Shown: one piece after another, positions 1 to 64,000 of the stretch
Numbering within the stretch: position 1 is the stretch's first letter
Layout of the letters: every line of letters begins with the position of its first letter
Assembly: GCF_038592905.1 (NCBI RefSeq)
Contig: NZ_CP151943.1
Coordinates: forward strand, 3,360,501-3,424,500
Direction: 5' to 3'
Source of the DNA: Neobacillus sp. FSL H8-0543
Lineage (GTDB): Bacteria; Bacillota; Bacilli; Bacillales; Cytobacillaceae
Length of the DNA stretch: 64,000 nt
Translations under genes and position numbers: made by a program
The notes under the pieces: generated by a model
What the model was told of the DNA's origin: nothing
Seen by the model: only the letters and a program-made list of their open reading frames with translations
Databases searched by the model: none

Positions 1-141
1 AATTTCAGCATCCTTTATATGCTTTTGCCATATCTCTTTGTTTTTGCCAACAATTAATTCCCACTCAGGGATAAGATCTTTAATTTGTTTAATATGATTT
101 TGATCAATCTCATGTGTAATTACCAATTTTCTCTTTTGCAT
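1..141 (-). CDS. D-2-hydroxyacid dehydrogenase, N-terminal fragment (partial)
   Basis: This minus-strand reading frame begins at an ATG and runs off the left edge of the window; only about 47 residues are visible. A GGAGG ribosome-binding site lies six bases upstream of the start. The fragment (MQKRKLVITHEID..., then PEWELIVGK and KDAEI) resembles the N-terminus of NAD-dependent D-isomer-specific 2-hydroxyacid dehydrogenases, where a short beta strand is followed by the region leading to the substrate domain. No catalytic residue is inside the window, so the family call is an inference from N-terminal resemblance. Confidence 0.5.
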   Translation of the reverse strand, partial: MQKRKLVITHEIDQNHIKQIKDLIPEWELIVGKNKEIWQKHIKDAEI

Positions 142-523
142 TAGATTCCTCCGTTAATTCTTTGAATACTTAATTTAATGATAACGGAAATTACTATAAA
201 ATGATAACTAGAAAACATAAATTCCACTGTTTCTTGGAGAATTTAGAAAAGGTCAGTTCGCATTTTACTAGGGTCCTGACCTCTTCGTGTTTTACTAGAC
301 TTCGTTTCTCCGTCTGTTTTGCACCTTCATCGCTACTATTTTATATTGCCAAATTCTATTATAATACCCTAATTTTCGAATACTCAATAAATATCATTCT
401 ACAAAATACGCAAAAATACTTAGTATAAATAGATAGTATGAGAAATTCTATTAATATAATATTCTAAAAATTCGTATACTTTGGTATAATAGATTGGAGT
501 GATTTTATGAGGAGGTATAACTA
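142..523. other. Intergenic region between divergent genes, with a hairpin and a promoter element
   Basis: This 380-base AT-rich gap separates two divergent genes. It holds an imperfect stem (AGGTCAG at 250-256 pairing with CTGACCT at 276-282) without a good T-run, which may be a decayed terminator. A TATAAT at 485-490 is a plausible -10 element for the acyl-CoA operon; no convincing -35 is visible, so an activator may be needed. A 75-codon open frame here has no ribosome-binding site and no family resemblance, so I do not call it a gene. Confidence 0.4.
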
Positions 524-2050
524 GTGAACATTGGTAACCTATTGTCTCAGAATGCCCGTAAATTTCCTGAACTGCTTGCAATTGAATGTGAAGGAAGGAG
601 CTATACGTACCGTCAATTTAATGAAGAGGTCAACAAACTTGCAAATGGTTTGTTAGAAAAAGGTGTGAACAAGGGTGAAAAGGTTGCTTTAATGATGAAA
701 AACTCTGACCATTTTGTTTTCAGTTTCTTCGCGATTGCAAAAATTGGAGCTGTAGCAGTACCCGTAAACTTCCGCTTAACCTCTTCTGAAGTTCAATACA
801 TATTGGAGCAAGCAGATGCTGTTGCAGTCGTTTGCGACAAGGAGTTTGAAGATACGATTGCAGTTGCTTCAGAATCTAGTGATGTACGTATGGTGATTAC
901 CATTGGCGAACCAAGTAGGGAAAACTACCTATCGTTTGAAAGCGCTTTATCTAATAATGACAATGAGCCAGAGGTAACTGTCAATGAACAGGACGACTTA
1001 GAAATTTTATACACCTCAGGAACAACGGGCCGACCGAAGGGGGCTCTATTTGATCATAATCGAGTCTTTAAAGTGGGAATCGCTGTCACGATAAACATGG
1101 GCCTTCGTCCTCATGAGCGTATTTTACATGTTGCACCACTATTCCACTCAGCACAACTAAATCTATTCCTAATCTCAGGTGTTGCCCTAGGTGCAACGCA
1201 CATCATTCATCGTGATTTCCATCCAGTAAAAACACTACAAGCCATTCAAGAACACAAAATCACTCACTTTTTTGGAGTCCCGGCGATGTTTAATTTTCTT
1301 TTACAAGTACCCAATGTAGCTGAATACGATTTGTCGTCTATCCGTAGGTGTGGGTATGGGGCCGCACCAATGGCGCCAGAGCTTGTGAAAAAAAGTATCC
1401 AGCTATTTAAGACTGACCAGTTCTATAATCTTTGTGGTTTGACCGAAGGTGGACCTGGTGGAATTCTCCTTGATCCAGAAGGACATGAGCACCATTTAGG
1501 CAAAGGCGGGAAAGCAATCTTCTTAACCGAATCACGTGTCGTAAATGAAAAAGGATTTGACGTAAAGCCAGGAGTGGTTGGTGAATTTATCATAAAAAGC
1601 GAAATGGTTATGAAAGAGTACTATAAAAAGCCAGAGGAAACAAAAAGTACGATTAAAGACGGTTGGCTGTATACCGGTGATTTAGCAACGATTGATGAAG
1701 AGGGATATATCACGCTTGTTGATCGGAAAAAGGACATGATTATCACTGGAGGAGAGAATGTCTATTCCGTTGAAGTGGAAGGTGTTCTTTTTGAGCACCC
1801 AGCAATATTGGATGCAGCGATTATTGGTTTGCCTGATGAAGTTTGGGGAGAAGTGGTATGTGCAATCATCGTACCCAAAGAAGGGGCGGTTATTGATGAA
1901 GAGGAGTTAAAGAGCTTTTGTCGTCAAAAACTTGCTGGCTTTAAGGTGCCGAGGAAAATTGTCATAGAGGAACAGCTGCCAAGAAATGCATCAGGAAAAA
2001 TACTAAAATATCAACTTCGTCAAAAAATGAACCAAATGTCGCATAAGTAG
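524..2050 (+). CDS. Acyl-CoA synthetase (AMP-forming ligase)
   Basis: This 508-residue ANL-superfamily enzyme would activate a fatty or other carboxylic acid with ATP and load it onto CoA. The AMP-binding P-loop YTSGTTGRPKG lies near residue 165. The later motif YTGDLATIDEEGY and the hinge region VDRKKDMIITGGENVYS follow, and the C-terminal catalytic lysine sits in PRNASGKILK. The start is a GTG seven bases after GGAGGT. It is the first gene of an operon with an acyl-CoA dehydrogenase and a second ligase, which suggests a fatty-acid or aromatic/branched-acid degradation unit. The exact substrate cannot be read from the sequence. Confidence 0.9.
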   Translation: MNIGNLLSQNARKFPELLAIECEGRSYTYRQFNEEVNKLANGLLEKGVNKGEKVALMMKNSDHFVFSFFAIAKIGAVAVPVNFRLTSSEVQYILEQADAVAVVCDKEFEDTIAVASESSDVRMVITIGEPSRENYLSFESALSNNDNEPEVTVNEQDDLEILYTSGTTGRPKGALFDHNRVFKVGIAVTINMGLRPHERILHVAPLFHSAQLNLFLISGVALGATHIIHRDFHPVKTLQAIQEHKITHFFGVPAMFNFLLQVPNVAEYDLSSIRRCGYGAAPMAPELVKKSIQLFKTDQFYNLCGLTEGGPGGILLDPEGHEHHLGKGGKAIFLTESRVVNEKGFDVKPGVVGEFIIKSEMVMKEYYKKPEETKSTIKDGWLYTGDLATIDEEGYITLVDRKKDMIITGGENVYSVEVEGVLFEHPAILDAAIIGLPDEVWGEVVCAIIVPKEGAVIDEEELKSFCRQKLAGFKVPRKIVIEEQLPRNASGKILKYQLRQKMNQMSHK

Positions 2051-2082
2051 AAAACGTTTACAAATAAAAAGGGGCGTTAATT

Positions 2083-3228
2083 ATGAAACATCCATACTTA
2101 AATGAAGAGCATGAAATTTTTCGTAAATCACTCAGGAGGTTTTTGGAAAAAGAAGCATATCCCTTTTATGATCAATGGGAGGAAGAAAGAATAATTCCCC
2201 GATCTTTTTGGAGGAAAATGGGGGAGCAAGGATTCCTCTGCCCTGATTTGGAGGAAAATTATGGAGGTAGCGGAGTAGATTGGGGTTTCTCGGTCGTCAT
2301 AAATGAAGAGCTTGAACGTGTTGGCTCTGGTTTAGTCGGGTTAGGACTTCACAGTGATATTGTTATTCCTTATATCACAGCGTTTGGGACCGAGGAACAG
2401 AAAGAACGCTGGCTACCTCGGTGTGCTAGCGGTGAATTAATCTCTGCTATTGCGATGACGGAACCGGGTACAGGATCGGATTTAGCAAATATCAAAACAA
2501 CTGCCAGGCTTGAAGGTGACCACTATATTGTAAACGGCCAAAAGACATTTATTACAAATGGAATCCAGTCAGATTTGATACTTGTTGCCTGTAAAACAGA
2601 CCCCCAGGCCGTGCCTAAGCATAAAGGTGTTAGTCTGCTAATGATTGAAAGAGATTCACCTGGTTTTTCACGGGGAAGAAAACTGAACAAGGTTGGGTTG
2701 CATTGCCAGGATACTGCCGAATTGATTTTTGAGGATTGCAGAGTTCCGAAAGAAAATCTGATTGGCGAGGAAGGCAAGGGCTTTTTGTATATGATGGATA
2801 AACTTCAGCAGGAACGCCTTCTTGTCGCAATAGCTGCGCAAACAGCTGCTGAAACGATGCTTAAAGTAACCATTGACTATGCAAAAAGCCGTGAAGCTTT
2901 TGGGAAATCAATTAGCCAATTCCAAAATACTCAGTTTAAAATAGCTGAAATGGCGACTGATATCGAAATGGGCAGAGCGTTTTTAGATCAGCTGATTGCT
3001 GAACATGTGGATGGTCAGAATGTTGTGACCAAGGTTTCCATGGCGAAATATAAATTGACGGAAACAGCGAAGAAAATTGCTGGTGAATGCATGCAGTTGC
3101 ATGGCGGCTATGGATATATGGAGGAGTATGAGATTGCCAGACGATTCCGCGATATTCAAGTCTCAAGTATTTACGCTGGAACAAATGAAATCATGAAAAC
3201 AATCATTGCCAAAAACCTGGGATTATAA
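2083..3228 (+). CDS. Acyl-CoA dehydrogenase
   Basis: This 381-residue flavoprotein has the standard acyl-CoA dehydrogenase length and order: an N-terminal helical domain, the mid-domain signature AMTEPGTGSDLANIKTTA near residue 125, and the C-terminal helical domain with QLHGGYGYMEEYEIARRFRD. It would introduce the alpha-beta double bond of an acyl-CoA using FAD and pass electrons to ETF. A glutamate in the YAGTNEIMK segment close to the C-terminus may be the catalytic base. It lies 32 bases after the first acyl-CoA ligase and 28 bases before the second, so the three genes are almost certainly co-transcribed. Confidence 0.93.
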   Translation: MKHPYLNEEHEIFRKSLRRFLEKEAYPFYDQWEEERIIPRSFWRKMGEQGFLCPDLEENYGGSGVDWGFSVVINEELERVGSGLVGLGLHSDIVIPYITAFGTEEQKERWLPRCASGELISAIAMTEPGTGSDLANIKTTARLEGDHYIVNGQKTFITNGIQSDLILVACKTDPQAVPKHKGVSLLMIERDSPGFSRGRKLNKVGLHCQDTAELIFEDCRVPKENLIGEEGKGFLYMMDKLQQERLLVAIAAQTAAETMLKVTIDYAKSREAFGKSISQFQNTQFKIAEMATDIEMGRAFLDQLIAEHVDGQNVVTKVSMAKYKLTETAKKIAGECMQLHGGYGYMEEYEIARRFRDIQVSSIYAGTNEIMKTIIAKNLGL

Positions 3229-3256
3229 GATTTATTTTAAAATTGGAGGAGTTAAG

Positions 3257-4816
3257 ATGACAACGATTGGAAAAATATTTGATTTAACGGTGAAAAAATT
3301 TCCGAATAAGGAAGCTATTTACGATGTGAGAAAGAATATTCGTTTTACCTACATGGAATGGAATGAGCAGGTTAATCGCTTGGCAAATGCATTGTTGAAG
3401 GAAGGAGTAAAAAAAGGTGACCGTGTTTCTGCCTTCACCTTTAATACAGAAGAATTAGGGACTGCCTTTTTTGCTTGTGCTAAGCTCGGTGCTATCTTCA
3501 ATCCGATTAATTTCCGTTTAATGCCTGAAGAGGTAGCCTATATTATTGCAGATGCAATGCCAAAGGTTGTTCTTTTTGAAAAAGCCTTGGAACCTGTCAT
3601 TGCTGCTATTGAAAATCGATTTGAAGCAACTTCTTTCTGGTTTATAGATGAGGAGGCACCAGCCTATGCAGCTAGTTATCAGGATAAACTTGCAGCGGCT
3701 CCTGTAGACGTTGTTGAGGTTGAAGTAGATGAAAATGATATTTACGCGTTTATCTATACAAGTGGAACAACTGGAAGACCAAAAGGAGTTATGCACAGTC
3801 ACCGAAACATGGTGGACCAAAGTTTACTCTGCATTGCAGCTGGAAAACTCGAATCGGAGGACGTAGGTCTTGTGACAGCACCAATGTTCCATTGTGCTGA
3901 GTTACATTGTGCTTTTTTACCTAGAATCCATGTTGGTGCAAGAAATGTAATTCTCCACCAATTTAATCCAAAGGTAATCCTGCAATTAATTGGCCAGGAA
4001 AAAATCACGAAATTCTTTGCAGCACCTACTATGTGGAATATGATTCTTCAAGAGGATTTAAGTCAATATAATATTGAAAGTCTAAAGCTTGGTTTATACG
4101 GCGCAGCCCCAATGGCACCATCACTTGTTCATGCTGTTCATGACAGATTAGGTATTTCTTTAATCCAAGCTTATGGGATGACAGAAATGGGTCCAGCGAT
4201 TACCTTTTTGTCAGAGAATGACCAGCTTAGAAAAGCTGGTTCTGCAGGTCAAGCCGCATTAAGTCATGATATTCGGATTGTCCGCACAAGGGAGGACGGA
4301 CCATCAGACCCTGATGATGTCGTTCCAGCGGGAGAGACCGGGGAAATCATCGTTAAAGGTCCTTGTATGATGCTTGGCTACTTTGGGCGTGAAGAAGCGA
4401 CCGAAAAGGCAATGTATAAAGGCTGGTACCATTCAGGTGACATTGGATATCTTGATGAGGAAGGATATCTGTTTGTAAATGACCGTGTAGATGATATGAT
4501 TATCAGCGGTGGAGAGAATATTTACCCTCGTGAAGTAGAAGATGTTTTACATGCACATGAGGGGGTACTAGATGTCGCTGTGATTGGTCAACCAGACGAT
4601 CGCTGGGGCGAAACAGTTACAGCATTTATTGTGAAAAAGGATCCTAATCTAACCGAAGAAGATCTTGAGAATTATTGCAAAAATAGCGACAGTCTTGCGA
4701 ATTACAAACGCCCACGTAAATACGTATTTTGTGAAGCACTGCCACGTAATGCAAGTGGGAAAATCCTAAAATTCGTTCTGCGGAAGGAATTGAAAGAGAT
4801 TCTTTCACAGGGATAA
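3257..4816 (+). CDS. Acyl-CoA synthetase (second AMP-forming ligase of the operon)
   Basis: This 519-residue paralogue of the first ligase carries the P-loop YTSGTTGRPKGVMHSH, the motif GWYHSGDIGYLDEEGY, the hinge VDDMIISGGENIYPREVE and the catalytic-lysine motif LPRNASGKILK. I place the start at the ATG eight bases after GGAGG. A longer open frame begins inside the dehydrogenase gene but lacks a ribosome-binding site. The residues around the acyl pocket differ from the first ligase, which suggests a different acid substrate (inference). It ends the operon, followed by a hairpin terminator. Confidence 0.9.
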   Translation: MTTIGKIFDLTVKKFPNKEAIYDVRKNIRFTYMEWNEQVNRLANALLKEGVKKGDRVSAFTFNTEELGTAFFACAKLGAIFNPINFRLMPEEVAYIIADAMPKVVLFEKALEPVIAAIENRFEATSFWFIDEEAPAYAASYQDKLAAAPVDVVEVEVDENDIYAFIYTSGTTGRPKGVMHSHRNMVDQSLLCIAAGKLESEDVGLVTAPMFHCAELHCAFLPRIHVGARNVILHQFNPKVILQLIGQEKITKFFAAPTMWNMILQEDLSQYNIESLKLGLYGAAPMAPSLVHAVHDRLGISLIQAYGMTEMGPAITFLSENDQLRKAGSAGQAALSHDIRIVRTREDGPSDPDDVVPAGETGEIIVKGPCMMLGYFGREEATEKAMYKGWYHSGDIGYLDEEGYLFVNDRVDDMIISGGENIYPREVEDVLHAHEGVLDVAVIGQPDDRWGETVTAFIVKKDPNLTEEDLENYCKNSDSLANYKRPRKYVFCEALPRNASGKILKFVLRKELKEILSQG

Positions 4817-4838
4817 GGTATTTTCAAATAATAAGATG

Positions 4839-4870
4839 AAAGGACTGTCGAGGTATATCGATAGTCCTTT
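4839..4870 (+). terminator. Rho-independent terminator of the acyl-CoA operon
   Basis: AAAGGACTGTCGA pairs with TCGATAGTCCTTT (one G-U pair) around a six-base loop, ending in a short T-run. Confidence 0.8.
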
Positions 4871-4979
4871 TAATCTTAAGAAAATATAATTATAAAGTGT
4901 CTTCAAAAGGCTAGGTAAAATAATAAAAAACTAGGTTATAATGAGAGAGTAATTTAGTTAGTAGAAAGGAGAGACAATT

Positions 4980-7112
4980 TTGATTGAAAAAGCACGCCAT
5001 TTATTAGAATCATATTTTGGTTATTCCTTTTTCCGCAACGGACAAGAGCAAGCAATACAATCCGTTTTGTCCGGCAATAATACCATCTGCGTCATGCCAA
5101 CTGGTGGTGGGAAATCGATTTGCTATCAAATCCCAGCATTAGTCCTTCCAGGTACAACCATCGTAATTTCACCGCTTATTTCCTTAATGAAGGACCAGGT
5201 AGATGCACTCGTGCAGGTCGGTGTTTCGGCAACCTATATTAACAGCTCGCTAACCTTTAAGGAAGCAAGTGAACGAATTCGCGAAGCGAAGCAAGGAAAG
5301 TATAAGCTCCTTTATATTGCACCGGAACGTTTAGAATCACGAGAATTTATCGAAGACCTTAAACAAATGGAAATTCCGTTAGTAGCAGTGGACGAGGCAC
5401 ATTGTATCTCGCAATGGGGACATGACTTCCGCCCAAGCTATCGTCATATCCAACAAATGGTACATAATCTTCCACAAAATCCGACCGTACTAGCTCTTAC
5501 CGCAACAGCGACACCAAGGGTACGTGAGGATATTTGCGATTCACTCGAAATTGATGAAGGAAATTCAATCCTTACTGGCTTCGAACGGGTAAATTTATCT
5601 TTTTCTGTTGTTAAAGGACAGGACAGGCTGCGATTTTTCCTCGACTATTTGAAAAAGAATCAGAAGGAAGCTGGTATTATTTATGCGGCTACAAGGAAAA
5701 ATGTTGATCAGCTTTATGAAAGGTTGAAAAAGGAAAATATCAATGTTGCCCGCTACCATGCAGGGATGGGGGATAATGAACGAATCCGCGAGCAGGATCG
5801 GTTCTTAAATGATGAAGCATCGGTGATGGTCGCTACATCTGCTTTCGGAATGGGTATAGATAAGTCAAACATTCGTTATGTCCTTCATTTTCAACTTCCT
5901 AAAAACATGGAAAGCTATTATCAGGAAGCAGGCCGTGCTGGACGTGACGGACTTGACAGTGAGTGTATCCTCCTCCATGCTTCCCAGGATGTACAGATTC
6001 AACGTTTTTTAATTGATCAATCAAGCGATAGAATCCGGATGACACAGGAATTAGAAAAGCTACAGCAGATGGTTGACTACTGCCATACTGAAAACTGTCT
6101 GCAGGAATTTATTTTACAATACTTTGGTGAAACCGAAACGAAGCCATGTGGTCGCTGTGGAAATTGCCTTGACTCCCGAACAAGTAATGACGTAACGAAA
6201 GAAGCCCAAATGGCTATGTCGTGTGTGATTCGAATGGGACAGCGGTTTGGCAAAACCATTACCGCTCAAGTATTAACTGGATCAAAAAATAAAAAGGTAA
6301 CAGAGATGGGCTTTGACAAACTCCCCACCTATGGAATTATGAAAAATAGAGGGGCAAAAGAGGTCAGTGAATTTATTGAATTCTTGATTTCACAGGGGTT
6401 AATTGCGATTGAGCAAGGGCAGTTTCCAACACTATATGTTTCGCCGAAAGGAAAAGACATCCTCCTAGGGAAGGAACAGGTTTATCGCAGGGAAACAGTT
6501 AAGGTTAGGGAAATTGCAAAGGACGATCCATTATTTGAAACGCTGCGTGAGGTAAGAAGAACCATTGCTGAAATGGCAAAGGTGCCGCCATTTGTAATCT
6601 TTTCCGATGCCACCCTCAAAGATATGTGTGCAAAACTTCCAAAAACAAATGAGGAACTACTACAAGTAAGTGGAGTCGGTGAGCATAAGTTGCAGAAATA
6701 TGGCCTTGAGTTCATACAGGCAATTCGTATGTTTTGCGAAGCTCACCCAGAACGTCAACCCGAAATGGGAGCGGCAACAGCTCCGAAAAAGCCCACTCCT
6801 AAGAAAGCAATTGGTGATTCACACTTAGAGACATTTGAATTACATCAACAACATTTATCAATAAATGAAATTGCAGAAAAAAGGGAGCTTGCCATTAGTA
6901 CCGTTGAAAATCATTTATTACAATGTGCCGGGCAAGGAATGGAAGTTGACTTTACTAGGCTAATTTCTAGTGAATACATTCTATTAATAGAAAAGGCTGT
7001 TGAAGAAGCTGGCCGGGACCGCCTAAAGCCTATCAAGGAAATTCTACCAGAGGATGTAAGCTACTTCATGATTAAGGGATATTTATATTTTTTAAGTAAG
7101 AATAAGGTATAG
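4980..7112 (+). CDS. recQ: ATP-dependent DNA helicase RecQ
   Basis: This 710-residue protein is a complete RecQ helicase. Motif I is MPTGGGKSICYQ near residue 40, the DEAH box is AVDEAHCISQWGHDFR near 137, and the helicase C domain contains SAFGMGIDKSNIRYV and QEAGRAGRDG. The zinc/RQC region has the cysteines of YCHTENC and CGRCGNC, followed by a winged helix and an HRDC domain near residues 515-590. A C-terminal helix-turn-helix extension (about residues 620-705) makes it longer than the shortest RecQ proteins. Translation starts at a TTG after AAAGGAG. It unwinds DNA during recombination and fork repair. A TATAAT at 4937-4942 is a likely -10. Confidence 0.95.
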   Translation: MIEKARHLLESYFGYSFFRNGQEQAIQSVLSGNNTICVMPTGGGKSICYQIPALVLPGTTIVISPLISLMKDQVDALVQVGVSATYINSSLTFKEASERIREAKQGKYKLLYIAPERLESREFIEDLKQMEIPLVAVDEAHCISQWGHDFRPSYRHIQQMVHNLPQNPTVLALTATATPRVREDICDSLEIDEGNSILTGFERVNLSFSVVKGQDRLRFFLDYLKKNQKEAGIIYAATRKNVDQLYERLKKENINVARYHAGMGDNERIREQDRFLNDEASVMVATSAFGMGIDKSNIRYVLHFQLPKNMESYYQEAGRAGRDGLDSECILLHASQDVQIQRFLIDQSSDRIRMTQELEKLQQMVDYCHTENCLQEFILQYFGETETKPCGRCGNCLDSRTSNDVTKEAQMAMSCVIRMGQRFGKTITAQVLTGSKNKKVTEMGFDKLPTYGIMKNRGAKEVSEFIEFLISQGLIAIEQGQFPTLYVSPKGKDILLGKEQVYRRETVKVREIAKDDPLFETLREVRRTIAEMAKVPPFVIFSDATLKDMCAKLPKTNEELLQVSGVGEHKLQKYGLEFIQAIRMFCEAHPERQPEMGAATAPKKPTPKKAIGDSHLETFELHQQHLSINEIAEKRELAISTVENHLLQCAGQGMEVDFTRLISSEYILLIEKAVEEAGRDRLKPIKEILPEDVSYFMIKGYLYFLSKNKV

Positions 7113-7229
7113 TACAAAGAAAAGATTCTCTGTTACAATTATTGTTATTTTTTGAATATTCTTATTAATTGTCGACTGCCGGATGTTTTTGATGATATTT
7201 CCCGGGAATTTGTCGATAGCAGATTTATT

Positions 7230-7269
7230 AAAGAATAATCCGCATGTTTTCGCATGCGGATTATTCTTT
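7230..7269. terminator. Bidirectional terminator between recQ and the FNT gene
   Basis: A perfect 17-base stem (AAAGAATAATCCGCATG with its complement) surrounds a six-base loop between two converging genes. The right arm includes the last codons and the stop of the minus-strand FNT gene. Confidence 0.85.
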
Positions 7270-8043
7270 ATATTCATCTAAAAACGGTTTATTGACAAAA
7301 TGATACATCCACGCCATTAGAATGCCTCCACCTATTAAGTTACCAATGGTTACAGGTATTAGGTTGTGAAACACACCACCCCACGAAATTGTTCCTGGAT
7401 GATTCAACACCAGTGCGATCGCAAAGGTACACATATTGGCTATGCTGTGTTCATAGCCTGAAATGAAAAAGCAAAAAACAAATAGCATCATTGAAAACAT
7501 TTTCGGTCCATCGCCCTTTAGGCTCATTGGAAGAAAGAAGGCCAAGCAAACGAGCCAGTTACAAAGGATTCCCCGGAAAAACAATTCAATTGTCGGAACC
7601 TGCATTTTCTGTTCAACAACTTTTAATAAAAATCCATTTACTGATGAATCAGCAAAAAGTCCTGTAGTAAAAATCAGCAAGGCAAAAACAGCTGCACCTA
7701 AAATATTTCCGATATAACTACTAACCCAAAGTTGAATTACCTCAAGCCATGCCAACTTTCCTCGTAGTGCGGTATAGGTGTAATAAAAGGTATTACCAGT
7801 AAAAAGGTCGCCACCACCATAGGCAATTAAGATAATTGCAGAACCAAAAGTCAGAGCTGCCATCGGATAGGCAAAGGGTGAATGGACGGTGTAAAAGAAG
7901 TTGCCAGTTTTAAAGGCAACAATGACTCCGAAACCAATAAACATACTTGCAAGCATTGCCCGTAAAATATACCGTAAAAGGCTTTGTCTGAAAATTTTTA
8001 TCTTCTTTAAGGCGAGTTTTTCAACTTCACTTAAGGGTTGCAT
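7261..8043 (-). CDS. Formate/nitrite transporter (FNT) family channel
   Basis: This protein of about 260 residues has six hydrophobic segments and FNT-family features: an N-terminal cytoplasmic helix, AYGGGDLFTGNTFYYT in the selectivity-filter region, FRGILCNWLVCLAFF, and the EHSIANM loop near the end. FNT proteins are pentameric channels for formate, nitrite or related small anions. I prefer the ATG at 8043 because AAAGGG then lies about six bases upstream; the ATG two codons earlier would touch the ribosome-binding site. It stands alone, but a nitrate-reduction locus at 27-35 kb makes nitrite a reasonable substrate (inference). Confidence 0.88.
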   Translation of the reverse strand: MQPLSEVEKLALKKIKIFRQSLLRYILRAMLASMFIGFGVIVAFKTGNFFYTVHSPFAYPMAALTFGSAIILIAYGGGDLFTGNTFYYTYTALRGKLAWLEVIQLWVSSYIGNILGAAVFALLIFTTGLFADSSVNGFLLKVVEQKMQVPTIELFFRGILCNWLVCLAFFLPMSLKGDGPKMFSMMLFVFCFFISGYEHSIANMCTFAIALVLNHPGTISWGGVFHNLIPVTIGNLIGGGILMAWMYHFVNKPFLDEYKE

Positions 8044-8236
8044 TTCCATCCCTTTTTACCACCATCCCACTTGTTTTCGTAGCATCCATATATTTTTTGG
8101 TGAAAATGGCTATTTTATGTATGGTTTAATCCTGTATAGAATAAGTTTTTGTAAAGGCAACGAGTAAATTAGATGAAAAATCTCTTATCAGCTATAATAG
8201 AATGGTTTTGATACTACTGATAGTAAGGAGTTAACG

Positions 8237-9355
8237 ATGTCCTTTATGAAAAAAATAAGTCCTGATTATGATCCATGGGAAGCCTATTTAGATATTGAAC
8301 AATATCGGAAGCCGCAGCTTACAAATATCGAATTTACAACGACAACGCTTTGTAATATGCGCTGTGAGCATTGTGCAGTAGGCTATACACTCCAGACAAA
8401 GGATCCAAAAGCTTTATCTCTAGATTTACTATTGCACAGGCTAGAGGAGATACCAACCCTTAGGTCTCTTAGTATTACAGGTGGAGAGCCCATGCTATCT
8501 CTCTCTTCCGTCAAAAACTATGTGGTCCCGCTCATGAAATATGCACATGAACGCGGTGTTCGAACGCAAATGAACTCCAATTTAACGCTTGACCTTGACC
8601 GCTATGAAATGATTACGCCCTATTTAGATGTCCTACATATTTCACACAACTGGGGAACGGTTGATGATTTTGTTGAGGGCGGTTTTGCGAGAATGGAACG
8701 AAAGCCAGATTATCAGCAACGAGAAAAATATTTTAAGAGAATGATAGAAAATAGTCGCGAGTTAGTAAAAGCCGGTGTAATGGTATCAGCAGAAACGATG
8801 CTTAATAAGCGAACACTGCCACATTTGGAAAAAATCCATCGGCAAATCGTTGATGAAATGCTCTGTCAGCGTCATGAGGTGCATCCGATGTATCCAAGCG
8901 ACTATGCTAGCAGTCTAGAATCCTTGACACTTACTGAAATAAGGAACGCAATCCATCATCTCCTAGATATCCGTGATGAAAAAGTGTGGATGTTGTTTGG
9001 AACGTTGCCATTCTATGCATGCAGTAATATAGATGAGGATCTTGAATTACTAAAAAGGCTTTACAAAACTAAAAATGTAACAATTAGGAATGATCCCGAT
9101 GGTCGTTCTCGTCTTAACGTAAATATATTTAACGGTGATATTATAGTTACGGATTTTGGTGATACCCCACCGCTTGGAAATATCCAAATGACAGATCTGT
9201 TAGCTGCCTATGAAACGTGGCAATCATCAACGACGGCAAAGGAACTAAGCTGTCATTGCCCTGCTGTTTCCTGCTTAGGACCCAATATTTTAGTCAAAAA
9301 TAGTTACTATCAAGATGTAGATTTTATGGCTGCGCACAATAAAATAAACAAATAG
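8237..9355 (+). CDS. yfkAB: Radical SAM protein YfkAB
   Basis: This 372-residue protein has the radical SAM cluster motif CNMRCEHC (CxxxCxxC) near residue 39, the GGE motif in SITGGEPML, and near the C-terminus the CxCxxxxC motif (CHCPAVSC) that defines the YfkAB family. The enzyme should bind a 4Fe-4S cluster and SAM; the substrate of the family is not known to me. In B. subtilis the gene is often annotated as two frames, while here it is one intact frame. The start follows AAGGAG. It has its own terminator and no operon partner. TATAAT at 8193-8198 may be its -10 element. Confidence 0.92.
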   Translation: MSFMKKISPDYDPWEAYLDIEQYRKPQLTNIEFTTTTLCNMRCEHCAVGYTLQTKDPKALSLDLLLHRLEEIPTLRSLSITGGEPMLSLSSVKNYVVPLMKYAHERGVRTQMNSNLTLDLDRYEMITPYLDVLHISHNWGTVDDFVEGGFARMERKPDYQQREKYFKRMIENSRELVKAGVMVSAETMLNKRTLPHLEKIHRQIVDEMLCQRHEVHPMYPSDYASSLESLTLTEIRNAIHHLLDIRDEKVWMLFGTLPFYACSNIDEDLELLKRLYKTKNVTIRNDPDGRSRLNVNIFNGDIIVTDFGDTPPLGNIQMTDLLAAYETWQSSTTAKELSCHCPAVSCLGPNILVKNSYYQDVDFMAAHNKINK

Positions 9356-9385
9356 AAAAAGCAGGAATGCCCTTCCTGCTTTTTC
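9355..9385. terminator. Terminator after yfkAB (bidirectional)
   Basis: GAAAAAGCAGGAA pairs perfectly with TTCCTGCTTTTTC around a five-base loop, between converging genes. The first base belongs to the yfkAB stop codon. Confidence 0.88.
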
Positions 9386-9395
9386 TTATTTCCAA

Positions 9396-10610
9396 CTACG
9401 CATGATTTTTAATGAGTTTTGGATGGCGTTGCATGGCAGCCAGCAAAATGAATCCACTAAGTATTAACAAAACACTCGTACTAACGAAAACGGCAGAGAA
9501 GCCCAGGTAACCTGAAATAAATCCGCCTAACATTGGACCAATAATATTGCCAAGGAATCTTAAGCTTGTATTGTAGCCCAGGACCTCACCTTGCATCGCG
9601 ATCGGAGCCTCTTGGCGAATATAAGCGATCCGGACGGGAATAATTCCACCAATAGCTATACCGAGTATGAACCGAATGATGACAAGCTGCCAATAATCCG
9701 TTATCACTGCTCCAGGAAGATAAATGATTCCTGAGAAAAACAGCAGAATCACAAGAATTTTTATATATCCATATTTATCGGCAAACCTTCCCCAAGTTCT
9801 AGACATCAGGAGGTTCCCAAGACCAGCCGCCGAAAAGGCAATTCCCGAGTAAAAAGCAATGTTTGTCGTTCCATGGAGGTCACTTACAAATAAAGATAAG
9901 ATTGGTTGAATGCTAAAGTGGGCAATTTGAACAAGTGCTGAGATTAGTAAGACTGTTAAAAGGACGGGATTACGAATAATATGCCCAAGCACTTCCCTGC
10001 TTGAATAATGGGATTTTGTCCCTTTACTAACCTCGATTTTATATTCTCTTGTGGCAAAGACAAGTATGGCTGAAATGAAAATCGCGATGGAAGTCCACCT
10101 AAATGTGAGCGAGTAACCAAGGGAATCAGCTAGCAAACCTCCAAGCAACGGTCCGAGTAATGAACCTGTAATACTGCCTGTTTGAAGTGTACCGAGTACC
10201 CGGCCTGCGATTTCTTTCGGTGTCTGTGTAGAGATAAATGCCTGTGACATCGGAATAAAGCCAGTAAAAAATCCCATGGTAAAGCGTAAGAAAAATAATT
10301 GCCAAACAGATTCGACATAGCCCGTTAAAAAAATGGATATACCCATTCCGATACCGGAAATGATAAGGACCTTTTTACGTCCAAATCGGTCTCCAATCCT
10401 CCCCCAAATGGGTGAAAAGATAAATGCTGAAACAAATGTAACAGCAAACGTTAACCCGGACCAATGTTGCACGTATTTCTCGGAGAAATCACCAAAAGTC
10501 TCTATGTACAAAGAAATAAACGGCAGAACCATCGTCATACTTCCTGCGATGAAGAAGTTAGAAAACCACATGATCACTACATTGCGCTTGGCTGACTTTA
10601 ATTGATTCAT
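9396..10610 (-). CDS. MFS transporter, DHA1 multidrug-type exporter
   Basis: This 12-helix major facilitator protein carries the loop 2-3 motif GRIGDRFGRKKVLIISG and a second copy, GRFADKYGYIKILVIL, in the second half. The motif C-like segment GSLLGPLLGG in helix 5 is typical of drug:H+ antiporters. I take the methionine before NQLKSAKRN as the likely start because the first membrane helix begins shortly after it. An upstream in-frame ATG at 10679 would add 23 residues and cannot be excluded, since neither start has a strong ribosome-binding site. The substrate is unknown. It is monocistronic and converges on yfkAB. Confidence 0.87.
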   Translation of the reverse strand: MNQLKSAKRNVVIMWFSNFFIAGSMTMVLPFISLYIETFGDFSEKYVQHWSGLTFAVTFVSAFIFSPIWGRIGDRFGRKKVLIISGIGMGISIFLTGYVESVWQLFFLRFTMGFFTGFIPMSQAFISTQTPKEIAGRVLGTLQTGSITGSLLGPLLGGLLADSLGYSLTFRWTSIAIFISAILVFATREYKIEVSKGTKSHYSSREVLGHIIRNPVLLTVLLISALVQIAHFSIQPILSLFVSDLHGTTNIAFYSGIAFSAAGLGNLLMSRTWGRFADKYGYIKILVILLFFSGIIYLPGAVITDYWQLVIIRFILGIAIGGIIPVRIAYIRQEAPIAMQGEVLGYNTSLRFLGNIIGPMLGGFISGYLGFSAVFVSTSVLLILSGFILLAAMQRHPKLIKNHA

Positions 10611-10770
10611 GTTAGCGACACTTCTTTCATTTGAATATTTCGGTTTACTAAGTATTATCATACCTAAATTGTTAACCATATTCCAATGAATGCCTCTTTA
10701 GTAATCCAAAACGATCCAATTATCACTTGTATCCAAAACTTTAATTATTATAAATATTAAGAAAATACTA

Positions 10771-10799
10771 TTGACAAATTGTTTATAGGAGTTTAAATT
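10771..10799 (+). promoter_or_regulatory. Sigma-A-type promoter for the riboswitch-controlled ABC operon
   Basis: TTGACA at 10771-10776 and TAAATT at 10794-10799 are separated by 17 bases. Transcription would begin about 30 bases before the SAM-I aptamer. Confidence 0.65.
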
Positions 10800-10835
10800 A
10801 AATTTAATACTTTAATAGAGTAAATGAATAGTACG

Positions 10836-10950
10836 TTCTCTTATCAAGAGTGGCAGAGGGACTGGCCCTATGACGCCCAGCAACCGTTCCGTTTGGAATT
10901 GGTGCTAAATCCTGCAAAACAAAGTGATTTTGTTTTGAAAGATAAGAGAG
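10836..10950 (+). ncRNA. SAM-I (S-box) riboswitch aptamer
   Basis: The closing stem is TCTCTTATC at 10837-10845 with GATAAGAGA at 10941-10949. The core matches the S-box consensus: CAAGAGTGGCAGAGGGACTG, GGCCCTATGACGCCC, AGCAACC, then GGTGCTAAATCCTGC and GAAAGATAAGAG. S-box aptamers bind S-adenosylmethionine and close downstream sulfur/methionine genes when SAM is plentiful. Here the controlled genes are a ribose-type ABC importer, which links that importer to methionine or its salvage. Confidence 0.95.
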
Positions 10951-10973
10951 GAGTAGTCCTTCTTTTTGTGATG

Positions 10974-11009
10974 AAACCTCTCTTTTCTGGAGAGGTTTTT
11001 TGTTTTTTT
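10974..11009 (+). terminator. Regulated terminator of the SAM-I riboswitch
   Basis: AAACCTCTC pairs with GAGAGGTTT around a seven-base loop and is followed by a long T-rich run. This is the expression platform placed 24 bases after the aptamer. A second CCTCTC copy at 11011-11020 could take part in an alternative fold. Confidence 0.88.
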
Positions 11010-11075
11010 AAAACCTCTCTATGGAGAAACGGTAGGTAGGAATGCACGTAAAAACAAAAAGAGGGAGTAATAAAC

Positions 11076-12185
11076 ATGAAAAGAAATTTTATTAAAAGTA
11101 CATTGGTTTCAGCTATTGCCGCAACACTTCTACTCACAGGCTGTGCGTCCGGGGGAGAAACTAAACCAACCAACGGGAACACTGCCATTGAAGGGGTACC
11201 AGAACGATTTGCCAAAGGCGATCAGCCGAAAATAAAGGTGATACGTAAAATTGGCGGTGACGATCATACTGCTCAATTTTTAGCGGGTGCCAAGCAAGAG
11301 GGAGAAGCATTAGGCTTCCAAGTAGATGTGTTTACTGCTAATGGTGACACAGCAAAATTCCATGATGCCATTAACCAGGCTTTAAATCAGGACTATGACG
11401 GATTCATTATTTCTCATGGTGACGATGATGCAACAGTTAATGACGTGCAGGAACTTGTGGATGCGAAGAAAAGTGTTGTTGCCTTTGACTCAAATGCAAA
11501 CCTAACAAATGTCGAAGGAGTAACACTAACCTCCCAGGATGATGAAGCCTTAGCAACACTCGCACTTGAGCAATTAGTAAAGGAAACAAATGGAGAAGCA
11601 AATATTGCCTACCTTTGGGTTGACGGATTCCCGCCAATGGTTAGACGTAATAAAGTATATCAGGAAATACTTTCGCAAAACCCTGGAATTAAGGAAGTAG
11701 AACGCTTTGGTATTGCGTCTGCAGATACAAGCGTACAAACACAAAATGCAGTAGCTGCCATGCTAAATAAATATCCTAAGGGCAAGCTGGATGCGATTTT
11801 TGCTACTTGGGATGCATTTGCCATCGGTGCCGCTCGTGCCCTTAAAGAAGCTGGAAGAGAAGAAGTGAAACTCTATGGAATTGACGTATCGAATGCGGAT
11901 TTACAGGAAATTCAAAGAGAAGGCAGTGCATGGAAGTACACTGCTGCAGTAGATCCCAAACTAATTGGTGCCGTTAATATGAGATTGCTGGCTAAGAAAT
12001 TAGCGGGTGAAGAAACACCGCAAACCTATGATTTAGAGGCATCTCTCATTTCCCAAACAGATTTACAAAAATCTAAAGACCCTGTAAACATGGTGAACTT
12101 AGCTGAAATTATTGAAGGCTGGGGACAGTCCACAGCTTTTGAAGAAGAGTGGATGAAGAAATTAAAAGAACACTATAAGAAGTAA
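11076..12185 (+). CDS. ABC transporter substrate-binding lipoprotein (ribose-binding type)
   Basis: This 369-residue extracellular lipoprotein has a basic N-terminus, a hydrophobic stretch and a lipobox LLTGC with the modified cysteine at residue 23. The rest is a two-lobed periplasmic-binding fold of the sugar (type 4) family, with segments such as GFIISHGDDD, VAFDSNANL and DAIFATWDAFAIGAARAL. It would capture a pentose-like ligand for the downstream ATPase and permease. The operon is preceded by a SAM-I riboswitch, so a methylthio-sugar such as methylthioribose is an attractive ligand (inference). The start follows GAGGGAG. Confidence 0.9.
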   Translation: MKRNFIKSTLVSAIAATLLLTGCASGGETKPTNGNTAIEGVPERFAKGDQPKIKVIRKIGGDDHTAQFLAGAKQEGEALGFQVDVFTANGDTAKFHDAINQALNQDYDGFIISHGDDDATVNDVQELVDAKKSVVAFDSNANLTNVEGVTLTSQDDEALATLALEQLVKETNGEANIAYLWVDGFPPMVRRNKVYQEILSQNPGIKEVERFGIASADTSVQTQNAVAAMLNKYPKGKLDAIFATWDAFAIGAARALKEAGREEVKLYGIDVSNADLQEIQREGSAWKYTAAVDPKLIGAVNMRLLAKKLAGEETPQTYDLEASLISQTDLQKSKDPVNMVNLAEIIEGWGQSTAFEEEWMKKLKEHYKK

Positions 12186-12201
12186 AAGGGTTAACCAAAG
12201 C

Positions 12202-12236
12202 ACACTCTCTTTTTCAAAAGATTAAGAGAGTGTTTT
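12202..12236 (+). terminator. Intra-operon hairpin after the binding-protein gene
   Basis: ACACTCTCTT pairs with AAGAGAGTGT, followed by TTTT. It sits between the binding-protein and ATPase genes. Such partial terminators or 3'-stabilising hairpins give more binding protein than membrane components. Confidence 0.7.
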
Positions 12237-12255
12237 CCATTAAAGGAGGGACAGC

Positions 12256-13758
12256 ATGACTACGTTAGTAATGAAAGACATCTCAATCGAATTTCCAGGG
12301 GTAAAGGCGTTGAACCAGGTTGATTTTTCTATGGAAATAGGTAAAATCCATGCATTAATTGGGGCAAACGGTGCTGGAAAATCCACTTTGATGAAGGTTC
12401 TTTCAGGTGCTTATGACCATTATTCAGGTGAAATTTCGCTAGATGGAAAATCCCTTAAAATACGTACACCAAAAGATGCAATGAATGCTGGTATTCAAAT
12501 TGTTTATCAGGAAGTAGATACTGCGCTTGTACCTTATTTAACGATTGGTGAAAATATTATGTTGATGGATACGGTACATAACATGGAAAAAAAGCACTGG
12601 ATGAAATGGAAGCAGCTTCATGAAAAAGCTTCATCGATACTAGCTAGTATGAATATTAACCTGTCAACGACGAAACTTGTTAGTGAGTTGACCCTTGCTG
12701 AGAAACAAATGATTTTAATTGCCCGCGCGGTTTCGAAGGAATGTAAATTTCTGATCCTTGATGAGCCGACGGCACCGCTTAGCCATACGGAAACGAAAGA
12801 ACTATTTCGGATTGTTGCTGATTTGAAAAAGAAAAAGGTTGGAATTATCTTTATCTCCCATCGACTTCCAGAGATTTTTGAGATTTGTGATGAGATTTCA
12901 ATCATGAGAAATGGTGAACTGGCAGCCAGACAAATGATTGCAGACACTACACAAAACAACGTGATTGAGCAGATGCTCGGAAAAAAGCTAGGAGAACAGT
13001 TTCCCGACAAAACAAAGAATATAGGAAATAATGTCCTTGAGGTTAATGGGCTTACAGATAAAGAAAAAATCAAAGATTTTTCCATGCATGTAAAATCTGG
13101 TGAAATTGTCGGTATTGCTGGTCTAGTAGGTGCGGGTAAAACGGAACTTTGTAAAGCCTTATTTGGTGCTGAGGGGAAGTTAGTAAGCGGAGAAGTAGTG
13201 CTAAAGGGTAACAAGTTAAAGATAAAGAGCCCTTTTGACGCGGTGAAAGTTGGGATGGCATTTGTGCCCGAGGAAAGACGGAAAGAAGGAATCCTTGTTC
13301 AGGAATCTGTTGAATCAAATTTAACGGCAGCAAACTTAGGAGGATTTTCAAGAATGCTAGGTTTCATAGACCGAAAAAAAGAAAAAATTGCAGCCAAGGA
13401 ATTGATTAAGCGACTTGGGATAAAGACACCTTCAGAGGAAACGAAAGTTCAAAATCTTTCTGGGGGGAACCAGCAAAAGGTTGCTATTGGAAAGTGGCTT
13501 GTTGCTGAGGCTGAGGTCTATATATTTGATGAACCAACTAAGGGAGTTGACGTCGGGGCAAAAAGGGATATTTTTAACCTGATCACTGAACTGGCAAAAC
13601 GCGGTAAAGCAGTCATTTATGCATCATCGGAATTGTCTGAAATTATTGGGATTACGAATCGAGTGTATGTTTTATATGATGGCAGGTCAGTGAAGGAACT
13701 TGAAACAGAGTCTACGAACGAAGAAGAACTTTTATTTTATTTAACAGGGGGCAGGTAA
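12256..13758 (+). CDS. ABC transporter ATP-binding protein, duplicated (RbsA-like)
   Basis: This 500-residue protein holds two fused nucleotide-binding domains, as in ribose/galactoside importers. The first has Walker A GANGAGKST near residue 37 and Walker B FLILDEPTAPL. The second has GLVGAGKTE near residue 293, the signature LSGGNQQK and Walker B VYIFDEPTKGVD. It would drive uptake through the permease encoded two bases downstream. The ribosome-binding site is AAAGGAGGG. The binding protein, ATPase and permease together form one complete importer under riboswitch control. Confidence 0.93.
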   Translation: MTTLVMKDISIEFPGVKALNQVDFSMEIGKIHALIGANGAGKSTLMKVLSGAYDHYSGEISLDGKSLKIRTPKDAMNAGIQIVYQEVDTALVPYLTIGENIMLMDTVHNMEKKHWMKWKQLHEKASSILASMNINLSTTKLVSELTLAEKQMILIARAVSKECKFLILDEPTAPLSHTETKELFRIVADLKKKKVGIIFISHRLPEIFEICDEISIMRNGELAARQMIADTTQNNVIEQMLGKKLGEQFPDKTKNIGNNVLEVNGLTDKEKIKDFSMHVKSGEIVGIAGLVGAGKTELCKALFGAEGKLVSGEVVLKGNKLKIKSPFDAVKVGMAFVPEERRKEGILVQESVESNLTAANLGGFSRMLGFIDRKKEKIAAKELIKRLGIKTPSEETKVQNLSGGNQQKVAIGKWLVAEAEVYIFDEPTKGVDVGAKRDIFNLITELAKRGKAVIYASSELSEIIGITNRVYVLYDGRSVKELETESTNEEELLFYLTGGR

Positions 13759-13759
13759 G

Positions 13760-14761
13760 ATGGAGGTAAATTTTTCAGCAAAGAATCGAACCCCGGCGAA
13801 AAAGGTTTTTGATTTATTTCAGTTTTTTTATAAGTATGGAACGATAATTACTATTTTCGCCCTTATTATTATATTTTCGGTGGCTAATCCTGCCTTTATT
13901 TCTAGTAACAATATTATTAACATCCTGCGTTCGATATCGATCGTTACGATTATAGCAATCGGGATTACCATCTCCTTATCCGTGGATGGCTTTGACCTTT
14001 CCGTTGGTTCCGTTGCCTCGCTAGCCAATGCGGTTACGATATCAATGTTTGTCTGGTTTTCACAAAATACCCTTGTTGCGATTATTGCAGCAATCGCTGC
14101 CTCACTAGTTGTTGGTGCATTAAACTCGTTTATGATTGTTAAGATGAGGATTCCCGATATGCTAATGACTTTAGCGACGATGTTTATTATTCAAGGGATG
14201 GCACTTACTTATACAAAAGGGGCTACGGTTTCGCAAAATATGGTCATGCCTGATGGTTCCATGGCTGAGGGAATTATTAGTCCATTTTTCGCGAAAATTG
14301 GTGAGGTTCCTTGGATTATTCTCATAATGGTAATAGTCGTGACAATTGTTCATATCTTCCTCACGTATACAAAGCATGGAAGGTATATGTACGTGATAGG
14401 CGGGAATAAAGAAGCAGCAAGACTTTCAGGAATTCCAGTAAATAAATATAAAGTTGCTGCCTACTTGTTGTCAGCATTTTTTGCGGCTATTGGCGGGATT
14501 GTTCTCGCCTCGCGTGTAATGACCTCTGAAATTAATTCAGGTGCTCCTTACCTAATGGATTCAGTTGCTGCCGCTTTTATCGGTTTTTCGGTTCTTGGAG
14601 CTGGAAAGGCGAATGCGTTTGGAACATTTATCGGAGCAGTCCTAATTGGGATTCTTGCCAATGGGCTTGTCATGCTATCTGTCCCGTATTATTCAATGGA
14701 TATTGTAAAAGGGACTGTGTTGGCGTTCGCATTAGCCATTACCTATTATAAGCAAAAGTGA
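13760..14761 (+). CDS. ABC transporter permease (RbsC-like)
   Basis: This 333-residue, highly hydrophobic protein belongs to the BPD_transp_2 family of ribose/xylose-type permeases. Characteristic segments are GFDLSVGSVASLANAV, the EAA-like loop VIGGNKEAARLSGIPVNKYK near residue 215, and GFSVLGAGKANAFGTFIGAVLIG. It would form the membrane pore of the importer. Only one permease gene is present, so it probably acts as a homodimer. The start lies immediately after the ATPase stop, pointing to translational coupling. Confidence 0.92.
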   Translation: MEVNFSAKNRTPAKKVFDLFQFFYKYGTIITIFALIIIFSVANPAFISSNNIINILRSISIVTIIAIGITISLSVDGFDLSVGSVASLANAVTISMFVWFSQNTLVAIIAAIAASLVVGALNSFMIVKMRIPDMLMTLATMFIIQGMALTYTKGATVSQNMVMPDGSMAEGIISPFFAKIGEVPWIILIMVIVVTIVHIFLTYTKHGRYMYVIGGNKEAARLSGIPVNKYKVAAYLLSAFFAAIGGIVLASRVMTSEINSGAPYLMDSVAAAFIGFSVLGAGKANAFGTFIGAVLIGILANGLVMLSVPYYSMDIVKGTVLAFALAITYYKQK

Positions 14762-14770
14762 TTATAAGGT

Positions 14771-14813
14771 ATCGTTCCCTTGAGCAGACTATTTCATAGA
14801 ACAAGGGAACGAT
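14771..14813 (+). terminator. Terminator of the riboswitch-controlled ABC operon
   Basis: ATCGTTCCCTTG pairs perfectly with CAAGGGAACGAT. The T-run after it is poor, so termination may be incomplete. A smaller ACGCC/GGCGT hairpin followed by T residues lies near 14885-14915. Confidence 0.65.
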
Positions 14814-14961
14814 TGGTGGGTGTGAATTGTCTGGAATACTGATATCAAAAAAATTCCATAAGACATAAAGTATTTTTGTTTTAAGACGCCAGCCACAAGG
14901 TTTAGGCGTTTTTGATTTTTGTTGATAATATCCTTGTTATTCATTAAACTAAGGGAATCAT

Positions 14962-15753
14962 ATGAAGAAGGAAAATAGTGGTGAGAAATTAATGGACAAA
15001 GAAACAAGGGAAACCTATGAAATAATGGAGGTTTGTCTGCTAGCAGGGAAAATTATGCTACAAAGTGGTGGGGAGACGTACCGTGTTGAAGATACAATGA
15101 TGCGGATTGCTGCTTCCTTTGGGATTGAAAAGACACACAGCTATGTCACTCCAACGGGAATCATTTTCTCTGCTGAAGGAGACGAACCGACGAAAACAAA
15201 GCTGATTCGAATCTCAGCACGTTCAACTGACTTAAAAAAGGTAGCATTAGTTAACAGTATTTCTAGAAAGATTAGCAGCGGTGAAGTTACTCTCCAAGAG
15301 GCGTTAAGATCGTTAAAAGAATTAGAAGCTCTGAATGTCACCTTTCCGTTCATGGTTCAGGTTGCTGCCGCCTCGCTTGCAAGTGGCTGTTTTATGATTA
15401 TGTTCAAGGGCGCATGGAATGATTTTATTCCTGCGATGTTTTCCGGGGGGTTGGGCTATTTTGGCTTTTTATATTTTCATCGTTTTATTCCAGTTAAGTT
15501 TTTCTCGGAGTTTTTAGCCTCATTTATCATCGGCTTATTTGCATTAATTTTTGTGAAAATAGGAGTAGGCCACCAGTTAGATAAAATTATTATTGGCTCT
15601 GTTATGACCTTAGTACCAGGCTTGCTAGTAACAAATGCAGTCAGAGATTTAATGGCCGGTCACTTAGTATCAGGCTTATCAAAGGGAGCTGAAGCAATGC
15701 TTACGGCCTTTGCTATCGGATCAGGGATTGCAGTTGTACTATCATTTTTGTAA
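14962..15753 (+). CDS. Threonine/serine exporter, large subunit (ThrE N-terminal type, YjjP-like)
   Basis: This protein has a soluble N-terminal half with the conserved segments MLQSGGETYRVEDTM and VTPTGIIFSAEG, and a hydrophobic C-terminal half with about five membrane segments. This matches the first half of the ThrE amino-acid exporter (DUF1212). The next gene supplies the other half, so the pair likely forms a split exporter for small amino or dicarboxylic acids. An internal ATG at 14992 is an alternative start with a GGTGAG site; the ATG used here follows AAGGGAA. Confidence 0.87.
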   Translation: MKKENSGEKLMDKETRETYEIMEVCLLAGKIMLQSGGETYRVEDTMMRIAASFGIEKTHSYVTPTGIIFSAEGDEPTKTKLIRISARSTDLKKVALVNSISRKISSGEVTLQEALRSLKELEALNVTFPFMVQVAAASLASGCFMIMFKGAWNDFIPAMFSGGLGYFGFLYFHRFIPVKFFSEFLASFIIGLFALIFVKIGVGHQLDKIIIGSVMTLVPGLLVTNAVRDLMAGHLVSGLSKGAEAMLTAFAIGSGIAVVLSFL

Positions 15754-15768
15754 AAAGGAGCTAGCAGA

Positions 15769-16224
15769 ATGGACATTTTAGGACAGTTAATCACCAGTTT
15801 TATTGCTACTGCTGCCTTTGGCGTTATCTTTAATGCTCCGAAGGAATCATTAATCAAATGTGGGCTTGTCGGGATGGGCGGTTGGCTAATTTATTATATA
15901 ACCGAGGATTATATGGGAAATGCGATAGTAGCCACACTTTGCGCGACTATTTTTATCGGAGTTGTCAGCCAAGAGTTTGCAAAGTTCTATAAGACACCAA
16001 TAATTATTTTTAGTGTCGCTGGAATTATTCCACTCGTTCCTGGTGGACTGGCCTATGATGCGATGAGGCAATTTGTTTTGGCCGATTATGATTTAGCAAT
16101 AGCTTTAAGCGTAAAGGTGACGTTGCTATCTGGGTCGATTGCCTTTGGTCTTGTTTTTTCTGAAGTAATCAATCAGTTAATCAGGAAGTTTACGAATGGA
16201 AAAGTGAAAACAAGACAGCAATAG
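15769..16224 (+). CDS. Threonine/serine exporter, small subunit (ThrE_2 type, YjjB-like)
   Basis: This 151-residue protein has four or five predicted membrane segments, and the family features GVIFNAPKESLIKCGLVG near the N-terminus and IIPLVPGGLAYDAM in the middle. It corresponds to the C-terminal half of ThrE. It starts 15 bases after the preceding gene with AAAGGAG as ribosome-binding site, so the two are co-transcribed and presumably assemble into one exporter. The substrate is inferred from the family only. Confidence 0.87.
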   Translation: MDILGQLITSFIATAAFGVIFNAPKESLIKCGLVGMGGWLIYYITEDYMGNAIVATLCATIFIGVVSQEFAKFYKTPIIIFSVAGIIPLVPGGLAYDAMRQFVLADYDLAIALSVKVTLLSGSIAFGLVFSEVINQLIRKFTNGKVKTRQQ

Positions 16225-16256
16225 CGATTAATGTAAAAAGGGTTATAAAATTGGAC

Positions 16257-16290
16257 GAAGGCAGAGGATTCAAGATCCTCTGCCTTCTTT
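16257..16290 (+). terminator. Terminator of the ThrE-type operon
   Basis: GAAGGCAGAGGAT pairs perfectly with ATCCTCTGCCTTC around a five-base loop, followed by TTTT. Confidence 0.9.
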
Positions 16291-16589
16291 TGCTTTCGAT
16301 CCATTAGGGATCGTAAATAGTAACTTGTGTATGGTTGCATGTCTTATCATCCATCGCAAGGTAAAAATTTATATATAATTAATGGTTATAAAAGACCAAT
16401 TTGCCGCGGTTACTCTTCCACCTGATGGTTTTATACCTAAACGATGTAAGCCCTACCTCTCTTACATCCTTACGACTCCTAAGCCGATCCAGTGTGAATA
16501 AGTTTTACTTTTAAAACATAAGTAGAATGCCAGAAAAATCCTACCATTGCGTTCTCGTTAATTACAAGTTACATAAATCTAAAGCACAA
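16291..16589 (-). ncRNA. Possible minus-strand non-coding RNA (or decayed gene)
   Basis: About 300 bases with no credible plus-strand gene lie downstream of a consensus-quality minus-strand promoter. On the minus strand the region contains a perfect eight-base hairpin (GATGTAAG with CTTACATC, 16443-16468) and GC-richer segments such as GGAAGAGTAACCGCGGC. A 22-codon open frame has no strong ribosome-binding site. I do not recognise the RNA family. A decayed coding gene is an alternative. Confidence 0.3.
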
Positions 16590-16595
16590 TTAATA

Positions 16596-16624
16596 ATAAT
16601 AAGCTATAATCACCCATTTGTCAA
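16596..16624 (-). promoter_or_regulatory. Consensus sigma-A promoter on the minus strand
   Basis: Read on the minus strand, TTGACA (16624-16619) and TATTAT (16601-16596) are separated by exactly 17 bases. No recognisable minus-strand protein gene follows. Confidence 0.55.
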
Positions 16625-16736
16625 CATGATATTGAAAATTTGTAAAAAACTCCAAAATACACCTTACTATTAATAAAGGATTTTTGGAATAGGCAATAGA
16701 AATATAAAGGAAAAGAAAGAATCGGGAGGTATTGCA

Positions 16737-18242
16737 ATGGAGGGATTTGTTTATAAAAACTATGATGGTCTTGGACTTTCTGAATTGATGAAAAAGAAAG
16801 AAGTTCATCCAAAGGAAGTTCTCATCGAGACGATTAAAACAATTGAAATGCATAACCCAAAACTGAATGCAGTTATAAATAAATTTTATGAGAAAGCGGA
16901 AAAAATGGCAGAAAATGTTGATTTAACAGGAACATTTGCGGGTGTCCCTATGCTGGTTAAAGATATCGCACAAGAAATAGAGGGAGAACGGATTACGTTA
17001 GGTTCGAAGGCGTATCTAAACTATAAGGCAAAGGCCGATTCAAATTACATAAAAAATGTTAGGAAAACAGGCGCTATTTTTGTGGGACAAACGAACATTC
17101 CTGAGTTCGCACTAATGGGGATTACAGAACCGAAAGTTTATGGACCTGCCAGAAATCCTTGGAATACTGAGCTTACACCAGGTGGCTCTAGCGGCGGGTC
17201 GGCAGCCGCAGTTGCTAGTGGAATGGTCCCAATTGCCGGGGCGAATGATGGTGGAGGGTCCATTCGTATTCCAGGTGCCTACTGCGGACTATTCGGGATG
17301 AAACCAACTAGGGGCAGAACACCAGTTGGTCCATTTTATGGGAGGTATTGGCAAGGTGCATCAGTGGACTTAATACTATCGCGTTCTGTTCGAGATAGTG
17401 CAGCAATGCTTGATGCGATCAGTGTCTATGAAAAAGGAGCAGCATTTCATGTCCTCCCATACCAAGGCAGTTATCTGAACCAGGTCCAAGTTCCGCCAGA
17501 TAAAAAGCTTAACATCGCATTTTCTGTTCAATCACCTCTCGGAACAGATGTTCACCCAGAATGCAAAGAAGCAGTTATTAATACAGCCAGATACCTAGAA
17601 TCGCTTGGACATAATGTTATCGAAATGGAGGCACCCGTTAATGGGAAAAAATTGTCTCATAGTTACTTAACGATGTACTTTGGTGAAGTGGCAGCAGTGT
17701 TAGCATCACTTAAAGAAATTCTAGGCCGTAAAGCAAGAATGAGCGATGTCGAAACGACTACCTGGATATTAGGTTTAGTAGGCAAGGCAACCTCAGCGGA
17801 AGAATTCGTCCTTAGCTTAAGAGAATGGGATATTGCTGCTATGGCGATGGAAAACTTTCATGAAACATATGATTTTTACCTTACCCCTACAACCGCTATG
17901 CTGGCTGCGAAAATTGGCGAGCTCGAGCCGAGCTCCTCCGAAAAAAGGCTGATGCAGGTTGCGGGCAATCTTAGGATTGGCGGAATACTGAAAAAAATGG
18001 GCATTGTTGAAGAAGTAGCAGAAAACAATTTAAAAAGAACTCCTTTTACCCAGCTTGCGAACTTAACAGGACAGCCGGCAATAACGATACCCTTTCACCT
18101 AAGTAAAGAAGGACTACCTGTTGGTGTTCAGTTTATGGCAGCAAAAGGAAGAGAGGATTTATTGTATTCATTAGCAGGACAGCTTGAACAATCAAGCTTG
18201 TGGGTTCCAGTTCAAACGAATCGATTCTTTAAAGAAGCATAG
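16737..18242 (+). CDS. Amidase (amidase signature family)
   Basis: This 501-residue enzyme carries the complete amidase-signature Ser-cisSer-Lys triad: Lys75 in MLVKDIA, the cis-Ser near 151 in [10 protein letters not shown], and the nucleophilic Ser near 175 in [10 protein letters not shown]. It would hydrolyse an amide of unknown structure. The sequence resembles the 6-aminohexanoate cyclic-dimer hydrolase branch rather than GatA, and no gatC or gatB is adjacent. The start follows GGGAGGT. A K+ channel gene begins 15 bases downstream, so the two may be co-transcribed, although a functional link is not obvious. Confidence 0.9.
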
Positions 18243-18257
18243 AGAGGAGAGAAATAG

Positions 18258-19286
18258 ATGATATTTTTCCGGAGACTGATCCTTACGGCATCGCGTTACA
18301 GGTATCGGACCGTTCTCCTTTTTACCTTTTTCTTCATTATAGTAAATGCAGAAATAATGAGATTACTAGAGCCAAACACTTTTGATAATTCTTTACACGC
18401 CGTCTGGTGGATTCTTACAACTATGACTACCGTAGGGTATGGTGACGTTTATCCTGTCACCCAAGCAGGAAGAACCTGGGCGATGTTCATTGTCTATACG
18501 CTAGGAATTGGCCTTTTTGGAGTGGTCATTGGAATTATTATCGATGGTGTCTCACAATACAAGCGAAGAAAAGAGGAAGGAAGAATGACTTATAATGGAG
18601 GAAACCATTTTGTTATCATGGGTTGGACCACCAAAAGCAAAAATACGGTTAATGAGCTTTTTCTTGGTGATGACACAACAGAAATCGTATTAATTGATGA
18701 ATTGGAAAGGACACCAATTGAGCACGAACGGTTTCATTATATTCAAGGGAGCCCTACAGATGTAGACATACTAAAGAAAGCAAAGATTGAAAAGTCCAGG
18801 GCAGTCTTACTGTTTGCCGCAGATGGTATTAACAACCCGGATTTAGCAGATGGAAAAACGCTCTTAGTTGCCTCCTCCATTGAACGATATGATGAAGGAA
18901 CCGAAGGGAATATTTATACTATTGCAGAAATATTAAATGAAAGACATGTCGATAATTTCAAGCATGTTAAAATTGATGAATTTATTTTATCCAATGGTTC
19001 TGTCTCCAATTTGATGGCAAAATCCGCCCAGACAAAAGGCGCAAGTCACCTCTTCACTCAATTGTTAAGTCGACAGGACGGGGATAATGGAAGCGATCTT
19101 TGGGAGGTAAGCTTAAAGCCAGAATGGAGAACCTACGGTGATGCTTATGAGCATCTGAAGGAAAAAGGCGCACAACTGATTGCTGACCGAAGTGATTTAA
19201 ATATTTTAAAGAAATGGAATGAACCTATTCCTAGAGATGCGAGACTATTGGTTATTTGTGATAAGCGTACCTATCAAAGTCTGTAG
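18258..19286 (+). CDS. Potassium channel with TrkA-N (RCK) domain
   Basis: This 342-residue protein has two membrane segments flanking a pore helix and the selectivity filter TTVGYGD, followed by a cytoplasmic RCK/TrkA-N domain that begins near residue 110 (HFVIMGW...). This is the architecture of MthK-type two-helix potassium channels and B. subtilis YugO. It likely mediates K+ efflux gated by a nucleotide or ion bound to the RCK ring. It follows the amidase gene closely with an AGAGGAGAG ribosome-binding site. Confidence 0.9.
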   Translation: MIFFRRLILTASRYRYRTVLLFTFFFIIVNAEIMRLLEPNTFDNSLHAVWWILTTMTTVGYGDVYPVTQAGRTWAMFIVYTLGIGLFGVVIGIIIDGVSQYKRRKEEGRMTYNGGNHFVIMGWTTKSKNTVNELFLGDDTTEIVLIDELERTPIEHERFHYIQGSPTDVDILKKAKIEKSRAVLLFAADGINNPDLADGKTLLVASSIERYDEGTEGNIYTIAEILNERHVDNFKHVKIDEFILSNGSVSNLMAKSAQTKGASHLFTQLLSRQDGDNGSDLWEVSLKPEWRTYGDAYEHLKEKGAQLIADRSDLNILKKWNEPIPRDARLLVICDKRTYQSL

Positions 19287-19289
19287 GAA

Positions 19290-19317
19290 AAAAACGCATC
19301 AAATATGATGCGTTTTT
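19290..19317. terminator. Bidirectional terminator
   Basis: AAAAACGCATC pairs with GATGCGTTTTT between converging genes. The last base is part of the DUF350 stop codon. Confidence 0.88.
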
Positions 19318-19703
19318 CAATAGGTTAAACTTCCAGCTATGACAATCCCAATTGAAATGGATAAAAGCATTAAGAAAATACCGACTGCCTGATTATCTTC
19401 CTCAATGCTTTGGTTGACATTAAAATGTGGTGTGAGCCATTCTGCTAGATAAAAGACAATAATTTGTGCGACGATGCCAATTGATCCCCATAAAATCATA
19501 TCAATGAGCGATATGGAGTTTGCAAGAGAAGAATACAAAACAATCGCCAGACCAAGAAGTCTTCCGCCAAGTACATAACTTGCTGCTTTATTCCCTTTTG
19601 CCATTAGAGAAAATTCCTTTACCTTTGTTGTTATTTCCATCAAAAAGAGACCAACCAATAGTAAACCAAGTGAAACGGCTAAATATAACAAGAAATTCGT
19701 CAT
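19317..19703 (-). CDS. DUF350 membrane protein (YjfL-like)
   Basis: This 128-residue protein has four predicted membrane segments and the DUF350 layout. It is the last gene of a three-gene minus-strand cluster with a glutathionylspermidine-synthase-like ATP-grasp protein and a small lipoprotein. The same combination occurs in the E. coli yjf genes (YjfL, YjfM, YjfC). The function of DUF350 is not established; the conserved neighbourhood implies a shared envelope-associated role. Confidence 0.8.
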   Translation of the reverse strand: MTNFLLYLAVSLGLLLVGLFLMEITTKVKEFSLMAKGNKAASYVLGGRLLGLAIVLYSSLANSISLIDMILWGSIGIVAQIIVFYLAEWLTPHFNVNQSIEEDNQAVGIFLMLLSISIGIVIAGSLTY

Positions 19704-19743
19704 TCACAATCCTCCTCATATAAAAAATTCAACTCGTTGATAG

Positions 19744-20970
19744 TTAATTGTCTTTTCTTAAACCAACAGGTAAATAGTAGGATTCATTACCTGTGATTTT
19801 CCCACCTGCACGAAGTCCAATACTACTTGGTTTTCCAGCTATAAGGAATGAGCCGAAAACATACGACAGCTCCTCTATTCCCTTTTCTGTTTCTAAGGTA
19901 GTAGTGGGAAGTGGAACATATTTTTGATAAACGGGAAGCTCTTCTTTGTATGTTTGAAAGGAATTTTGAGATGTAATCTTCGTGTCTTTATCATATATAG
20001 TAACCGTGTCACCTTCTCTGCCAAAGGACGGCTTTTTGACAAATGAACTATTCCCCAAAAAAACGTCAGGTTCAAGGTAAGTCGGTAACATGTAATCTTT
20101 AATCCATTGTTGTTCTTCCTTTGAAAAGAATGCTCTTTCCTCCGCTAATCCCCATATTAAACATTGGATTGACTTTGGTTGGAGAAGAAAGGCAGAAACA
20201 GGATTTACTATAGAAATCTTCCTTTTCTGTACTAGTTGTAAAAGTTCAATTCCGATTCGATCCCCCGATACTGTTTCCTGGTCATTTATTAAGTGTTCAA
20301 TAGGATAGGTTTGACGGTACAACACATCAATAGGAAATCCATCAGCATCTATCAAGGCGCCATCAGTAATTCTGAGTTCGGACATTGGAAGGATTTGATT
20401 TTTCACCTGACATAACCTACTTAAATAATGAGTCGTATTCCAGTCCTCAATATGATCGTTATGTGCAGTAAAAACAACATTAGCAGAATTTATCCCTTCT
20501 GTTGCATCAAGCACTGCTCTTGTAATACCGGATGAGAGTAGTCGTTCCTGATTGATGTTTGGGTTAAGGTATCGAAATTCGGAACAAAGCTTTTCATTTA
20601 TCTGGAAACATTCAACAATAAAAGTAGGTGTATCGCTATTAAATTCAAGCATTTTAACACCATCCTTTGTCAATACAAAATCAAAACGAGAGATGACTGA
20701 CTCAGGACAAATGGTTTTCATCCTAATAAAAGGCAGACTGGCAGACGGAAAACCAAGCTCAAGGAGATGCGTATCCGGAAGACTACGCAGTAGGTGTGCC
20801 GTTTTAAAAAAGACCTTTCCCAATCTTTCAGTCGCCTCTTTTAGTAGTTGATGTGTTTGTTCTGTTATTGAAAAAATATTATATAGACTATATTCGGAAC
20901 CATATAAATTTGACCAAAATGCTGGGAAATTTGAGTAAAATTGCTTTCGATCCTGCTTGTAAGTTGTCAT
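19744..20970 (-). CDS. Glutathionylspermidine synthase-like ATP-grasp protein (YjfC/YgiC-like)
   Basis: This protein of about 408 residues resembles the ATP-grasp synthetase half of glutathionylspermidine synthase. Visible features are the pre-ATP-grasp segment MLEFNSDTPTFIVECF, the loop FVKKPSFGREGDTVTIYD near residue 320, and the C-terminal SSIGLRAGGKITGN. Stand-alone proteins of this type are probable amide-bond ligases without the amidase domain. The true substrate is unknown, and bacilli do not normally make glutathionylspermidine. I choose the ATG at 20970, eight bases after GGAGG and four bases after the lipoprotein stop. A longer frame runs into the lipoprotein gene. Confidence 0.85.
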   Translation of the reverse strand: MTTYKQDRKQFYSNFPAFWSNLYGSEYSLYNIFSITEQTHQLLKEATERLGKVFFKTAHLLRSLPDTHLLELGFPSASLPFIRMKTICPESVISRFDFVLTKDGVKMLEFNSDTPTFIVECFQINEKLCSEFRYLNPNINQERLLSSGITRAVLDATEGINSANVVFTAHNDHIEDWNTTHYLSRLCQVKNQILPMSELRITDGALIDADGFPIDVLYRQTYPIEHLINDQETVSGDRIGIELLQLVQKRKISIVNPVSAFLLQPKSIQCLIWGLAEERAFFSKEEQQWIKDYMLPTYLEPDVFLGNSSFVKKPSFGREGDTVTIYDKDTKITSQNSFQTYKEELPVYQKYVPLPTTTLETEKGIEELSYVFGSFLIAGKPSSIGLRAGGKITGNESYYLPVGLRKDN

Positions 20971-20974
20971 TCTG

Positions 20975-21286
20975 TTAGCCTCCAAATCCGCCTTTTGAGC
21001 CACTGCCAAATCCACTCTTAAAGCTGGATGAGGATTTATAAGATTTATAAGAAGAAGAATTCATGAGTGCAGACTTGCTTCGATAAAACATACCACCGTA
21101 AAAAAAATGACCATAATGACTCGAACGGGTATCATCACATTGCCAAACACCTTCTTCATCATCCCAATCCCAATCAGAGCAGCTGGTATCGTCTGGTTTA
21201 GGAGGCAAATCCTGTGAACAGCCGGCTAAGGTTCCGGCGACAAGAGAAGTAAGAACACCAGTAATTAACCATTGGGTTTTCTTCAT
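20975..21286 (-). CDS. Small lipoprotein with Ser/Gly-rich tail (YgiB/YjfM-like)
   Basis: This 103-residue protein has a signal peptide ending in a lipobox LAGC, so it should be anchored outside the membrane. The middle is rich in Asp and Trp (DWDWDDEEGVWQCDD) with cysteines, and the C-terminus is a low-complexity Ser/Lys/Gly/Phe tail ending GSGSKGGFGG. Its position ahead of the ATP-grasp gene matches YgiB-YgiC and YjfM-YjfC pairs. One possibility is that the tail is a substrate or partner of the ligase (inference). The start follows AAGGAG. Confidence 0.75.
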   Translation of the reverse strand: MKKTQWLITGVLTSLVAGTLAGCSQDLPPKPDDTSCSDWDWDDEEGVWQCDDTRSSHYGHFFYGGMFYRSKSALMNSSSYKSYKSSSSFKSGFGSGSKGGFGG

Positions 21287-21379
21287 CTTCTCACGCTCCT
21301 TTTTTTGTTATATATTTATTATAAAAGTAAATTTCAGGAAAACAATCTTAAAATAAAAGAAAAAGAAAGAGGGATGAAA

Positions 21380-21829
21380 ATGAAGTTGGAATATCGACTG
21401 GATGATGAGTTTAATAAATATCCTGCTCTTTGGAACTATCCCAACATTGCACCCTCCGAGGCAGTAGCTAGAATGACCTGTGAATATTTTGTAAAAGAAA
21501 GAGAGACGTTTCAGGTAACAGCAACAGCTATGGATCCGGATGGTACAGCAGTGTTGTATGTAAAAAAAGATAACTACTCCAATGACTCAACAGATACAAA
21601 ATATTCTCATATTGGCTTCGAAATACGTGAGCTTCAAGGCGTAACATCCATTCTATTGGAAAGTAAGGAAGTATGGGAACATGAAGATATCTTAACAACT
21701 CTTCATTCAGATTTTCTCTTTATTCATAAAAATGGAAAGTTTTTAGAGTTCCACTTGGATTCGCGGGAAATAGATGAGGATCGTAAATGCTACGTATTCT
21801 ATGGAAAATTTACCGGAAAAAGTCTCTAA
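21380..21829 (+). CDS. Hypothetical protein, divergent from the YjfLMC-like cluster
   Basis: I do not recognise this protein of about 149 residues. It has no signal peptide or membrane segment and alternates charged and beta-strand-like stretches (GFEIRELQGVTSILLESK, then DFLFIHKNGKFLEFHLDS), suggesting a mostly beta soluble domain. I choose the second of two close ATGs because AGAGGG then lies six bases upstream. A longer open frame begins inside the divergent lipoprotein gene and is not credible. It may belong functionally to the neighbouring DUF350/ATP-grasp cluster. Confidence 0.65.
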   Translation: MKLEYRLDDEFNKYPALWNYPNIAPSEAVARMTCEYFVKERETFQVTATAMDPDGTAVLYVKKDNYSNDSTDTKYSHIGFEIRELQGVTSILLESKEVWEHEDILTTLHSDFLFIHKNGKFLEFHLDSREIDEDRKCYVFYGKFTGKSL

Positions 21830-21931
21830 GAACGGAGTTTTATTTGTGTCAGAAATGTAACTAGAAACTAATGGAATATGCCATTTTTTGTGGTATTGTT
21901 AATGATATATAGATTGGTTGGAGGAAGTAAA

Positions 21932-23203
21932 ATGCTGGCAGAAAAACTTCTCTTAAATATGTTAATTACTCTATCGCCGATTCTGCTGTCAAGTGTCCTT
22001 ATGGATGGCAAAAGAAAGTTTAATTCTCCAATAGTTAGTGGTTTATTACACAGTACGGCAGCATTTGCCTGTATGATATTTTCATATGCAAAATATGATT
22101 TTACCTGGGACCTTCGCTATGTTCCGCTCGTAATAGCATTTCTTTATGGTGGACCAGTTGCAGGAGGAATGGTTTTTGCTACCATTTTTGGCGGGCGTAT
22201 GCTTATTGGAGGAGATACAGTCGTTTATGGGTTAGTAAATACTGTATTTATAGCAATCGTACCCATTCTCCTAATGAAAAAGTTTTGGCACTTTGCCCCG
22301 AATAAACGAGTACTGGTAACAACAGGTATTGGTGCTTGGTCCTTACTAGTTTGCTATTTATCCTTTACTGCCCACCAGAGCTTTGTTGGCGACTCATTAA
22401 CACTTAATTTTAATATTCCGGATATACTTATTGTTGGGATAATTGATACGATAGCCATAACGATCGCTGCCAAATTATATGAGGGGTTACATGAACGATC
22501 GAGGATGAAAGAAGAAATCCAACGGGCTGAAAAGCTCAACACTTTAGGGGAGCTTGCTGCATCGATTGCCCATGAAGTCCGTAATCCTTTAACTGTTGTA
22601 AAAGGTTTTTTACAGTTGATGCAACAGGATGAGAAGGGCAAAAATTACGAGTATCTTTCACTAGTTTTAAGTGAACTAGGCAGGGCAGAGTCAATAATCA
22701 GTGATTACCTAAACTTTGCCAAACCTAAGTTTGAAAAAATAGAAGATTTCTCCTTACCCAATGTATTAACAGAAGTTGTTATGCTCCTTGACCCACTTGC
22801 AGTAAAACAAGGAGTTCAGCTTGAAAGTGTTTTAGATTCAACTGACTTCCATCTTATTACTGATCGAAATCAATTGAAACAGGCACTCGTTAATCTTATT
22901 AAAAATGCAATTGAAGCGACCCCCGAGAGTGGAAAAGTTACCGTTTGCTACCAACCAAGCGGGACTCTAGCAAATGTTACTATTTTGGACACAGGCAAAG
23001 GGATGACACATGAACAACTTTCGCGGATTGGCACCTTATTTTATACAACAAAGGATAAGGGAACAGGACTTGGAACTTCAGTATCATTAAGGATTATTGA
23101 AGCGATGAACGGAAAAGTTTCCTACAAAAGTGAACTAGGTATCGGGACAGAGGTATTGATGATTCTCCCTGAAGGAAAAAAAGAATTGATGATGATTTCT
23201 TAA
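21932..23203 (+). CDS. Sensor histidine kinase with 5TM-LYT-type membrane sensor (KinB-like)
   Basis: This protein of about 423 residues has an N-terminal membrane region of five or six helices resembling the 5TMR_LYT sensor (PLVIAFLYGGPVAGG, FGGRMLIGGDTVVYG). A HisKA domain follows with the phospho-acceptor in SIAHEVRNPLTVVKGF, then a HATPase domain with NLIKNAIEA, LDTGKGM and GTGLGTSVS. This layout matches B. subtilis KinB, a sporulation phosphorelay kinase. The ATG chosen follows GGAGG; an 18-codon upstream extension has no such site. No response regulator is adjacent, consistent with signalling to a distant partner. Confidence 0.88.
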   Translation: MLAEKLLLNMLITLSPILLSSVLMDGKRKFNSPIVSGLLHSTAAFACMIFSYAKYDFTWDLRYVPLVIAFLYGGPVAGGMVFATIFGGRMLIGGDTVVYGLVNTVFIAIVPILLMKKFWHFAPNKRVLVTTGIGAWSLLVCYLSFTAHQSFVGDSLTLNFNIPDILIVGIIDTIAITIAAKLYEGLHERSRMKEEIQRAEKLNTLGELAASIAHEVRNPLTVVKGFLQLMQQDEKGKNYEYLSLVLSELGRAESIISDYLNFAKPKFEKIEDFSLPNVLTEVVMLLDPLAVKQGVQLESVLDSTDFHLITDRNQLKQALVNLIKNAIEATPESGKVTVCYQPSGTLANVTILDTGKGMTHEQLSRIGTLFYTTKDKGTGLGTSVSLRIIEAMNGKVSYKSELGIGTEVLMILPEGKKELMMIS

Positions 23204-23241
23204 AAAAAGCCAACCATTTGCAAAGAATGGTTGGCTTTTTT
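23203..23241 (+). terminator. Terminator after the KinB-like kinase
   Basis: A 16-base perfect stem (AAAAAAGCCAACCATT with its complement) and a terminal T-run directly follow the stop codon. Confidence 0.9.
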
Positions 23242-23268
23242 CGTAATTTGCTCACCAAAATTACGAAA

Positions 23269-23277
23269 TTTGTCGAA
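23269..23277 (+). promoter_or_regulatory. Possible Spo0A box
   Basis: TTTGTCGAA matches the 0A-box core TGTCGAA. It lies about 110 bases upstream of a sporulation-kinase-like gene. A single short match can occur by chance. Confidence 0.3.
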
Positions 23278-23383
23278 TATCATCGAATTGCCAAAAATTT
23301 TATCATTAATCGTCAGGAAAGATGGTAGAATAGTAGTAGAAAAATACAAAATGCAACTGAATTATTTTAGGGGAGTTACAGGA

Positions 23384-24634
23384 ATGAATGAGGGCATTAA
23401 CAATCCAAAGTTAATATATGAAGAGAAAAAAGCACTAAATCTATTTTTATGGTTATTTTATATTACCTATATTGCATATGAACTGCTCTTTTATTATATT
23501 TATCCTAGTTTTTCGAATGGGGGAATAATTGGAAATTCAGATGGCGTAGGTCCTTTGGCGTATGTTTTTATTTTTGGTTTAATACCCGTAACCATGCATT
23601 TTTACAAAAAAGGAAATCCATATATTGTTAAATATCTATTTGTATTTACCTTTATAATTCTAGATACAGTAAATAGCTTAATGATGTATCTTGGAACGGA
23701 CAAAACATTTGCTGCAGGTCATATAGTCGAAGTTTTAATTGTACTTTTCACACCTATATTTGTTAATAAAAGATATTTCTGGACTGTATCAATAGTCATG
23801 ATTGTTAAATATGTATTTGTGGGGATTGTTTTATGGGAACCCTTAGTTCTAGCCCCTATGGGGATATATATTATACTTTCTTTATTGGCGTATGCCATAT
23901 TAAATCGTTTTAGCTCTTATATTAACTCCATAACACTAGCACATAATGAACTTCGCCAAAAAGAGAAGCTTGCTGTTATCGGTCAAATGGCCACAGCTAT
24001 TGGACATGAAATCAAAAATCCACTTTCTTCATTAAGGGGATTTACTCAATTGCAACAAGAACGGCACCCAAATACTAGTGAATATGCTCCAATCATGATT
24101 CAAGAAATTGATAGAATCAACTCGATAGTCAATGACTTGATGTATCTTGGTAAACCAAAAGTTATTACATTTGAAAAAGCAAGTATTGAGGAAATCATTA
24201 CATACACATTGTCGATTACTAAACAGAAGTCTGAAAGTCAAGGAGTAATGGTTGATACCATAATGGAAGGGCCGCTGCCTCCATTAGATTGCGATGCAAA
24301 CCAGTTAAAACAAATGTTCATAAATTTGATTAAAAACGCGAAAGAATCGATGCCAAACGGTGGAAAGATAAGGATAAATGTAAAAGTAATTGAAGGGAAA
24401 AGGATGCTAATTTCAATACAGGATGAAGGTTGTGGAATAGCAGACGAAGACATTTTAAGTTTGGGTGAACCATTCTATACAACAAAACAGGATGGTACAG
24501 GGCTTGGGTTATTGGTTTCAAATCAAATTATCAGTGATCACCATGGAAAAATGACCATTGATAGTAGTCTTGATAAGGGGACGACGGTAAATGTAATCAT
24601 ACCTATAACTCAAAATAATACTAGAGCGAAATAA
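23384..24634 (+). CDS. Sensor histidine kinase with seven-helix-like membrane sensor
   Basis: This 416-residue kinase has a hydrophobic N-terminal sensor of about six helices (residues 15-185), then HisKA with AIGHEIKNPLSSLRGFTQ and a HATPase domain with NLIKNAKESMPNGG, DEGCGI and GTGLGLLVSNQI. The catalytic half resembles the sporulation kinases KinD/KinE. The membrane half is clearly related to the N-terminus of the HD-GYP protein encoded next. I choose the ATG after AGGGGAG; the longer open frame upstream lacks a site. No cognate response regulator is nearby. Confidence 0.87.
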   Translation: MNEGINNPKLIYEEKKALNLFLWLFYITYIAYELLFYYIYPSFSNGGIIGNSDGVGPLAYVFIFGLIPVTMHFYKKGNPYIVKYLFVFTFIILDTVNSLMMYLGTDKTFAAGHIVEVLIVLFTPIFVNKRYFWTVSIVMIVKYVFVGIVLWEPLVLAPMGIYIILSLLAYAILNRFSSYINSITLAHNELRQKEKLAVIGQMATAIGHEIKNPLSSLRGFTQLQQERHPNTSEYAPIMIQEIDRINSIVNDLMYLGKPKVITFEKASIEEIITYTLSITKQKSESQGVMVDTIMEGPLPPLDCDANQLKQMFINLIKNAKESMPNGGKIRINVKVIEGKRMLISIQDEGCGIADEDILSLGEPFYTTKQDGTGLGLLVSNQIISDHHGKMTIDSSLDKGTTVNVIIPITQNNTRAK

Positions 24635-24771
24635 TTCTATATTTATACAAAAAACATCAAATTATCATGTTACAAGGCTACTACCTATGTTATATAATGT
24701 AGAAGAGTAGCGAATTTAATATTTTTATAATATTAAATGGTAATTTTTGTTTAAATGCACTGGAGGATAAA

Positions 24772-25935
24772 ATGATTCCGCATGAAGAAAAACAAACGGT
24801 TAAATGGTTTCTATTAATTTCATATATTATTTTGATTGGCTATGATATTTTTTATTATTTTATAGCACCTATAAGCATAGTTGATAGGGAAATAGGTTTT
24901 CCAAGCATCTATTGGTATTTGAACTATGTGGTACTTTTGCTAATATTTCCAGCGGCGCTTTATTTTAATAAAACTAATAAGCAATATTTGACTAAATATG
25001 TATTTGTTTTTAGCTATTTAGTAACCTCACTTTTTGTGGATATCTTAACCTACTATGGTATCGGTGATACTTATTCAAGCGGGAATATCGTAGATGTATT
25101 TTTAATCCTATCATTACCGCTTTTCCTTAATACAAGATATTACTGGATTGTGACTCTCGGTGTTACTGTAAAATATGCACTTACTGGTATTATATTACAG
25201 ATTTTCTTTGTTATCATGCCAATTATATTAATAGCTATTTTATCCACTATGTCCTACTTTCTGTTAGTACGTTTTCAAGGGTATGTACGGGCTATTAGTA
25301 AAACCTATGATAACCAGTTAGAAGGGATTGTTAAAGGAGTTATTGCTACACTTGAACTGAAGGATCAATATACTAGAGGTCATAGTGAACGTGTAGCTAG
25401 TTATGCCTTACTAATGATAAAAGAAATTGGGAAACTCTCAAAAGAGGAAGAAAAGTCATTTTATTATGCTTGTTTACTACATGATATTGGTAAAGTGAAT
25501 ATTCCTGATCATATTCTAATGAAACCAGCTAAACTTACTAAAGAGGAATTTGATATCATAAAAACTCATCCAACTGTTGGAGCAGAAGCAGTTAAAAATG
25601 TTGAAGGAATTAAGGATAGTATTTGTGTGATTCGCTCTCATCATGAACGTTGGGATGGGAAAGGCTATCCTGATCAATTAACGGGTGAAGAGATTCCTTT
25701 GCTTGCTAGAGTCACTGCATTTGCAGATGCCTTTGATGCAATGACTTCTTCAAGGTCCTATCGAGATGCAATGCCTGTTGAAGAAGCCTATCGTCGAATT
25801 ATTGAAGGAAAGGGTACCCAGTTTGATCCAAGGCTAGTGGAAGACTTCATCCTGGTTTATCCGTCATGGGTTAAATTTCATGAAACATATCCATGGTCAA
25901 AAAAATGGGAATTACTTAAGGAGGTGGAAAGATGA
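24772..25935 (+). CDS. HD-GYP domain protein with membrane sensor (probable c-di-GMP phosphodiesterase)
   Basis: Residues 1 to about 180 form a multi-helix membrane sensor homologous to that of the kinase just upstream: both share FLxxxYI.., KY(L/V)FVF and NxRYxW segments at matching spacings. Residues 195-370 are a complete HD-GYP domain with LLHDIGKVNIPD, SHHERWDGKGYP, FADAFDAMTS and the final GTQFDPRLVEDF. HD-GYP proteins usually hydrolyse c-di-GMP. The start follows CTGGAGGA. The last codons contain a perfect ribosome-binding site for the overlapping short peptide gene at 25932. Confidence 0.9.
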   Translation: MIPHEEKQTVKWFLLISYIILIGYDIFYYFIAPISIVDREIGFPSIYWYLNYVVLLLIFPAALYFNKTNKQYLTKYVFVFSYLVTSLFVDILTYYGIGDTYSSGNIVDVFLILSLPLFLNTRYYWIVTLGVTVKYALTGIILQIFFVIMPIILIAILSTMSYFLLVRFQGYVRAISKTYDNQLEGIVKGVIATLELKDQYTRGHSERVASYALLMIKEIGKLSKEEEKSFYYACLLHDIGKVNIPDHILMKPAKLTKEEFDIIKTHPTVGAEAVKNVEGIKDSICVIRSHHERWDGKGYPDQLTGEEIPLLARVTAFADAFDAMTSSRSYRDAMPVEEAYRRIIEGKGTQFDPRLVEDFILVYPSWVKFHETYPWSKKWELLKEVER

Positions 25936-26003
25936 GAATCCGGAAGCTAAAGAAAGTAAGAACAACTTGCTGGTGGTGCCCTTGGATCGGAATTAAAACA
26001 TAG
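25932..26003 (+). CDS. 23-residue Cys/Trp-rich peptide (candidate RiPP precursor or signal peptide)
   Basis: The ATG overlaps the HD-GYP stop codon (ATGA). It is preceded by AAGGAGGTGG at 25918-25927, essentially a perfect Shine-Dalgarno sequence at good spacing. The 23-residue product has a strongly basic N-terminal half (MRIRKLKKVR) and the unusual C-terminal half TTCWWCPWIGIKT, with a CWWC pair and a third Trp. It is followed at once by a terminator and then by a PqqD-like/M50 membrane protease. This is the arrangement of a precursor peptide with a maturation or processing protein, but I recognise no known peptide family and expression is not proven. Confidence 0.55.
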   Translation: MRIRKLKKVRTTCWWCPWIGIKT

Positions 26004-26010
26004 GAAAATG

Positions 26011-26042
26011 GGATGCTAGCGAATGCTATGCATCCTTTTTTT
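26011..26042 (+). terminator. Terminator between the short peptide gene and the M50 protease
   Basis: GGATGCTAGC pairs with GCTATGCATCC (one bulge) around a GAAT loop, followed by seven T residues. Leaky termination here would give more peptide than protease transcript. Confidence 0.85.
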
Positions 26043-26073
26043 AAATTATATGGTAGTAAGGAACGGTGTTTAG

Positions 26074-27255
26074 ATGACCATAACAATCGATTCATGTCTT
26101 TCATTAGTCCCGATTGAGATTCGTAAGGATAAGAAACATTTTATTGTCGAGGATCAGATATCTGGCGAGTTTTATGAAATGTCAGAGGTTTGCATTGATG
26201 CAATCAATTTGATACATCAAGGTGACCAATTAGGAGATATTGAGCGTGAGCTTAAAGATAAATATCCTATGGAGGAAGTTAATCTCCTGGATTTTGGTGA
26301 ACAGCTGCTTGAATTAGATTTAATTGCTGAAATTGACGGGGTACAGGTTGATAAGAAGCAAAAGCAAAAGGAAAGATTGGGTTTTTTAGCGATTCCTCCA
26401 ACTATTGGGAAAATATTTTTCAATAAGCTTACCTATCCATTGTATTTTGTATTATTTATAATAAATCTTTTCCTTTTCATTACCCATCCCTCTCTATTTC
26501 CACATCATGAAGATATATTTGTTTTTGACATCATGGCATTAAATGTGGTTTTATGGATGTCTTTTACGTTTTTGCTGCTGTTAGTACATGAGTTTGGTCA
26601 TATTTTGGCCATGAGAGCACACAATCTCCCCACAAAACTGGGGGTTGGACACCGTATGTTCTTTGTGGTCATTGAAACGGATATGTCATCCGTTTGGAAA
26701 CTTGCACCGAAAGAGCGAAATGTTCTTTTTCTAGCAGGTCTTTGTTTTGATATGGTTATCCTCTTCATTGTCCTTGTTTCTCAATTGTTGTTTCCGAGTG
26801 GTTCCTGGTTATTTAATGGATTATTAAACTTAGCGGTGTTTGACATTGTTCTGAGAATTATCTATCAATGCTGTATATATATGAAAACAGATTTATATTT
26901 TGTTTTTGAAAATGTATCTGGATGCTACAATTTAATGGAAAATGCGAAACAAAATATTAGAAATAAACTTACCTTTCTAAGACTCAATGCTCGGAAAGAA
27001 GTTCTGTTTTCAGAGGAAAGAAGGACGGTATTTCTCTATACTATCCTGTACTTCCTTGGGGTTGTCATATCAATTTCATTGTATTTCATTTATTATATTC
27101 CAGAAATTATCCATGCAGGGAACAAATTACTCCCTGGGTTTACCCATCCGCCAACAAGCTTACTTTTCTGGGATGCCGTACTGTTTTCACTTCAGGTTGG
27201 GATTTTTATTCTATTGCTTTTAAATTCTTGGCGCAAAAAATACCTTCCATCATAA
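26074..27255 (+). CDS. Membrane protein: PqqD/RRE-like domain fused to M50-type zinc metalloprotease
   Basis: Residues 1 to about 95 look like a PqqD-type peptide-recognition domain (IRKDKKHFIVEDQISGEFYEM..., then DIERELKDKYP and LLELDLIAEI). The remainder is a polytopic membrane region with the zinc motif HEFGH at residues 172-176. A possible third-ligand Asp226 lies in LAGLCFDMVI, as in site-2-protease-like peptide proteases (YydH-like). Such fusions occur in RiPP and peptide-export loci. No radical SAM enzyme or ABC exporter is adjacent. The gene lies 70 bases after the Cys/Trp-rich peptide gene, its likely partner. The ribosome-binding site (AAGGA) is weak. Confidence 0.78.
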   Translation: MTITIDSCLSLVPIEIRKDKKHFIVEDQISGEFYEMSEVCIDAINLIHQGDQLGDIERELKDKYPMEEVNLLDFGEQLLELDLIAEIDGVQVDKKQKQKERLGFLAIPPTIGKIFFNKLTYPLYFVLFIINLFLFITHPSLFPHHEDIFVFDIMALNVVLWMSFTFLLLLVHEFGHILAMRAHNLPTKLGVGHRMFFVVIETDMSSVWKLAPKERNVLFLAGLCFDMVILFIVLVSQLLFPSGSWLFNGLLNLAVFDIVLRIIYQCCIYMKTDLYFVFENVSGCYNLMENAKQNIRNKLTFLRLNARKEVLFSEERRTVFLYTILYFLGVVISISLYFIYYIPEIIHAGNKLLPGFTHPPTSLLFWDAVLFSLQVGIFILLLLNSWRKKYLPS

Positions 27256-27333
27256 CTTGTGTCAAAAGTTTGTCTGAAATTGCATATCTAAGGGTTTTTT
27301 CCTCGGAGGATGGGGGAGTTCCCCTATTAATGT

Positions 27334-27387
27334 AACACTAACGTTTTTCTTACAATTAGAGTAAGAAAAACGTTAGTGTTATTTTTT
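27334..27387 (+). terminator. Strong hairpin in the leader of the nitrate-reduction operon
   Basis: A perfect 20-base inverted repeat (27334-27353 with 27361-27380, seven-base loop) is followed by ATTTTTTT. The T-run ends just before the GAGGAGG site of the next gene. It could end the upstream transcript, but it leaves no room for a promoter downstream, so it may act as an attenuator in the leader. Confidence 0.75.
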
Positions 27388-27403
27388 TGAGGAGGAACAA
27401 AAA

Positions 27404-28486
27404 ATGCATTTAAATACTTCTACTACTATAAAAGCTGAAAGCTCGATTGATAACGCATTTGCATCCCATTTTGCTAAATCGATGTTCTTAACGGTTTCTG
27501 CTATTGTATTGTTATCTTTTATCGCCACTAGAATGTTTACACATGTTGATTTAAATCTTTATGGATACATGGTCGGAACGATTGTATTCATTGGCGGCTT
27601 TTTCTATCGCTTTATAGCTTGGGGGGAAAGACCGCCAACAAAGCTTTTTATTAAAAAAGGCTTAAAACTGCTATTTAGAAAAAGTACAGCTAAAACATCT
27701 GTTGATCATTTAGCCATCTACAACTTCATCTGGAATCGTGGATTCTACCGCTGGATTCAGCATATTTTAATCGGTTGGGGTTGTGTTTTAGCCTGCCTAG
27801 TCACGTTTCCACTCGTGTTTGGCTGGATGTATTTTACCATGGACGAAAACGGTCTCTATACAATCGTCTTAATGGGAATGAACTTGATGGAAGTTAAAGC
27901 AGATGGGATCATCGCTTGGTTCTCATATAATGCACTAAATATTTCAGCAACAATGGTTATTGCCGGAGTATGTATGGCATTATACCGCCGCTTGAAAAAC
28001 ATGCAGGCAAGAGCAGAACAAAAATTCATTTATGACTTCCTGCCGCTTTACTTATTATTGTTTATTTCAATTACAGGTCTTTTATTAACCTTCCAGAATG
28101 TTTTCCTGCATGGCTGGATGCAGCCGCAGATGTCATTGATTCATCAATTCTCTGTAATCGTGACACTGATTTACTTGCCCTTTGGAAAGCTAGCCCATAT
28201 ACCTTTCCGTCCGATGAGTGTATTAGCAAAGAATTACCGTGAGCATTACAGTGCACAAGCAATGAAAGAATGTAAGGTTTGTGGAGATGAATTTGTTTCA
28301 GTTGAACAATCAAGCGACGTTGTTCAAGTATTAGGTGTAAATGATATCGAATTTAACATGGAAGATGGCTTTAATCTAGCTGAATTATGTCTGCCATGCC
28401 GCAGAAAATATAGAATTTCAAGGTTCTCAGGATTCGCGACACATCAAGTGAAGGTCAAGGAGGCAAACCAGAATGCAAAGGGATAA
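27404..28486 (+). CDS. Membrane subunit of the nitrate-reduction complex (NarI/cytochrome-b-like)
   Basis: This 360-residue protein has about six membrane segments and conserved histidines inside or next to them (WIQHILIGWG, SLIHQFSVIV, LAHIPFRP), consistent with haem binding and quinol oxidation. The C-terminal cytoplasmic tail has two CxxC motifs (CKVCGDEF and CLPCRRKY), possibly for a metal or cluster. It heads the operon, and its end overlaps the catalytic-subunit gene by 14 bases. I infer that it passes electrons from menaquinol towards the ferredoxin and molybdenum subunits; assignment to NarI proper is not secure. Confidence 0.7.
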   Translation: MHLNTSTTIKAESSIDNAFASHFAKSMFLTVSAIVLLSFIATRMFTHVDLNLYGYMVGTIVFIGGFFYRFIAWGERPPTKLFIKKGLKLLFRKSTAKTSVDHLAIYNFIWNRGFYRWIQHILIGWGCVLACLVTFPLVFGWMYFTMDENGLYTIVLMGMNLMEVKADGIIAWFSYNALNISATMVIAGVCMALYRRLKNMQARAEQKFIYDFLPLYLLLFISITGLLLTFQNVFLHGWMQPQMSLIHQFSVIVTLIYLPFGKLAHIPFRPMSVLAKNYREHYSAQAMKECKVCGDEFVSVEQSSDVVQVLGVNDIEFNMEDGFNLAELCLPCRRKYRISRFSGFATHQVKVKEANQNAKG

Positions 28487-30641
28487 GTTTTTTAAAGAAG
28501 TTGAGAATGTAAGACATCCGAATGAAACACTTGTGAAAACACACTGCAGCTATTGTGGAATGCAATGTGGGATGAACTTACGTGTAAATACAAAGACAAA
28601 TAAGATTATCGGTGTTGAGCCTCGTTATGACTGGCCTGTTACATTAGGAAAAATGTGTCCAAAAGGGGTTACTGCTTATCAGCAAACCAACCATGATGAT
28701 CGCCTGCTAAAACCTTTAATCCGTGATGATGCATCCTTAAAAGGAACAAAGGACGGCTTCCGTGAAGCAACCTGGGATGAAGCATATGACTTAATCGTGA
28801 AAAAATTCCAAGAGCTGCAACATGATTATGGTAAGGATTCACTTAGTGTTTATAGCGGTGTATCTATGACCAATGAAAAATGTTACCTTACTGGAAAATT
28901 TGCACGTGTTGGCTTACAAACTCGCTACATCGACTATAACGGCCGTTTCTGCATGGCAAGTGCTGCAGGTGGATTTATGAGATCCTTTGGGGTTGACCGT
29001 GGTTCAACACTTCCTTGGACAGATCTTCATGAAACGGACTGTTTGTTTATTGCCGGCAGTAACACGGCTGACTGTCACCCAACATCAATGTTCCGCGTTT
29101 GGGCAGTTCAGGAAAGAGGCGGTTATTTAATCGTAGCTGATCCTCGTGAAACCCCTATTGCAAGAAGAGCAGATGTTCATTTGGATTTAAGACCAGGAAC
29201 AGATCTAGCGCTTGCAAATGGAATTTTAAACTTACTCATTCAAAACGGCTATGCTGATGAAGAATTTGTTAACAATCATACGAACGGTTTTGAAGAAACA
29301 AAAGAACTAGTGAAAGAATTCACACCAGAATATACAAGCGAATTAACAGGAGTTGCACCTGAAAAGATAATCAAAGCTGCTGAAATTTACGGAAAAGCAC
29401 CTAATGCGATTGTTATGTTTGCTCGTGGTATCGAACAACAGGTTAAAGGTGTAGACAATGTTTCAGGGTACACAAACATGGCGTTAGTGACTGGTAAAAT
29501 TGGTCGGCCAAAAGCAGGTGTTGCAACATTTACGGGACAGGGAAATGGTCAAGGCGGTCGTGAGCATGGTCAAAAAGCTGATGCATTACCTGGCTACAGG
29601 AAAATTGCAAATCCTGACCATGTTAAAGCAGTAGCTAAGGTGTGGGGTATCGAACCAGAAGAAATGCCAAAAGAGGGTGTTTCCGCATATGAAATGTTTG
29701 GATTAATGGAGCAAAAAACAATTCGTGGCTTGTACTTATTATGCTCAAATCCTGCAGTATCTGCACCAAACTTAAATTATGTAAGGGAACAGTTAAAGAA
29801 CCTGGATTTCATGGTATGCGCTGATTTCTATCTATCGGAATCTGCTGAATATGCTGATGTAATCTTGCCAACAACTACATGGTCTGAGGACGAAGGGACA
29901 GTTACTAACCTTGAAGGACGTTGTATAAAAATTAACAAGGCACAAGAGCCACTTGGAGAATCTAAACCAGATTGGCAAATTCAAGTTGAGCTGTGTGAGC
30001 GTTTAGGAAGAGGGAAATACTTCTCTCATTTGAATACGGCTAGTGATGTTGGCGACGAATTCCGTTTAGCTTCAAAAGGTGGCTATGCAGATTACTACGG
30101 AATCACTTGGGATAAAATCGAAAAGCAAGATGGCGTATTCTGGCCATGTAAAGATGAAGATGATAAAGGAACACCACATATGTTTTTGGATAAAAAATTC
30201 TATCATCCTGATGGAAAAGCAAAAATTTGTGCGTTGCCATACCGTCCGCCGGCTGAAGAGCCAAATGAAGACTTTCCATTACGCTTAACAACAGGACGTG
30301 TTGTCTATCATTATTTATCAGGTAACCAAACAAGAAGAATCAATTTCTTACGTGATATGTGCCCAGAGCCATTTGTAGAGGTACATCCAGAAACAGCTGC
30401 CCTCTACAATATCGAACATGAAGAATTTGTCCGCTTATATACCCGTAGAGGCGAAGCAGAATATAAAGTGAAAATTACTGAAGCGATTCGAAAAGATACA
30501 GTTTTCGTTCCATACCATTGGGGTCATGATAAATCTATTAATCTATTAACAATTCCAGCCCTAGACCCGATGTCACGGATGCCTGAATTTAAAGCATGCG
30601 CAGCGCAGATTGAAAAACTAGAACTAAAGAAGGTGCAGTAA
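28473..30641 (+). CDS. Molybdopterin oxidoreductase, NasC/NapA-type nitrate reductase catalytic subunit
   Basis: This 722-residue protein binds one N-terminal 4Fe-4S cluster (Cys25, Cys28, Cys32 and Cys62) and a bis-MGD molybdenum cofactor. The proposed Mo ligand is Cys160 in YIDYNGRFCMAS, the cysteine type of assimilatory NasC and NapA, not the SeCys/Cys context of formate dehydrogenase. Further cofactor segments are GQGNGQGGREHGQKADALPGY and the C-terminal TTGRVVYHYLSGNQTRR. Length and sequence are close to B. subtilis NasC. There is no Tat signal, so it is cytoplasmic. The neighbours suggest a membrane-coupled rather than NAD(P)H-fed enzyme. Confidence 0.88.
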   Translation: MQRDKFFKEVENVRHPNETLVKTHCSYCGMQCGMNLRVNTKTNKIIGVEPRYDWPVTLGKMCPKGVTAYQQTNHDDRLLKPLIRDDASLKGTKDGFREATWDEAYDLIVKKFQELQHDYGKDSLSVYSGVSMTNEKCYLTGKFARVGLQTRYIDYNGRFCMASAAGGFMRSFGVDRGSTLPWTDLHETDCLFIAGSNTADCHPTSMFRVWAVQERGGYLIVADPRETPIARRADVHLDLRPGTDLALANGILNLLIQNGYADEEFVNNHTNGFEETKELVKEFTPEYTSELTGVAPEKIIKAAEIYGKAPNAIVMFARGIEQQVKGVDNVSGYTNMALVTGKIGRPKAGVATFTGQGNGQGGREHGQKADALPGYRKIANPDHVKAVAKVWGIEPEEMPKEGVSAYEMFGLMEQKTIRGLYLLCSNPAVSAPNLNYVREQLKNLDFMVCADFYLSESAEYADVILPTTTWSEDEGTVTNLEGRCIKINKAQEPLGESKPDWQIQVELCERLGRGKYFSHLNTASDVGDEFRLASKGGYADYYGITWDKIEKQDGVFWPCKDEDDKGTPHMFLDKKFYHPDGKAKICALPYRPPAEEPNEDFPLRLTTGRVVYHYLSGNQTRRINFLRDMCPEPFVEVHPETAALYNIEHEEFVRLYTRRGEAEYKVKITEAIRKDTVFVPYHWGHDKSINLLTIPALDPMSRMPEFKACAAQIEKLELKKVQ

Positions 30642-31199
30642 ATGAAAAAGAGGCTTTATTTAGAACTTGAAAACTGTATTGGGTGTCGCTCTTGCTTGGC
30701 GGCTTGTACGCAATGCGGCGGCCATGAGGAGCGTAATCGTAACTATGTTTACGATGTGAACCCGCTCGTCAACCGTCAAACGATGCCTCTGATGTGCCTT
30801 CACTGTGTGAATCCAGCCTGTGCGAGAAGCTGTCCGGCTCAGGCTATTCAGATTCACGAAACTGGCGCGGTTTTATCTGCTCTTGTAGAAAAGTGTATAG
30901 GTTGCCAGAACTGTACCATTGCCTGTCCGTATGGTATTCCAAAGTTTGATACTGAGCAAAATCTAATGTACAAGTGTGATTTATGTATCGACAGGACGAA
31001 AGACGGCATACCGCCAATGTGTGCGAGTGTTTGTCCTTCCAATACAATCCAGTGGTTAACAGAGGAAGAAATTGATGCGAAACAAAGTCAATTTAATTTA
31101 GACAATGATAAATGGGTGACAAGTATGCCGTTAGAAGGCGAAACAAATGTAAGAGTGAATCTTCCTGGTATTTTACAGGGCGTCACGAAATTGTTTTAG
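30642..31199 (+). CDS. Four-cluster 4Fe-4S ferredoxin subunit (DmsB/NrfC-like)
   Basis: This 185-residue protein has four cysteine groups typical of electron-transfer subunits of molybdenum oxidoreductases: CIGCRSCLAAC, CLHCVNPACARSCP, CIGCQNCTIACP and CDLC...CASVCP. Together they can hold four 4Fe-4S clusters. There is no signal peptide. It starts at the base after the catalytic-subunit stop and should wire the catalytic subunit to the membrane or Rieske partners. Confidence 0.9.
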   Translation: MKKRLYLELENCIGCRSCLAACTQCGGHEERNRNYVYDVNPLVNRQTMPLMCLHCVNPACARSCPAQAIQIHETGAVLSALVEKCIGCQNCTIACPYGIPKFDTEQNLMYKCDLCIDRTKDGIPPMCASVCPSNTIQWLTEEEIDAKQSQFNLDNDKWVTSMPLEGETNVRVNLPGILQGVTKLF

Positions 31200-31211
31200 G
31201 AGGGATTAGAC

Positions 31212-31736
31212 ATGACGGATAAGAATAATAAAATCCCATTTGAAGAAGATAATTATACCCATAATATAAATCGCAATAATGAAAGAAAGCTAGACCGTCG
31301 CGGGTTTATGAAAACATTGGTAGGTGCAGCGGGCGTATTCGCTGTTTCCTCTCTTCCATGGGGAGTATTGGCGGCTAAAGAATTAAATGGCCTTGGGGAT
31401 AAAAAATATCCGAAACAGAAAATAACCGATGTCAAGTCATTGGCTGTTGGTGATTCAACTGACTTTGCCTTTCCTGGAGAACATGATAGTGCAATTTTAA
31501 TAAGACTTTCGGAATCGAAGTACGTAGCTTATCAAAACGCCTGTACCCATCTTCGTTGTCCTGTATTTTGGAAAAAGGATGAAGGTGAAATGATTTGCCC
31601 CTGTCATCATGGAAAGTTTGACGTGGAGACGGGTACACCAACTGCGGGTCCGCCAAGACGCCCACTCCCTGAAATTTATGTGAAAGTAGAAAACGGTGCT
31701 GTATATGCCGTGGGGGTGAAACGTTATGAAGCGTAG
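31212..31736 (+). CDS. Rieske 2Fe-2S protein with Tat-type signal
   Basis: This 174-residue protein has a twin-arginine motif DRRGFMK near residue 29 followed by a hydrophobic segment, so it should be folded in the cytoplasm and exported or anchored by Tat. The Rieske domain has the ligand pairs ACTHLRC and CPCHHGKFD and the typical PPRRPLPEIYVKVENG end. A Rieske protein within a molybdenum-enzyme operon suggests quinol oxidation on the outer face, as in bc-type complexes. It starts 12 bases after the ferredoxin gene with GGAGGG as site. Confidence 0.9.
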   Translation: MTDKNNKIPFEEDNYTHNINRNNERKLDRRGFMKTLVGAAGVFAVSSLPWGVLAAKELNGLGDKKYPKQKITDVKSLAVGDSTDFAFPGEHDSAILIRLSESKYVAYQNACTHLRCPVFWKKDEGEMICPCHHGKFDVETGTPTAGPPRRPLPEIYVKVENGAVYAVGVKRYEA

Positions 31737-31917
31737 TTACGTAAGTGTTGCCCTCCTTCTAGCTGTTTTAATGTTGAATATTATTGTTACCCAATTCATG
31801 GTTCACCAATACTTTTATGAAAATTATTCGAAGACAATTATTGCTGCAATCATCAATGTCATATTGTTTCCAGTTGCATTCCTTATCTATAAAAAGGGTG
31901 TGAATGTTCATGAATAG
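31726..31917 (+). CDS. Small two-helix membrane protein of the nitrate-reduction operon
   Basis: This 63-residue protein overlaps the end of the Rieske gene by 11 bases and consists of two hydrophobic helices (residues 7-28 and 36-55) with few charged residues. It is likely an accessory subunit that anchors the Rieske protein or completes the membrane part. I recognise no family. Confidence 0.65.
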   Translation: MKRSYVSVALLLAVLMLNIIVTQFMVHQYFYENYSKTIIAAIINVILFPVAFLIYKKGVNVHE

Positions 31918-32221
31918 TGAGACATATATCGATTTTTGTTTTATGAGAGCACAATCGGATAATTTTGCGATTGAAATTGATGAATTATTAAAAAGTACAT
32001 TTGGAAAAAAGCGTTTGAAATGGTATCTTGAAGAAAAGAATTTAAATGGGGCCGAGATGGTTATTGCAGAAGTGAAGGGTATGAGTGATTGGACATCTGA
32101 AGAGGAATCCATCCGTTTTCTTGAAGAAAATGCAGGGGATAAGTTTTGGGAGTATCTTCAAGGCTATAAAATGTTCATTTATCCTGCCAAGAGAGGATGT
32201 AATAGCTGTGGAACCCATTAG
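31904..32221 (+). CDS. Small cytoplasmic protein of the nitrate-reduction operon, possible chaperone
   Basis: This 105-residue protein is soluble and acidic with a C-terminal CNSCGTH motif that could bind a metal. It overlaps the preceding gene by 14 bases; an ATG two codons later is an alternative start. Its position after the structural genes would suit an assembly factor comparable to NapD/NarJ, but I see no clear similarity, so the role is inferred from context only. Confidence 0.6.
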   Translation: MFMNSETYIDFCFMRAQSDNFAIEIDELLKSTFGKKRLKWYLEEKNLNGAEMVIAEVKGMSDWTSEEESIRFLEENAGDKFWEYLQGYKMFIYPAKRGCNSCGTH

Positions 32222-32489
32222 CATAGATGAGCTGCAGCGATTCGTCGGAGAATCTGTTGAAGTTATTATTCAGGATGCACAAGTAAAGGATCAAGCACCA
32301 ATTCTTCAGAAAAAGGTGAAGAAAGTCCAGAACTGCCCTGATGGCACACATATCCGTTTCTATTTTGATAACTTCTATTTTCTTGCAGTTCCATTGGCAA
32401 GTAATGTAAGCCAAACGGCAACAGCCTTTTCAGCATCAGATCCAAAAAGCGGTTTAACCTATACGATTAAAAAGGTTCAGGTCAATTAA
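32208..32489 (+). CDS. Small hypothetical protein, last gene of the nitrate-reduction structural set
   Basis: I place the start at a GTG about ten bases after AGAGAGGA, overlapping the preceding gene by 14 bases; the result is about 93 residues. An open frame extends further upstream but would overlap the previous gene deeply. The protein is beta-rich (GTHIRFYFDNFYFLAVPL, then TYTIKKVQVN) with no membrane segment. I recognise no family. The chain of short overlaps suggests coupled translation with the oxidoreductase subunits. Confidence 0.5.
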   Translation: MEPISIDELQRFVGESVEVIIQDAQVKDQAPILQKKVKKVQNCPDGTHIRFYFDNFYFLAVPLASNVSQTATAFSASDPKSGLTYTIKKVQVN

Positions 32490-32508
32490 TAACCTGGCTT
32501 TTTTTTTA
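32476..32508 (+). terminator. Likely terminator at the end of the oxidoreductase gene set
   Basis: CAGGT and ACCTG form a short stem overlapping the last codons and stop, followed by a run of T residues. The stem is weak, so read-through into the sensory genes is possible. Confidence 0.5.
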
Positions 32509-32539
32509 CAATAAAAGTACATTGTTGTTTTAGTTCACT

Positions 32540-32578
32540 CTGTTGATTGAGCGAAGTGCCTTGAGCTTCAATCAACAG
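32540..32578. repeat. Short remnant of the dispersed CTGTTGATTG palindromic repeat
   Basis: CTGTTGATTGA pairs with TCAATCAACAG, enclosing GCGAAGTGCCTTGAGCT-like sequence. These are the same termini and inner motif (GAAGTGCCTGGAGC) as the longer copies at 35.6, 41.6 and 57.7 kb. Confidence 0.75.
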
Positions 32579-32616
32579 ACATGAATAAAAATTAAACAGT
32601 GGTTAGGAGGTTAATG

Positions 32617-33261
32617 ATGGAGCAACCAACAAATAACCAGCAAATAAGCTCATACATTATACATTCACAGGAAGAAGAGATTAAACGGATTTCCCAAGAG
32701 CTCCATGAAGGGGTTGGCCAAAATCTCTATAGCATCTTAACTGGATTACAATTCGTTCAATCAAGTACCAAACAGCAGCATTTAAAGAATTATTTACATG
32801 AAATGACAGAGTTACTTGAAAAAAACATTCAGGAGATTAGGCTTCTATCTGTTGAATTGCATCCGCCTACCCTTACAACACTTGGATTACTTCCAGCGAT
32901 TAAGAGCTATATTAAGCTATATACCTCTACATTTGGAATTCTTGTTGATTTGAACTCAACTGGAGAGGAAAGGCAACTTCCCGAGAGACACCGGATTGCT
33001 GTTTTTCGCGTCTGCCAGGAAGCACTAACTAATATTGCCAAGTATGCAGATACATCTGAAGTAAAAATTGATTTTTATTGGGGAGAATATGAACTAAATA
33101 TGTGTATTTGTGATTTTGGTCAAGGATTTAAAGCAGAAGAGACAGATAATACTCTAGGTATTTCGGCCATGAAGGAACGGATGCATCTAACTGGCGGAAC
33201 GTGTGATATTTCCTCTACAATAGGAGAAGGAACAACGATTGAAATTTCTCTTCCCTATTGA
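32617..33261 (+). CDS. Sensor-less histidine kinase (HisKA_3 type, NreB-like)
   Basis: This kinase of about 214 residues consists almost only of a HisKA_3 dimerisation domain with the phospho-acceptor His in RISQELHEGVGQNLYS, and a HATPase domain with ICDFGQGF and LGISAMKERM. It lacks any PAS domain or cluster-binding cysteine group of the kind seen in staphylococcal NreB. I choose the second ATG, six bases after GGAGG. It is followed by a NarL/NreC-type regulator, a GAF protein and a second kinase, so its input probably comes from a partner protein. Confidence 0.85.
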   Translation: MEQPTNNQQISSYIIHSQEEEIKRISQELHEGVGQNLYSILTGLQFVQSSTKQQHLKNYLHEMTELLEKNIQEIRLLSVELHPPTLTTLGLLPAIKSYIKLYTSTFGILVDLNSTGEERQLPERHRIAVFRVCQEALTNIAKYADTSEVKIDFYWGEYELNMCICDFGQGFKAEETDNTLGISAMKERMHLTGGTCDISSTIGEGTTIEISLPY

Positions 33262-33281
33262 GGGAAAAAGGAGGGCTGAAA

Positions 33282-33935
33282 TTGATAAGAATTCTCTTGG
33301 TGGATGATCATGCTGTTGTAAGAATGGGTCTGACGATGCTACTGAATAATCACCCGGATATGCAAGTGATAGGTGAAGCCTCAGAAGGAAATGAAGGTAT
33401 AAAAAAGGCGCTAAAGCTAAAACCAAATGTTGTCGTTATGGATTTAAGTATGCCGCACGGAAAGGACGGATTGTCAGCTACTGCCGAGTTAAAAAAGCTC
33501 ATGCCAGAAGTAAACATTCTAATTCTGACCATGCATGATGATGAAGAGTACTTATTTAGAGCGGTCCAAGCAGGTGCTTCAGGATGCATTTTAAAAAGTG
33601 CCCCGCATGATGAATTAATGTCAGCAATTGAATCGGTAGCCCTTGGTGACGCATATCTTCATCCAGCAGCAACTAAACGATTAATGGAAGAATATTTAGC
33701 CAGTACGAAGCATGGAAATAATGATACCTTTAATCTGTTATCAGACCGAGAAAAAGAAGTGTTAACACTCGTTGCAAAAGGTTATGCAAACAAAGAGATT
33801 GCCGAGCAGTTAGTCATAAGTGTAAAAACGGTTGAAACTCATAAAGGAAACTTAATGGAAAAACTCCAAATGAAAACCCGACCCGAATTGGTTGAATACG
33901 CATTAAAAAAGGGGTTATTAGGATATGGAATGTAA
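33282..33935 (+). CDS. Response regulator, NarL/FixJ family (NreC-like)
   Basis: This 217-residue regulator has a receiver domain with the acidic DD pair (VDDHAVVRMG), the phospho-Asp in VVMDLSMP and Lys in CILKSA. A LuxR-type helix-turn-helix follows (LSDREKEVLTLVAKGYANKEIAEQLVISVKTVETH). The start is a TTG seven bases after AGGAGG; the longer open frame overlaps the kinase gene. With two flanking HisKA_3 kinases and a GAF protein, it most likely activates the nitrate-reduction operon upstream, as NreC does in staphylococci. Confidence 0.9.
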   Translation: MIRILLVDDHAVVRMGLTMLLNNHPDMQVIGEASEGNEGIKKALKLKPNVVVMDLSMPHGKDGLSATAELKKLMPEVNILILTMHDDEEYLFRAVQAGASGCILKSAPHDELMSAIESVALGDAYLHPAATKRLMEEYLASTKHGNNDTFNLLSDREKEVLTLVAKGYANKEIAEQLVISVKTVETHKGNLMEKLQMKTRPELVEYALKKGLLGYGM

Positions 33936-33950
33936 GGAGAATCTTCTAGG

Positions 33951-34406
33951 ATGTCTGAAATAAAGGAACTGCAGGCCGTTAGTAACGTATGTAATCAATT
34001 AAAAAAAGCAGCCGGCTGTGAGTTTGTTGCCCTTGCCCTGCAAAATGAAGCAGGCCCTGATGTCAGATGGCACTTTGCAGCAGGCAACTTGAATGATAAA
34101 TACAAACGTATAACTGTCCGCTTTGGAAAAGGCATTGCAGGGAAAATCATTTCTAGCGGCAGCCCGATGGAGATGGTTGATTTTCCTAATGATATTATCG
34201 GTAAGATTACTGACCATCCAATCATGCTAGCGGAAAAACTAGTATCCACTTACGCAGTCCCATTGTTTTTTAATGCTGTTCCTAAAGGTGTCTTGCTTAT
34301 TGGTAATAGAGAAAAGCATATTTTTTCTGAGCGGAGTCATGAGCTTGTAAAGGAAAGTGCTCATTTGTTGGAGCAAATCCTAAAAAGCCATATTTTACGT
34401 TTATGA
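33951..34406 (+). CDS. GAF domain protein (NreA-like nitrate receptor)
   Basis: This 151-residue protein is a single GAF domain (GCEFVALALQNEAGPDVRW, then RFGKGIAGKIISSG and VLLIGNREKHIFSE). Its size and position beside a HisKA_3 kinase and a NarL-type regulator match NreA of Staphylococcus carnosus, a GAF protein that binds nitrate and modulates NreB. The nitrate-binding role here is inferred from size, fold and context. It starts 15 bases after the regulator gene. Confidence 0.8.
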   Translation: MSEIKELQAVSNVCNQLKKAAGCEFVALALQNEAGPDVRWHFAAGNLNDKYKRITVRFGKGIAGKIISSGSPMEMVDFPNDIIGKITDHPIMLAEKLVSTYAVPLFFNAVPKGVLLIGNREKHIFSERSHELVKESAHLLEQILKSHILRL

Positions 34407-34418
34407 AGGAGGCATGGA

Positions 34419-35501
34419 ATGGATAAGGAATTAAAGCACCCTTCGAACGAGCTAGCCTACCTTAAGTTAGAATTAAACAAGTCGATGCAGGAATTGATGG
34501 ATACTAAGTTTGCTCTCGATGAATCATCGATTGTTGCAATAACAGATTCTAAAGGGATCATTACATATATAAACGATCAATTTTGCCGAATTTCAAAGTA
34601 TTCTAAAGAGGAGCTTTTGGGTCAAGATCATCATATTTTAAACTCTGGATACCATTCAAAGGAATTTTTTAGAGAAATGTGGAGAACAATCGGTTCCGGT
34701 GAGGTTTGGAAGGGTGAAATTCGAAATAGAGCGAAGGATGGGTCATACTATTGGGTAGACACAACTATTGTTCCATTTTTAGATGATAAGGGTAAACCAT
34801 ATCAATATTTAGCCATTCGTTTTGAAATTACGGAAAGAAAACGTGTAGAACAAGAATTGCAATCCATGATGACGACTATCATAGATGTTCAAGAAGAGGA
34901 ACGCAAGCGTTTATCACGAAATTTACATGATGGAATTGGACAAAATTTATATAGTCATTTGATTACAATCAACCGTTTAATGACTGAAGTAGACCACCCA
35001 TTAATCCAACAAATGCAAAAGGAAGCAACAGAACTAATTGAAGAAATTCGAGAAATTTCCTGGGAGCTGCGTCCCTCTGTATTAGATGATCTCGGCCTTG
35101 TTCCAGCGATTCGATCCTTCCTTTCACGGTATTCTGAGAACTATAATATTGATGTTTATTTTGACTGTGTGCTGAATCAGCGTCTGGATATTGGTATCGA
35201 ACTAACCATTTATCGAATTATTCAGGAAGCATTAACAAATGTCCGAAAGTATGCAGAAGTTTCCGAAGCAACTGTGACTGTAAGAAAAATAGACGATATT
35301 ATTAGGGTAATGATTGAAGACCAGGGGTGCGGATTTGATTTATCTGAACAAACCCATGGAGTTGGTCTGTTTAGTATGGATGAACGGGCACGTTCCGTTG
35401 GCGGAGAACTCACCGTTTCTACTTCACCAGGAAAAGGAACGAAAATCATCTTAGAAGTACCGGCTTCTGTTACAGGAAAAGGAATAAATCGTGACACATA
35501 A
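34419..35501 (+). CDS. PAS domain histidine kinase (HisKA_3 type)
   Basis: This 360-residue cytoplasmic kinase has an N-terminal PAS/PAC domain (residues about 35-150: DSKGIITYINDQFCRISKYS, then GEIRNRAKDGSYYWVDTT) and a HisKA_3 domain with the phospho-acceptor in RKRLSRNLHDGIGQNLYS. A HATPase domain follows (EDQGCGFD, VGLFSMDERA). The PAS domain has no CxxC cluster, so it is not an NreB-type iron-sulfur sensor; it may bind haem, flavin or another ligand. It probably shares the regulator at 33.3 kb with the sensor-less kinase. The ribosome-binding site is GAAGGAGG. Confidence 0.9.
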   Translation: MDKELKHPSNELAYLKLELNKSMQELMDTKFALDESSIVAITDSKGIITYINDQFCRISKYSKEELLGQDHHILNSGYHSKEFFREMWRTIGSGEVWKGEIRNRAKDGSYYWVDTTIVPFLDDKGKPYQYLAIRFEITERKRVEQELQSMMTTIIDVQEEERKRLSRNLHDGIGQNLYSHLITINRLMTEVDHPLIQQMQKEATELIEEIREISWELRPSVLDDLGLVPAIRSFLSRYSENYNIDVYFDCVLNQRLDIGIELTIYRIIQEALTNVRKYAEVSEATVTVRKIDDIIRVMIEDQGCGFDLSEQTHGVGLFSMDERARSVGGELTVSTSPGKGTKIILEVPASVTGKGINRDT

Positions 35502-35503
35502 AC

Positions 35504-35538
35504 AAAAGAACCAGACATTAACTATGCCTGGTTCTTTG
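35504..35538 (+). terminator. Terminator of the Nre-like sensory operon
   Basis: CAAAGAACCAG pairs with CTGGTTCTTTG, followed by TTTT. Confidence 0.85.
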
Positions 35539-35582
35539 TTTTATATTTGGCTTTGTTAAAGATCAATGTTGATTTTATAACT

Positions 35583-35715
35583 CTGTTGATTGGAGCGGAA
35601 GGCGCGAGACTCCTGCGGGAGTATGGGGCTGGGGAGAACCCACAGGCGCTTAAGCGCCGAGGAGGCTCCCCGGCACGCCCGCGGAAAGCGAAGCGCATGG
35701 AGCGGAAATCAACAG
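35583..35715. repeat. Full-length dispersed GC-rich repeat
   Basis: This element of about 133 bases is bounded by CTGTTGATTGGAGCGG and GAGCGGAAATCAACAG. It is far richer in G+C than its surroundings, with inner blocks GACTCCTGCGGGAG, CGAGGAGGCTCCCCGG and CCCGCGGAAAGCGAAGCGC. Related copies occur at 32.5, 41.6 and 57.7 kb. Repeats of this kind are widespread in Bacillaceae genomes (recalled). An open frame across it is a by-product of the GC-rich sequence. Confidence 0.85.
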
Positions 35716-35731
35716 TCAAGTTTAACAGAGT

Positions 35732-37390
35732 TTAAATTTTAAACGAACTCTTTAATGAAACAACTCGGTTGAAAACAAGCTTATCGATTGTAGTTAGTTT
35801 AGGGTCTACACTAAAATATCCATGTCTAAAGAATTGGAATTTATCTTGTGGTCTGCTTTCCTTCATGTTTGGCTCCACATAGCCTTGTAAAACTTCTAGA
35901 GAATGAGGATTCACATGGTCTAGAAAGGTTTTCTCCTCCACGTCCTGTTCTTCTTCTGTTTTATCCAAAATAAGTGGTTCAAATAAACGGAATTCAGCAG
36001 GTACGGCATGGGCCGCTTCAACCCAATGAATGGTTCCTTTTACTTTACGGCCCGTAAAACCGGTACCACTTTTTGTTATAGGGTCATAGGTACAGCGTAG
36101 TTCTACTACTTCTCCATTTGCATCTTTAACTACTTCTTCACATTTAATGAAATAGGCATTTTTTAAACGAACTTCATTGCCGGGGAAGAGACGGAAATAT
36201 TTCTTTGGTGGATCTTCCATAAAATCGTCTTTTTCAATATAGATCACACGAGAAAATGGGATTTTCCTCATACCCATTTCCGGATTTTCTGGATTGATTT
36301 CAGCGTCAAGTAATTCGATTTGACCCTCAGGATAATTAGTGATTACCACTTTTAGAGGATTAATAACACCCATCGTCCGCGGTGCTTTTAATTTTAAATC
36401 TTCACGGACATAATGCTCGAGCATTTGTGAATCAACGGCACCAGATCCTTTTGAAACACCCGTTTCCTTGACGAAATTGCGAATGGATTCCGGGGTATAA
36501 CCTTTTCTTCTCATACCAGAAAGGGTCGGCATCCTAGGATCATCCCAGCCATCAACAAATCCTTCATCAACCAATTGTTTTAGTTTTCGTTTACTCATGA
36601 CTGTGTTGGTTACATTTAGCCGACCAAATTCAATTTGCTGAGGCTGACTCGCCATTTCGCACTTTTCAACCACCCAATTATAAAGAGGACGCTGATCCTC
36701 GAATTCCACTGTGCAGATGGAATGGGTCACATCTTCAATTGCATCTTCAAGTGGGTGGGCAAAAGCGTACATTGGGTAGATACACCATTTATCCCCTGTA
36801 TTATGATGTGTAGAATGGGATATACGATAAATAACTGGGTCACGCAAATTAATATTCGGTGATGACATATCAATTTTTGCACGAAGCACCTTTTCACCAT
36901 TTCCAAATTCGCCCTCACGCATTCTTTTAAATAAGTTAAGATTTTCCTCGATCGAACGCTCGCGATAGAGACTATCTTTACCAGGAGAGGTAAGAGTACC
37001 CCTATATTCACGTATCTCATCAGCGGATAGGTCATCCACGTAGGCAAGTCCTTTTTCAATTAATAATACCGCACGGCTATACATTTCCTCGAAATAGTCG
37101 GATGCAAAGTATAAATTATCCCATTCAAAGCCAAGCCATTTTACATCTTCTTTAATGGAGTTTACATACTCGACATCTTCCTTTAATGGATTGGTATCAT
37201 CAAATCGTAAATTTGTTGTTCCGTTAAATTCGTCTGCTAAGCCAAAGTTGATTATAATTGATTTAGCATGTCCAATATGTAAATACCCATTTGGTTCAGG
37301 TGGGAAACGAGTAATAATTTTATTGTGCTTTCCTGATTCTAAATCTTTGATCATTCTATCTTTTATAAAATTAGACGTATGATTGTCCAT
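35732..37390 (-). CDS. glnS: Glutaminyl-tRNA synthetase
   Basis: This 552-residue class I synthetase has [14 protein letters not shown] (HIGH motif at residues 38-41), the GlnRS-type context [10 protein letters not shown], and VMSKRKL as its KMSKS motif near residue 265. Two C-terminal anticodon-binding beta-barrels follow. The motif wording is that of GlnRS rather than GluRS. It would charge tRNA-Gln directly. Most bacilli lack GlnRS and use GluRS plus GatCAB, so acquisition by transfer is likely (inference). I choose the ATG eight bases after AAAGAGG; an upstream ATG would add six residues. No T-box is visible in front. Confidence 0.95.
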
Positions 37391-37600
37391 ACTTTCAACC
37401 TCTTTCATCTTATCTACTATTTAATAAATAACATAAATACTGATATTTTTCCATTCTTCCCAACAATTCATATGAAAAATAGCTCTAAAGCTTATTTTAC
37501 CAAAAAATCGATAAAAAGGTGAAAATGGTTTTAGTGGTAAATAAAGCATAAAAAAGATAAACTACAATTTTGAAGATAAATAATAGGAAGGGGAAGTTAG

Positions 37601-38587
37601 ATGATAAATTTCGGCACAGTTGGAACAGGGTGGATTACAACCTCCTTTATCGAAGCAGCAAAGCTCAGTGAACAATTTAATCTAGTCGCAGTTTATTCTA
37701 GAACAAAGGATAAAGCTCAAAAGTTAGCTCATACATATAACGCACCTGCCTACTTTTCTAATCTTGAGGAAATGGCAAAAAGTGATGAAATCGAGGCAGT
37801 CTACATTGCTTCTCCAAATTCTCTGCATTTTGAGCAGGCCATAACCTTTTTGAAAAATAAAAAGCATGTCATTTGCGAAAAGCCGATATTTTCAAATACT
37901 GCAGAACTTGAAGAAGCCTACCGGACTGCAGAGGAAAATGGGGTCTATCTATTTGAAGCAATTCGAAATATCCATACTCCGAACTTTGAAATATTAAAGG
38001 AAAAGATACATATGGCAGGTAAGATTAGGAGTACGATTTTACCATATATTAAATATTCCTCTCGATATGATTTGCTTTTACAAGGTGAGGAACCCAATAT
38101 CTTTTCAGCAACCTATTCTGGAGGTGCACTGGTTGATTTAGGCGTGTATCCTCTATTTTTAGCCGTTGGACTTTTCGGTGAACCAGTAAAAACAAACTAT
38201 TTTCCTGTCATCTTAAGCAGCGGTGTTGATGGAAGCGGAACGCTTGTATTGGAGTATGAGGACTTCATCTGTACCATTCTTTGTTCAAAGATATCCGATT
38301 CGGTTGCTCCGTGTGAAATCCAGGGAGAGAAGGGAACTTTTATCCTAGAGGATGCAGCACCGATCTCAGAAATCAGGTTTATTGACAGCCACACAAAAGA
38401 GAGCCAAATAATAAGTGTCGTTCAAGAAGAGAAAAACATGGTGTACGAATGTAAAAATATCGCAAGGATTATCGAAACTAGCAATACTAAGGAATACCAT
38501 GAATTAAAAGATTTGAGTAAAATAGTTCTTCGGATTACTGAAGAGGCAAGGAAACAAAATAATATCGTATTTGCTTCAGAGAAATAA
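37601..38587 (+). CDS. Gfo/Idh/MocA family oxidoreductase
   Basis: This 328-residue NAD(P)-dependent dehydrogenase has an N-terminal Rossmann fold starting FGTVGTGWITTSFIEAA and the family motif CEKPIF near residue 95. A C-terminal substrate domain follows, with GGALVDLGVYPLFLAVGLFG carrying the typical Asp/Tyr residues. Such enzymes oxidise or reduce sugar or inositol derivatives; the substrate cannot be told. It is monocistronic, divergent from glnS, with AAGGGGAAG as ribosome-binding site. Confidence 0.92.
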   Translation: MINFGTVGTGWITTSFIEAAKLSEQFNLVAVYSRTKDKAQKLAHTYNAPAYFSNLEEMAKSDEIEAVYIASPNSLHFEQAITFLKNKKHVICEKPIFSNTAELEEAYRTAEENGVYLFEAIRNIHTPNFEILKEKIHMAGKIRSTILPYIKYSSRYDLLLQGEEPNIFSATYSGGALVDLGVYPLFLAVGLFGEPVKTNYFPVILSSGVDGSGTLVLEYEDFICTILCSKISDSVAPCEIQGEKGTFILEDAAPISEIRFIDSHTKESQIISVVQEEKNMVYECKNIARIIETSNTKEYHELKDLSKIVLRITEEARKQNNIVFASEK

Positions 38588-38626
38588 TGAAAGGAACCAA
38601 GGGTTATATTCTTGGTTCCTTTCATT
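38586..38626. terminator. Bidirectional terminator between the oxidoreductase gene and brnQ
   Basis: A 16-base perfect stem (AATGAAAGGAACCAAG with its complement) is followed by TTTT, between converging genes. Confidence 0.9.
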
Positions 38627-38627
38627 T

Positions 38628-39968
38628 TTAGGATGCCTTCCCTATATTCAAGTCCTTCTCAGTTGCGGAGGATCTGGTTCCTTTTGCTATTAGGAGACCT
38701 GCGACCGCTCCAACGATGGCAGGGACGACCCAGCCAAGGCCGACAGAGGCGAAGGGAAGGTTGCTCATGACTGAATCTAAGAAACCAACCTGTAGACCAA
38801 ACATTTTCAGTCCATCATACAAGCTAACAATTCCAGTTAGAAGCATAGCTCCCGCGTATACTTGCTGAGAGTCAGCAAAGAAGCGGTGGAAGAAGGAAAG
38901 GGATACAAGTACGATAGTTAATGGATATGCCATGACCAGGAATGGTACAGAAACGAAAATGATTTGATTTAAGCCAAGATTCGCAATTAAAAAGCTTACA
39001 ATCGTTACAGCAGCAATAACCTGCAGGTAACTAAATTTAGGTGCCATCTTAGAGAAAAACTGCCCACAAGCGACGGTTAGCCCTACGCAAGTTGTAAAGC
39101 AGGCAAGCGTAAAGATAAGACCGAGCAACACCGTTCCGCCATTGCCTAACAGGATCGTTGCAGCGGAGGATAAGACTGCAGTTCCATTATCAAAGGTGCC
39201 GTAAGAGGCCATCTTTGCGCCTAACAGTCCAATCACAATATAGACAACAGAAAGGGCCGTTCCTGCAATTAGCCCAGCCTTAACGGTATAACTGGTTAAT
39301 TGCTTTTTGCCTGTAATACCTTTTTGCTTAAGTGCCGTCAGAATGACAATTCCGAATGCTAAGGCAGCCAAAGCATCCATTGTTGAATAGCCGTCGATAA
39401 ACCCTTTAAATAATGAGGCAGTCTGATAGGTATCAGTTGGTGCCTGCAGAGGCTGGTCTAATTTTAGAAAACTTGTGATACAAAGAACCATAATTGATAG
39501 GAGAAGGATAGGAGTAATCAAACGTCCCATATAATCTACAACCTTCGATTGGTTTAAGCTCAATAGGAAAACAAGTAAAAAGAAAATGGCTGTAAATCCT
39601 AGTAAGAGTAATGGCTGGCTTAAGGATACATTTCCTAAAAAAGGCTTGAAGCCCATTTCAAAAGCCACATTTGCATTACGCGGAACACCAAAAAATGGTC
39701 CGATAGATAGATAAACAACTACGGTAAATATGGCTCCGAACCAAGGATGGACTCTGCTACCTAGAGTGTTTACACCATCCTTAACGAGTGCGATAGCGAT
39801 AAGGACGAGGAGCGGTAATCCAACTGCAGTGATAATAAAGCCAATAATTGCTGGCCAAAAGGAAGTTCCAGAACCTAATCCTAAGAATGGAGGAAAAATT
39901 AAATTCCCTGCCCCAAAAAACATTGAAAATAGCATTAATCCAACAAATAAAGTATCCTTCTTTTTCAT
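38628..39968 (-). CDS. brnQ: Branched-chain amino acid:cation symporter BrnQ
   Basis: This 446-residue protein has about twelve membrane segments and the LIVCS family features: MLFSMFFGAGNLIFPP at the N-terminus, GPFFGVPRNANVAFE near residue 95, and TALKQKGI in the middle. It imports isoleucine, leucine or valine with sodium or protons. I place the start at the ATG seven bases after GGGAGAG. Expression is controlled by an isoleucine-type T-box leader directly upstream, consistent with its role. Confidence 0.94.
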   Translation of the reverse strand: MKKKDTLFVGLMLFSMFFGAGNLIFPPFLGLGSGTSFWPAIIGFIITAVGLPLLVLIAIALVKDGVNTLGSRVHPWFGAIFTVVVYLSIGPFFGVPRNANVAFEMGFKPFLGNVSLSQPLLLLGFTAIFFLLVFLLSLNQSKVVDYMGRLITPILLLSIMVLCITSFLKLDQPLQAPTDTYQTASLFKGFIDGYSTMDALAALAFGIVILTALKQKGITGKKQLTSYTVKAGLIAGTALSVVYIVIGLLGAKMASYGTFDNGTAVLSSAATILLGNGGTVLLGLIFTLACFTTCVGLTVACGQFFSKMAPKFSYLQVIAAVTIVSFLIANLGLNQIIFVSVPFLVMAYPLTIVLVSLSFFHRFFADSQQVYAGAMLLTGIVSLYDGLKMFGLQVGFLDSVMSNLPFASVGLGWVVPAIVGAVAGLLIAKGTRSSATEKDLNIGKAS

Positions 39969-40003
39969 TTCACTCTCTCCCACATTCTTTTTTTACATAA
40001 CAA

Positions 40004-40265
40004 AAAGCCCGTCCCATGGATAGGGACGAGCTAGCTCGCGTTACCACCCTACTTCTGCAAACTAAAAAACATTTGCAGCTCTCGATCAACGTACAATCAT
40101 ACGTGTCCCATGGTAACGGCAGGCAGTTCCGGCAGGGCTTACTCTTATTTCAGCCAAGCATCTCGGAGATGATTTTCACTCGTGTCTTGACACCGGCTTT
40201 CACCACCCGCCGGTTCTCTGGGGTACAAGGTTTACAAGTTACTCTTCTCGTCATCGATTTTAAAT
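40004..40265 (-). ncRNA. T-box riboswitch upstream of brnQ, probable Ile specifier
   Basis: Read on the minus strand, the conserved T-box AGGGTGGTAACGCG lies at 40050-40037. It is followed by the terminator GCTCGTCCC / GGGACGGGC (40031-40007) and a T-run. Stem I begins with GACGAGAAGAGTAA and contains the GGCGGGTGGTG/AAAGCC distal region. The specifier loop GTGAAAATCATCTC offers ATC (isoleucine) in either of two adjacent readings. The leader binds uncharged tRNA and permits read-through into brnQ when isoleucine is short. Confidence 0.93.
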
Positions 40266-40447
40266 TTGAACTATTTTAAAACTTCAATAAATCTATTATT
40301 GCAATTATAATATTTTAAAATAGTTTTGCAACCCCTATTTTTAAATAAATATAAGGAAAACGATTACAACATGGATAGGATAATAATATAAAAAATTTGT
40401 CTGTTTTAAGATGAGTATGTGAACTCTTTATGAAAACAATATAATCA

Positions 40448-40490
40448 ATGATATATATCACTTACCCTGTTTTCTCTTGTTACTTATATT
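40448..40490 (+). promoter_or_regulatory. FNR-type operator and -10 element for the polyferredoxin gene
   Basis: ATGATATATATCAC (40448-40461) matches TTGAT-N4-ATCAA at ten of the twelve key positions counted around TGAT-N4-ATCA. TATATT at 40485-40490 is a -10. The operator centre lies about 42 bases before the expected start of transcription, the class II activator position. Confidence 0.6.
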
Positions 40491-40519
40491 TAAGGTAATG
40501 AAAGAATGGGGGAATTAAA

Positions 40520-41533
40520 ATGAAATCCAAGAACTGGTATGTTAAACAGTTTAAGAAAAAGCCGGTTCAAATAACAAGATATGTCGTTCAAGCGGTATTT
40601 CTGTTCTTTATGTTATATATTGGCTTGCGCTTTTACCAATTTTACATGCATTTTGAAACCTTAGGACAAACTCCATTTGTTGACCGGCCACCAGCCGTCG
40701 AAGGGTTTCTGCCTATTAGTGCCTTAATGGGCTTAAAGGTTTGGCTTGATATTGGAGAGTTTGATCTGATTCATCCTGCTGGACTCGTCTTAATTAGCTT
40801 TTTTGTTTTTGGTGCAATTATTTACCGAAGGTCGTTTTGCAGCTGGTTCTGTCCTGTTGGAACAGTGAGTGAGTTGTTAGCAAAATTAGGCCGGAAGCTA
40901 TTTAAAAGGAACTTTGAAATTCCGAAATGGCTTGGTTGGCTGTTACTCCCAATAAAGTATTTATTATTGCTGTTTTTTGTTGGGATGGTCATCATCATGC
41001 CGACTTACAGTGCCATCCAATTTCTTAATGAACCGTATAATAAAATCTCTGATGTTAAAATGCTGCTATTTTTCTTAAATATTGGAGGAGTTGGCTTAGT
41101 AGTTGTTAGTTTGCTAGTTATTCTTTCTATATTTTATAGAAACATCTGGTGCAGATTTTTGTGCCCGTATGGAGCGCTCATTGGGCTTGGTTCAATATTT
41201 AGAATCTCGAAAGTACGCAGAAATGAAGAGACCTGTACAAATTGTGAAATGTGTACAAAGGTATGCCCATCGAGAGTAACTGTTCATAAGGTGGAAGCAG
41301 TGAATAGCCTTAATTGTACAGGATGTATGGCATGTGTCGAAGCATGTCCAGTAAAAGATACATTAAATATGACAGTAGTAAATAAAAAGGTTAGCAAGTG
41401 GTTTATACCTGTAACTTTCCTTGTTTTATTTTTCCTTGTAGTTGGATTTGCAAAAATCACCGGTCACTGGGAAACCATCATTACGTATGAAGAATGGCAA
41501 CAATTGATTCCTTTGGCAAAAAATATTAAGTAA
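40520..41533 (+). CDS. Membrane polyferredoxin (NapH/CcoG-like 4Fe-4S protein)
   Basis: This 337-residue protein has about five membrane helices, two CxxxCP motifs on the cytoplasmic face (CSWFCPVGT near residue 112 and CRFLCPYGA near 218) and two ferredoxin-type 4Fe-4S motifs (CTNCEMCTKVCP and CTGCMACVEACP near residues 240-275). This is the layout of NapH, which oxidises quinol for nitrate reduction. An FNR-type site sits at the activating position in front. It may feed electrons to an anaerobic reductase, perhaps that of the 27-32 kb locus (inference). The ribosome-binding site is GGGGGAA. Confidence 0.88.
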   Translation: MKSKNWYVKQFKKKPVQITRYVVQAVFLFFMLYIGLRFYQFYMHFETLGQTPFVDRPPAVEGFLPISALMGLKVWLDIGEFDLIHPAGLVLISFFVFGAIIYRRSFCSWFCPVGTVSELLAKLGRKLFKRNFEIPKWLGWLLLPIKYLLLLFFVGMVIIMPTYSAIQFLNEPYNKISDVKMLLFFLNIGGVGLVVVSLLVILSIFYRNIWCRFLCPYGALIGLGSIFRISKVRRNEETCTNCEMCTKVCPSRVTVHKVEAVNSLNCTGCMACVEACPVKDTLNMTVVNKKVSKWFIPVTFLVLFFLVVGFAKITGHWETIITYEEWQQLIPLAKNIK

Positions 41534-41596
41534 ATAAATACTAGAAGTGCAGCCTGTTGTAAAATGGGCTGTTTTTCTATTGTTTTGATAAAGTAC

Positions 41597-41791
41597 CTGT
41601 TGATTGGAGCTCCAGGCACGCAGCGACCCGCGGGCAGTCCGGGAGCCTCCTCGTCGCTTCGCCCTTGCGGGGTCTCCCGTGACTTACTCTTCCCGCAGGA
41701 CATTGAATATGCTTCCTTGAATTTGCACCGCACGAAGGAAATGCGGTAGCATTTTCGAGGAGTTCTTCGTGCCTTCCACTCCAATCAACAG
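41597..41791. repeat. Dispersed GC-rich repeat, long variant in reverse orientation
   Basis: The element is bounded by CTGTTGATTGGAGC and CTCCAATCAACAG. On the minus strand it shows the family blocks TCCTGCGGGAAGAG, GGAGACCCCGCAAGGGCGAAG and GAGGAGGCTCCCGG. An extra segment of about 60 bases near 41700-41765 (GAAGGAAATGCGG...) is not present in the 35.6 kb copy. Confidence 0.8.
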
Positions 41792-41884
41792 AGTTTTTGC
41801 AAAGCCTTATTGCTATAAGGTGATAACCAGTTGCCCCCATTTCACATATATATAATCTAAAAAAAGTTAAATGGGGTAGTTTGG

Positions 41885-43642
41885 ATGTCTAGTAGAAATC
41901 AAGAGTTGGAGAATTGGGTTGTATTTCTGCTCTCTTTATCCAGGTCGGTTTACCTCTTTCCAGCTGCAGTTAAAAAAATTGGCGGTAAATGGTGGGGATA
42001 TATCGATAAAAGCGGGAAATTTGTTCTCCCTCCGACCTATGAAGAAGCACAGAGTTTTCAGGAAAATGGATTAGCAATTGTCAGATTGGATGACGCAACA
42101 GGCATTATCAACACTGATGGGTATTTTATCGTAAAACCTAAATACGATACGATTCAGCCTTTCTCTGAAGGGCGAGCAGTCGTAATTGATAAGCAAGGCT
42201 TTAAGGTTATCGATGAGAGTGGGAAGGAAATTACCGAAAAGGCCTATTCCATTGCCAGTGACTTTAAAGAGGGCAGAGCAGTCATTGCAAATACAGATAT
42301 AGATGGTAACACTAATTATGGATTCCTCAATAGATGGGGAAAAGAAGTGATTCCATTGGAATATGATCACGTAGAGAATTTCGAGGCAGGAAAGTCAATT
42401 GTAAAGATGAAAGATAACAAATATGCCTTGATTAATTTAACTGGAAAGGTGCTAATGGAATTTCCCTATTCGTTCGTTGGATCCTATGGAGAAGGCTTGC
42501 TTGCTTTTCGAAAAGACAAGGACGGTAAATTAGGTTATGTGGACGAACAAGGTAAAATTATCATTGAACCCCAGTTTTCAGATGGGCAGCCATTTATTGA
42601 AGGTAGAACAATTGTGAGTACTTCTGATAATCTGGAAGCGAATTATGGCTTACTTGACAGACAGGGAAAATATATCCTCAAACCAATATACTCTTCACTA
42701 TTAAACCTTAATGAAAATCGGTTCGCAGTCGGGAAAGCTTTAGATCCAAAGAGGACATACTTAGGCACGAAGTATGCAATTGCCGATTCCAACGGGCATT
42801 TTCTCACGGGTTTTCTTTTTAATGGTGTTACTTTGTATCATAATGGAATGGCATCAGCCTATGACGACAACTTTACTTATTTCATTGATAAAAGAGGTAA
42901 GAGAATAGAGCATCTTCCTAAAATAGCTGGCAATGGAATACTGGCCTTTGAAAAAAACATGATCAAAGGTGAGATTGACTTTCGGGTAATGTACTTTGAT
43001 AAAAGAGGTCAACTGGTATGGAAACAAAATTCTGTAATTCCGTTAAGGGACCAATATGCTGTAATCGAACACAAATATAGGCCAAATAAAGATTATTTGG
43101 TTTATTATCCTCAGGTGAACGGAATAGGAAATCAAACGAAGATAAACGATATGTTGAAGGAACTTTCTGGTGTAAAAGATATCCCTTCGCATACACAACT
43201 TGAGTCGAACTATATGGGTGATTTTGAAGTGACCTTTTTCCAAAAAGATCTCCTTGTGATTCAAATAGAAGGGTATGACTTTCCATTTGGTGCAGCCCAT
43301 GGTATGCCTATAAAAAAATATGTTCATATTGACGTTAACACGGGTGTTATTTATCAAATGAAAGACTTGTTTATTCGGAAAAGTCCATACGTTAAGGTAA
43401 TTAGTGACATCATTGGTGAACAAATAAAGGATAATGAAAAATACTCCTACCTTTTTCCAGATGCCTACAAAGGTATTCAACCAGACCAACCGTTTTTTAT
43501 CAGTAATGAAGGACTTAATATCTACTTTACTCCTTATGATATTGCTCCATATGCAGCAGGATTCCCGACCTTTACCATTCCAATTAATAAGTTGAGTGGT
43601 ATCATTAATAAAGAAGGTGGATTTTGGAAATCTTTTCATTAA
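41885..43642 (+). CDS. WG-repeat protein with C-terminal DUF3298-like domain
   Basis: This 585-residue protein has a series of WG/KWG-type beta repeats from about residue 35 to 345 (KWWGYIDKSGKFVLPPTYEEA, then LGYVDEQGKIIIEPQFSDGQ and NYGLLDRQGKYILKPIYSSL). The C-terminal domain of about 190 residues contains GAAHGMPIKKYVHIDVNTG and FTPYDIAPYAAGFPTFTIPI, typical of DUF3298 domains. Such proteins are usually surface or exported. The N-terminus has a weak hydrophobic stretch (VVFLLSLSRSVYLFPAAV) but no clear signal peptide. The ribosome-binding site is also weak, so the start is uncertain. Confidence 0.82.
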   Translation: MSSRNQELENWVVFLLSLSRSVYLFPAAVKKIGGKWWGYIDKSGKFVLPPTYEEAQSFQENGLAIVRLDDATGIINTDGYFIVKPKYDTIQPFSEGRAVVIDKQGFKVIDESGKEITEKAYSIASDFKEGRAVIANTDIDGNTNYGFLNRWGKEVIPLEYDHVENFEAGKSIVKMKDNKYALINLTGKVLMEFPYSFVGSYGEGLLAFRKDKDGKLGYVDEQGKIIIEPQFSDGQPFIEGRTIVSTSDNLEANYGLLDRQGKYILKPIYSSLLNLNENRFAVGKALDPKRTYLGTKYAIADSNGHFLTGFLFNGVTLYHNGMASAYDDNFTYFIDKRGKRIEHLPKIAGNGILAFEKNMIKGEIDFRVMYFDKRGQLVWKQNSVIPLRDQYAVIEHKYRPNKDYLVYYPQVNGIGNQTKINDMLKELSGVKDIPSHTQLESNYMGDFEVTFFQKDLLVIQIEGYDFPFGAAHGMPIKKYVHIDVNTGVIYQMKDLFIRKSPYVKVISDIIGEQIKDNEKYSYLFPDAYKGIQPDQPFFISNEGLNIYFTPYDIAPYAAGFPTFTIPINKLSGIINKEGGFWKSFH

Positions 43643-43708
43643 TTGTCTTCAGTTAGGGTTAGGGATATTTAAATGTAGGATTGTATTTGAACTAAGGAGT
43701 GGGAAGAG

Positions 43709-44329
43709 ATGCAGATATTTGACATTTCAAGAAGGCTTCAAAATGGAATGCCAGTTTGGCCTGGGGATACAGCATTCCATTTTGAAGTGTCCTCTTTTAA
43801 CGAGGGCAGCGGGACGGTAAACGTTGGGAGCCTTCAATTGAGTACACATACAGGAACACATGTCGATGCACCGTTTCATTTTGATGATGAAGGCAAGCGA
43901 ATTATCGAGTTAGACCTTGACTTATACATAGGCCCTGTCCGGGTAGTTGATATGATTGGCAAGGATCGTATTGCCGCAAAGGATTTACTTGATATTAACC
44001 TTGATGGAATTGAAAGGGTATTATTTCGAACACTTTCGTGGCAGGACTCTACCAATTTTCCTGACATGATACCGCATATAGATGCAGATCTTGCACCTTT
44101 TTTAGCAGCAAAAGGGATACGGCTGATTGGAGTGGATGTACCATCTGTTGATCCAATAGAGAGTGAAACCCTTGAAGCTCACCATAGCTTGCACGAAAAT
44201 GGAATTCATATTTTGGAATCCGTGCTTCTAGATAATATCGAATCAGGAGATTATGAATTAATCGCCCTGCCGCTGCCACTTGTCGAAGGTGATGGCAGTC
44301 CTGTAAGAGCGATATTACGTTTACCGTAA
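43709..44329 (+). CDS. kynB: Kynurenine formamidase / arylformamidase (cyclase family)
   Basis: This 206-residue enzyme of the KynB cyclase family has the metal-binding signature STHTGTHVDAPFHF near residue 50, GMPVWPGDTAF near residue 13, and LIGVDVPSVDPIES in the middle. It would hydrolyse N-formylkynurenine in tryptophan breakdown. No kynA or kynU gene is adjacent, so a different ester or amide substrate of this family is possible. The ribosome-binding site is AAGGAG. Confidence 0.88.
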   Translation: MQIFDISRRLQNGMPVWPGDTAFHFEVSSFNEGSGTVNVGSLQLSTHTGTHVDAPFHFDDEGKRIIELDLDLYIGPVRVVDMIGKDRIAAKDLLDINLDGIERVLFRTLSWQDSTNFPDMIPHIDADLAPFLAAKGIRLIGVDVPSVDPIESETLEAHHSLHENGIHILESVLLDNIESGDYELIALPLPLVEGDGSPVRAILRLP

Positions 44330-44334
44330 GCATG

Positions 44335-44370
44335 AAAAAGCAGAGTGAATAAATTTTCACTCTGCTTTTT
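44335..44370. terminator. Bidirectional terminator
   Basis: AAAAAGCAGAGTGA pairs with TCACTCTGCTTTTT between the kynB-like gene and the converging copC operon. Confidence 0.88.
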
Positions 44371-44374
44371 CTAA

Positions 44375-44473
44375 TTAAGCACTTACCATAAACGCCAAAT
44401 ATCCAGTCAGGATAAATAGCAAACTCATCAGTAAAGCGATAATTTTTGGTGCCTTTTTGATATCGAAAAACAT
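44375..44473 (-). CDS. 32-residue single-helix membrane protein after copC
   Basis: The ATG follows the copC stop codon directly (TAGATG). An AAAGGAAG site lies inside the last copC codons. The product is one hydrophobic helix (IIALLMSLLFILTGYLAFMV) with a short basic N-terminus. The back-to-back arrangement suggests coupled translation with the CopC-like protein; I recognise no family. Confidence 0.55.
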   Translation of the reverse strand: MFFDIKKAPKIIALLMSLLFILTGYLAFMVSA

Positions 44474-45064
44474 CTATGCATGCTTCCTTTTAAAAATAAA
44501 CCAATAGCAAGAAAATCCGAGAATAATAATTAAACCAATGAGCCCTGGAACAATATATGCTTTGATGGAGGCCTTTTGGATCTCATCCTTTTTTAAAAGT
44601 GGTTCGTTTTCACTGATTACCTCTTTTGCAGGCACTAGGGTCTCTGTTTCAGTTGCTTGGTCACTGGGCTCAACAGTTTCAGAGGTTTCTGTTGCATTAG
44701 TGCTCTCAGGAAGCTGTACGGTAAATGGAACATCGCCTTCAAGCTGATGGCCATCTGTTCCGATTATTTTCCATTGAATAGTATAATCACCATTTGGAAG
44801 CTCCTCTTCCAACGTTCCCAGCAGCTGGTTTTCTTTAAGGGCCAGCTCAGAAAGCGGAAGGGCTTTTCCATTGCTATCAATTAGGATAAAAGAACTTGTC
44901 TGCTCTAAAACCGTTTCAAAAGATAGGGTGATATTCTTTAAGGGTTCATTTAAGACTTCGCCATTTTTAGGGGTTGAGTCTGCCAAATGGGAGTGAGCAA
45001 AGACCTGTGATCCTAATAGAAAAAATAACAGCGTAGAAATTAGAGTGATTTTATTTAACATCAT
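44474..45064 (-). CDS. CopC domain protein with C-terminal membrane anchor
   Basis: This protein of about 196 residues has a signal peptide whose cleavage leaves His as the first mature residue (VFAHSHLADSTPKNGE). This is typical of CopC/YobA copper-binding proteins, where the N-terminal His is a Cu(II) ligand. The CopC beta-sandwich runs to about residue 120 (DGHQLEGDVPFTV). A Thr/Glu-rich linker and a C-terminal membrane helix with a basic end follow. I choose the ATG six bases after GGAG. It may bind copper outside the membrane, perhaps for supply to cytochrome oxidase or other enzymes. Confidence 0.85.
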   Translation of the reverse strand: MMLNKITLISTLLFFLLGSQVFAHSHLADSTPKNGEVLNEPLKNITLSFETVLEQTSSFILIDSNGKALPLSELALKENQLLGTLEEELPNGDYTIQWKIIGTDGHQLEGDVPFTVQLPESTNATETSETVEPSDQATETETLVPAKEVISENEPLLKKDEIQKASIKAYIVPGLIGLIIILGFSCYWFIFKRKHA

Positions 45065-45209
45065 TTTCAACTCCATTATATTGTTTATTAGCTGTTATCC
45101 ATTTTATCACCCTTAATCCTTTTTTATATCCCAATAACAATAATGTTCACAATACGTTCAAAAGTTGCGAGTCGAAAACCTTGATACTAAATAAGAAAAT
45201 ATTAAATCC

Positions 45210-45223
45210 TTGATATAAATCAA
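45210..45223 (+). promoter_or_regulatory. FNR operator, perfect TTGAT-N4-ATCAA
   Basis: TTGATATAAATCAA is a perfect consensus FNR site. It lies 80 bases before the DUF2249 start codon. A weak -10-like TGTAAA at 45244-45249 would put the operator near -40. Confidence 0.75.
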
Positions 45224-45303
45224 TTGTTTTTCTGGAAAATAGCTGTAAACTCAAGAAAATGCAACCTGGAAAGGAATATCAATCATAAAGGAGAGAGTAA
45301 ATT

Positions 45304-45558
45304 ATGCATAACTTTCAAATAGAGGGAAAAAGAGCCGTCATAGATATTCGCGAGCGAGTCCTAAAAGGTGAACATCCACGACGGGAAATTTTAAATTTTG
45401 TCAAATCTGCACCAGTTGGTACGGTCATTGAGGTTCATTTACCACATCGGGGCGAACCATTGGTAGCCAATTTTCAAGCATTAGGAATGAATGCGATTGT
45501 TAACGAAATTGAACCTGGCCATTTCCGATTGATGGCTATAAAATTAGACGAAATTTAA
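45304..45558 (+). CDS. DUF2249 domain protein
   Basis: This 84-residue protein matches the small DUF2249 fold, related to TusA-like sulfur carriers, but has no cysteine and so cannot carry sulfur in the TusA manner. DUF2249 proteins are often found next to nitrate/nitric-oxide metabolism genes. A perfect FNR operator upstream supports anaerobic expression. Its stop codon overlaps tail-to-tail with the stop of the converging fnr gene. The ribosome-binding site is AAAGGAGAG. Confidence 0.82.
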   Translation: MHNFQIEGKRAVIDIRERVLKGEHPRREILNFVKSAPVGTVIEVHLPHRGEPLVANFQALGMNAIVNEIEPGHFRLMAIKLDEI

Positions 45559-46268
45559 GTGATACCAGATATCTCTTTTAATTGGTCCAACTCTAGAATC
45601 TGTATTTGTCGCTGACCATCCATCCTAATGAGTTGTTGCGAAATAAACGACAAGAGCTTCCTGCTCACCGATTCTGGGGTTGTCCCAATATAACTAGCTA
45701 AATCCTTTTTTGTAAAAGGTAAGGTGAATTTTCCATTTTGTGCTTTCATCTTTTCATGAAAAAGAATAAGAGCCCTTGCCAACCGCTGTTCCACCTCCAT
45801 TAAGCCTAAAAAACTAACGGATTCATCAGCTTCGTATAAACGGTCATTCATAGCAAGTAAAAAACGAAAGGACATTTCTGCGTTGCTTTCCATTGTCTTT
45901 AGAAAATCCTTTTTTTCAATAGAACATATGACGGTTTTTCCGATTGTTTCAGCATTTACATTTTGTCTTTCATCTCTCAATAATGAAATTAAACCAAAAA
46001 AATCTCCTGGAAACAGCAAACGAACAATTTGTTCCTTTCCTTCTGCTGACGTTTTGGTTAATTTTATAAGCCCCTCATTGACAACAAATAATGTTTCAGA
46101 CTGTTCCCCTTCTCTGAATATAAAAGTTCTCTTTGGATAACTTCTGCTGTGAGTTACGTTCCGTATTTGTTGGATATCACCCTCATGTAGCCCTTTAAAT
46201 ACGGGAACAGTGGTAATGCAGGAGGATTCATAAGTGCAATGTTCACAACAATCCATAATCTGACCCAC
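45555..46268 (-). CDS. fnr: FNR-type oxygen-sensing transcription regulator
   Basis: This 237-residue CRP/FNR-family protein has the E. coli FNR cysteine pattern: Cys8-x2-Cys11-x5-Cys17 at the N-terminus and a fourth cysteine, Cys115, in TVICSIE at the position of E. coli Cys122. It should hold an oxygen-sensitive 4Fe-4S cluster. The recognition helix contains ESVSR, the ExxSR pattern that reads TTGAT half-sites. Four TTGAT-like operators lie in the neighbourhood, two of them in its own divergent promoter region. It is thus probably the activator of the surrounding anaerobic genes and may regulate itself. Confidence 0.9.
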   Translation of the reverse strand: MGQIMDCCEHCTYESSCITTVPVFKGLHEGDIQQIRNVTHSRSYPKRTFIFREGEQSETLFVVNEGLIKLTKTSAEGKEQIVRLLFPGDFFGLISLLRDERQNVNAETIGKTVICSIEKKDFLKTMESNAEMSFRFLLAMNDRLYEADESVSFLGLMEVEQRLARALILFHEKMKAQNGKFTLPFTKKDLASYIGTTPESVSRKLLSFISQQLIRMDGQRQIQILELDQLKEISGIT

Positions 46269-46319
46269 TCCCTAACATACTGATTTACTATATTTTAACT
46301 GCTAAATAAAGAATTGGCA

Positions 46320-46333
46320 GTGATGTGCATCAA
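46320..46333. promoter_or_regulatory. FNR operator near the fnr promoter
   Basis: GTGATGTGCATCAA differs from TTGAT-N4-ATCAA at one key base. It lies 52 bases upstream of the fnr start codon, suggesting autoregulation. Confidence 0.6.
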
Positions 46334-46348
46334 TTCAAAGTCAAATTC

Positions 46349-46390
46349 TTGATGTATGTCAATGTTAATGAGAACGATTCCCAATATAAT
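46349..46390 (+). promoter_or_regulatory. Class II FNR promoter of the flavodoxin operon with a Fur-like box
   Basis: TTGATGTATGTCAA (46349-46362) is one key mismatch from the FNR consensus. TATAAT at 46385-46390 is a perfect -10 without a good -35. The operator centre then falls at about -41.5, the class II position. Between them TGAGAAC-G-ATTCCCA (46369-46383) resembles a 7-1-7 Fur box (about 10 of 14 positions). Confidence 0.65.
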
Positions 46391-46506
46391 AAAAGAAGGT
46401 TCTTTTCGTAATGATTGTTGTAAAAACCCAAAAGCCGGTTTTTACGTTTAAAAGCTATTTGGTTCATCGAAAAGAGTGTTAAAGAAAAACAAGAGGTGAT
46501 TTTTTC

Positions 46507-46962
46507 GTGAGTGCGACTTGTTTGATAGTATATGCGAGTATGACTGGGAATACAGAGGAAATTGCTAATTTAGTTGGTGAGGGAATAGAGCAAAGTCAAG
46601 TAACAGTTGAAATAAAAGATATATTAGAGGTAGATGTCACAGATCTCCTAGATTATGATGGCATCCTATTAGGTGCCTATACATGGGGAGACGGAGAACT
46701 TCCAGATGAATTTCTTGATTTTTACGACGAAATGGAAAGCTTAAATTTAGAATCTAAAGTAGCTGCTGCGATTGGATCTTGCGATTCTTCCTACGAACAT
46801 CGGGGCGGTGCTGTTGATATATTATCAGAAAAATTATTAGAATTAGGTGCAGATGTCGTTCTTAATGGTCTGAAAATTGATTATGCTCCAAAGGGTCCTG
46901 AATGTATCCAGTACGGCCAATCCTTTGCGGGAAAATTAGTGAAAGTGGGGGAGTTAGTATGA
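46507..46962 (+). CDS. Flavodoxin
   Basis: This 151-residue short-chain flavodoxin has the FMN phosphate loop YASMTGNTEEIA, the aromatic loop GAYTWGDGELPDEF near residue 60, and GSCDSSYEHRGGAVD near residue 97. It is a low-potential one-electron carrier that often replaces ferredoxin when iron is scarce. The start is a GTG after AGAGGTGA. The promoter has an FNR site and a Fur-like box. The next gene overlaps its stop by four bases (ATGA). Confidence 0.92.
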   Translation: MSATCLIVYASMTGNTEEIANLVGEGIEQSQVTVEIKDILEVDVTDLLDYDGILLGAYTWGDGELPDEFLDFYDEMESLNLESKVAAAIGSCDSSYEHRGGAVDILSEKLLELGADVVLNGLKIDYAPKGPECIQYGQSFAGKLVKVGELV

Positions 46963-47168
46963 GTATGATTGAAATGGCATTAAACGATGTGGCCTGTTCC
47001 AGTTGTCTAGGAAAAATAAAAAAAGGTATCAAACGTCATCGTGGGATAGAAAAAGTAAGTATTTTATCCGGAAGCGGAAAAATTTCAATCAATTATAATG
47101 AAGACATCATTCAATTAGAAGAAATAAACCGAACCGTTTATAAATTAACAACCCGTACATTTGACTAA
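46959..47168 (+). CDS. Heavy-metal-associated (HMA) domain protein
   Basis: This 69-residue protein resembles a CopZ-like HMA domain with the metal-binding CxxC in DVACSSCLGKIKKGIK and the beta strands KVSILSGSGKISINYN. It would bind a soft metal ion such as copper, or act as a small accessory protein. It overlaps the flavodoxin stop by ATGA, so the two are translationally coupled. An upstream extension in the same frame is not credible because it would lie inside flavodoxin. Confidence 0.8.
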   Translation: MSMIEMALNDVACSSCLGKIKKGIKRHRGIEKVSILSGSGKISINYNEDIIQLEEINRTVYKLTTRTFD

Positions 47169-47216
47169 TAAAATTTCCTCCCAGTCAAATAATAATAAAA
47201 ACTGGGGGGATTATTT

Positions 47217-48056
47217 TTGGAACAAAATCAGGATAGTAAGTTTGAAGGTTCATTTCTACCAATGACATCCATTGGTAGCGGGGGTGGAATTGAAGTAACG
47301 CCAGATATATTCAGTTATACCAATCAAATTGTAAACCTCATCTTAGTAGGTAATTCAAATGAATTTGTTTTGATTGATACAGGAATGCCAAAAGCTGCTG
47401 GGGAGATAAAAGAGATGATTGCTGAACGAATGGGTGAGAATGCTCGTCCGAACGCGATTGTGTTAACACATGGTCATTTTGATCACGTTGGTTCCCTAGT
47501 TGAGCTGTTAGAAGATTGGCGTGTACCGGTTTATGCACATGAGTTGGAACTTCCCTATTTAAAGGGGGAAAAGGACTATCCACCAGGTGATCCTGAAGTG
47601 GATTCAGGTCTTGTTGCGAAAATGTCTACCATGTTCCCTAATCATGGAATTAATATCGGAGATCAAGTAAAGATGTTACCAAAAGACGGCACTATGCCAT
47701 TTATGCCTGGCTGGAAGTGGCTTCATACACCGGGGCATACACCAGGACATGTGTCATTCTTTCGCGAACAGGATCGCACACTCCTTGCTGGTGATGCCTT
47801 TGTTACAGTAAAGCAAGAATCACTATATAAAGTATTGACGCAAACAGTGGAAATTAGCGGCCCGCCGAGATATTTTACAACGGATTGGGAACAAGCGTAT
47901 GAATCTGTTAGAAAGCTGGAGGCACTAAAGCCTGAAATTGCAGTGACCGGCCATGGGCTTCCTATGAGTGGTAAAGAACTGTCCGAGAATCTTGCATTTT
48001 TAGCAAAAAATTTCACAGAAGTCGCCAAGCCGAAAAGTAGTCGATATGTAAATTAA
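47217..48056 (+). CDS. MBL-fold metallo-hydrolase
   Basis: This 279-residue beta-lactamase-fold hydrolase has the zinc motif LTHGHFDHVGS near residue 82, a further ligand in HTPGHTPGHVSFF near 178, Asp in LLAGDAFV, and VTGHGLPMSG near the end. Family members include thioesterases and glyoxalase II-like enzymes; the substrate cannot be told. The start is a TTG eight bases after GGGGGGA. It is 48 bases after the HMA gene, so it may be part of the same FNR-controlled operon. Confidence 0.9.
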   Translation: MEQNQDSKFEGSFLPMTSIGSGGGIEVTPDIFSYTNQIVNLILVGNSNEFVLIDTGMPKAAGEIKEMIAERMGENARPNAIVLTHGHFDHVGSLVELLEDWRVPVYAHELELPYLKGEKDYPPGDPEVDSGLVAKMSTMFPNHGINIGDQVKMLPKDGTMPFMPGWKWLHTPGHTPGHVSFFREQDRTLLAGDAFVTVKQESLYKVLTQTVEISGPPRYFTTDWEQAYESVRKLEALKPEIAVTGHGLPMSGKELSENLAFLAKNFTEVAKPKSSRYVN

Positions 48057-48062
48057 ATTACT

Positions 48063-48094
48063 AAGCCATTCCTGATTTTAGGAGTGGTTTTTTC
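48063..48094 (+). terminator. Terminator after the MBL hydrolase gene
   Basis: AAGCCATTCCT pairs with AGGAGTGGTTT through two G-U pairs and is followed by a T-run. Confidence 0.75.
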
Positions 48095-48200
48095 TGGTTT
48101 TCCTGCCTATATTTTGATGGACACAGAATATTGAATAGGTTAGTATCAAAGGCGTGATGGATATAATATATACAAATGAGATAGAAAAAAGGAGTTCACT

Positions 48201-49337
48201 ATGTTAAATACACTAAAGCCCTTTTTACAAGATGCATGGGTTAAATCAGGGTTTCAAAATACTACCTTAATTCAAGAGGCTGCAATCCCTGTAATCCTCG
48301 AAGGAAAAGATTTAATAGCCGAATCACCAACAGGTACAGGCAAAACACTTGCTTATTTATTGCCCCTTTTAAATAAAATAGATCCAACATCCCAATCGCT
48401 GCAGGCTGTGGTGCTCGCTTCTTCGCAGGAGCTTGTTATGCAGGTATATCAAGAGTTTCAGAAGTGGTCTGAAGGCAGTGGAATTAGAGGTACGTCAATT
48501 ATTGGCGGCGCAAACGTAAAGCGACAGCTAGAAAAATTAAAAAAACGGCCACACATGATTTTCGCTACTCCTGGCCGTTTAATGGAATTAATAAAGCAAA
48601 AGAAAGTGAAAATGCATGAAGTAAAAATGGTTGTTTTGGATGAGGGAGACCAACTGCTGATTCCCGAACATCTTACTACCGTTAAAGATATTGTTAAATC
48701 AACTTTGGGCGACCGCCAAGTTTCTTTATTTTCAGCAACCATGAAGGCTGGAACGGAAAACCTGGCTAAGGAAATTACAAACGAGCCTGAAGTTCTAAGA
48801 ATTGAAAGAGATGAAGCGGCTTCTTCCGGAGAAGTAGAACATATCTATTTCGTTTGTGAGCCTCGCGATAAGATAAAGCTTCTTGAAAAAATTGTACGCT
48901 TAGAACACATTAAAGCACTAGCATTTATCAATGATATCGGCGAAATCCAAATTTTTAATGAAAAGTTTCAATTTAAAGAGTTATCAACAGGAATACTACA
49001 TAGTGATATGAAGAAGCTCGAAAGACAATCGGAACTTAAGGCATTCCGCGATGGAAAACTAAAGATGCTAATTGCTACTGACGTGGCAGCAAGAGGACTT
49101 GATATACAAGGTGTTACCCATGTGGTCCAGATTGACCTGCCAAAGGATATTGATCAATATGTGCACAGGGCTGGACGAACAGGAAGAATGGGCGCGAATG
49201 GTATCGTGATCTCGATTGTTACTGAAAGGGAAGAAAGAGAATTGAAAGGTTATTGCCGCCAGTTAAATGTCCCGCTTGCAAAGAGAATTTTTTATAAAGG
49301 GCAAATTGCTGAAATGGAGCAAAAACCTCGACGCTGA
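48201..49337 (+). CDS. DEAD-box RNA helicase-like protein (YfmL-like)
   Basis: This 378-residue superfamily 2 helicase has the two RecA-like cores without a C-terminal tail. Motif I is SPTGTGKT, motif Ib ATPGRLMEL, motif III FSATM, motif V ATDVAARGLDIQ and motif VI HRAGRTGRMG. Motif II reads DEGD rather than DEAD, a change seen in small YfmL-type helicases with variant third positions. YfmL acts in ribosome assembly in B. subtilis (recalled). The start follows AAAGGAG. Confidence 0.9.
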   Translation: MLNTLKPFLQDAWVKSGFQNTTLIQEAAIPVILEGKDLIAESPTGTGKTLAYLLPLLNKIDPTSQSLQAVVLASSQELVMQVYQEFQKWSEGSGIRGTSIIGGANVKRQLEKLKKRPHMIFATPGRLMELIKQKKVKMHEVKMVVLDEGDQLLIPEHLTTVKDIVKSTLGDRQVSLFSATMKAGTENLAKEITNEPEVLRIERDEAASSGEVEHIYFVCEPRDKIKLLEKIVRLEHIKALAFINDIGEIQIFNEKFQFKELSTGILHSDMKKLERQSELKAFRDGKLKMLIATDVAARGLDIQGVTHVVQIDLPKDIDQYVHRAGRTGRMGANGIVISIVTEREERELKGYCRQLNVPLAKRIFYKGQIAEMEQKPRR

Positions 49338-49344
49338 TAAGAGG

Positions 49345-49370
49345 CAGTGGGTGTATCCCGCTGTTTTTTT
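49345..49370 (+). terminator. Terminator after the helicase gene
   Basis: CAGTGGG pairs with CCCGCTG (one G-U pair) around a five-base loop, followed by seven T residues. Confidence 0.85.
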
Positions 49371-49551
49371 GTATACTAGTTGATGTATTTACATAAAATC
49401 TCAATTTTTGATAAATAAATTAACGCTATCCTTGAGGTAAATAGCTTTGAACAATTAACAATGTCCCGTAAAGCACCAGTTCTAGCATAGAATAAGTTGA
49501 TGTGTTTTCACTCATACTATTTATGTATTTCTCTAAAAAGGAGATGATAGT

Positions 49552-49686
49552 GTGGGAAGAACGAAACTAGGCAATGCCAATGCCCAGCGTAATAATAATC
49601 GTAAAAAAGGGATGAAAACAAGCGCTGAACTTGTTGAATTTACAACTGGTGAAGATTTAAAACGTAACCGGCCTAACGATAAATAA
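49552..49686 (+). CDS. 44-residue hydrophilic protein
   Basis: The GTG start lies eight bases after AAAAGGAG, and the frame ends just before a good terminator. The product is basic and Asn/Lys/Arg-rich (MGRTKLGNANAQRNNN..., then SAELVEFTTGEDLKRNR) with no membrane segment. Small proteins beginning MGR with this composition are common in spore formers. I do not recognise the family with certainty. The combination of ribosome-binding site and terminator supports expression. Confidence 0.6.
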   Translation: MGRTKLGNANAQRNNNRKKGMKTSAELVEFTTGEDLKRNRPNDK

Positions 49687-49691
49687 ACGAA

Positions 49692-49719
49692 AACGCCTCC
49701 TTTTTTAAAAGGGGGCGTT
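49692..49719 (+). terminator. Terminator after the 44-residue protein gene
   Basis: AACGCCTCCTTTT pairs with AAAAGGGGGCGTT (one G-U pair) around a three-base loop. Confidence 0.8.
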
Positions 49720-49751
49720 CTTGTTATTTAGGAATTTATATTTCAGCAAGA

Positions 49752-51281
49752 TCAACCTTCGGATAGGTTTGTCAGTGCCTTTTTGGCTGGACCTTCGATG
49801 ACATCCCCGCCATAGGAGAAACGGGAACCATGACACGGACAGTCCCATGATTTTTCGGCATGATTCCATTCACATTCACAGCCTAGATGGGTACAGGTAG
49901 TGTCAACAATGTACATCTTACCGTTTTTATCTTTATAAGCACCCGCCCGTTTTCCGTTATACAATACAACCGCCCCTTCTCCATCCTTTAACTCCTCCAG
50001 ATCCTTTGCAGGAATCTCCAATTTCCCTTTAATTAAGTGTTTTGCTACGTCCGCGTTAAAGGTAACAACGTTTGCCAAATCAGGGTCTTCATGAAAACGA
50101 GAAGGTGAATAAAGTTCCATATATGGATTATCGCGATTCATTATATAGTCTGTCAGTATGTGGCCAGCAAGAATACCTGTTGTCATCCCCCATTTCTTAT
50201 AGCCCGTGGCGACCAATATATTTTCGTTTCCTTCAGTAAGGCGGCCAATATATGGAACATAATCTAACGTTTCTAAATCTTGAGCAGACCATCGATAACT
50301 ATAATCAGATTCGCCAAACACATCTCTAGCGAAGGATTCGAGCGCTTTATAATGATTGACCGTATCTACTCCCTGGCCCGTTTTATGATTTTCGCCACCC
50401 AAAATGAGGAGGTTTTCCCCATCCACAGGTGTATAGCGAATGGAGCGTGTTGGATTATCTGCACTGATATACATACCGCCTGGGTATGGTTTATTCGTCT
50501 TTATCCCAATGACATATGATCTTGATGCATACATCCGCGCAAAATAAAGCCCAGGTTTATCATAAAAAGGAAAATGGGAGGCCTGTACTACTTGCTTACA
50601 GGTAACCCTATGGCTGTCCTTCGTTACTACCTTTTGTTGAACATCCTCTTTCTCAATATCATCAGCAACAGTATTTTCAAAAACTAAGCAACCGGCACTA
50701 ATGGCCTCATTTAGAAGCCCTTTTAAAAATTTTAGCGGATGGAACTGTGCCTGATTTCTCATCAAAATGGCTGCTTTGATTTGAAGATCAAAAGGGATGT
50801 TGCCGACTACTTCCCCATCAATACCCAATTTCTGATAAGCGGACATTTCCGTTTCGACTTTTTGGGCATATTCATCGGTAACAGCGTAAACATAGGCATC
50901 CTGCTTACTGAAATCACAGTCAATTCCATTTTCATTCACAGTTTTTTCAACGAATTGAATAGCCGAAGAATGCGATTCATAATAAAGCTTAGCCTTATCC
51001 TCTCCAAAATGGTTTATTAATTCATCATACTTTAATCCATGCTGTGCTGAAAGTTTAGCCGTAGTATGGCCGGTCGTCCCATTTAAAACGCCGCCTGCTT
51101 CAATAATTGCTACCTTTAAACCTTCCTTTGATAGTAAATAGGCTGCGGTGATTCCTGTGATTCCGGCACCAACAATTACTACATCCACAGTGAGATCTTC
51201 TTGTAATTTATCGAAGCTTGGCAATTCAATTTCACGCCAGTAGGTTTTTGGGAATTTGTTGTTTCCTTCTGTTGTACTCAT
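49752..51281 (-). CDS. FAD-dependent oxidoreductase with C-terminal Rieske domain (YhfW-like)
   Basis: This 509-residue fusion begins with a DAO-type FAD domain (VVIVGAGITGITAAYLLSKEGLKVAIIEAG, dinucleotide-binding fold near residue 33). It ends with a Rieske 2Fe-2S domain carrying CTHLGCECEWN and CPCHGSRFSYGG ligands. B. subtilis YhfW has the same length and layout. It would oxidise an amine or a similar small molecule and pass electrons through the 2Fe-2S cluster; the substrate is unknown. It is monocistronic and divergent from the trans-sulfuration gene. Confidence 0.9.
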   Translation of the reverse strand: MSTTEGNNKFPKTYWREIELPSFDKLQEDLTVDVVIVGAGITGITAAYLLSKEGLKVAIIEAGGVLNGTTGHTTAKLSAQHGLKYDELINHFGEDKAKLYYESHSSAIQFVEKTVNENGIDCDFSKQDAYVYAVTDEYAQKVETEMSAYQKLGIDGEVVGNIPFDLQIKAAILMRNQAQFHPLKFLKGLLNEAISAGCLVFENTVADDIEKEDVQQKVVTKDSHRVTCKQVVQASHFPFYDKPGLYFARMYASRSYVIGIKTNKPYPGGMYISADNPTRSIRYTPVDGENLLILGGENHKTGQGVDTVNHYKALESFARDVFGESDYSYRWSAQDLETLDYVPYIGRLTEGNENILVATGYKKWGMTTGILAGHILTDYIMNRDNPYMELYSPSRFHEDPDLANVVTFNADVAKHLIKGKLEIPAKDLEELKDGEGAVVLYNGKRAGAYKDKNGKMYIVDTTCTHLGCECEWNHAEKSWDCPCHGSRFSYGGDVIEGPAKKALTNLSEG

Positions 51282-51457
51282 TTGTGTTCCCTCCAGGTTT
51301 TATAGTCACATGATTAATTTTTCCAACTTTACAAAAATCATGTGAGTTTGGAAAATGATAATTAAAATCAGATGAAAATATAAATTGACGAAATAAACTT
51401 GTATTGTTACTTTTTAAAGATAATAACTATTTTGTAAATGAAGAAGAGGGTGTTAGT

Positions 51458-52600
51458 ATGGAGAACCATTTTGAAACAGAAGTACTGCATGGTGTGAAAA
51501 AGAGCGAGAGGAAAATAGCAAGCAAGGTAACACCTATTTATCAAACCTCTGCCTTTGCCTTTAAGGACTTGGATGAGTTAGAGGGATTTTATCAGGGCAA
51601 TGGCCAGTACTTATATTCACGGGTGGGAAATCCCAATACTGATGAGTTAGCTGATGCGGTTGCAAAGCTTGAAGGTGCCCCGGCAGGCGTGAGTGCTTCC
51701 TCAGGGATGTCGGCAATTTTAGCAGGAGTTTTGGCGGTGGTGAAAAATGGGGATCACATTATTGCAGCAGATGATTTATACGGCGGCAGCTTCCATATGC
51801 TCAAAGAGGAATTAAACAATTTCGGGATTGAAACTACCTTTATCTCCTTTAAGAATCTAATAACTGTTGAACAGGAAATAAAAGGTAATACCAAGCTTTT
51901 GTATACTGAATCAATAACCAATCCTTTATTAAGAGTGGAAGATCTCGAGGGTGTGGTTAAGCTTGCCAGAAAGCATCAATTGGTAACGCTTGTTGATAAT
52001 ACCTTTGCCACTCCGTATCATTGTAAGCCTTATCCAATGGGTGTCGACTTAGTTGTTCATAGTGCGACAAAATATATAGGGGGGCATAGTGATGTTACAG
52101 CGGGAGTCGTAACGGGCAGAGCCGACCTTGTAGACAATGCTCGTAGAAAAGTTGTTAATCTTGGGGCAAATGTCAGTCCGTTTGAAGCATGGTTAACGTG
52201 CCGAGGCTTAAAAACACTTGCTTTGAGGATGAAAGAGCAATCAAGTAATGCAAGGAGATTAGCGGAAGCTTTTAGTAAGAATAGCTCAGTCGAAAAAGTG
52301 TATTATCCCTTTGAGCAGGATAGGAATGGCTATGGTGCAATGGTTACCATTGAACTTTCAAAAAAGGTAGATGTTAATCAGTTTTTCCGTTCATTAGGAT
52401 GGGTGAAGCTTGCACCAACACTTGCTGGGGTGGAAACAACTGTTTCCCATCCCTTGACAACATCACACCGTGCCTTACCCCAGGAAGCAAATGAAGCATT
52501 GGGGATTACGAAAGAGGTTGTCAGAATATCCGTTGGCATTGAACATACGGAAGATATCATTTTACAATTTGAACAAGCAATTGAAAAATCATTGATTTAA
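51458..52600 (+). CDS. Cystathionine gamma-synthase/lyase family PLP enzyme
   Basis: This protein of about 380 residues belongs to the trans-sulfuration family. It shows YSRVGNPNTDELADAVAKLEG, SSGMSAILAG, the YGGSFHML loop, the PLP-lysine motif VVHSATKYIGGHSD near residue 200, and GVETTVSHPLTTSHRAL near the C-terminus. It forms or breaks C-S bonds of cystathionine, homocysteine or methionine; the exact reaction cannot be told. I choose the ATG after AAGAGGGTG; an 18-codon upstream extension lacks a site. Confidence 0.9.
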   Translation: MENHFETEVLHGVKKSERKIASKVTPIYQTSAFAFKDLDELEGFYQGNGQYLYSRVGNPNTDELADAVAKLEGAPAGVSASSGMSAILAGVLAVVKNGDHIIAADDLYGGSFHMLKEELNNFGIETTFISFKNLITVEQEIKGNTKLLYTESITNPLLRVEDLEGVVKLARKHQLVTLVDNTFATPYHCKPYPMGVDLVVHSATKYIGGHSDVTAGVVTGRADLVDNARRKVVNLGANVSPFEAWLTCRGLKTLALRMKEQSSNARRLAEAFSKNSSVEKVYYPFEQDRNGYGAMVTIELSKKVDVNQFFRSLGWVKLAPTLAGVETTVSHPLTTSHRALPQEANEALGITKEVVRISVGIEHTEDIILQFEQAIEKSLI

Positions 52601-52606
52601 AATAGC

Positions 52607-52638
52607 AAAAGAACCCTGAAGGACTTTCGGGTTCTTTT
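52607..52638 (+). terminator. Terminator of the trans-sulfuration gene
   Basis: AAAAGAACCC pairs with GGGTTCTTTT, followed by further T residues. Confidence 0.85.
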
Positions 52639-52649
52639 CTTATGAAAAA

Positions 52650-52808
52650 TTAAGGGTGGGTTTCATCGTTTTCAGTTTTTATGGGATCAATTCGTTTTGA
52701 GTCATCTGAAGGGAGCGCTCCTCGTAAAAAATAAATAAATACTCCGCCAACAAGTCCAAGACAAATGATAAATCCAATCACAGTAACCCACAATATAGCC
52801 ATTCCCAT
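52650..52808 (-). CDS. 52-residue single-helix membrane protein
   Basis: The frame has three in-frame ATGs close together. The middle one lies seven bases after GGGGG and is preferred. The product has one membrane helix (ILWVTVIGFIICLGLVGGVF) and a charged tail ending in ENDETHP. I recognise no family. It lies 60 bases after a DUF1360 gene on the same strand and could be co-transcribed with it. Confidence 0.6.
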   Translation of the reverse strand: MGMAILWVTVIGFIICLGLVGGVFIYFLRGALPSDDSKRIDPIKTENDETHP

Positions 52809-52868
52809 TCCCATTCCCCCTTTTTAAACTATATGCATTGAGGGAATTAAATACCTATTGAAACTTTA

Positions 52869-53243
52869 TTAATCCTTTTTCTCCATTTCAGCATAATGAT
52901 CAACTTTTTTTATATTTACACCCACAAAGGTTTCAAGGATGGACTGTCCTCCAGCAATCGAGAAAATTAAGATAAATACAAAGGTAACACGAGGAAAAAG
53001 TAAGTAGCTTCCTCCGAGTAAAATAGCACTCCAAATCCCTGCACACCAATAACATTTTAATAAATAACCAAACATCGATTTTGGTATTTCCTTTGTTTCT
53101 ATACCGTTTGAAGTTTCTACTTTGACAGTTTTCATAAATGGCTTCCGGATAAATTCAGTAATTTTATCAAATACAATTAAATGGGTTAGCCGGTAGCTTG
53201 CCAAAATTAACATAACATAGGTAATCCATGTAAGGTCTTGCAC
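52869..53243 (-). CDS. DUF1360 membrane protein (YjcA-like)
   Basis: This 124-residue protein has three or four membrane segments and the DUF1360 features SYRLTHLIVFDKI and LKCYWCAGIWSAI, with paired cysteines. B. subtilis YjcA, of the same family, is linked to sporulation (recalled). The start follows a GGAGG-like site. The protein function is unknown. Confidence 0.8.
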   Translation of the reverse strand: MQDLTWITYVMLILASYRLTHLIVFDKITEFIRKPFMKTVKVETSNGIETKEIPKSMFGYLLKCYWCAGIWSAILLGGSYLLFPRVTFVFILIFSIAGGQSILETFVGVNIKKVDHYAEMEKKD

Positions 53244-53382
53244 TTTTTGTCCTCCAAAAAATTGATAGTGATATCTTTAGTCTGTCGCAAAAGTTGATAA
53301 TGTTAAGCTTAAAAAATAATTAAGAACATCTGTATATTTTGAGCCTAAAATCTAAAATATATATCGGAGGAGGCGTAAAAAA

Positions 53383-53997
53383 ATGAAAAAATCTTTTTGG
53401 TTTAGTCTAATTCTTTTGTTATCCCTAATGTGCATTCCAAGTGTTTCATTTGCACAGCAAATTTACACGGTCCAGCCAGGGGATACCCTTTGGAAAATTG
53501 CTGTTCGCTATCAAGTGGGAATTTCAGAAATTATCGCGGCGAACAGACAATTTAGAAATCCTAATTTGATTTACCCAGGGGATAAGGTCAACATTCCTAG
53601 CTTTGATGCGACTAAGAGCATTGAGAGTCAAGTGGTTCAATTAACAAACCAAGAACGTGCCAAGCATGGCCTAAAGGCATTGACACAGGATTGGGAACTT
53701 TCGAGGGTAGCCCGCTACAAATCAATGGATATGAGAGATAAAAATTACTTTTCTCATACTAGTCCTACCTATGGCAGCCCTTTTACAATGATGAAGAACT
53801 TTGGGATTTCCTATCGTTCGGCAGCAGAAAATATTGCTGCTGGCCAAATCACCGCACAAGAGGTTGTAAAAGCTTGGATGAATAGTCCTGGACATCGAGC
53901 CAATATTTTAAACGGTACCTATACTTATATTGGTGTTGGATACGCAAAAGGCGGATCGCAAAGACACTATTGGACACAAATGTTTATTTCTAAATAA
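53383..53997 (+). CDS. Secreted LysM-CAP domain protein (YkwD-like)
   Basis: This 204-residue protein has a signal peptide cleaved after SVSFA. One LysM peptidoglycan-binding module (YTVQPGDTLWKIAVRYQV to PGDKVNIPS, residues about 28-72) and a C-terminal CAP/SCP domain follow, with TNQERAKHGLKAL, YFSHTSPTYGSPF, AAENIAAG and MNSPGHRANILN. It should be attached to the cell wall or spore cortex. The ribosome-binding site is GGAGGAGG. It is monocistronic. Confidence 0.92.
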   Translation: MKKSFWFSLILLLSLMCIPSVSFAQQIYTVQPGDTLWKIAVRYQVGISEIIAANRQFRNPNLIYPGDKVNIPSFDATKSIESQVVQLTNQERAKHGLKALTQDWELSRVARYKSMDMRDKNYFSHTSPTYGSPFTMMKNFGISYRSAAENIAAGQITAQEVVKAWMNSPGHRANILNGTYTYIGVGYAKGGSQRHYWTQMFISK

Positions 53998-54000
53998 CGA

Positions 54001-54035
54001 AAAGGGTCAGTTTCCAAAAGGGGAACTGACCCTTT
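54001..54035 (+). terminator. Terminator of the LysM-CAP gene
   Basis: AAAGGGTCAGTTTCC pairs with GGGAACTGACCCTTT (one wobble pair). Confidence 0.88.
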
Positions 54036-54136
54036 CTACGTCTTAAGACTGATATGAAAATCAAGCTCTAGCTCAATTATCTGAAGTCAAAATAAAGGGT
54101 AAGATTAAATCAAGATAAAGAAAGGAGAAAAACAAA

Positions 54137-54478
54137 ATGAAAAAATTTGGTTTAGTTATCGCAGGCGGGATTGCAGCAATCATTTTACTATCAACAATTG
54201 GTCCCATGGTTGGATTACTTGTTGGTGTTGCCATTCTGTACTTCATCTTTAAACAGTTTTTAAAAGCTGAAACAACAGGAGGGAAAATTGGTTTCGGATT
54301 TATAGGACTTATTGTCCTAATGTCTACCATTCATAATGCACCAGCCATCATCGGTGTTGTTGCCGCCTATATTCTCTATCTAGTCTACAAGAACTGGAAT
54401 AGCAACAAACGTAATACGGTAAAAGAAGAATCTGATCCATTTGTAAATTTTGAAAAGCAATGGAATGAATTAAATTAA
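54137..54478 (+). CDS. liaI: LiaI-like membrane protein
   Basis: This 113-residue protein has three or four hydrophobic segments with glycine-rich stretches (LVIAGGIAAIILLSTIGPMVGLLVGV) and a charged C-terminus. It is the first gene of a five-gene unit with PspA-like LiaH, LiaF, LiaS and LiaR homologues, so it corresponds in position to LiaI, the membrane anchor for LiaH. Sequence similarity to B. subtilis LiaI is limited, and the name rests mainly on context. The ribosome-binding site is AAAGGAG. Confidence 0.75.
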   Translation: MKKFGLVIAGGIAAIILLSTIGPMVGLLVGVAILYFIFKQFLKAETTGGKIGFGFIGLIVLMSTIHNAPAIIGVVAAYILYLVYKNWNSNKRNTVKEESDPFVNFEKQWNELN

Positions 54479-54499
54479 TTATCCGAGGAGAGAGAAAAA

Positions 54500-55141
54500 A
54501 TGACAAACCTTTTTACGAGAATTAAAGAAACGATTACTGCTGATTTACACGCTGCCCTTGACCATAAAGAAAAACAAAATCCAATTATCCTTTTAAACCA
54601 ATACCTTCGTCAGTGCGAGCAAGAAACAGAAAAGGTTAGATCCCTGGTGGAACGGCAATACAAGCTAAAGACTGAATTTACCAGAGAGTATCAGCAAGCA
54701 GTCGAACTAGCAGGAAAAAGAAAATACCAGGCTGAGGTGGCTTCACAGGCAGGGGAAATGGAGCTTTATCAATTTGCTACAACGGAACACGAGCAGTATG
54801 CTAACCGTGCACAGCGGATCGGTGCTTCCCTGGATGAGATTAACACGCAGCTGGGAGAACTAGAAAGAAAGTACGAGGAAATGAAGCATAAGGTAAAAGA
54901 TATGCATATTCGCAGATTGGAAATAATGGGCCGTGAAAATGTGTCACGTGCGAACCATCGTATGAATCAAGTATTAGATTCTAATACTGATAAAGCTACT
55001 TCACGTTTTCAAGAAATCGAAAACTATTTAGACGGCTTAGAGCATCAAGTAAACAGTTCTTTTTACCGCAATACGATTGATGCAAGGATCGCGCAATTAG
55101 AAAAAAATGCAAAGTTAGAAGAAAGCAAGTCCATTTTGTAA
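54500..55141 (+). CDS. liaH: PspA/IM30 family protein LiaH
   Basis: This 213-residue protein is almost entirely alpha-helical coiled coil, with the PspA-type N-terminus LFTRIKETITADLHAALDHKEKQNPIILLNQYLRQCE and heptad-rich segments through residue 200. PspA-like proteins form large rings on the inner face of the membrane and protect it under envelope stress. It starts 21 bases after liaI, with GAGGAGAG as site. Confidence 0.9.
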   Translation: MTNLFTRIKETITADLHAALDHKEKQNPIILLNQYLRQCEQETEKVRSLVERQYKLKTEFTREYQQAVELAGKRKYQAEVASQAGEMELYQFATTEHEQYANRAQRIGASLDEINTQLGELERKYEEMKHKVKDMHIRRLEIMGRENVSRANHRMNQVLDSNTDKATSRFQEIENYLDGLEHQVNSSFYRNTIDARIAQLEKNAKLEESKSIL

Positions 55142-55233
55142 CGGAAACATGGTATTCTAGAAAGGCGTAGATTGTCTGCGTCTTTTGGCCATTTAATGCA
55201 TCGAAAAATACACCAATAGGGAGGGTGGGCCTA

Positions 55234-55968
55234 ATGTTTAAAAATGCAAGAGATGATTATTCTGGATGGCTAGTATTAATTGGGTTAGCAGTTCTCCTGC
55301 TTGAAATTTTATTTTTCAACAGCGGTCTAATATTCTCCCTGTTTTTTTCTGGCATGTTAATCTATTTAGGTCGGCGAAAGACTGGCCATAAAAGCGGAAA
55401 GTTCCTTTTCTTCACAGGGATTATTTTCTTATTAATTAGTGTTTTTAGTATGATGACATTTAAGTTTTTATTACTGGCTATTTTACTGCACTTTATTATT
55501 CAATACTCAAACGCAAAAAAGAAACCGCATAAACTTACACTTGAAATAAAAGAGACGGAACAAGCCCCTCGGGAGGAAACTCTTGTTGTGAGCAAGCCGC
55601 TTTTTGAAAATATAATGTTCGGGGGACAAAAAACGCCGGTTGGTGTTTATGAGTGGAATGATATTAACATCCAATCAGGAATTGGTGATACCATCATTGA
55701 CCTCAGTTATACCGTACTCCCTAAAGGAGAAACGGTAATTTTTATACGCAACATCATCGGTAATATTCAAATACAAATCCCCTATGAAATAGAAGTAAGT
55801 GTGCACCACTCTTGTATCGTCGGTTCAACAACGGTATTAGAGAATCATCAATCCCAGGTATTCAATCAAGTCTTCCATCTCAAAACATCAGGCTATGACA
55901 GTGCTGAGCAAAAGGTTAAAATCTTTTCATCACTGCTTGTTGGGAATTTAGAGGTGACCAGGATATGA
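55234..55968 (+). CDS. liaF: LiaF, inhibitor of the LiaRS system
   Basis: This protein of about 244 residues has an N-terminal membrane half with four helices and a C-terminal soluble beta-rich domain (WNDINIQSGIGDTIIDLSYTVLPKGETVIFIRNIIGNIQIQIP), the DUF2154/LiaF fold. LiaF keeps the kinase LiaS off in the absence of stress. I choose the ATG after GGGAGGG; a GTG three codons upstream is possible. The end overlaps the liaS start (ATGA). Confidence 0.9.
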   Translation: MFKNARDDYSGWLVLIGLAVLLLEILFFNSGLIFSLFFSGMLIYLGRRKTGHKSGKFLFFTGIIFLLISVFSMMTFKFLLLAILLHFIIQYSNAKKKPHKLTLEIKETEQAPREETLVVSKPLFENIMFGGQKTPVGVYEWNDINIQSGIGDTIIDLSYTVLPKGETVIFIRNIIGNIQIQIPYEIEVSVHHSCIVGSTTVLENHQSQVFNQVFHLKTSGYDSAEQKVKIFSSLLVGNLEVTRI

Positions 55969-57014
55969 GCACGATCCAAAGGCAGATTGTTTGGAATATC
56001 GGCTTTTCGGTCCTCATTTCACTTGCTGTCGCTACGGCTTTTATAATGGTTTTTCCTCTTTCAAGTTTGGGGGAGTTGTGGAATCAGCATTTTATGGATA
56101 TCCCGTTTGTGATTTTTATTCCATCCTTTAGCATTGTTCTTGGAATTTTATTTGGAATCATTTCAGGTGTGTTCTGGAGGCGTCAACTTTCGGATGTAGA
56201 GTATTCATTAAACCAACTAGAGCAGGGCAGACAAGCACGTCCGGAGGGAAAACTAGCAATCACAGAGATGCAAAATATTGCCGATCGAATTGATAAGATT
56301 GGTAAACAAATGTCGGAGCAAGCTAAGCTATCCCAGCGGCTTGCAACGGAAAAAGTTGCGGATCAAGAAGTAATCATCCAAGAAATTATCTCACAGGAAC
56401 GTAATCGGCTTGCCCGAGAATTACATGATTCGGTTAGCCAGCAATTATTTGCCGCATCGATGATGATGTCAGCCATCAATCAAATGAGAGACCAAACAGA
56501 AGAAACCTATGAAGCGAAGCAATTAAGAATGGTTGAAGAAATGATCCATCAATCACAGCTTGAAATGAGGGCGCTGCTTCTTCATTTACGTCCAGTTGCC
56601 TTGAAAAACAAATCGCTTAAAGAAGGAATCGAAGAGCTGTTAATGGAATTATCTCAAAAGGTAACAATGGAAATTAAGTGGAAGGTAGAAAATTTTTCGC
56701 TTGATAAAGGAATCGAGGACCATCTATTTCGGATTCTTCAGGAATCTGTCTCGAACACCCTCAGACACTCTAAAGCGAACATTCTTGAAGTTCTGTTGGT
56801 AAAAAGAGAGAACCTTGTTATCTTAAGAATTGTTGATGATGGAATTGGCTTTGAAGTGGAAAGTATGAAAGCAGGTTCATACGGTATGCAAAATATGCAT
56901 GAACGTGCAGTTGAAGTCGGCGGTACTTTAAAGGTGATTAGTTTGAAAAATAAAGGGACCAGGCTTGAGGTAAAGGTTCCAGTGATGATAAATGGGGATG
57001 GTGTAAATGATTAG
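55965..57014 (+). CDS. liaS: Sensor histidine kinase LiaS
   Basis: This 349-residue intramembrane-sensing kinase has two membrane helices with a very short extracellular loop (residues about 10-70), a HAMP-like linker, and a HisKA_3 domain with the phospho-acceptor in [20 protein letters not shown] HATPase domain follows with VDDGIGFEV and [10 protein letters not shown]. It responds to cell-wall-active stress and phosphorylates LiaR. It overlaps liaF by four bases and liaR by eight. Confidence 0.93.
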
Positions 57015-57639
57015 AGTAGTGTTCGTGGATGACCATGAGATGGTTCGCATTGGCGTTTCCGCTTATTTATCTGCCCAGCCAGACATTCAAGTGGTAGGTG
57101 AGGCAGCGGATGGAAAAAAGGGAGTAGAATTAGCACTTGAACTGCGGCCTGACATCATTTTAATGGATTTAGTGATGAAAGAAATGGATGGTATCGAAGC
57201 AACTAGAAAGATAATTGAACAATGGCCTGAAGCGAAGGTTATTATTGTCACAAGCTTTTTAGACGATGAGAAGGTTTACCCGGCATTAGAAGCAGGAGCC
57301 ACCAGCTATATGTTAAAAACATCAAAAGCTGGTGAAATCGCCAATGCAGTGCGTGCTACATACCACGGTCAATCTGTTCTTGAGCCTGAAGTGACAGGGA
57401 AGATGATGGTGAAAATGCGACAAAAGAATCAACATCTGCCGCATGAAGAACTCACTAATCGAGAAATGGAAATATTATTGTTAATGGCTCAGGGTAAAGC
57501 CAACCAGGAAATCGCGGATGAACTATTTATTGCCTTGAAAACCGTAAAGACGCACGTTAGCAATATTTTAAGTAAGCTGAATGTACAAGATCGTACCCAA
57601 GCAGTAATCTATGCCTTTAAACACTCATTAATAAAGTAA
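57007..57639 (+). CDS. liaR: Response regulator LiaR
   Basis: This 210-residue NarL/FixJ-type regulator has [16 protein letters not shown], the phospho-Asp in [13 protein letters not shown], and the LuxR-type DNA-binding domain [35 protein letters not shown]. It activates liaI-liaH in B. subtilis. LiaG is absent from this operon, so the order is I-H-F-S-R. Confidence 0.93.
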
Positions 57640-57648
57640 TCACAAGAT

Positions 57649-57673
57649 AAGGGGCTGAATAAGTCCCTTTTTT
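57649..57673 (+). terminator. Terminator of the lia operon
   Basis: AAGGGGCT pairs with AGTCCCTT (one G-U pair) around GAATA, followed by T residues. Confidence 0.75.
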
Positions 57674-57690
57674 ATATGGCTTAAACTTGT

Positions 57691-57745
57691 CTGTTGAATG
57701 GGGCACGCCCGCTAAAAAACGAAGTGCCTGGAGCACCAATCAACA
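57691..57745. repeat. Internally deleted copy of the dispersed GC-rich repeat
   Basis: CTGTTGAATGGGGCACGCCCGC is followed by GAAGTGCCTGGAGCACC and AATCAACA. This keeps the family ends but lacks about 80 internal bases of the 35.6 kb copy. Confidence 0.7.
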
Positions 57746-57845
57746 ATGAGCAATATAAAGCTATTATTTTTATAAATCTCCCTACTAATCTGAGGACTTG
57801 TCTCATACCTTATTAAAAGCAAGATTGGATAAAGGGGAGTAAGGT

Positions 57846-59177
57846 ATGGCTATATTCTATAAGGGAATTTTATTTTTAGCGGCTTCTGCCTTCTTAGGTG
57901 AAGGCGTTGAATTATTAGTTAATTTGATTTTAGCCAAGGAACTAGGAAAACATGGGTTAGGTCTCTATATGTCAATTCTTCCGTCAATTTATTTAATTGT
58001 TTTGCTATCAAGCTTCGAGCTGCCTGTTTCCATTTCAAAGTTTGTTGCTGAAAGAGAGGAAAGATTCCATAGAAACATCCTTTACCATGCGATTACGATT
58101 ACCATTATATTTACGAGTATCCTTTTGGTGGCAGCTGCAGTGATTCTTCCGTTTATTCCAGTATTCAATGGATATCATCCTTATACAAGATGGCTCGTTA
58201 TCCTTTTAATTCCGGTAATGTCCTTTACCGCCGTTGCTCGTGGCTATTTTATGGGAAGGCATCAAATGGGGAAAATCGCCATAGCTAATTTCTTGCGAAA
58301 ATCAATCCAGCTTGTGTTGCTATTTGTCTTGTTTCGTTTCTTTGAATTTGACCCTCAAAGTGCGGTGTTGATTGCAATCGCCACCTTTATTGGAAGTGAA
58401 ATTGTTGTATTTTTTTACCTAATCTACACATTAATTATTCAATTTCAACAATTGAAACGTATTCCGTTTTCTAATTTAAATCGCAAGCTGGTCCGCAGGA
58501 ATTTAATGGCGGTCTCAGTCCCAACAACAACCTTGCGTTTATTCTCTGCATTAACAGGCGCAATTCAACCCTTCTTAATTAAGGCAGCTTTAGTCCGGTC
58601 AGGTTTGAGTGAAACCATTGCAACCGAGCATTTTGGTATGCTGATGGGCGTTGCGGTATCAATAGGTTTTTTCCCCGCCTTTATCGCACATTCATTAATG
58701 ATTGTTCTAATTCCTGCAGTATCAAAAACCTATTCCGACAAGAATTATTTAAGCCTGCAAAAAATGCTGTCTCAAGTGATGAAGCTTACCTTCCTGTATG
58801 GAGTTCCAGCGGTGGTGATTTTCTACATTTTTGCTCGACCACTTTCTTCGTTGTTCTTTGAGTCATCAATTGCTGCTGTTTATTTACAAATGCTCTGGCC
58901 GTTTTTTCTTTTCCACTTTTTTGTGATGCCATTGCAGGCATTTTTATTTGGACTTGGACTGATAAAGGACACATTTATCCATGCTGTTTGGTCAACGGCT
59001 GTAACATTTGCAATTATACTGATTTTAGCTAAATTGCCAGAATGGAGGATGGAAGGAGTCATCATTGCTATGAATACTGGGTCGGTCTTATTGGCTCTGA
59101 TGCATTATTTAAGTGTTTGCAAGAAAATAGGGGTGTCGATCTTTATGGGAAAAGGACTTCTGCATAAAAATAACTAG
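57846..59177 (+). CDS. MOP-family flippase (SpoVB/MurJ-like)
   Basis: This 443-residue protein has about twelve to fourteen membrane segments. The N-terminus (KGILFLAASAFLGEGVELLVNLILAKELGKHGLGLYM) and the RGYFMGRHQM motif near residue 138 match the polysaccharide-export/SpoVB branch of the MOP superfamily. Such proteins flip lipid-linked wall precursors; SpoVB acts in spore cortex synthesis. It stands alone with GGGGAG as ribosome-binding site, so the precise lipid is not known. Confidence 0.88.
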   Translation: MAIFYKGILFLAASAFLGEGVELLVNLILAKELGKHGLGLYMSILPSIYLIVLLSSFELPVSISKFVAEREERFHRNILYHAITITIIFTSILLVAAAVILPFIPVFNGYHPYTRWLVILLIPVMSFTAVARGYFMGRHQMGKIAIANFLRKSIQLVLLFVLFRFFEFDPQSAVLIAIATFIGSEIVVFFYLIYTLIIQFQQLKRIPFSNLNRKLVRRNLMAVSVPTTTLRLFSALTGAIQPFLIKAALVRSGLSETIATEHFGMLMGVAVSIGFFPAFIAHSLMIVLIPAVSKTYSDKNYLSLQKMLSQVMKLTFLYGVPAVVIFYIFARPLSSLFFESSIAAVYLQMLWPFFLFHFFVMPLQAFLFGLGLIKDTFIHAVWSTAVTFAIILILAKLPEWRMEGVIIAMNTGSVLLALMHYLSVCKKIGVSIFMGKGLLHKNN

Positions 59178-59275
59178 GAATCCAGAAAAAATTAATTGGG
59201 CGCTGTAGGGGTTAGACATTCTTTTAGCGTCTATTAATATAGAATGATTTAATTTAGAGGAAAGGATGGTTAAGA

Positions 59276-59794
59276 ATGAGGGAGAGTTTTACAAATACAT
59301 TTGATGAAATAGTAAAGGAAAATGGGAAATCCATTTTTAACTATATATTCTCATTGGTTAGGCATAAAGAACTTGCAGAAGATTTGTATCAAGAGGTCCT
59401 ACTTTCAGCCTTTTTAGCCTTTCCATCAATTAAAGAGCCAACTAAATTAAAAAGCTGGTTTTATACAATTGCCGGAAATAAATGCCGTGACTATTGGCGT
59501 AAGGAAAATAAATCAAAGCAATTTTGGAGGGAAGAGGTATATTCCTATACATCATCAATTGAACATACACAGCTTCCTGAAGAAGAAGTTCTACATAAGT
59601 ACTCTACTGAGGAAATGGCTGAAAAAGTAAAAACCTTACCGGAAATATATCAGTATCCTATCTTTCAGTACTATTACTATGACCTTACGCTAATCGAGAT
59701 CTCTCGAAAAAGTGATCTACCAATATCTACAGTTAAGACAAGAATGAAAAGAGCAAAAGAACGCCTCCGTCCCAAACTACTATCGTTAGCATAA
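59276..59794 (+). CDS. ECF-type RNA polymerase sigma factor
   Basis: This 172-residue protein has sigma region 2 (IFNYIFSLVRHKELAEDLYQEVLLSAF, residues 20-55; then LKSWFYTIAGNKCRDYWRK) and region 4 (YYYDLTLIEISRKSDLPISTVKTRMKRAKERL, residues 135-168). It lacks region 3, as ECF factors do. No anti-sigma factor is encoded beside it. The next gene is convergent after a terminator, so control must lie elsewhere. The ribosome-binding site is AGAGGAAAGG. Confidence 0.9.
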   Translation: MRESFTNTFDEIVKENGKSIFNYIFSLVRHKELAEDLYQEVLLSAFLAFPSIKEPTKLKSWFYTIAGNKCRDYWRKENKSKQFWREEVYSYTSSIEHTQLPEEEVLHKYSTEEMAEKVKTLPEIYQYPIFQYYYYDLTLIEISRKSDLPISTVKTRMKRAKERLRPKLLSLA

Positions 59795-59797
59795 GAA

Positions 59798-59823
59798 AAA
59801 ACGGACCATTTTTGGTCCGTTTT
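59798..59823. terminator. Bidirectional terminator
   Basis: AAAACGGACCA and TGGTCCGTTTT form a perfect stem between the sigma-factor and BI-1 genes. Confidence 0.9.
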
Positions 59824-59828
59824 GTTTG

Positions 59829-60464
59829 TCAGTCCCTGCTAGATAGAATTCCAAAAATACGTAAAATGCTTAGGAATAGATTAATAAAGTCCAGGTATAG
59901 ATTTAATGCCATTAGTGGAACTTCTTCGGCACTCACTCCGTAATGCTTCATCCGGTTAAAATCATACAGTACATAGCCGCTAAAGACCAGCACACCTATG
60001 AAGGAGAAGGCAAGCATTCCAGTTGAGCCTAATGGCATGAAAATATTAAAGATTGAAATGGCTACCAATGCAAGTAATGCTGCTAACAGAAACCCGCCTA
60101 AAAAAGAAAAGTTGTGCTTAGATTTCGTTGCATAAATGGCCACGCCTGTAAATACGATGGCAGTACTTCCAAATGCCATCATTACGATATTTGCACCAGC
60201 TGTAGCAGCGTAATACGAAACAATTGGAAATAACGTAATACCTGAAATAAAAGTAAATAGATAAAGGAAAGTATAAGATATTGCTTTTTTTCGCCTGAAA
60301 AATAAAGCAATCATTAGCATAACAAATTCAAGGATAGCTAACGGTAAAAATAAACTTGGCGGTACAAATACTCCAGCCATAGTCCCCAAAAAAGCAATAG
60401 CAAGGGAAAGGGCAAATGTTCTAATTACGGATGGCATAAATTCAGCAGACGTTTGTGGATACAT
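59829..60464 (-). CDS. Bax inhibitor-1/YccA family membrane protein
   Basis: This 211-residue protein has seven hydrophobic segments and the BI-1 family features YILYDFNRMKHYGVSAEE-like (here SGYVLYDFNRMKH) and ALNLYLDFINLFLSILRIFG at the C-terminus. Bacterial members such as B. subtilis YetJ are pH-dependent calcium leak channels. It is monocistronic on the minus strand. Confidence 0.92.
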   Translation of the reverse strand: MYPQTSAEFMPSVIRTFALSLAIAFLGTMAGVFVPPSLFLPLAILEFVMLMIALFFRRKKAISYTFLYLFTFISGITLFPIVSYYAATAGANIVMMAFGSTAIVFTGVAIYATKSKHNFSFLGGFLLAALLALVAISIFNIFMPLGSTGMLAFSFIGVLVFSGYVLYDFNRMKHYGVSAEEVPLMALNLYLDFINLFLSILRIFGILSSRD

Positions 60465-60515
60465 TCTTCTTCACCTCATGATAGATTTATATATATATCA
60501 TATACGAAAATTAGG

Positions 60516-60905
60516 TCAAGAGGTTTCATTGTTTTTTGTAGTATTATTTGCTTTCAATAAATCGCGAATTTCAGTTAACAGCTCTTCTTGACGGTCAACT
60601 TTCACAGGAGCCTCAGCAACTGCTTCCTCTTTCTTTTTAAAACGACTGATGAATTTAATAAACATAAAGATAGAAAAGGAAATAATTAAGAAATCGAAAA
60701 CCGCCTGGATAAATAGGCCATAATTTATATCCCGATAAACAAGGTTCGAAAATTCTACCCCACCAATAAGCAATGCAAGCAGTGGCATGATAATATCGCC
60801 AACAAGTGATGCAACAATTTTTCCGAATGCTCCACCAATAACAACACCGACAGCAAGATCGATTACATTCCCTCTCATTGCAAACTTCTTAAATTCATTT
60901 AACAT
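60516..60905 (-). CDS. mscL: Large-conductance mechanosensitive channel MscL
   Basis: This 129-residue channel starts [20 protein letters not shown], followed by the pore helix [21 protein letters not shown], a short outer loop, the second helix and a charged C-terminal bundle ([15 protein letters not shown]). It is complete in length. It opens under membrane tension on osmotic downshock. I choose the ATG eight bases after GGAGG; an upstream in-frame ATG would overlap the ribosome-binding site. Confidence 0.96.
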
Positions 60906-60988
60906 GATATTATCCTCCAATATATTTTATATGAATACGATTTATTTTAACCTTAAAGCTAATTGGTTTGCAATTATTGGATTTGAAA

Positions 60989-61015
60989 GAGCAGTTCTCT
61001 TAAGGAGAACTGCTC
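60989..61015 (-). terminator. Terminator of the aminopeptidase gene
   Basis: GAGCAGTTCTC pairs perfectly with GAGAACTGCTC. The T-run on the minus strand is short (CTTTC). Confidence 0.75.
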
Positions 61016-61032
61016 AGGTCCACATGATGCGA

Positions 61033-62265
61033 TTAAAATGCCCAGTTTCCACTTCTAAATACGGGTTCTGTTTTTCCATCAGCAGTAATTCCATCGATGT
61101 CCATATCAGGAGAGCCAATCATAAAATCAACATGGGTAAGACTTTCATTTAGCCCATTTTCCTTCAACTCTTCAGGGGACATCTCCTTACCACCTTCAAT
61201 ACAGAAAGCGTAGGCACTGCCAATCGCTAAATGGTTTGATGCATTTTCATCAAATAAGGTGTTAAAGAAAAGGACATTTGATTGGGAAATCGGTGAATTA
61301 TAAGGAACAAGAGCGACTTCACCAAGATAAAGGGAGCCTTCGTCTGTTTCCACAAGGCGTTTTAAGATTTCTTCGCCTTCTTTTGCTTTATATCCAACAA
61401 TTTTTCCATTCTCAAAGGTAATCGAGAACCGATCAATAATATTACCGCCATAGCTAAGTGGCTTTGTGCTTGCGACCGTTCCATTTACGCCAGTCCGATA
61501 GGGAACCGTGAAAACTTCTTCTGTCGGCATATTAGCCATAAATTCAGTGCCTTTTTCATTGACACTACCTGCACCAACCCAAAGATGATTCTTCGGAAGT
61601 TCAATGGTTAGGTCTGTCCCTGGAGCAGTATAGTGAAGCTTTTGATAGCGTTTTTCGTTTAAATAACTGACCTTTTCATGAAGGTTTTCGTTATGTACTT
61701 TCCAAGCTTCCACTGGGTTTTCAACATCAACACGAGTGGCTTTAAAAATTGCCTCCCAAAGTAGGTCCACTTGCTTTTCGCTTGGTGCATCCGGGAAAAC
61801 CATAGCAGCCCATGCTGGTGATGGAACGGCAATTACTGTCCAGCTCACCTTATCTGATTGAGCCATTTGCCGATACTTAGCTAACGCTGTTCCAGCAGCT
61901 TTTTGGAAGTTTGCAATACGATCAGGATTCACACCTTTTAATAAGTCTGGACTTGCAGAAAGGACCGCCATAAATGCAGCTCCATTTTCAGCTAGTTCCA
62001 CCGTTTCGTTCGCACGATGGGCGGGATACTCGGTAAAGGCTTCATCTGGAGCTAAATCGTATTTTGTTCTAGAAACCACATCATCAGACCAGTTAACAAT
62101 TACATTTTTTGCTCCAGTCTCATAAGCACTTTTGACCACAAGACGGACAAATTCCGCCGCATCTAGGGTTGCATTGACCACTAAGGTTTGGCCTTTCTGT
62201 ACATTTACTCCGACTTTAACGGCAAGTTCTGCATATTTTTGAAGGTTTTTTTGAAATTCACTCAT
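61033..62265 (-). CDS. Aminopeptidase, M29 family (AmpS/PepS-like)
   Basis: This 410-residue metallopeptidase has the M29 features: the N-terminal domain (VVNATLDAAEFVRLVVKSAYETGAKNVIVNW), MANMPTEEVFTVPYRTGVNGTV near residue 245, LGEVALVP near 315, and the final metal ligands in NESLTHVDFMIGS. It removes N-terminal residues from peptides with a two-metal centre. The length is normal. The start follows a GGGAGA-type site. Confidence 0.93.
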   Translation of the reverse strand: MSEFQKNLQKYAELAVKVGVNVQKGQTLVVNATLDAAEFVRLVVKSAYETGAKNVIVNWSDDVVSRTKYDLAPDEAFTEYPAHRANETVELAENGAAFMAVLSASPDLLKGVNPDRIANFQKAAGTALAKYRQMAQSDKVSWTVIAVPSPAWAAMVFPDAPSEKQVDLLWEAIFKATRVDVENPVEAWKVHNENLHEKVSYLNEKRYQKLHYTAPGTDLTIELPKNHLWVGAGSVNEKGTEFMANMPTEEVFTVPYRTGVNGTVASTKPLSYGGNIIDRFSITFENGKIVGYKAKEGEEILKRLVETDEGSLYLGEVALVPYNSPISQSNVLFFNTLFDENASNHLAIGSAYAFCIEGGKEMSPEELKENGLNESLTHVDFMIGSPDMDIDGITADGKTEPVFRSGNWAF

Positions 62266-62352
62266 ATTATTAGTCTCCCTTTTTTCTGAATCTTCATGTT
62301 ATATTGTAGCTTTTTTTAGTAAAAAAAGAAACTTCTAGTGGAGTATTAAAAA

Positions 62353-62377
62353 ACAGTAGAACATTATCTCTACTGTA
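62353..62377 (-). terminator. Terminator of the 38-residue protein gene
   Basis: Read on the minus strand, ACAGTAGA pairs with TCTACTGT and is followed by TTTTTTA. It overlaps the stop codon of the small gene at 62370-62486. Confidence 0.8.
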
Positions 62378-62486
62378 GTTTGCTGCCATATACTTTTATA
62401 TTTAAATAGATACCTGCTGAAAATACTACGAGAAAAGTAATGATGCCTGACAATGAAGTTGGAGCCATAAATTGTGATAATTCCAC
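62370..62486 (-). CDS. 38-residue single-helix membrane protein
   Basis: A GTG start lies five bases after GGGGTGG. The product is MELSQFMAPTS followed by one membrane helix (GIITFLVVFSAGIYLNI) and a short basic end. A good terminator overlaps the stop codon. I recognise no family. Ribosome-binding site and terminator together support a real small gene. Confidence 0.55.
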   Translation of the reverse strand: MELSQFMAPTSLSGIITFLVVFSAGIYLNIKVYGSKLQ

Positions 62487-62595
62487 TGCTACCACCCCTT
62501 TTTCAATAAAAACGTTTACAAGTTAATTATAAAACTTAAAGAGGTAAATGTGTACAAAATAGCACAAATTAGTGAATATTTTTCGAACAAAAAAA

Positions 62596-62611
62596 GGATC
62601 CATTAGGATCC
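62596..62611 (-). terminator. Short terminator at the end of the MFS gene
   Basis: GGATCC pairs with itself around a four-base loop and is followed on the minus strand by seven T residues. The MFS stop codon sits in the loop. Confidence 0.65.
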
Positions 62612-63871
62612 CATAGAAGCTTTTTTTTCAAAAGAATAAAACATAAGCCAGTATAGTCCAGCACTTACAAGAGCGAGCAGGCTGAGTAAAAAGAATGACC
62701 ATTCATATCCAATTAAAACTGTCAACGGGATAGAAAGAGGGGCGATCGTACGGGCTATTGTGAATCTTAGACTTGCTGCGGCAAAATATTGCCCTCTCAT
62801 ATGGTCTGGGGCAAGTTTGGAAACAAAGCTTTGTTGTATCCCTGCGCCCATTAACTCTGCAAAGGTGAAAATGACCATTGCAAAAATAAATCCCCAGATC
62901 CACTGGGTTTGACTGAAGAGAATCATTGAAATCGCGTAAATAACAGATGAAAAGACAAACACATTTCGTTCCGTAAAGCTGGTCATCCATTTGGTTACAA
63001 AAACAGTTAGCAGAACAACAATTAAGCCATTTTCTGCAAGAATAATCCCGAAGGCTTGCTCGCCTCCGACGGTAAAGGACCAATTCCCAAGTGAAAAGAG
63101 GGTTTGATTGTGGACAACTTCTTTCATATAAACGGGAAACAATAAATCCAATTGCATAAACGTTTGTCCTACTAAAACTCCAGAAATAATAAAGAGAAGG
63201 AAGGTCTTGTCTTTAAAAATTAAGGTGTAATCCTTTAGCTGGTTTTGTAAAAAGTAATACCATTTTCTATCTGCCTGGATGGAATCTTCTTTTTGAACCG
63301 GTGCCGTTTCTCTTGTCCATTTTGCTAAAATAAATCCAATTAAAATACAAGCAAAACCTGCAAACAACAAAAGCTGAAAGCGGTAATCTACATAGAAAAT
63401 CGCCCCTAAAATCGGACCTACTACAACAGCGATATTGGTTGATGTATAGAAGATTGCAAATACATTACTTCGTTCCTTTTCGTTTACGACATCAGCTACC
63501 ATCGCTTGGCTAGCTGGCCAGTAAAATGAGCCAAATACCCCAGCAAATGCAAAGGCAATAAACCCTATCCATGGTGATTGAAGCCATGGGGAACTTGCTG
63601 CTGCAAATACTAAAAAGGAAAGTCCCTGCCCAATGGCAGACAGGACCATCATCCGTTTCCGTCCAAACCGATCGGCACAATAACCGCCCATTAAGTTAGC
63701 AATAACAGAAAAAATCTGTGAAAATACTAATAAAAATCCCGCTTTACTTTTACCAAATTCTTCTGCGAAGTAGATGGTTAAGAAGGGGAAAAACATCCAA
63801 AACGTAATGTTTATCAACGCCTCGCTAAACAAGCGGACCTTTAAATTTGGATCCCAATCTCTAATTCTCAT
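62603..63871 (-). CDS. MFS transporter
   Basis: This 422-residue protein has twelve membrane segments and the loop 2-3 motif GGYCADRFGRKRMMVLSAIG near residue 62, with a motif C-like GPILGAIFY in helix 5. A hydrophilic central loop lies around residues 190-215. It belongs to the drug/metabolite exporter branch; the substrate is unknown. It is monocistronic. The 130 bases after its start to the window end are AT-rich, with nothing I can name. Confidence 0.87.
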   Translation of the reverse strand: MRIRDWDPNLKVRLFSEALINITFWMFFPFLTIYFAEEFGKSKAGFLLVFSQIFSVIANLMGGYCADRFGRKRMMVLSAIGQGLSFLVFAAASSPWLQSPWIGFIAFAFAGVFGSFYWPASQAMVADVVNEKERSNVFAIFYTSTNIAVVVGPILGAIFYVDYRFQLLLFAGFACILIGFILAKWTRETAPVQKEDSIQADRKWYYFLQNQLKDYTLIFKDKTFLLFIISGVLVGQTFMQLDLLFPVYMKEVVHNQTLFSLGNWSFTVGGEQAFGIILAENGLIVVLLTVFVTKWMTSFTERNVFVFSSVIYAISMILFSQTQWIWGFIFAMVIFTFAELMGAGIQQSFVSKLAPDHMRGQYFAAASLRFTIARTIAPLSIPLTVLIGYEWSFFLLSLLALVSAGLYWLMFYSFEKKASMGS

Positions 63872-64000
63872 GATGTATCCCCGTTTCTAAAATTTCTAAC
63901 TTTTCCATCATTTATCATACTATCTCACTATAAATTTATACAAGTAAAAAATAGAGTAGTAAAACTAGATTCATATATGACTACGTGATTAAAGGGACTT

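Follow-up and report, generated by a model that had tools for sequence, protein, structure and literature searches.

The window analysed here, a stretch of 64,000 nucleotides of the Neobacillus sp. FSL H8-0543 genome, contains a frame of 23 codons wedged between the genes of an HD-GYP protein and a membrane protease, and the question is whether this frame is a gene, which of its neighbours belong with it and what its product does. The original prediction had taken it for the precursor of a Cys/Trp peptide that is cut by the adjacent protease and then signals or kills. The frame (25932–26003, forward strand, from the ATG at 25932 to the TAG at 26003) encodes MRIRKLKKVRTTCWWCPWIGIKT, as read from the sequence, where residues 1–12 (25932–25967) form a basic leader, residues 13–16 (25968–25979) the motif CWWC and residues 17–23 (25980–26000) a variable tail. 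The peptide ATG and the TGA of the HD-GYP gene share the letters ATGA, the HD-GYP stop being at 25935, and the near-perfect Shine–Dalgarno sequence ascribed to the gene is indeed present as AAGGAGGTGG at 25918–25927 of the forward strand. An SD-like 5-mer precedes the peptide gene at 73 of 74 loci, and at 32 of the 74 the peptide gene starts 4 nt before the HD-GYP gene ends.

The search for counterparts covered 77 non-redundant protease loci, with no other selection. An ORF with peptide features was found in the 250 nt upstream of the protease at 72 of the 77 loci versus 0 of 1540 shuffles, so the upstream ORF is not due to chance; two of the five remaining loci have the peptide farther upstream, and three (L128–L130), with distant proteases (25–30% identical), are without any. 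Absence of the short frame upstream of protease homologues had been named as evidence against the prediction; the search revealed a CWxC frame upstream of the protease at 74 of the 77 loci. The cassette peptide was not recognised at the loci of the further distant proteases L205–L214, which stand outside the 77-locus count. Weak peptide matches elsewhere in the genomes (E 0.1–1; in three genomes E 0.007–0.009) were taken as chance.

Codon-level conservation, the other feature whose absence was to count against the peptide, is strong in the leader (pN 0.085 vs pS 0.79) and in CWxC (pN 0.045 vs saturated pS) over the 74 loci, with pN 0.565 vs pS 0.669 in the tail. The basic leader, with the consensus MKIRKLKKVKTT and a net charge of +3 to +6 over residues 1–10, is near-invariant, CWxC is invariant and the tail is hypervariable; both the leader-like half and the Cys/Trp core noticed in the window are conserved across loci. 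Tails of the window type read PWIGIKT and those of a sibling type PYIPGWK. The leader has drifted in G050, the one case where the protease has been lost. Judged by occurrence and codon constraint, the frame 25932–26003 is a real gene.

Downstream of the peptide gene, on the forward strand, is the gene of a 393-aa predicted maturation protease (26074–27255) with an RRE/PqqD-like domain (residues ~7–89) and a membrane M50/site-2 protease core (~103–340) bearing HEFGH at 172–176. Structure modelling agrees with the reading of this protein as a PqqD-like N-terminus joined to a membrane metalloprotease: the modelled N-terminus has a winged-helix fold, with three helices and three strands, resembling RiPP recognition elements whose structures were determined together with leader peptides, and the remainder is modelled as a membrane core with HExxH and the S2P fold. 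The mean net charge of the RRE domain is −10 vs +3 to +6 in the leader, a charge match in line with a domain that may bind the leader; the membrane protease probably cuts the CWxC peptide. The NCBIfam daptide intramembrane metalloprotease family (NF041824) gave weak matches in 13 of 23 protease homologues (best E 4.6e-10) and the YydH/LiaK family matched one of the 23 (E 0.0054); the protease of the window had no NF041824 match at E 0.01.

Between the two genes (~26010–26042, forward strand), a conserved terminator-like hairpin, GGATGC...GCATCC followed by a T-run, has a fold of −15.4 kcal/mol, in line with the terminator placed there by the original prediction; a simple terminator pattern scan found 0 and did not list this hairpin. 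The spacer containing it has a z-score of −3.9 in the window, and 64 of 71 folded spacers have z < −2. In N. mesonae, an insertion of ~1.9 kb with a reverse-transcriptase-like frame is located just past the hairpin. A sigma-70 scan returned 7 sites vs 8.0 expected, no excess over chance.

The gene just upstream of the peptide encodes a 387-aa protein (24772–25935, forward strand; Pfam MASE12 1.3e-46, HD_5 7.4e-35) that contains a membrane sensor domain (residues ~5–166) and an HD-GYP cyclic-dinucleotide phosphodiesterase domain (~192–355). In 29 sequences D238 and HHERWDGxGYP are invariant, and H237, the first His of the HD motif, is present in 28, with Q in L076. Among relatives of solved structure, the closest bears the name 3'3'-cGAMP phosphodiesterase and another that of a cyclic di-GMP phosphodiesterase; the cyclic dinucleotide that the protein would hydrolyse is probably c-di-GMP. 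Farther upstream (23384–24634, forward strand) lies a gene for a MASE12-histidine kinase (MASE12-HisKA-HATPase_c), assigned by Pfam, which by synteny is a frequent but not obligatory neighbour of the cassette.

The MASE12-HD-GYP gene is found just upstream of the peptide at all 74 non-redundant loci with protease and peptide. Of 397 genomes sampled across the order, 43 have the peptide, all of them with the protease and 42 with the MASE12 domain, the 43rd locus being cut by a contig end with the HD domain kept; the order HD-GYP–peptide–protease was the same at all 30 of these order-wide loci that were checked. In 10 genomes of the sample with MASE12 but without the peptide, the MASE12 kinase is the only MASE12 protein (10/10). 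Among 100 relatives, MASE12 and the peptide occur in one and the same set of 63, the linkage spans nine families of the order sample, and the cassette is present in nearly all same-genus genomes sampled (the protease in 57 of 60). Across 17 diverse loci with the cassette, the protease and the MASE12 proteins were the sole components shared by all, and the next commonest neighbour cluster (ORFs of at least 70 aa) occurs at 5. This leaves neither a radical SAM enzyme nor an exporter as a fixed neighbour at these loci, in agreement with their absence beside the window peptide in the original prediction. The idea that peptide and protease make up a whole, minimal system does not hold, because the MASE12-HD-GYP protein is no less fixed and the tail co-varies with its sensor domain.

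Tail distance is correlated with the distance between MASE12 domains of the HD-GYP proteins (Mantel rho 0.81, n = 47 genus loci), and the coefficient given all other genes is 0.52 (p 0.005, the lowest value attainable with 199 permutations). The same test gave 0.11 for the kinase MASE12 and −0.07 for the kinase, 0.01 for M50 and 0.20 for PqqD, and −0.06 and −0.03 for the flanking genes. Within class A (n = 34), the coefficients are 0.41 for MASE12, −0.04 for the kinase MASE12 and 0.08 for the HD domain, which sits between MASE12 and the peptide in the HD-GYP gene order and which also correlates with the tail when both peptide classes are pooled. Twenty-five independent nearest pairs gave rho 0.76 for tail vs MASE12; in 16 A-A pairs the values are 0.86 for MASE12 vs 0.14 for HD, and the protease core correlates with the tail in these pairs as well. 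Class A support was weaker in a smaller run (23 loci), where the value for MASE12 was 0.434 plain and 0.215 given flanking genes (p 0.075), and PqqD, M50 and CytB had 0.35–0.42.

Label changes on trees and single residues point the same way. A single change accounts for the class B label on the HD-GYP tree, compared with 8 on that of the flanking genes, 7 on that of the protease and 9 on that of the kinase, and the PGWK label requires 5 changes on the HD-domain tree and one on the MASE12 tree. W48 is missing in 6/6 loci with PG[WY]K tails and present in 31/31 other class A loci; W24 occurs in 5/5 loci with IYxGK-type tails and in 0/46 others. The window and L135 have flanks 97–98% alike and MASE12 domains 59% alike. 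The MASE12 columns linked to the tail were not significantly enriched on the predicted outer face of the membrane. Tail type tracks the MASE12 domain of the HD-GYP protein, not the flanking genes and hardly that of the neighbouring kinase, whose co-variation with the tail is at most weak; the variable peptide and the sensor domain of its putative receptor co-vary between close species, as in peptide-pheromone systems.

The MASE12-HD-GYP protein is the putative receptor and output of the peptide, and we consider the locus somewhat more likely than not to be a three-gene signalling cassette in which the RRE-protease matures a CWxC pheromone and MASE12 senses it. The small gene would yield a precursor whose basic leader is near-constant, whose CWxC is constant and whose tail varies between species, a pattern of conservation that is observed directly. 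The acidic RRE domain, predicted from its fold, would bind the leader, and the site-2-protease core would cleave the precursor at or within the membrane, aiding release of the CWxC-tail fragment, perhaps with a Cys–Cys disulfide. As the co-variation and the fixed linkage suggest, the MASE12 domain of the HD-GYP protein may then recognise the tail, from its own or other cells, and recognition would set the hydrolysis of a cyclic dinucleotide, probably c-di-GMP. The output could run through c-di-GMP-I riboswitches, which are present in this genome, one of them upstream of a sinI-like biofilm anti-repressor gene. More precursor than protease may be made, since the peptide gene overlaps the HD-GYP gene translationally and a hairpin precedes the protease gene.

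The co-variation fits direct contact as well as it does pheromone sensing, and the peptide could be an unsecreted, membrane-associated small subunit that tunes the MASE12-HD-GYP protein in the same cell, with the RRE-protease destroying it as an intramembrane turnover switch. The overlapping starts suit a partner made by co-translation, the neighbourhood has no fixed exporter and the outer-face enrichment is not significant; we nevertheless regard such a subunit as unlikely, given that the tails are hypervariable between close species (e.g., the window vs L135), which is expected of partner-discriminating pheromones, and that protease relatives carry RiPP-protease annotations or adjoin ThiF-family proteins. 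Joint exchange of the HD-GYP and peptide genes as neighbours, without functional contact, would account for a correlation between adjacent, often overlapping genes, for that of the HD domain in pooled classes and for that of the protease core in A-A pairs. It is very improbable, as the class A tail tracks MASE12 and not the intervening HD domain, the PGWK label changes far more often on the HD-domain tree, and the linkage is kept across nine families.

The weak daptide-protease and YydH/LiaK matches, together with a Trp-rich and cationic precursor, would also suit an antimicrobial or cannibalism peptide, epipeptide- or bacteriocin-like and matured by an EpeP/YydH-like protease. Neither an immunity or transporter gene nor a modifying enzyme is fixed at the 17 loci, however, the protease is present in nearly the whole sampled genus and the tail tracks a sensor phosphodiesterase, all of which makes this role highly unlikely. 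Of the two functions first proposed, signalling is thus favoured, with tails tracking a receptor-like domain, and killing is unsupported, since the cassette is near-universal in the sampled genus and has no fixed immunity gene. Tandem Trp codons in the frame and the conserved hairpin just past its stop recall a transcription attenuator, in which ribosome stalling at Cys/Trp codons would control read-through into the protease gene. As a full explanation this is exceedingly improbable: the leader and CWxC are conserved as amino acids with synonymous change free, the tail tracks a protein domain encoded upstream, and the N. mesonae peptide is kept 1.9 kb from the protease; attenuation could coexist with a peptide function.

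On the three-gene signalling reading, the locus looks like a new cell-to-cell signalling system of many Bacillus-like bacteria that acts directly on a second-messenger enzyme. The chances seem evenly balanced that it represents Gram-positive quorum sensing of a new class, where a second-messenger phosphodiesterase serves as the pheromone receptor, an RRE-guided intramembrane protease frees the CWxC peptide, the HD-GYP MASE12 reads it and several pherotypes, as matched peptide–MASE12 pairs, are exchanged between species. To our knowledge, the known Gram-positive peptide signals act through histidine kinases or cytosolic receptors. If the proposal is true, a peptide read directly by an HD-GYP protein couples communication between cells and cyclic-dinucleotide control in a single step, and the sensor domain MASE12 gains a function and a ligand; the cassette also offers an RRE-guided intramembrane protease that is minimal and easy to test, its likely substrate being encoded alongside. 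The open-licence PMC papers searched contained neither a description of the cassette nor a MASE12 ligand. Genes of 18–26 codons are easily missed by annotation, so the cassette could have been overlooked despite its near-universality in the sampled genus.

Among known systems, Agr (AgrD, AgrB/MroQ, AgrC), as described in PMC12312760, resembles the cassette with its putative receptor in having a short leader-bearing precursor, a membrane protease, a polytopic membrane receptor and a variable block that spans peptide and receptor and has species or group types. The linked sensor of the cassette is an HD-GYP phosphodiesterase, whereas that of Agr is a histidine kinase; the cassette protease is modelled as an RRE-site-2 protease, and the peptide has CWxC and lacks the charged C-terminal region of 14–15 residues described for AgrD in the same paper. 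With neither an AgrB-type protease nor an AgrC kinase receptor, the cassette is set apart from Agr by its modelled and predicted domain make-up. The epipeptide system YydF/EpeX also combines a small precursor with a membrane M50 protease, YydH/EpeP, to which PMC7026026 and PMC10885120 ascribe a probable role in cutting and exporting the peptide; the cassette protease differs by its N-terminal RRE-like domain, and the 17 cassette loci share neither a radical SAM epimerase nor an ABC transporter. The daptide protease family (NF041824) is the commonest NCBIfam relative of the cassette protease homologues, but the 17 cassette loci share no additional enzyme gene. Other Bacillales have RRE-M50 proteases of similar length that are 25–29% identical; a ThiF-family protein adjoins 4 of the 4 scanned (L205, L206, L211 and L214), L128, with weak Pfam PqqD and M50 matches, belongs with them, and these loci differ in having no MASE12 protein and no recognised cassette peptide. 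Functional parallels are the BDSF-sensing phosphodiesterase RpfR and an AI-2-sensing diguanylate cyclase, c-di-GMP enzymes that, according to PMC8846402, are direct targets of a quorum-sensing molecule; their ligands are a fatty acid or AI-2 and their sensors PAS or dCACHE domains, whereas the cassette would pair a peptide with MASE12.

The features of the 23-codon CWxC peptide gene (window 25932-26003, forward strand) named in the original prediction are all present in the DNA sequence, and the short Cys/Trp frame expected upstream of homologues of the 393-residue RRE/PqqD-like M50 protease (window 26074-27255, forward strand) was recovered as well. Pooled searches and regions gave 154 loci with a protease match, which reduce to 77 once redundant protease sequences are removed; a CWxC peptide lies within 2.6 kb upstream in 74 of the 77, and none was found upstream in L128, L129 and L130 (proteases of 25-30% identity). 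CWxC in 74/74 peptides is partly by construction, because the search relied on a CWxC-type pattern; the CWWC form occurs in 66/74. The HD-GYP gene (window 24772-25935, forward strand), encoding a MASE12 membrane sensor domain and a cyclic-dinucleotide phosphodiesterase domain, is likewise present in all 74 peptide-bearing loci. The 72 distinct peptides comprise 18-26 residues, and the 74 frames start with ATG (64), TTG (9) or GTG (1). Codon-level conservation, also anticipated, is evident across the 74 loci in leader residues 2-10 (pN 0.085 vs. pS 0.79) and CWxC (pN 0.045 vs. saturated pS); the tail is nearly free (0.565 vs. 0.669). Peptide sequence was the sole basis for two classes: class A has TCWWC or TPCWWC and lacks a short aromatic end, and class B takes the rest. 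For the 59 class A loci covered by the codon script, the CWxC pN was 0. Shuffled sequences yielded a peptide-like ORF in 0/1540 cases.

The peptide overlaps or closely trails the HD-GYP gene (distance -4 in 32/74 loci, at most 40 nt in 71/74), and a GGATGC...GCATCC-type hairpin separates it from the protease, with z < -2 in 64 of the 71 spacers folded; folding covered all but three loci, whose spacers measure 0, 299 and 1922 nt. In N. mesonae (L102), ~1.9 kb of inserted DNA directly follows the hairpin and precedes the protease; the insert has a reverse-transcriptase-like frame and resembles a group II intron.

The genome (5.3 Mb, single contig) has its nearest named relatives in Neobacillus. 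The protease was found in 64/100 relatives, namely 57 of 60 same-genus genomes (own counted; not found in G006, G050 and G056) and 7 of 40 others. MASE12 was found in 63/100, the same genomes as the peptide: 61 contain the peptide and a non-distant protease, G050 has a drifted peptide and no protease, and the G056 peptide lies close to a contig end. The G050 locus (L131), a natural loss of the protease, retains a 398-aa MASE12 frame upstream and a drifted leader, MNILKLKKLITACWWCAWLGV; it is possibly an eavesdropper or a decaying locus. Among 397 genomes of the order, the peptide was detected in 46 at E <= 0.01, 43 of these at E < 1e-7, the three weaker matches being discounted; the protease, distant ones counted, occurs in 62, including all 43 peptide genomes. 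MASE12 occurs in 54 (52 above the cut-off), and the MASE12-histidine kinase is the sole MASE12 protein in all 10 MASE12 genomes without the peptide. The order HD-GYP - peptide - protease was found in 30/30 loci examined out of those 43 genomes. Among 398 genomes of the phylum, the peptide was found in two, both of the own family, with no match from outside the own order; this search says little on the order itself, because seven order genomes were among the genomes listed.

MASE12-HD-GYP precedes the peptide in every cassette locus of at least 8.5 kb (Neobacillus, Fredinandcohnia, Ornithinibacillus, Gracilibacillus), unlike the remaining neighbour genes, which vary. Downstream of the cassette, window 27404-31736 encodes a membrane subunit, a molybdopterin oxidoreductase, and FeS and Rieske proteins; these genes adjoin the cassette in most Neobacillus loci and were not beside it in the loci examined from the other three genera. 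Distant RRE-M50 relatives in other Bacillales adjoin ThiF/E1-like proteins in 4/4 neighbour-scanned loci (L205, L206, L211, L214), apparently separate uncharacterised peptide-maturation loci.

Co-variation was analysed mainly in 47 genus loci with all genes, with tail distance taken from residue 11 on; significance came from 199 permutations (floor p 0.005) that did not keep relatedness. The tail correlated most strongly with the HD-GYP MASE12 (0.81; 0.82 after controlling for flanking genes and 0.52 after controlling for all else), followed by the HD domain (0.745, or 0.34 under the same full control); values were 0.20 for PqqD, 0.01 for M50, 0.11 for the kinase MASE12, -0.07 for the kinase, and -0.06 and -0.03 for flanking genes. 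When the analysis was confined to the 34 class A loci, correlations persisted for MASE12 (0.41, or 0.37 with all others controlled for), M50 (0.235) and PqqD (0.20), and disappeared for the HD domain (0.08) and kinase MASE12 (-0.04). All 74 loci gave 0.71 for MASE12, 0.61 for HD, 0.24 for PqqD and 0.18 for M50. MASE12 was again strongest in 25 independent nearest pairs (0.76; HD 0.66, M50 0.53, PqqD 0.51, kinase 0.42, kinase MASE12 0.33) and reached 0.86 in the 16 A-A pairs (M50 0.78, PqqD 0.54, CytB 0.54, HD 0.14). The tail thus partly tracks the protease core too, in line with what cleavage close to the tail would predict. Divergence in the MASE12 domain of the histidine kinase (window 23384-24634, forward strand) is comparable to that in the HD-GYP MASE12, yet this domain hardly tracks the tail, and therefore its ligand may differ; no response regulator was recognised among the genes read beside the kinase gene.

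Quick trees, with a long-branch warning for L083 in the HD-GYP tree, indicated that the class B label needs one change on the HD-GYP tree vs. eight on the flanking-gene tree (at least six forced by supported branches), seven on the protease tree (at least three forced) and nine on the kinase tree (at least three forced). The PG[WY]K tails (six loci) need one change on the MASE12 tree, six each on the flank and protease trees, and five on the HD-domain tree, a count less firm because that tree has 164 conserved columns. W48 is absent in 6/6 PG[WY]K loci and present in 31/31 other class A loci. The window matches its sibling locus L135 at 97-98% over the flanking genes, 91% over the protease core and 59% over MASE12, and the two tails differ.

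The peptide gene, the three-gene triad and the co-variation are solid. The peptide is very likely processed by the RRE-protease and likely received by MASE12; our best guess is an extracellular signal, and the main rival reading is that the peptide is an intracellular subunit. Regarding the output, HD-GYP catalytic residues are invariant, the sole exception being Q at the first HD His (L076). The genome contains 14 GGDEF matches and five c-di-GMP-I riboswitches, compatible with c-di-GMP as candidate messenger of the cassette. One riboswitch (G000:C1:3429733-3429822; L216 ~1501-1590), located ~5 kb outside the downstream edge of the window, immediately precedes a gene for a SinI-family anti-repressor (PF08671, E 2.5e-11); through this arrangement, c-di-GMP would be coupled to the genome's biofilm/sporulation switch. 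The exchange of peptide and MASE12 as pairs in the cassette resembles the variable block described for agr (PMC12312760).
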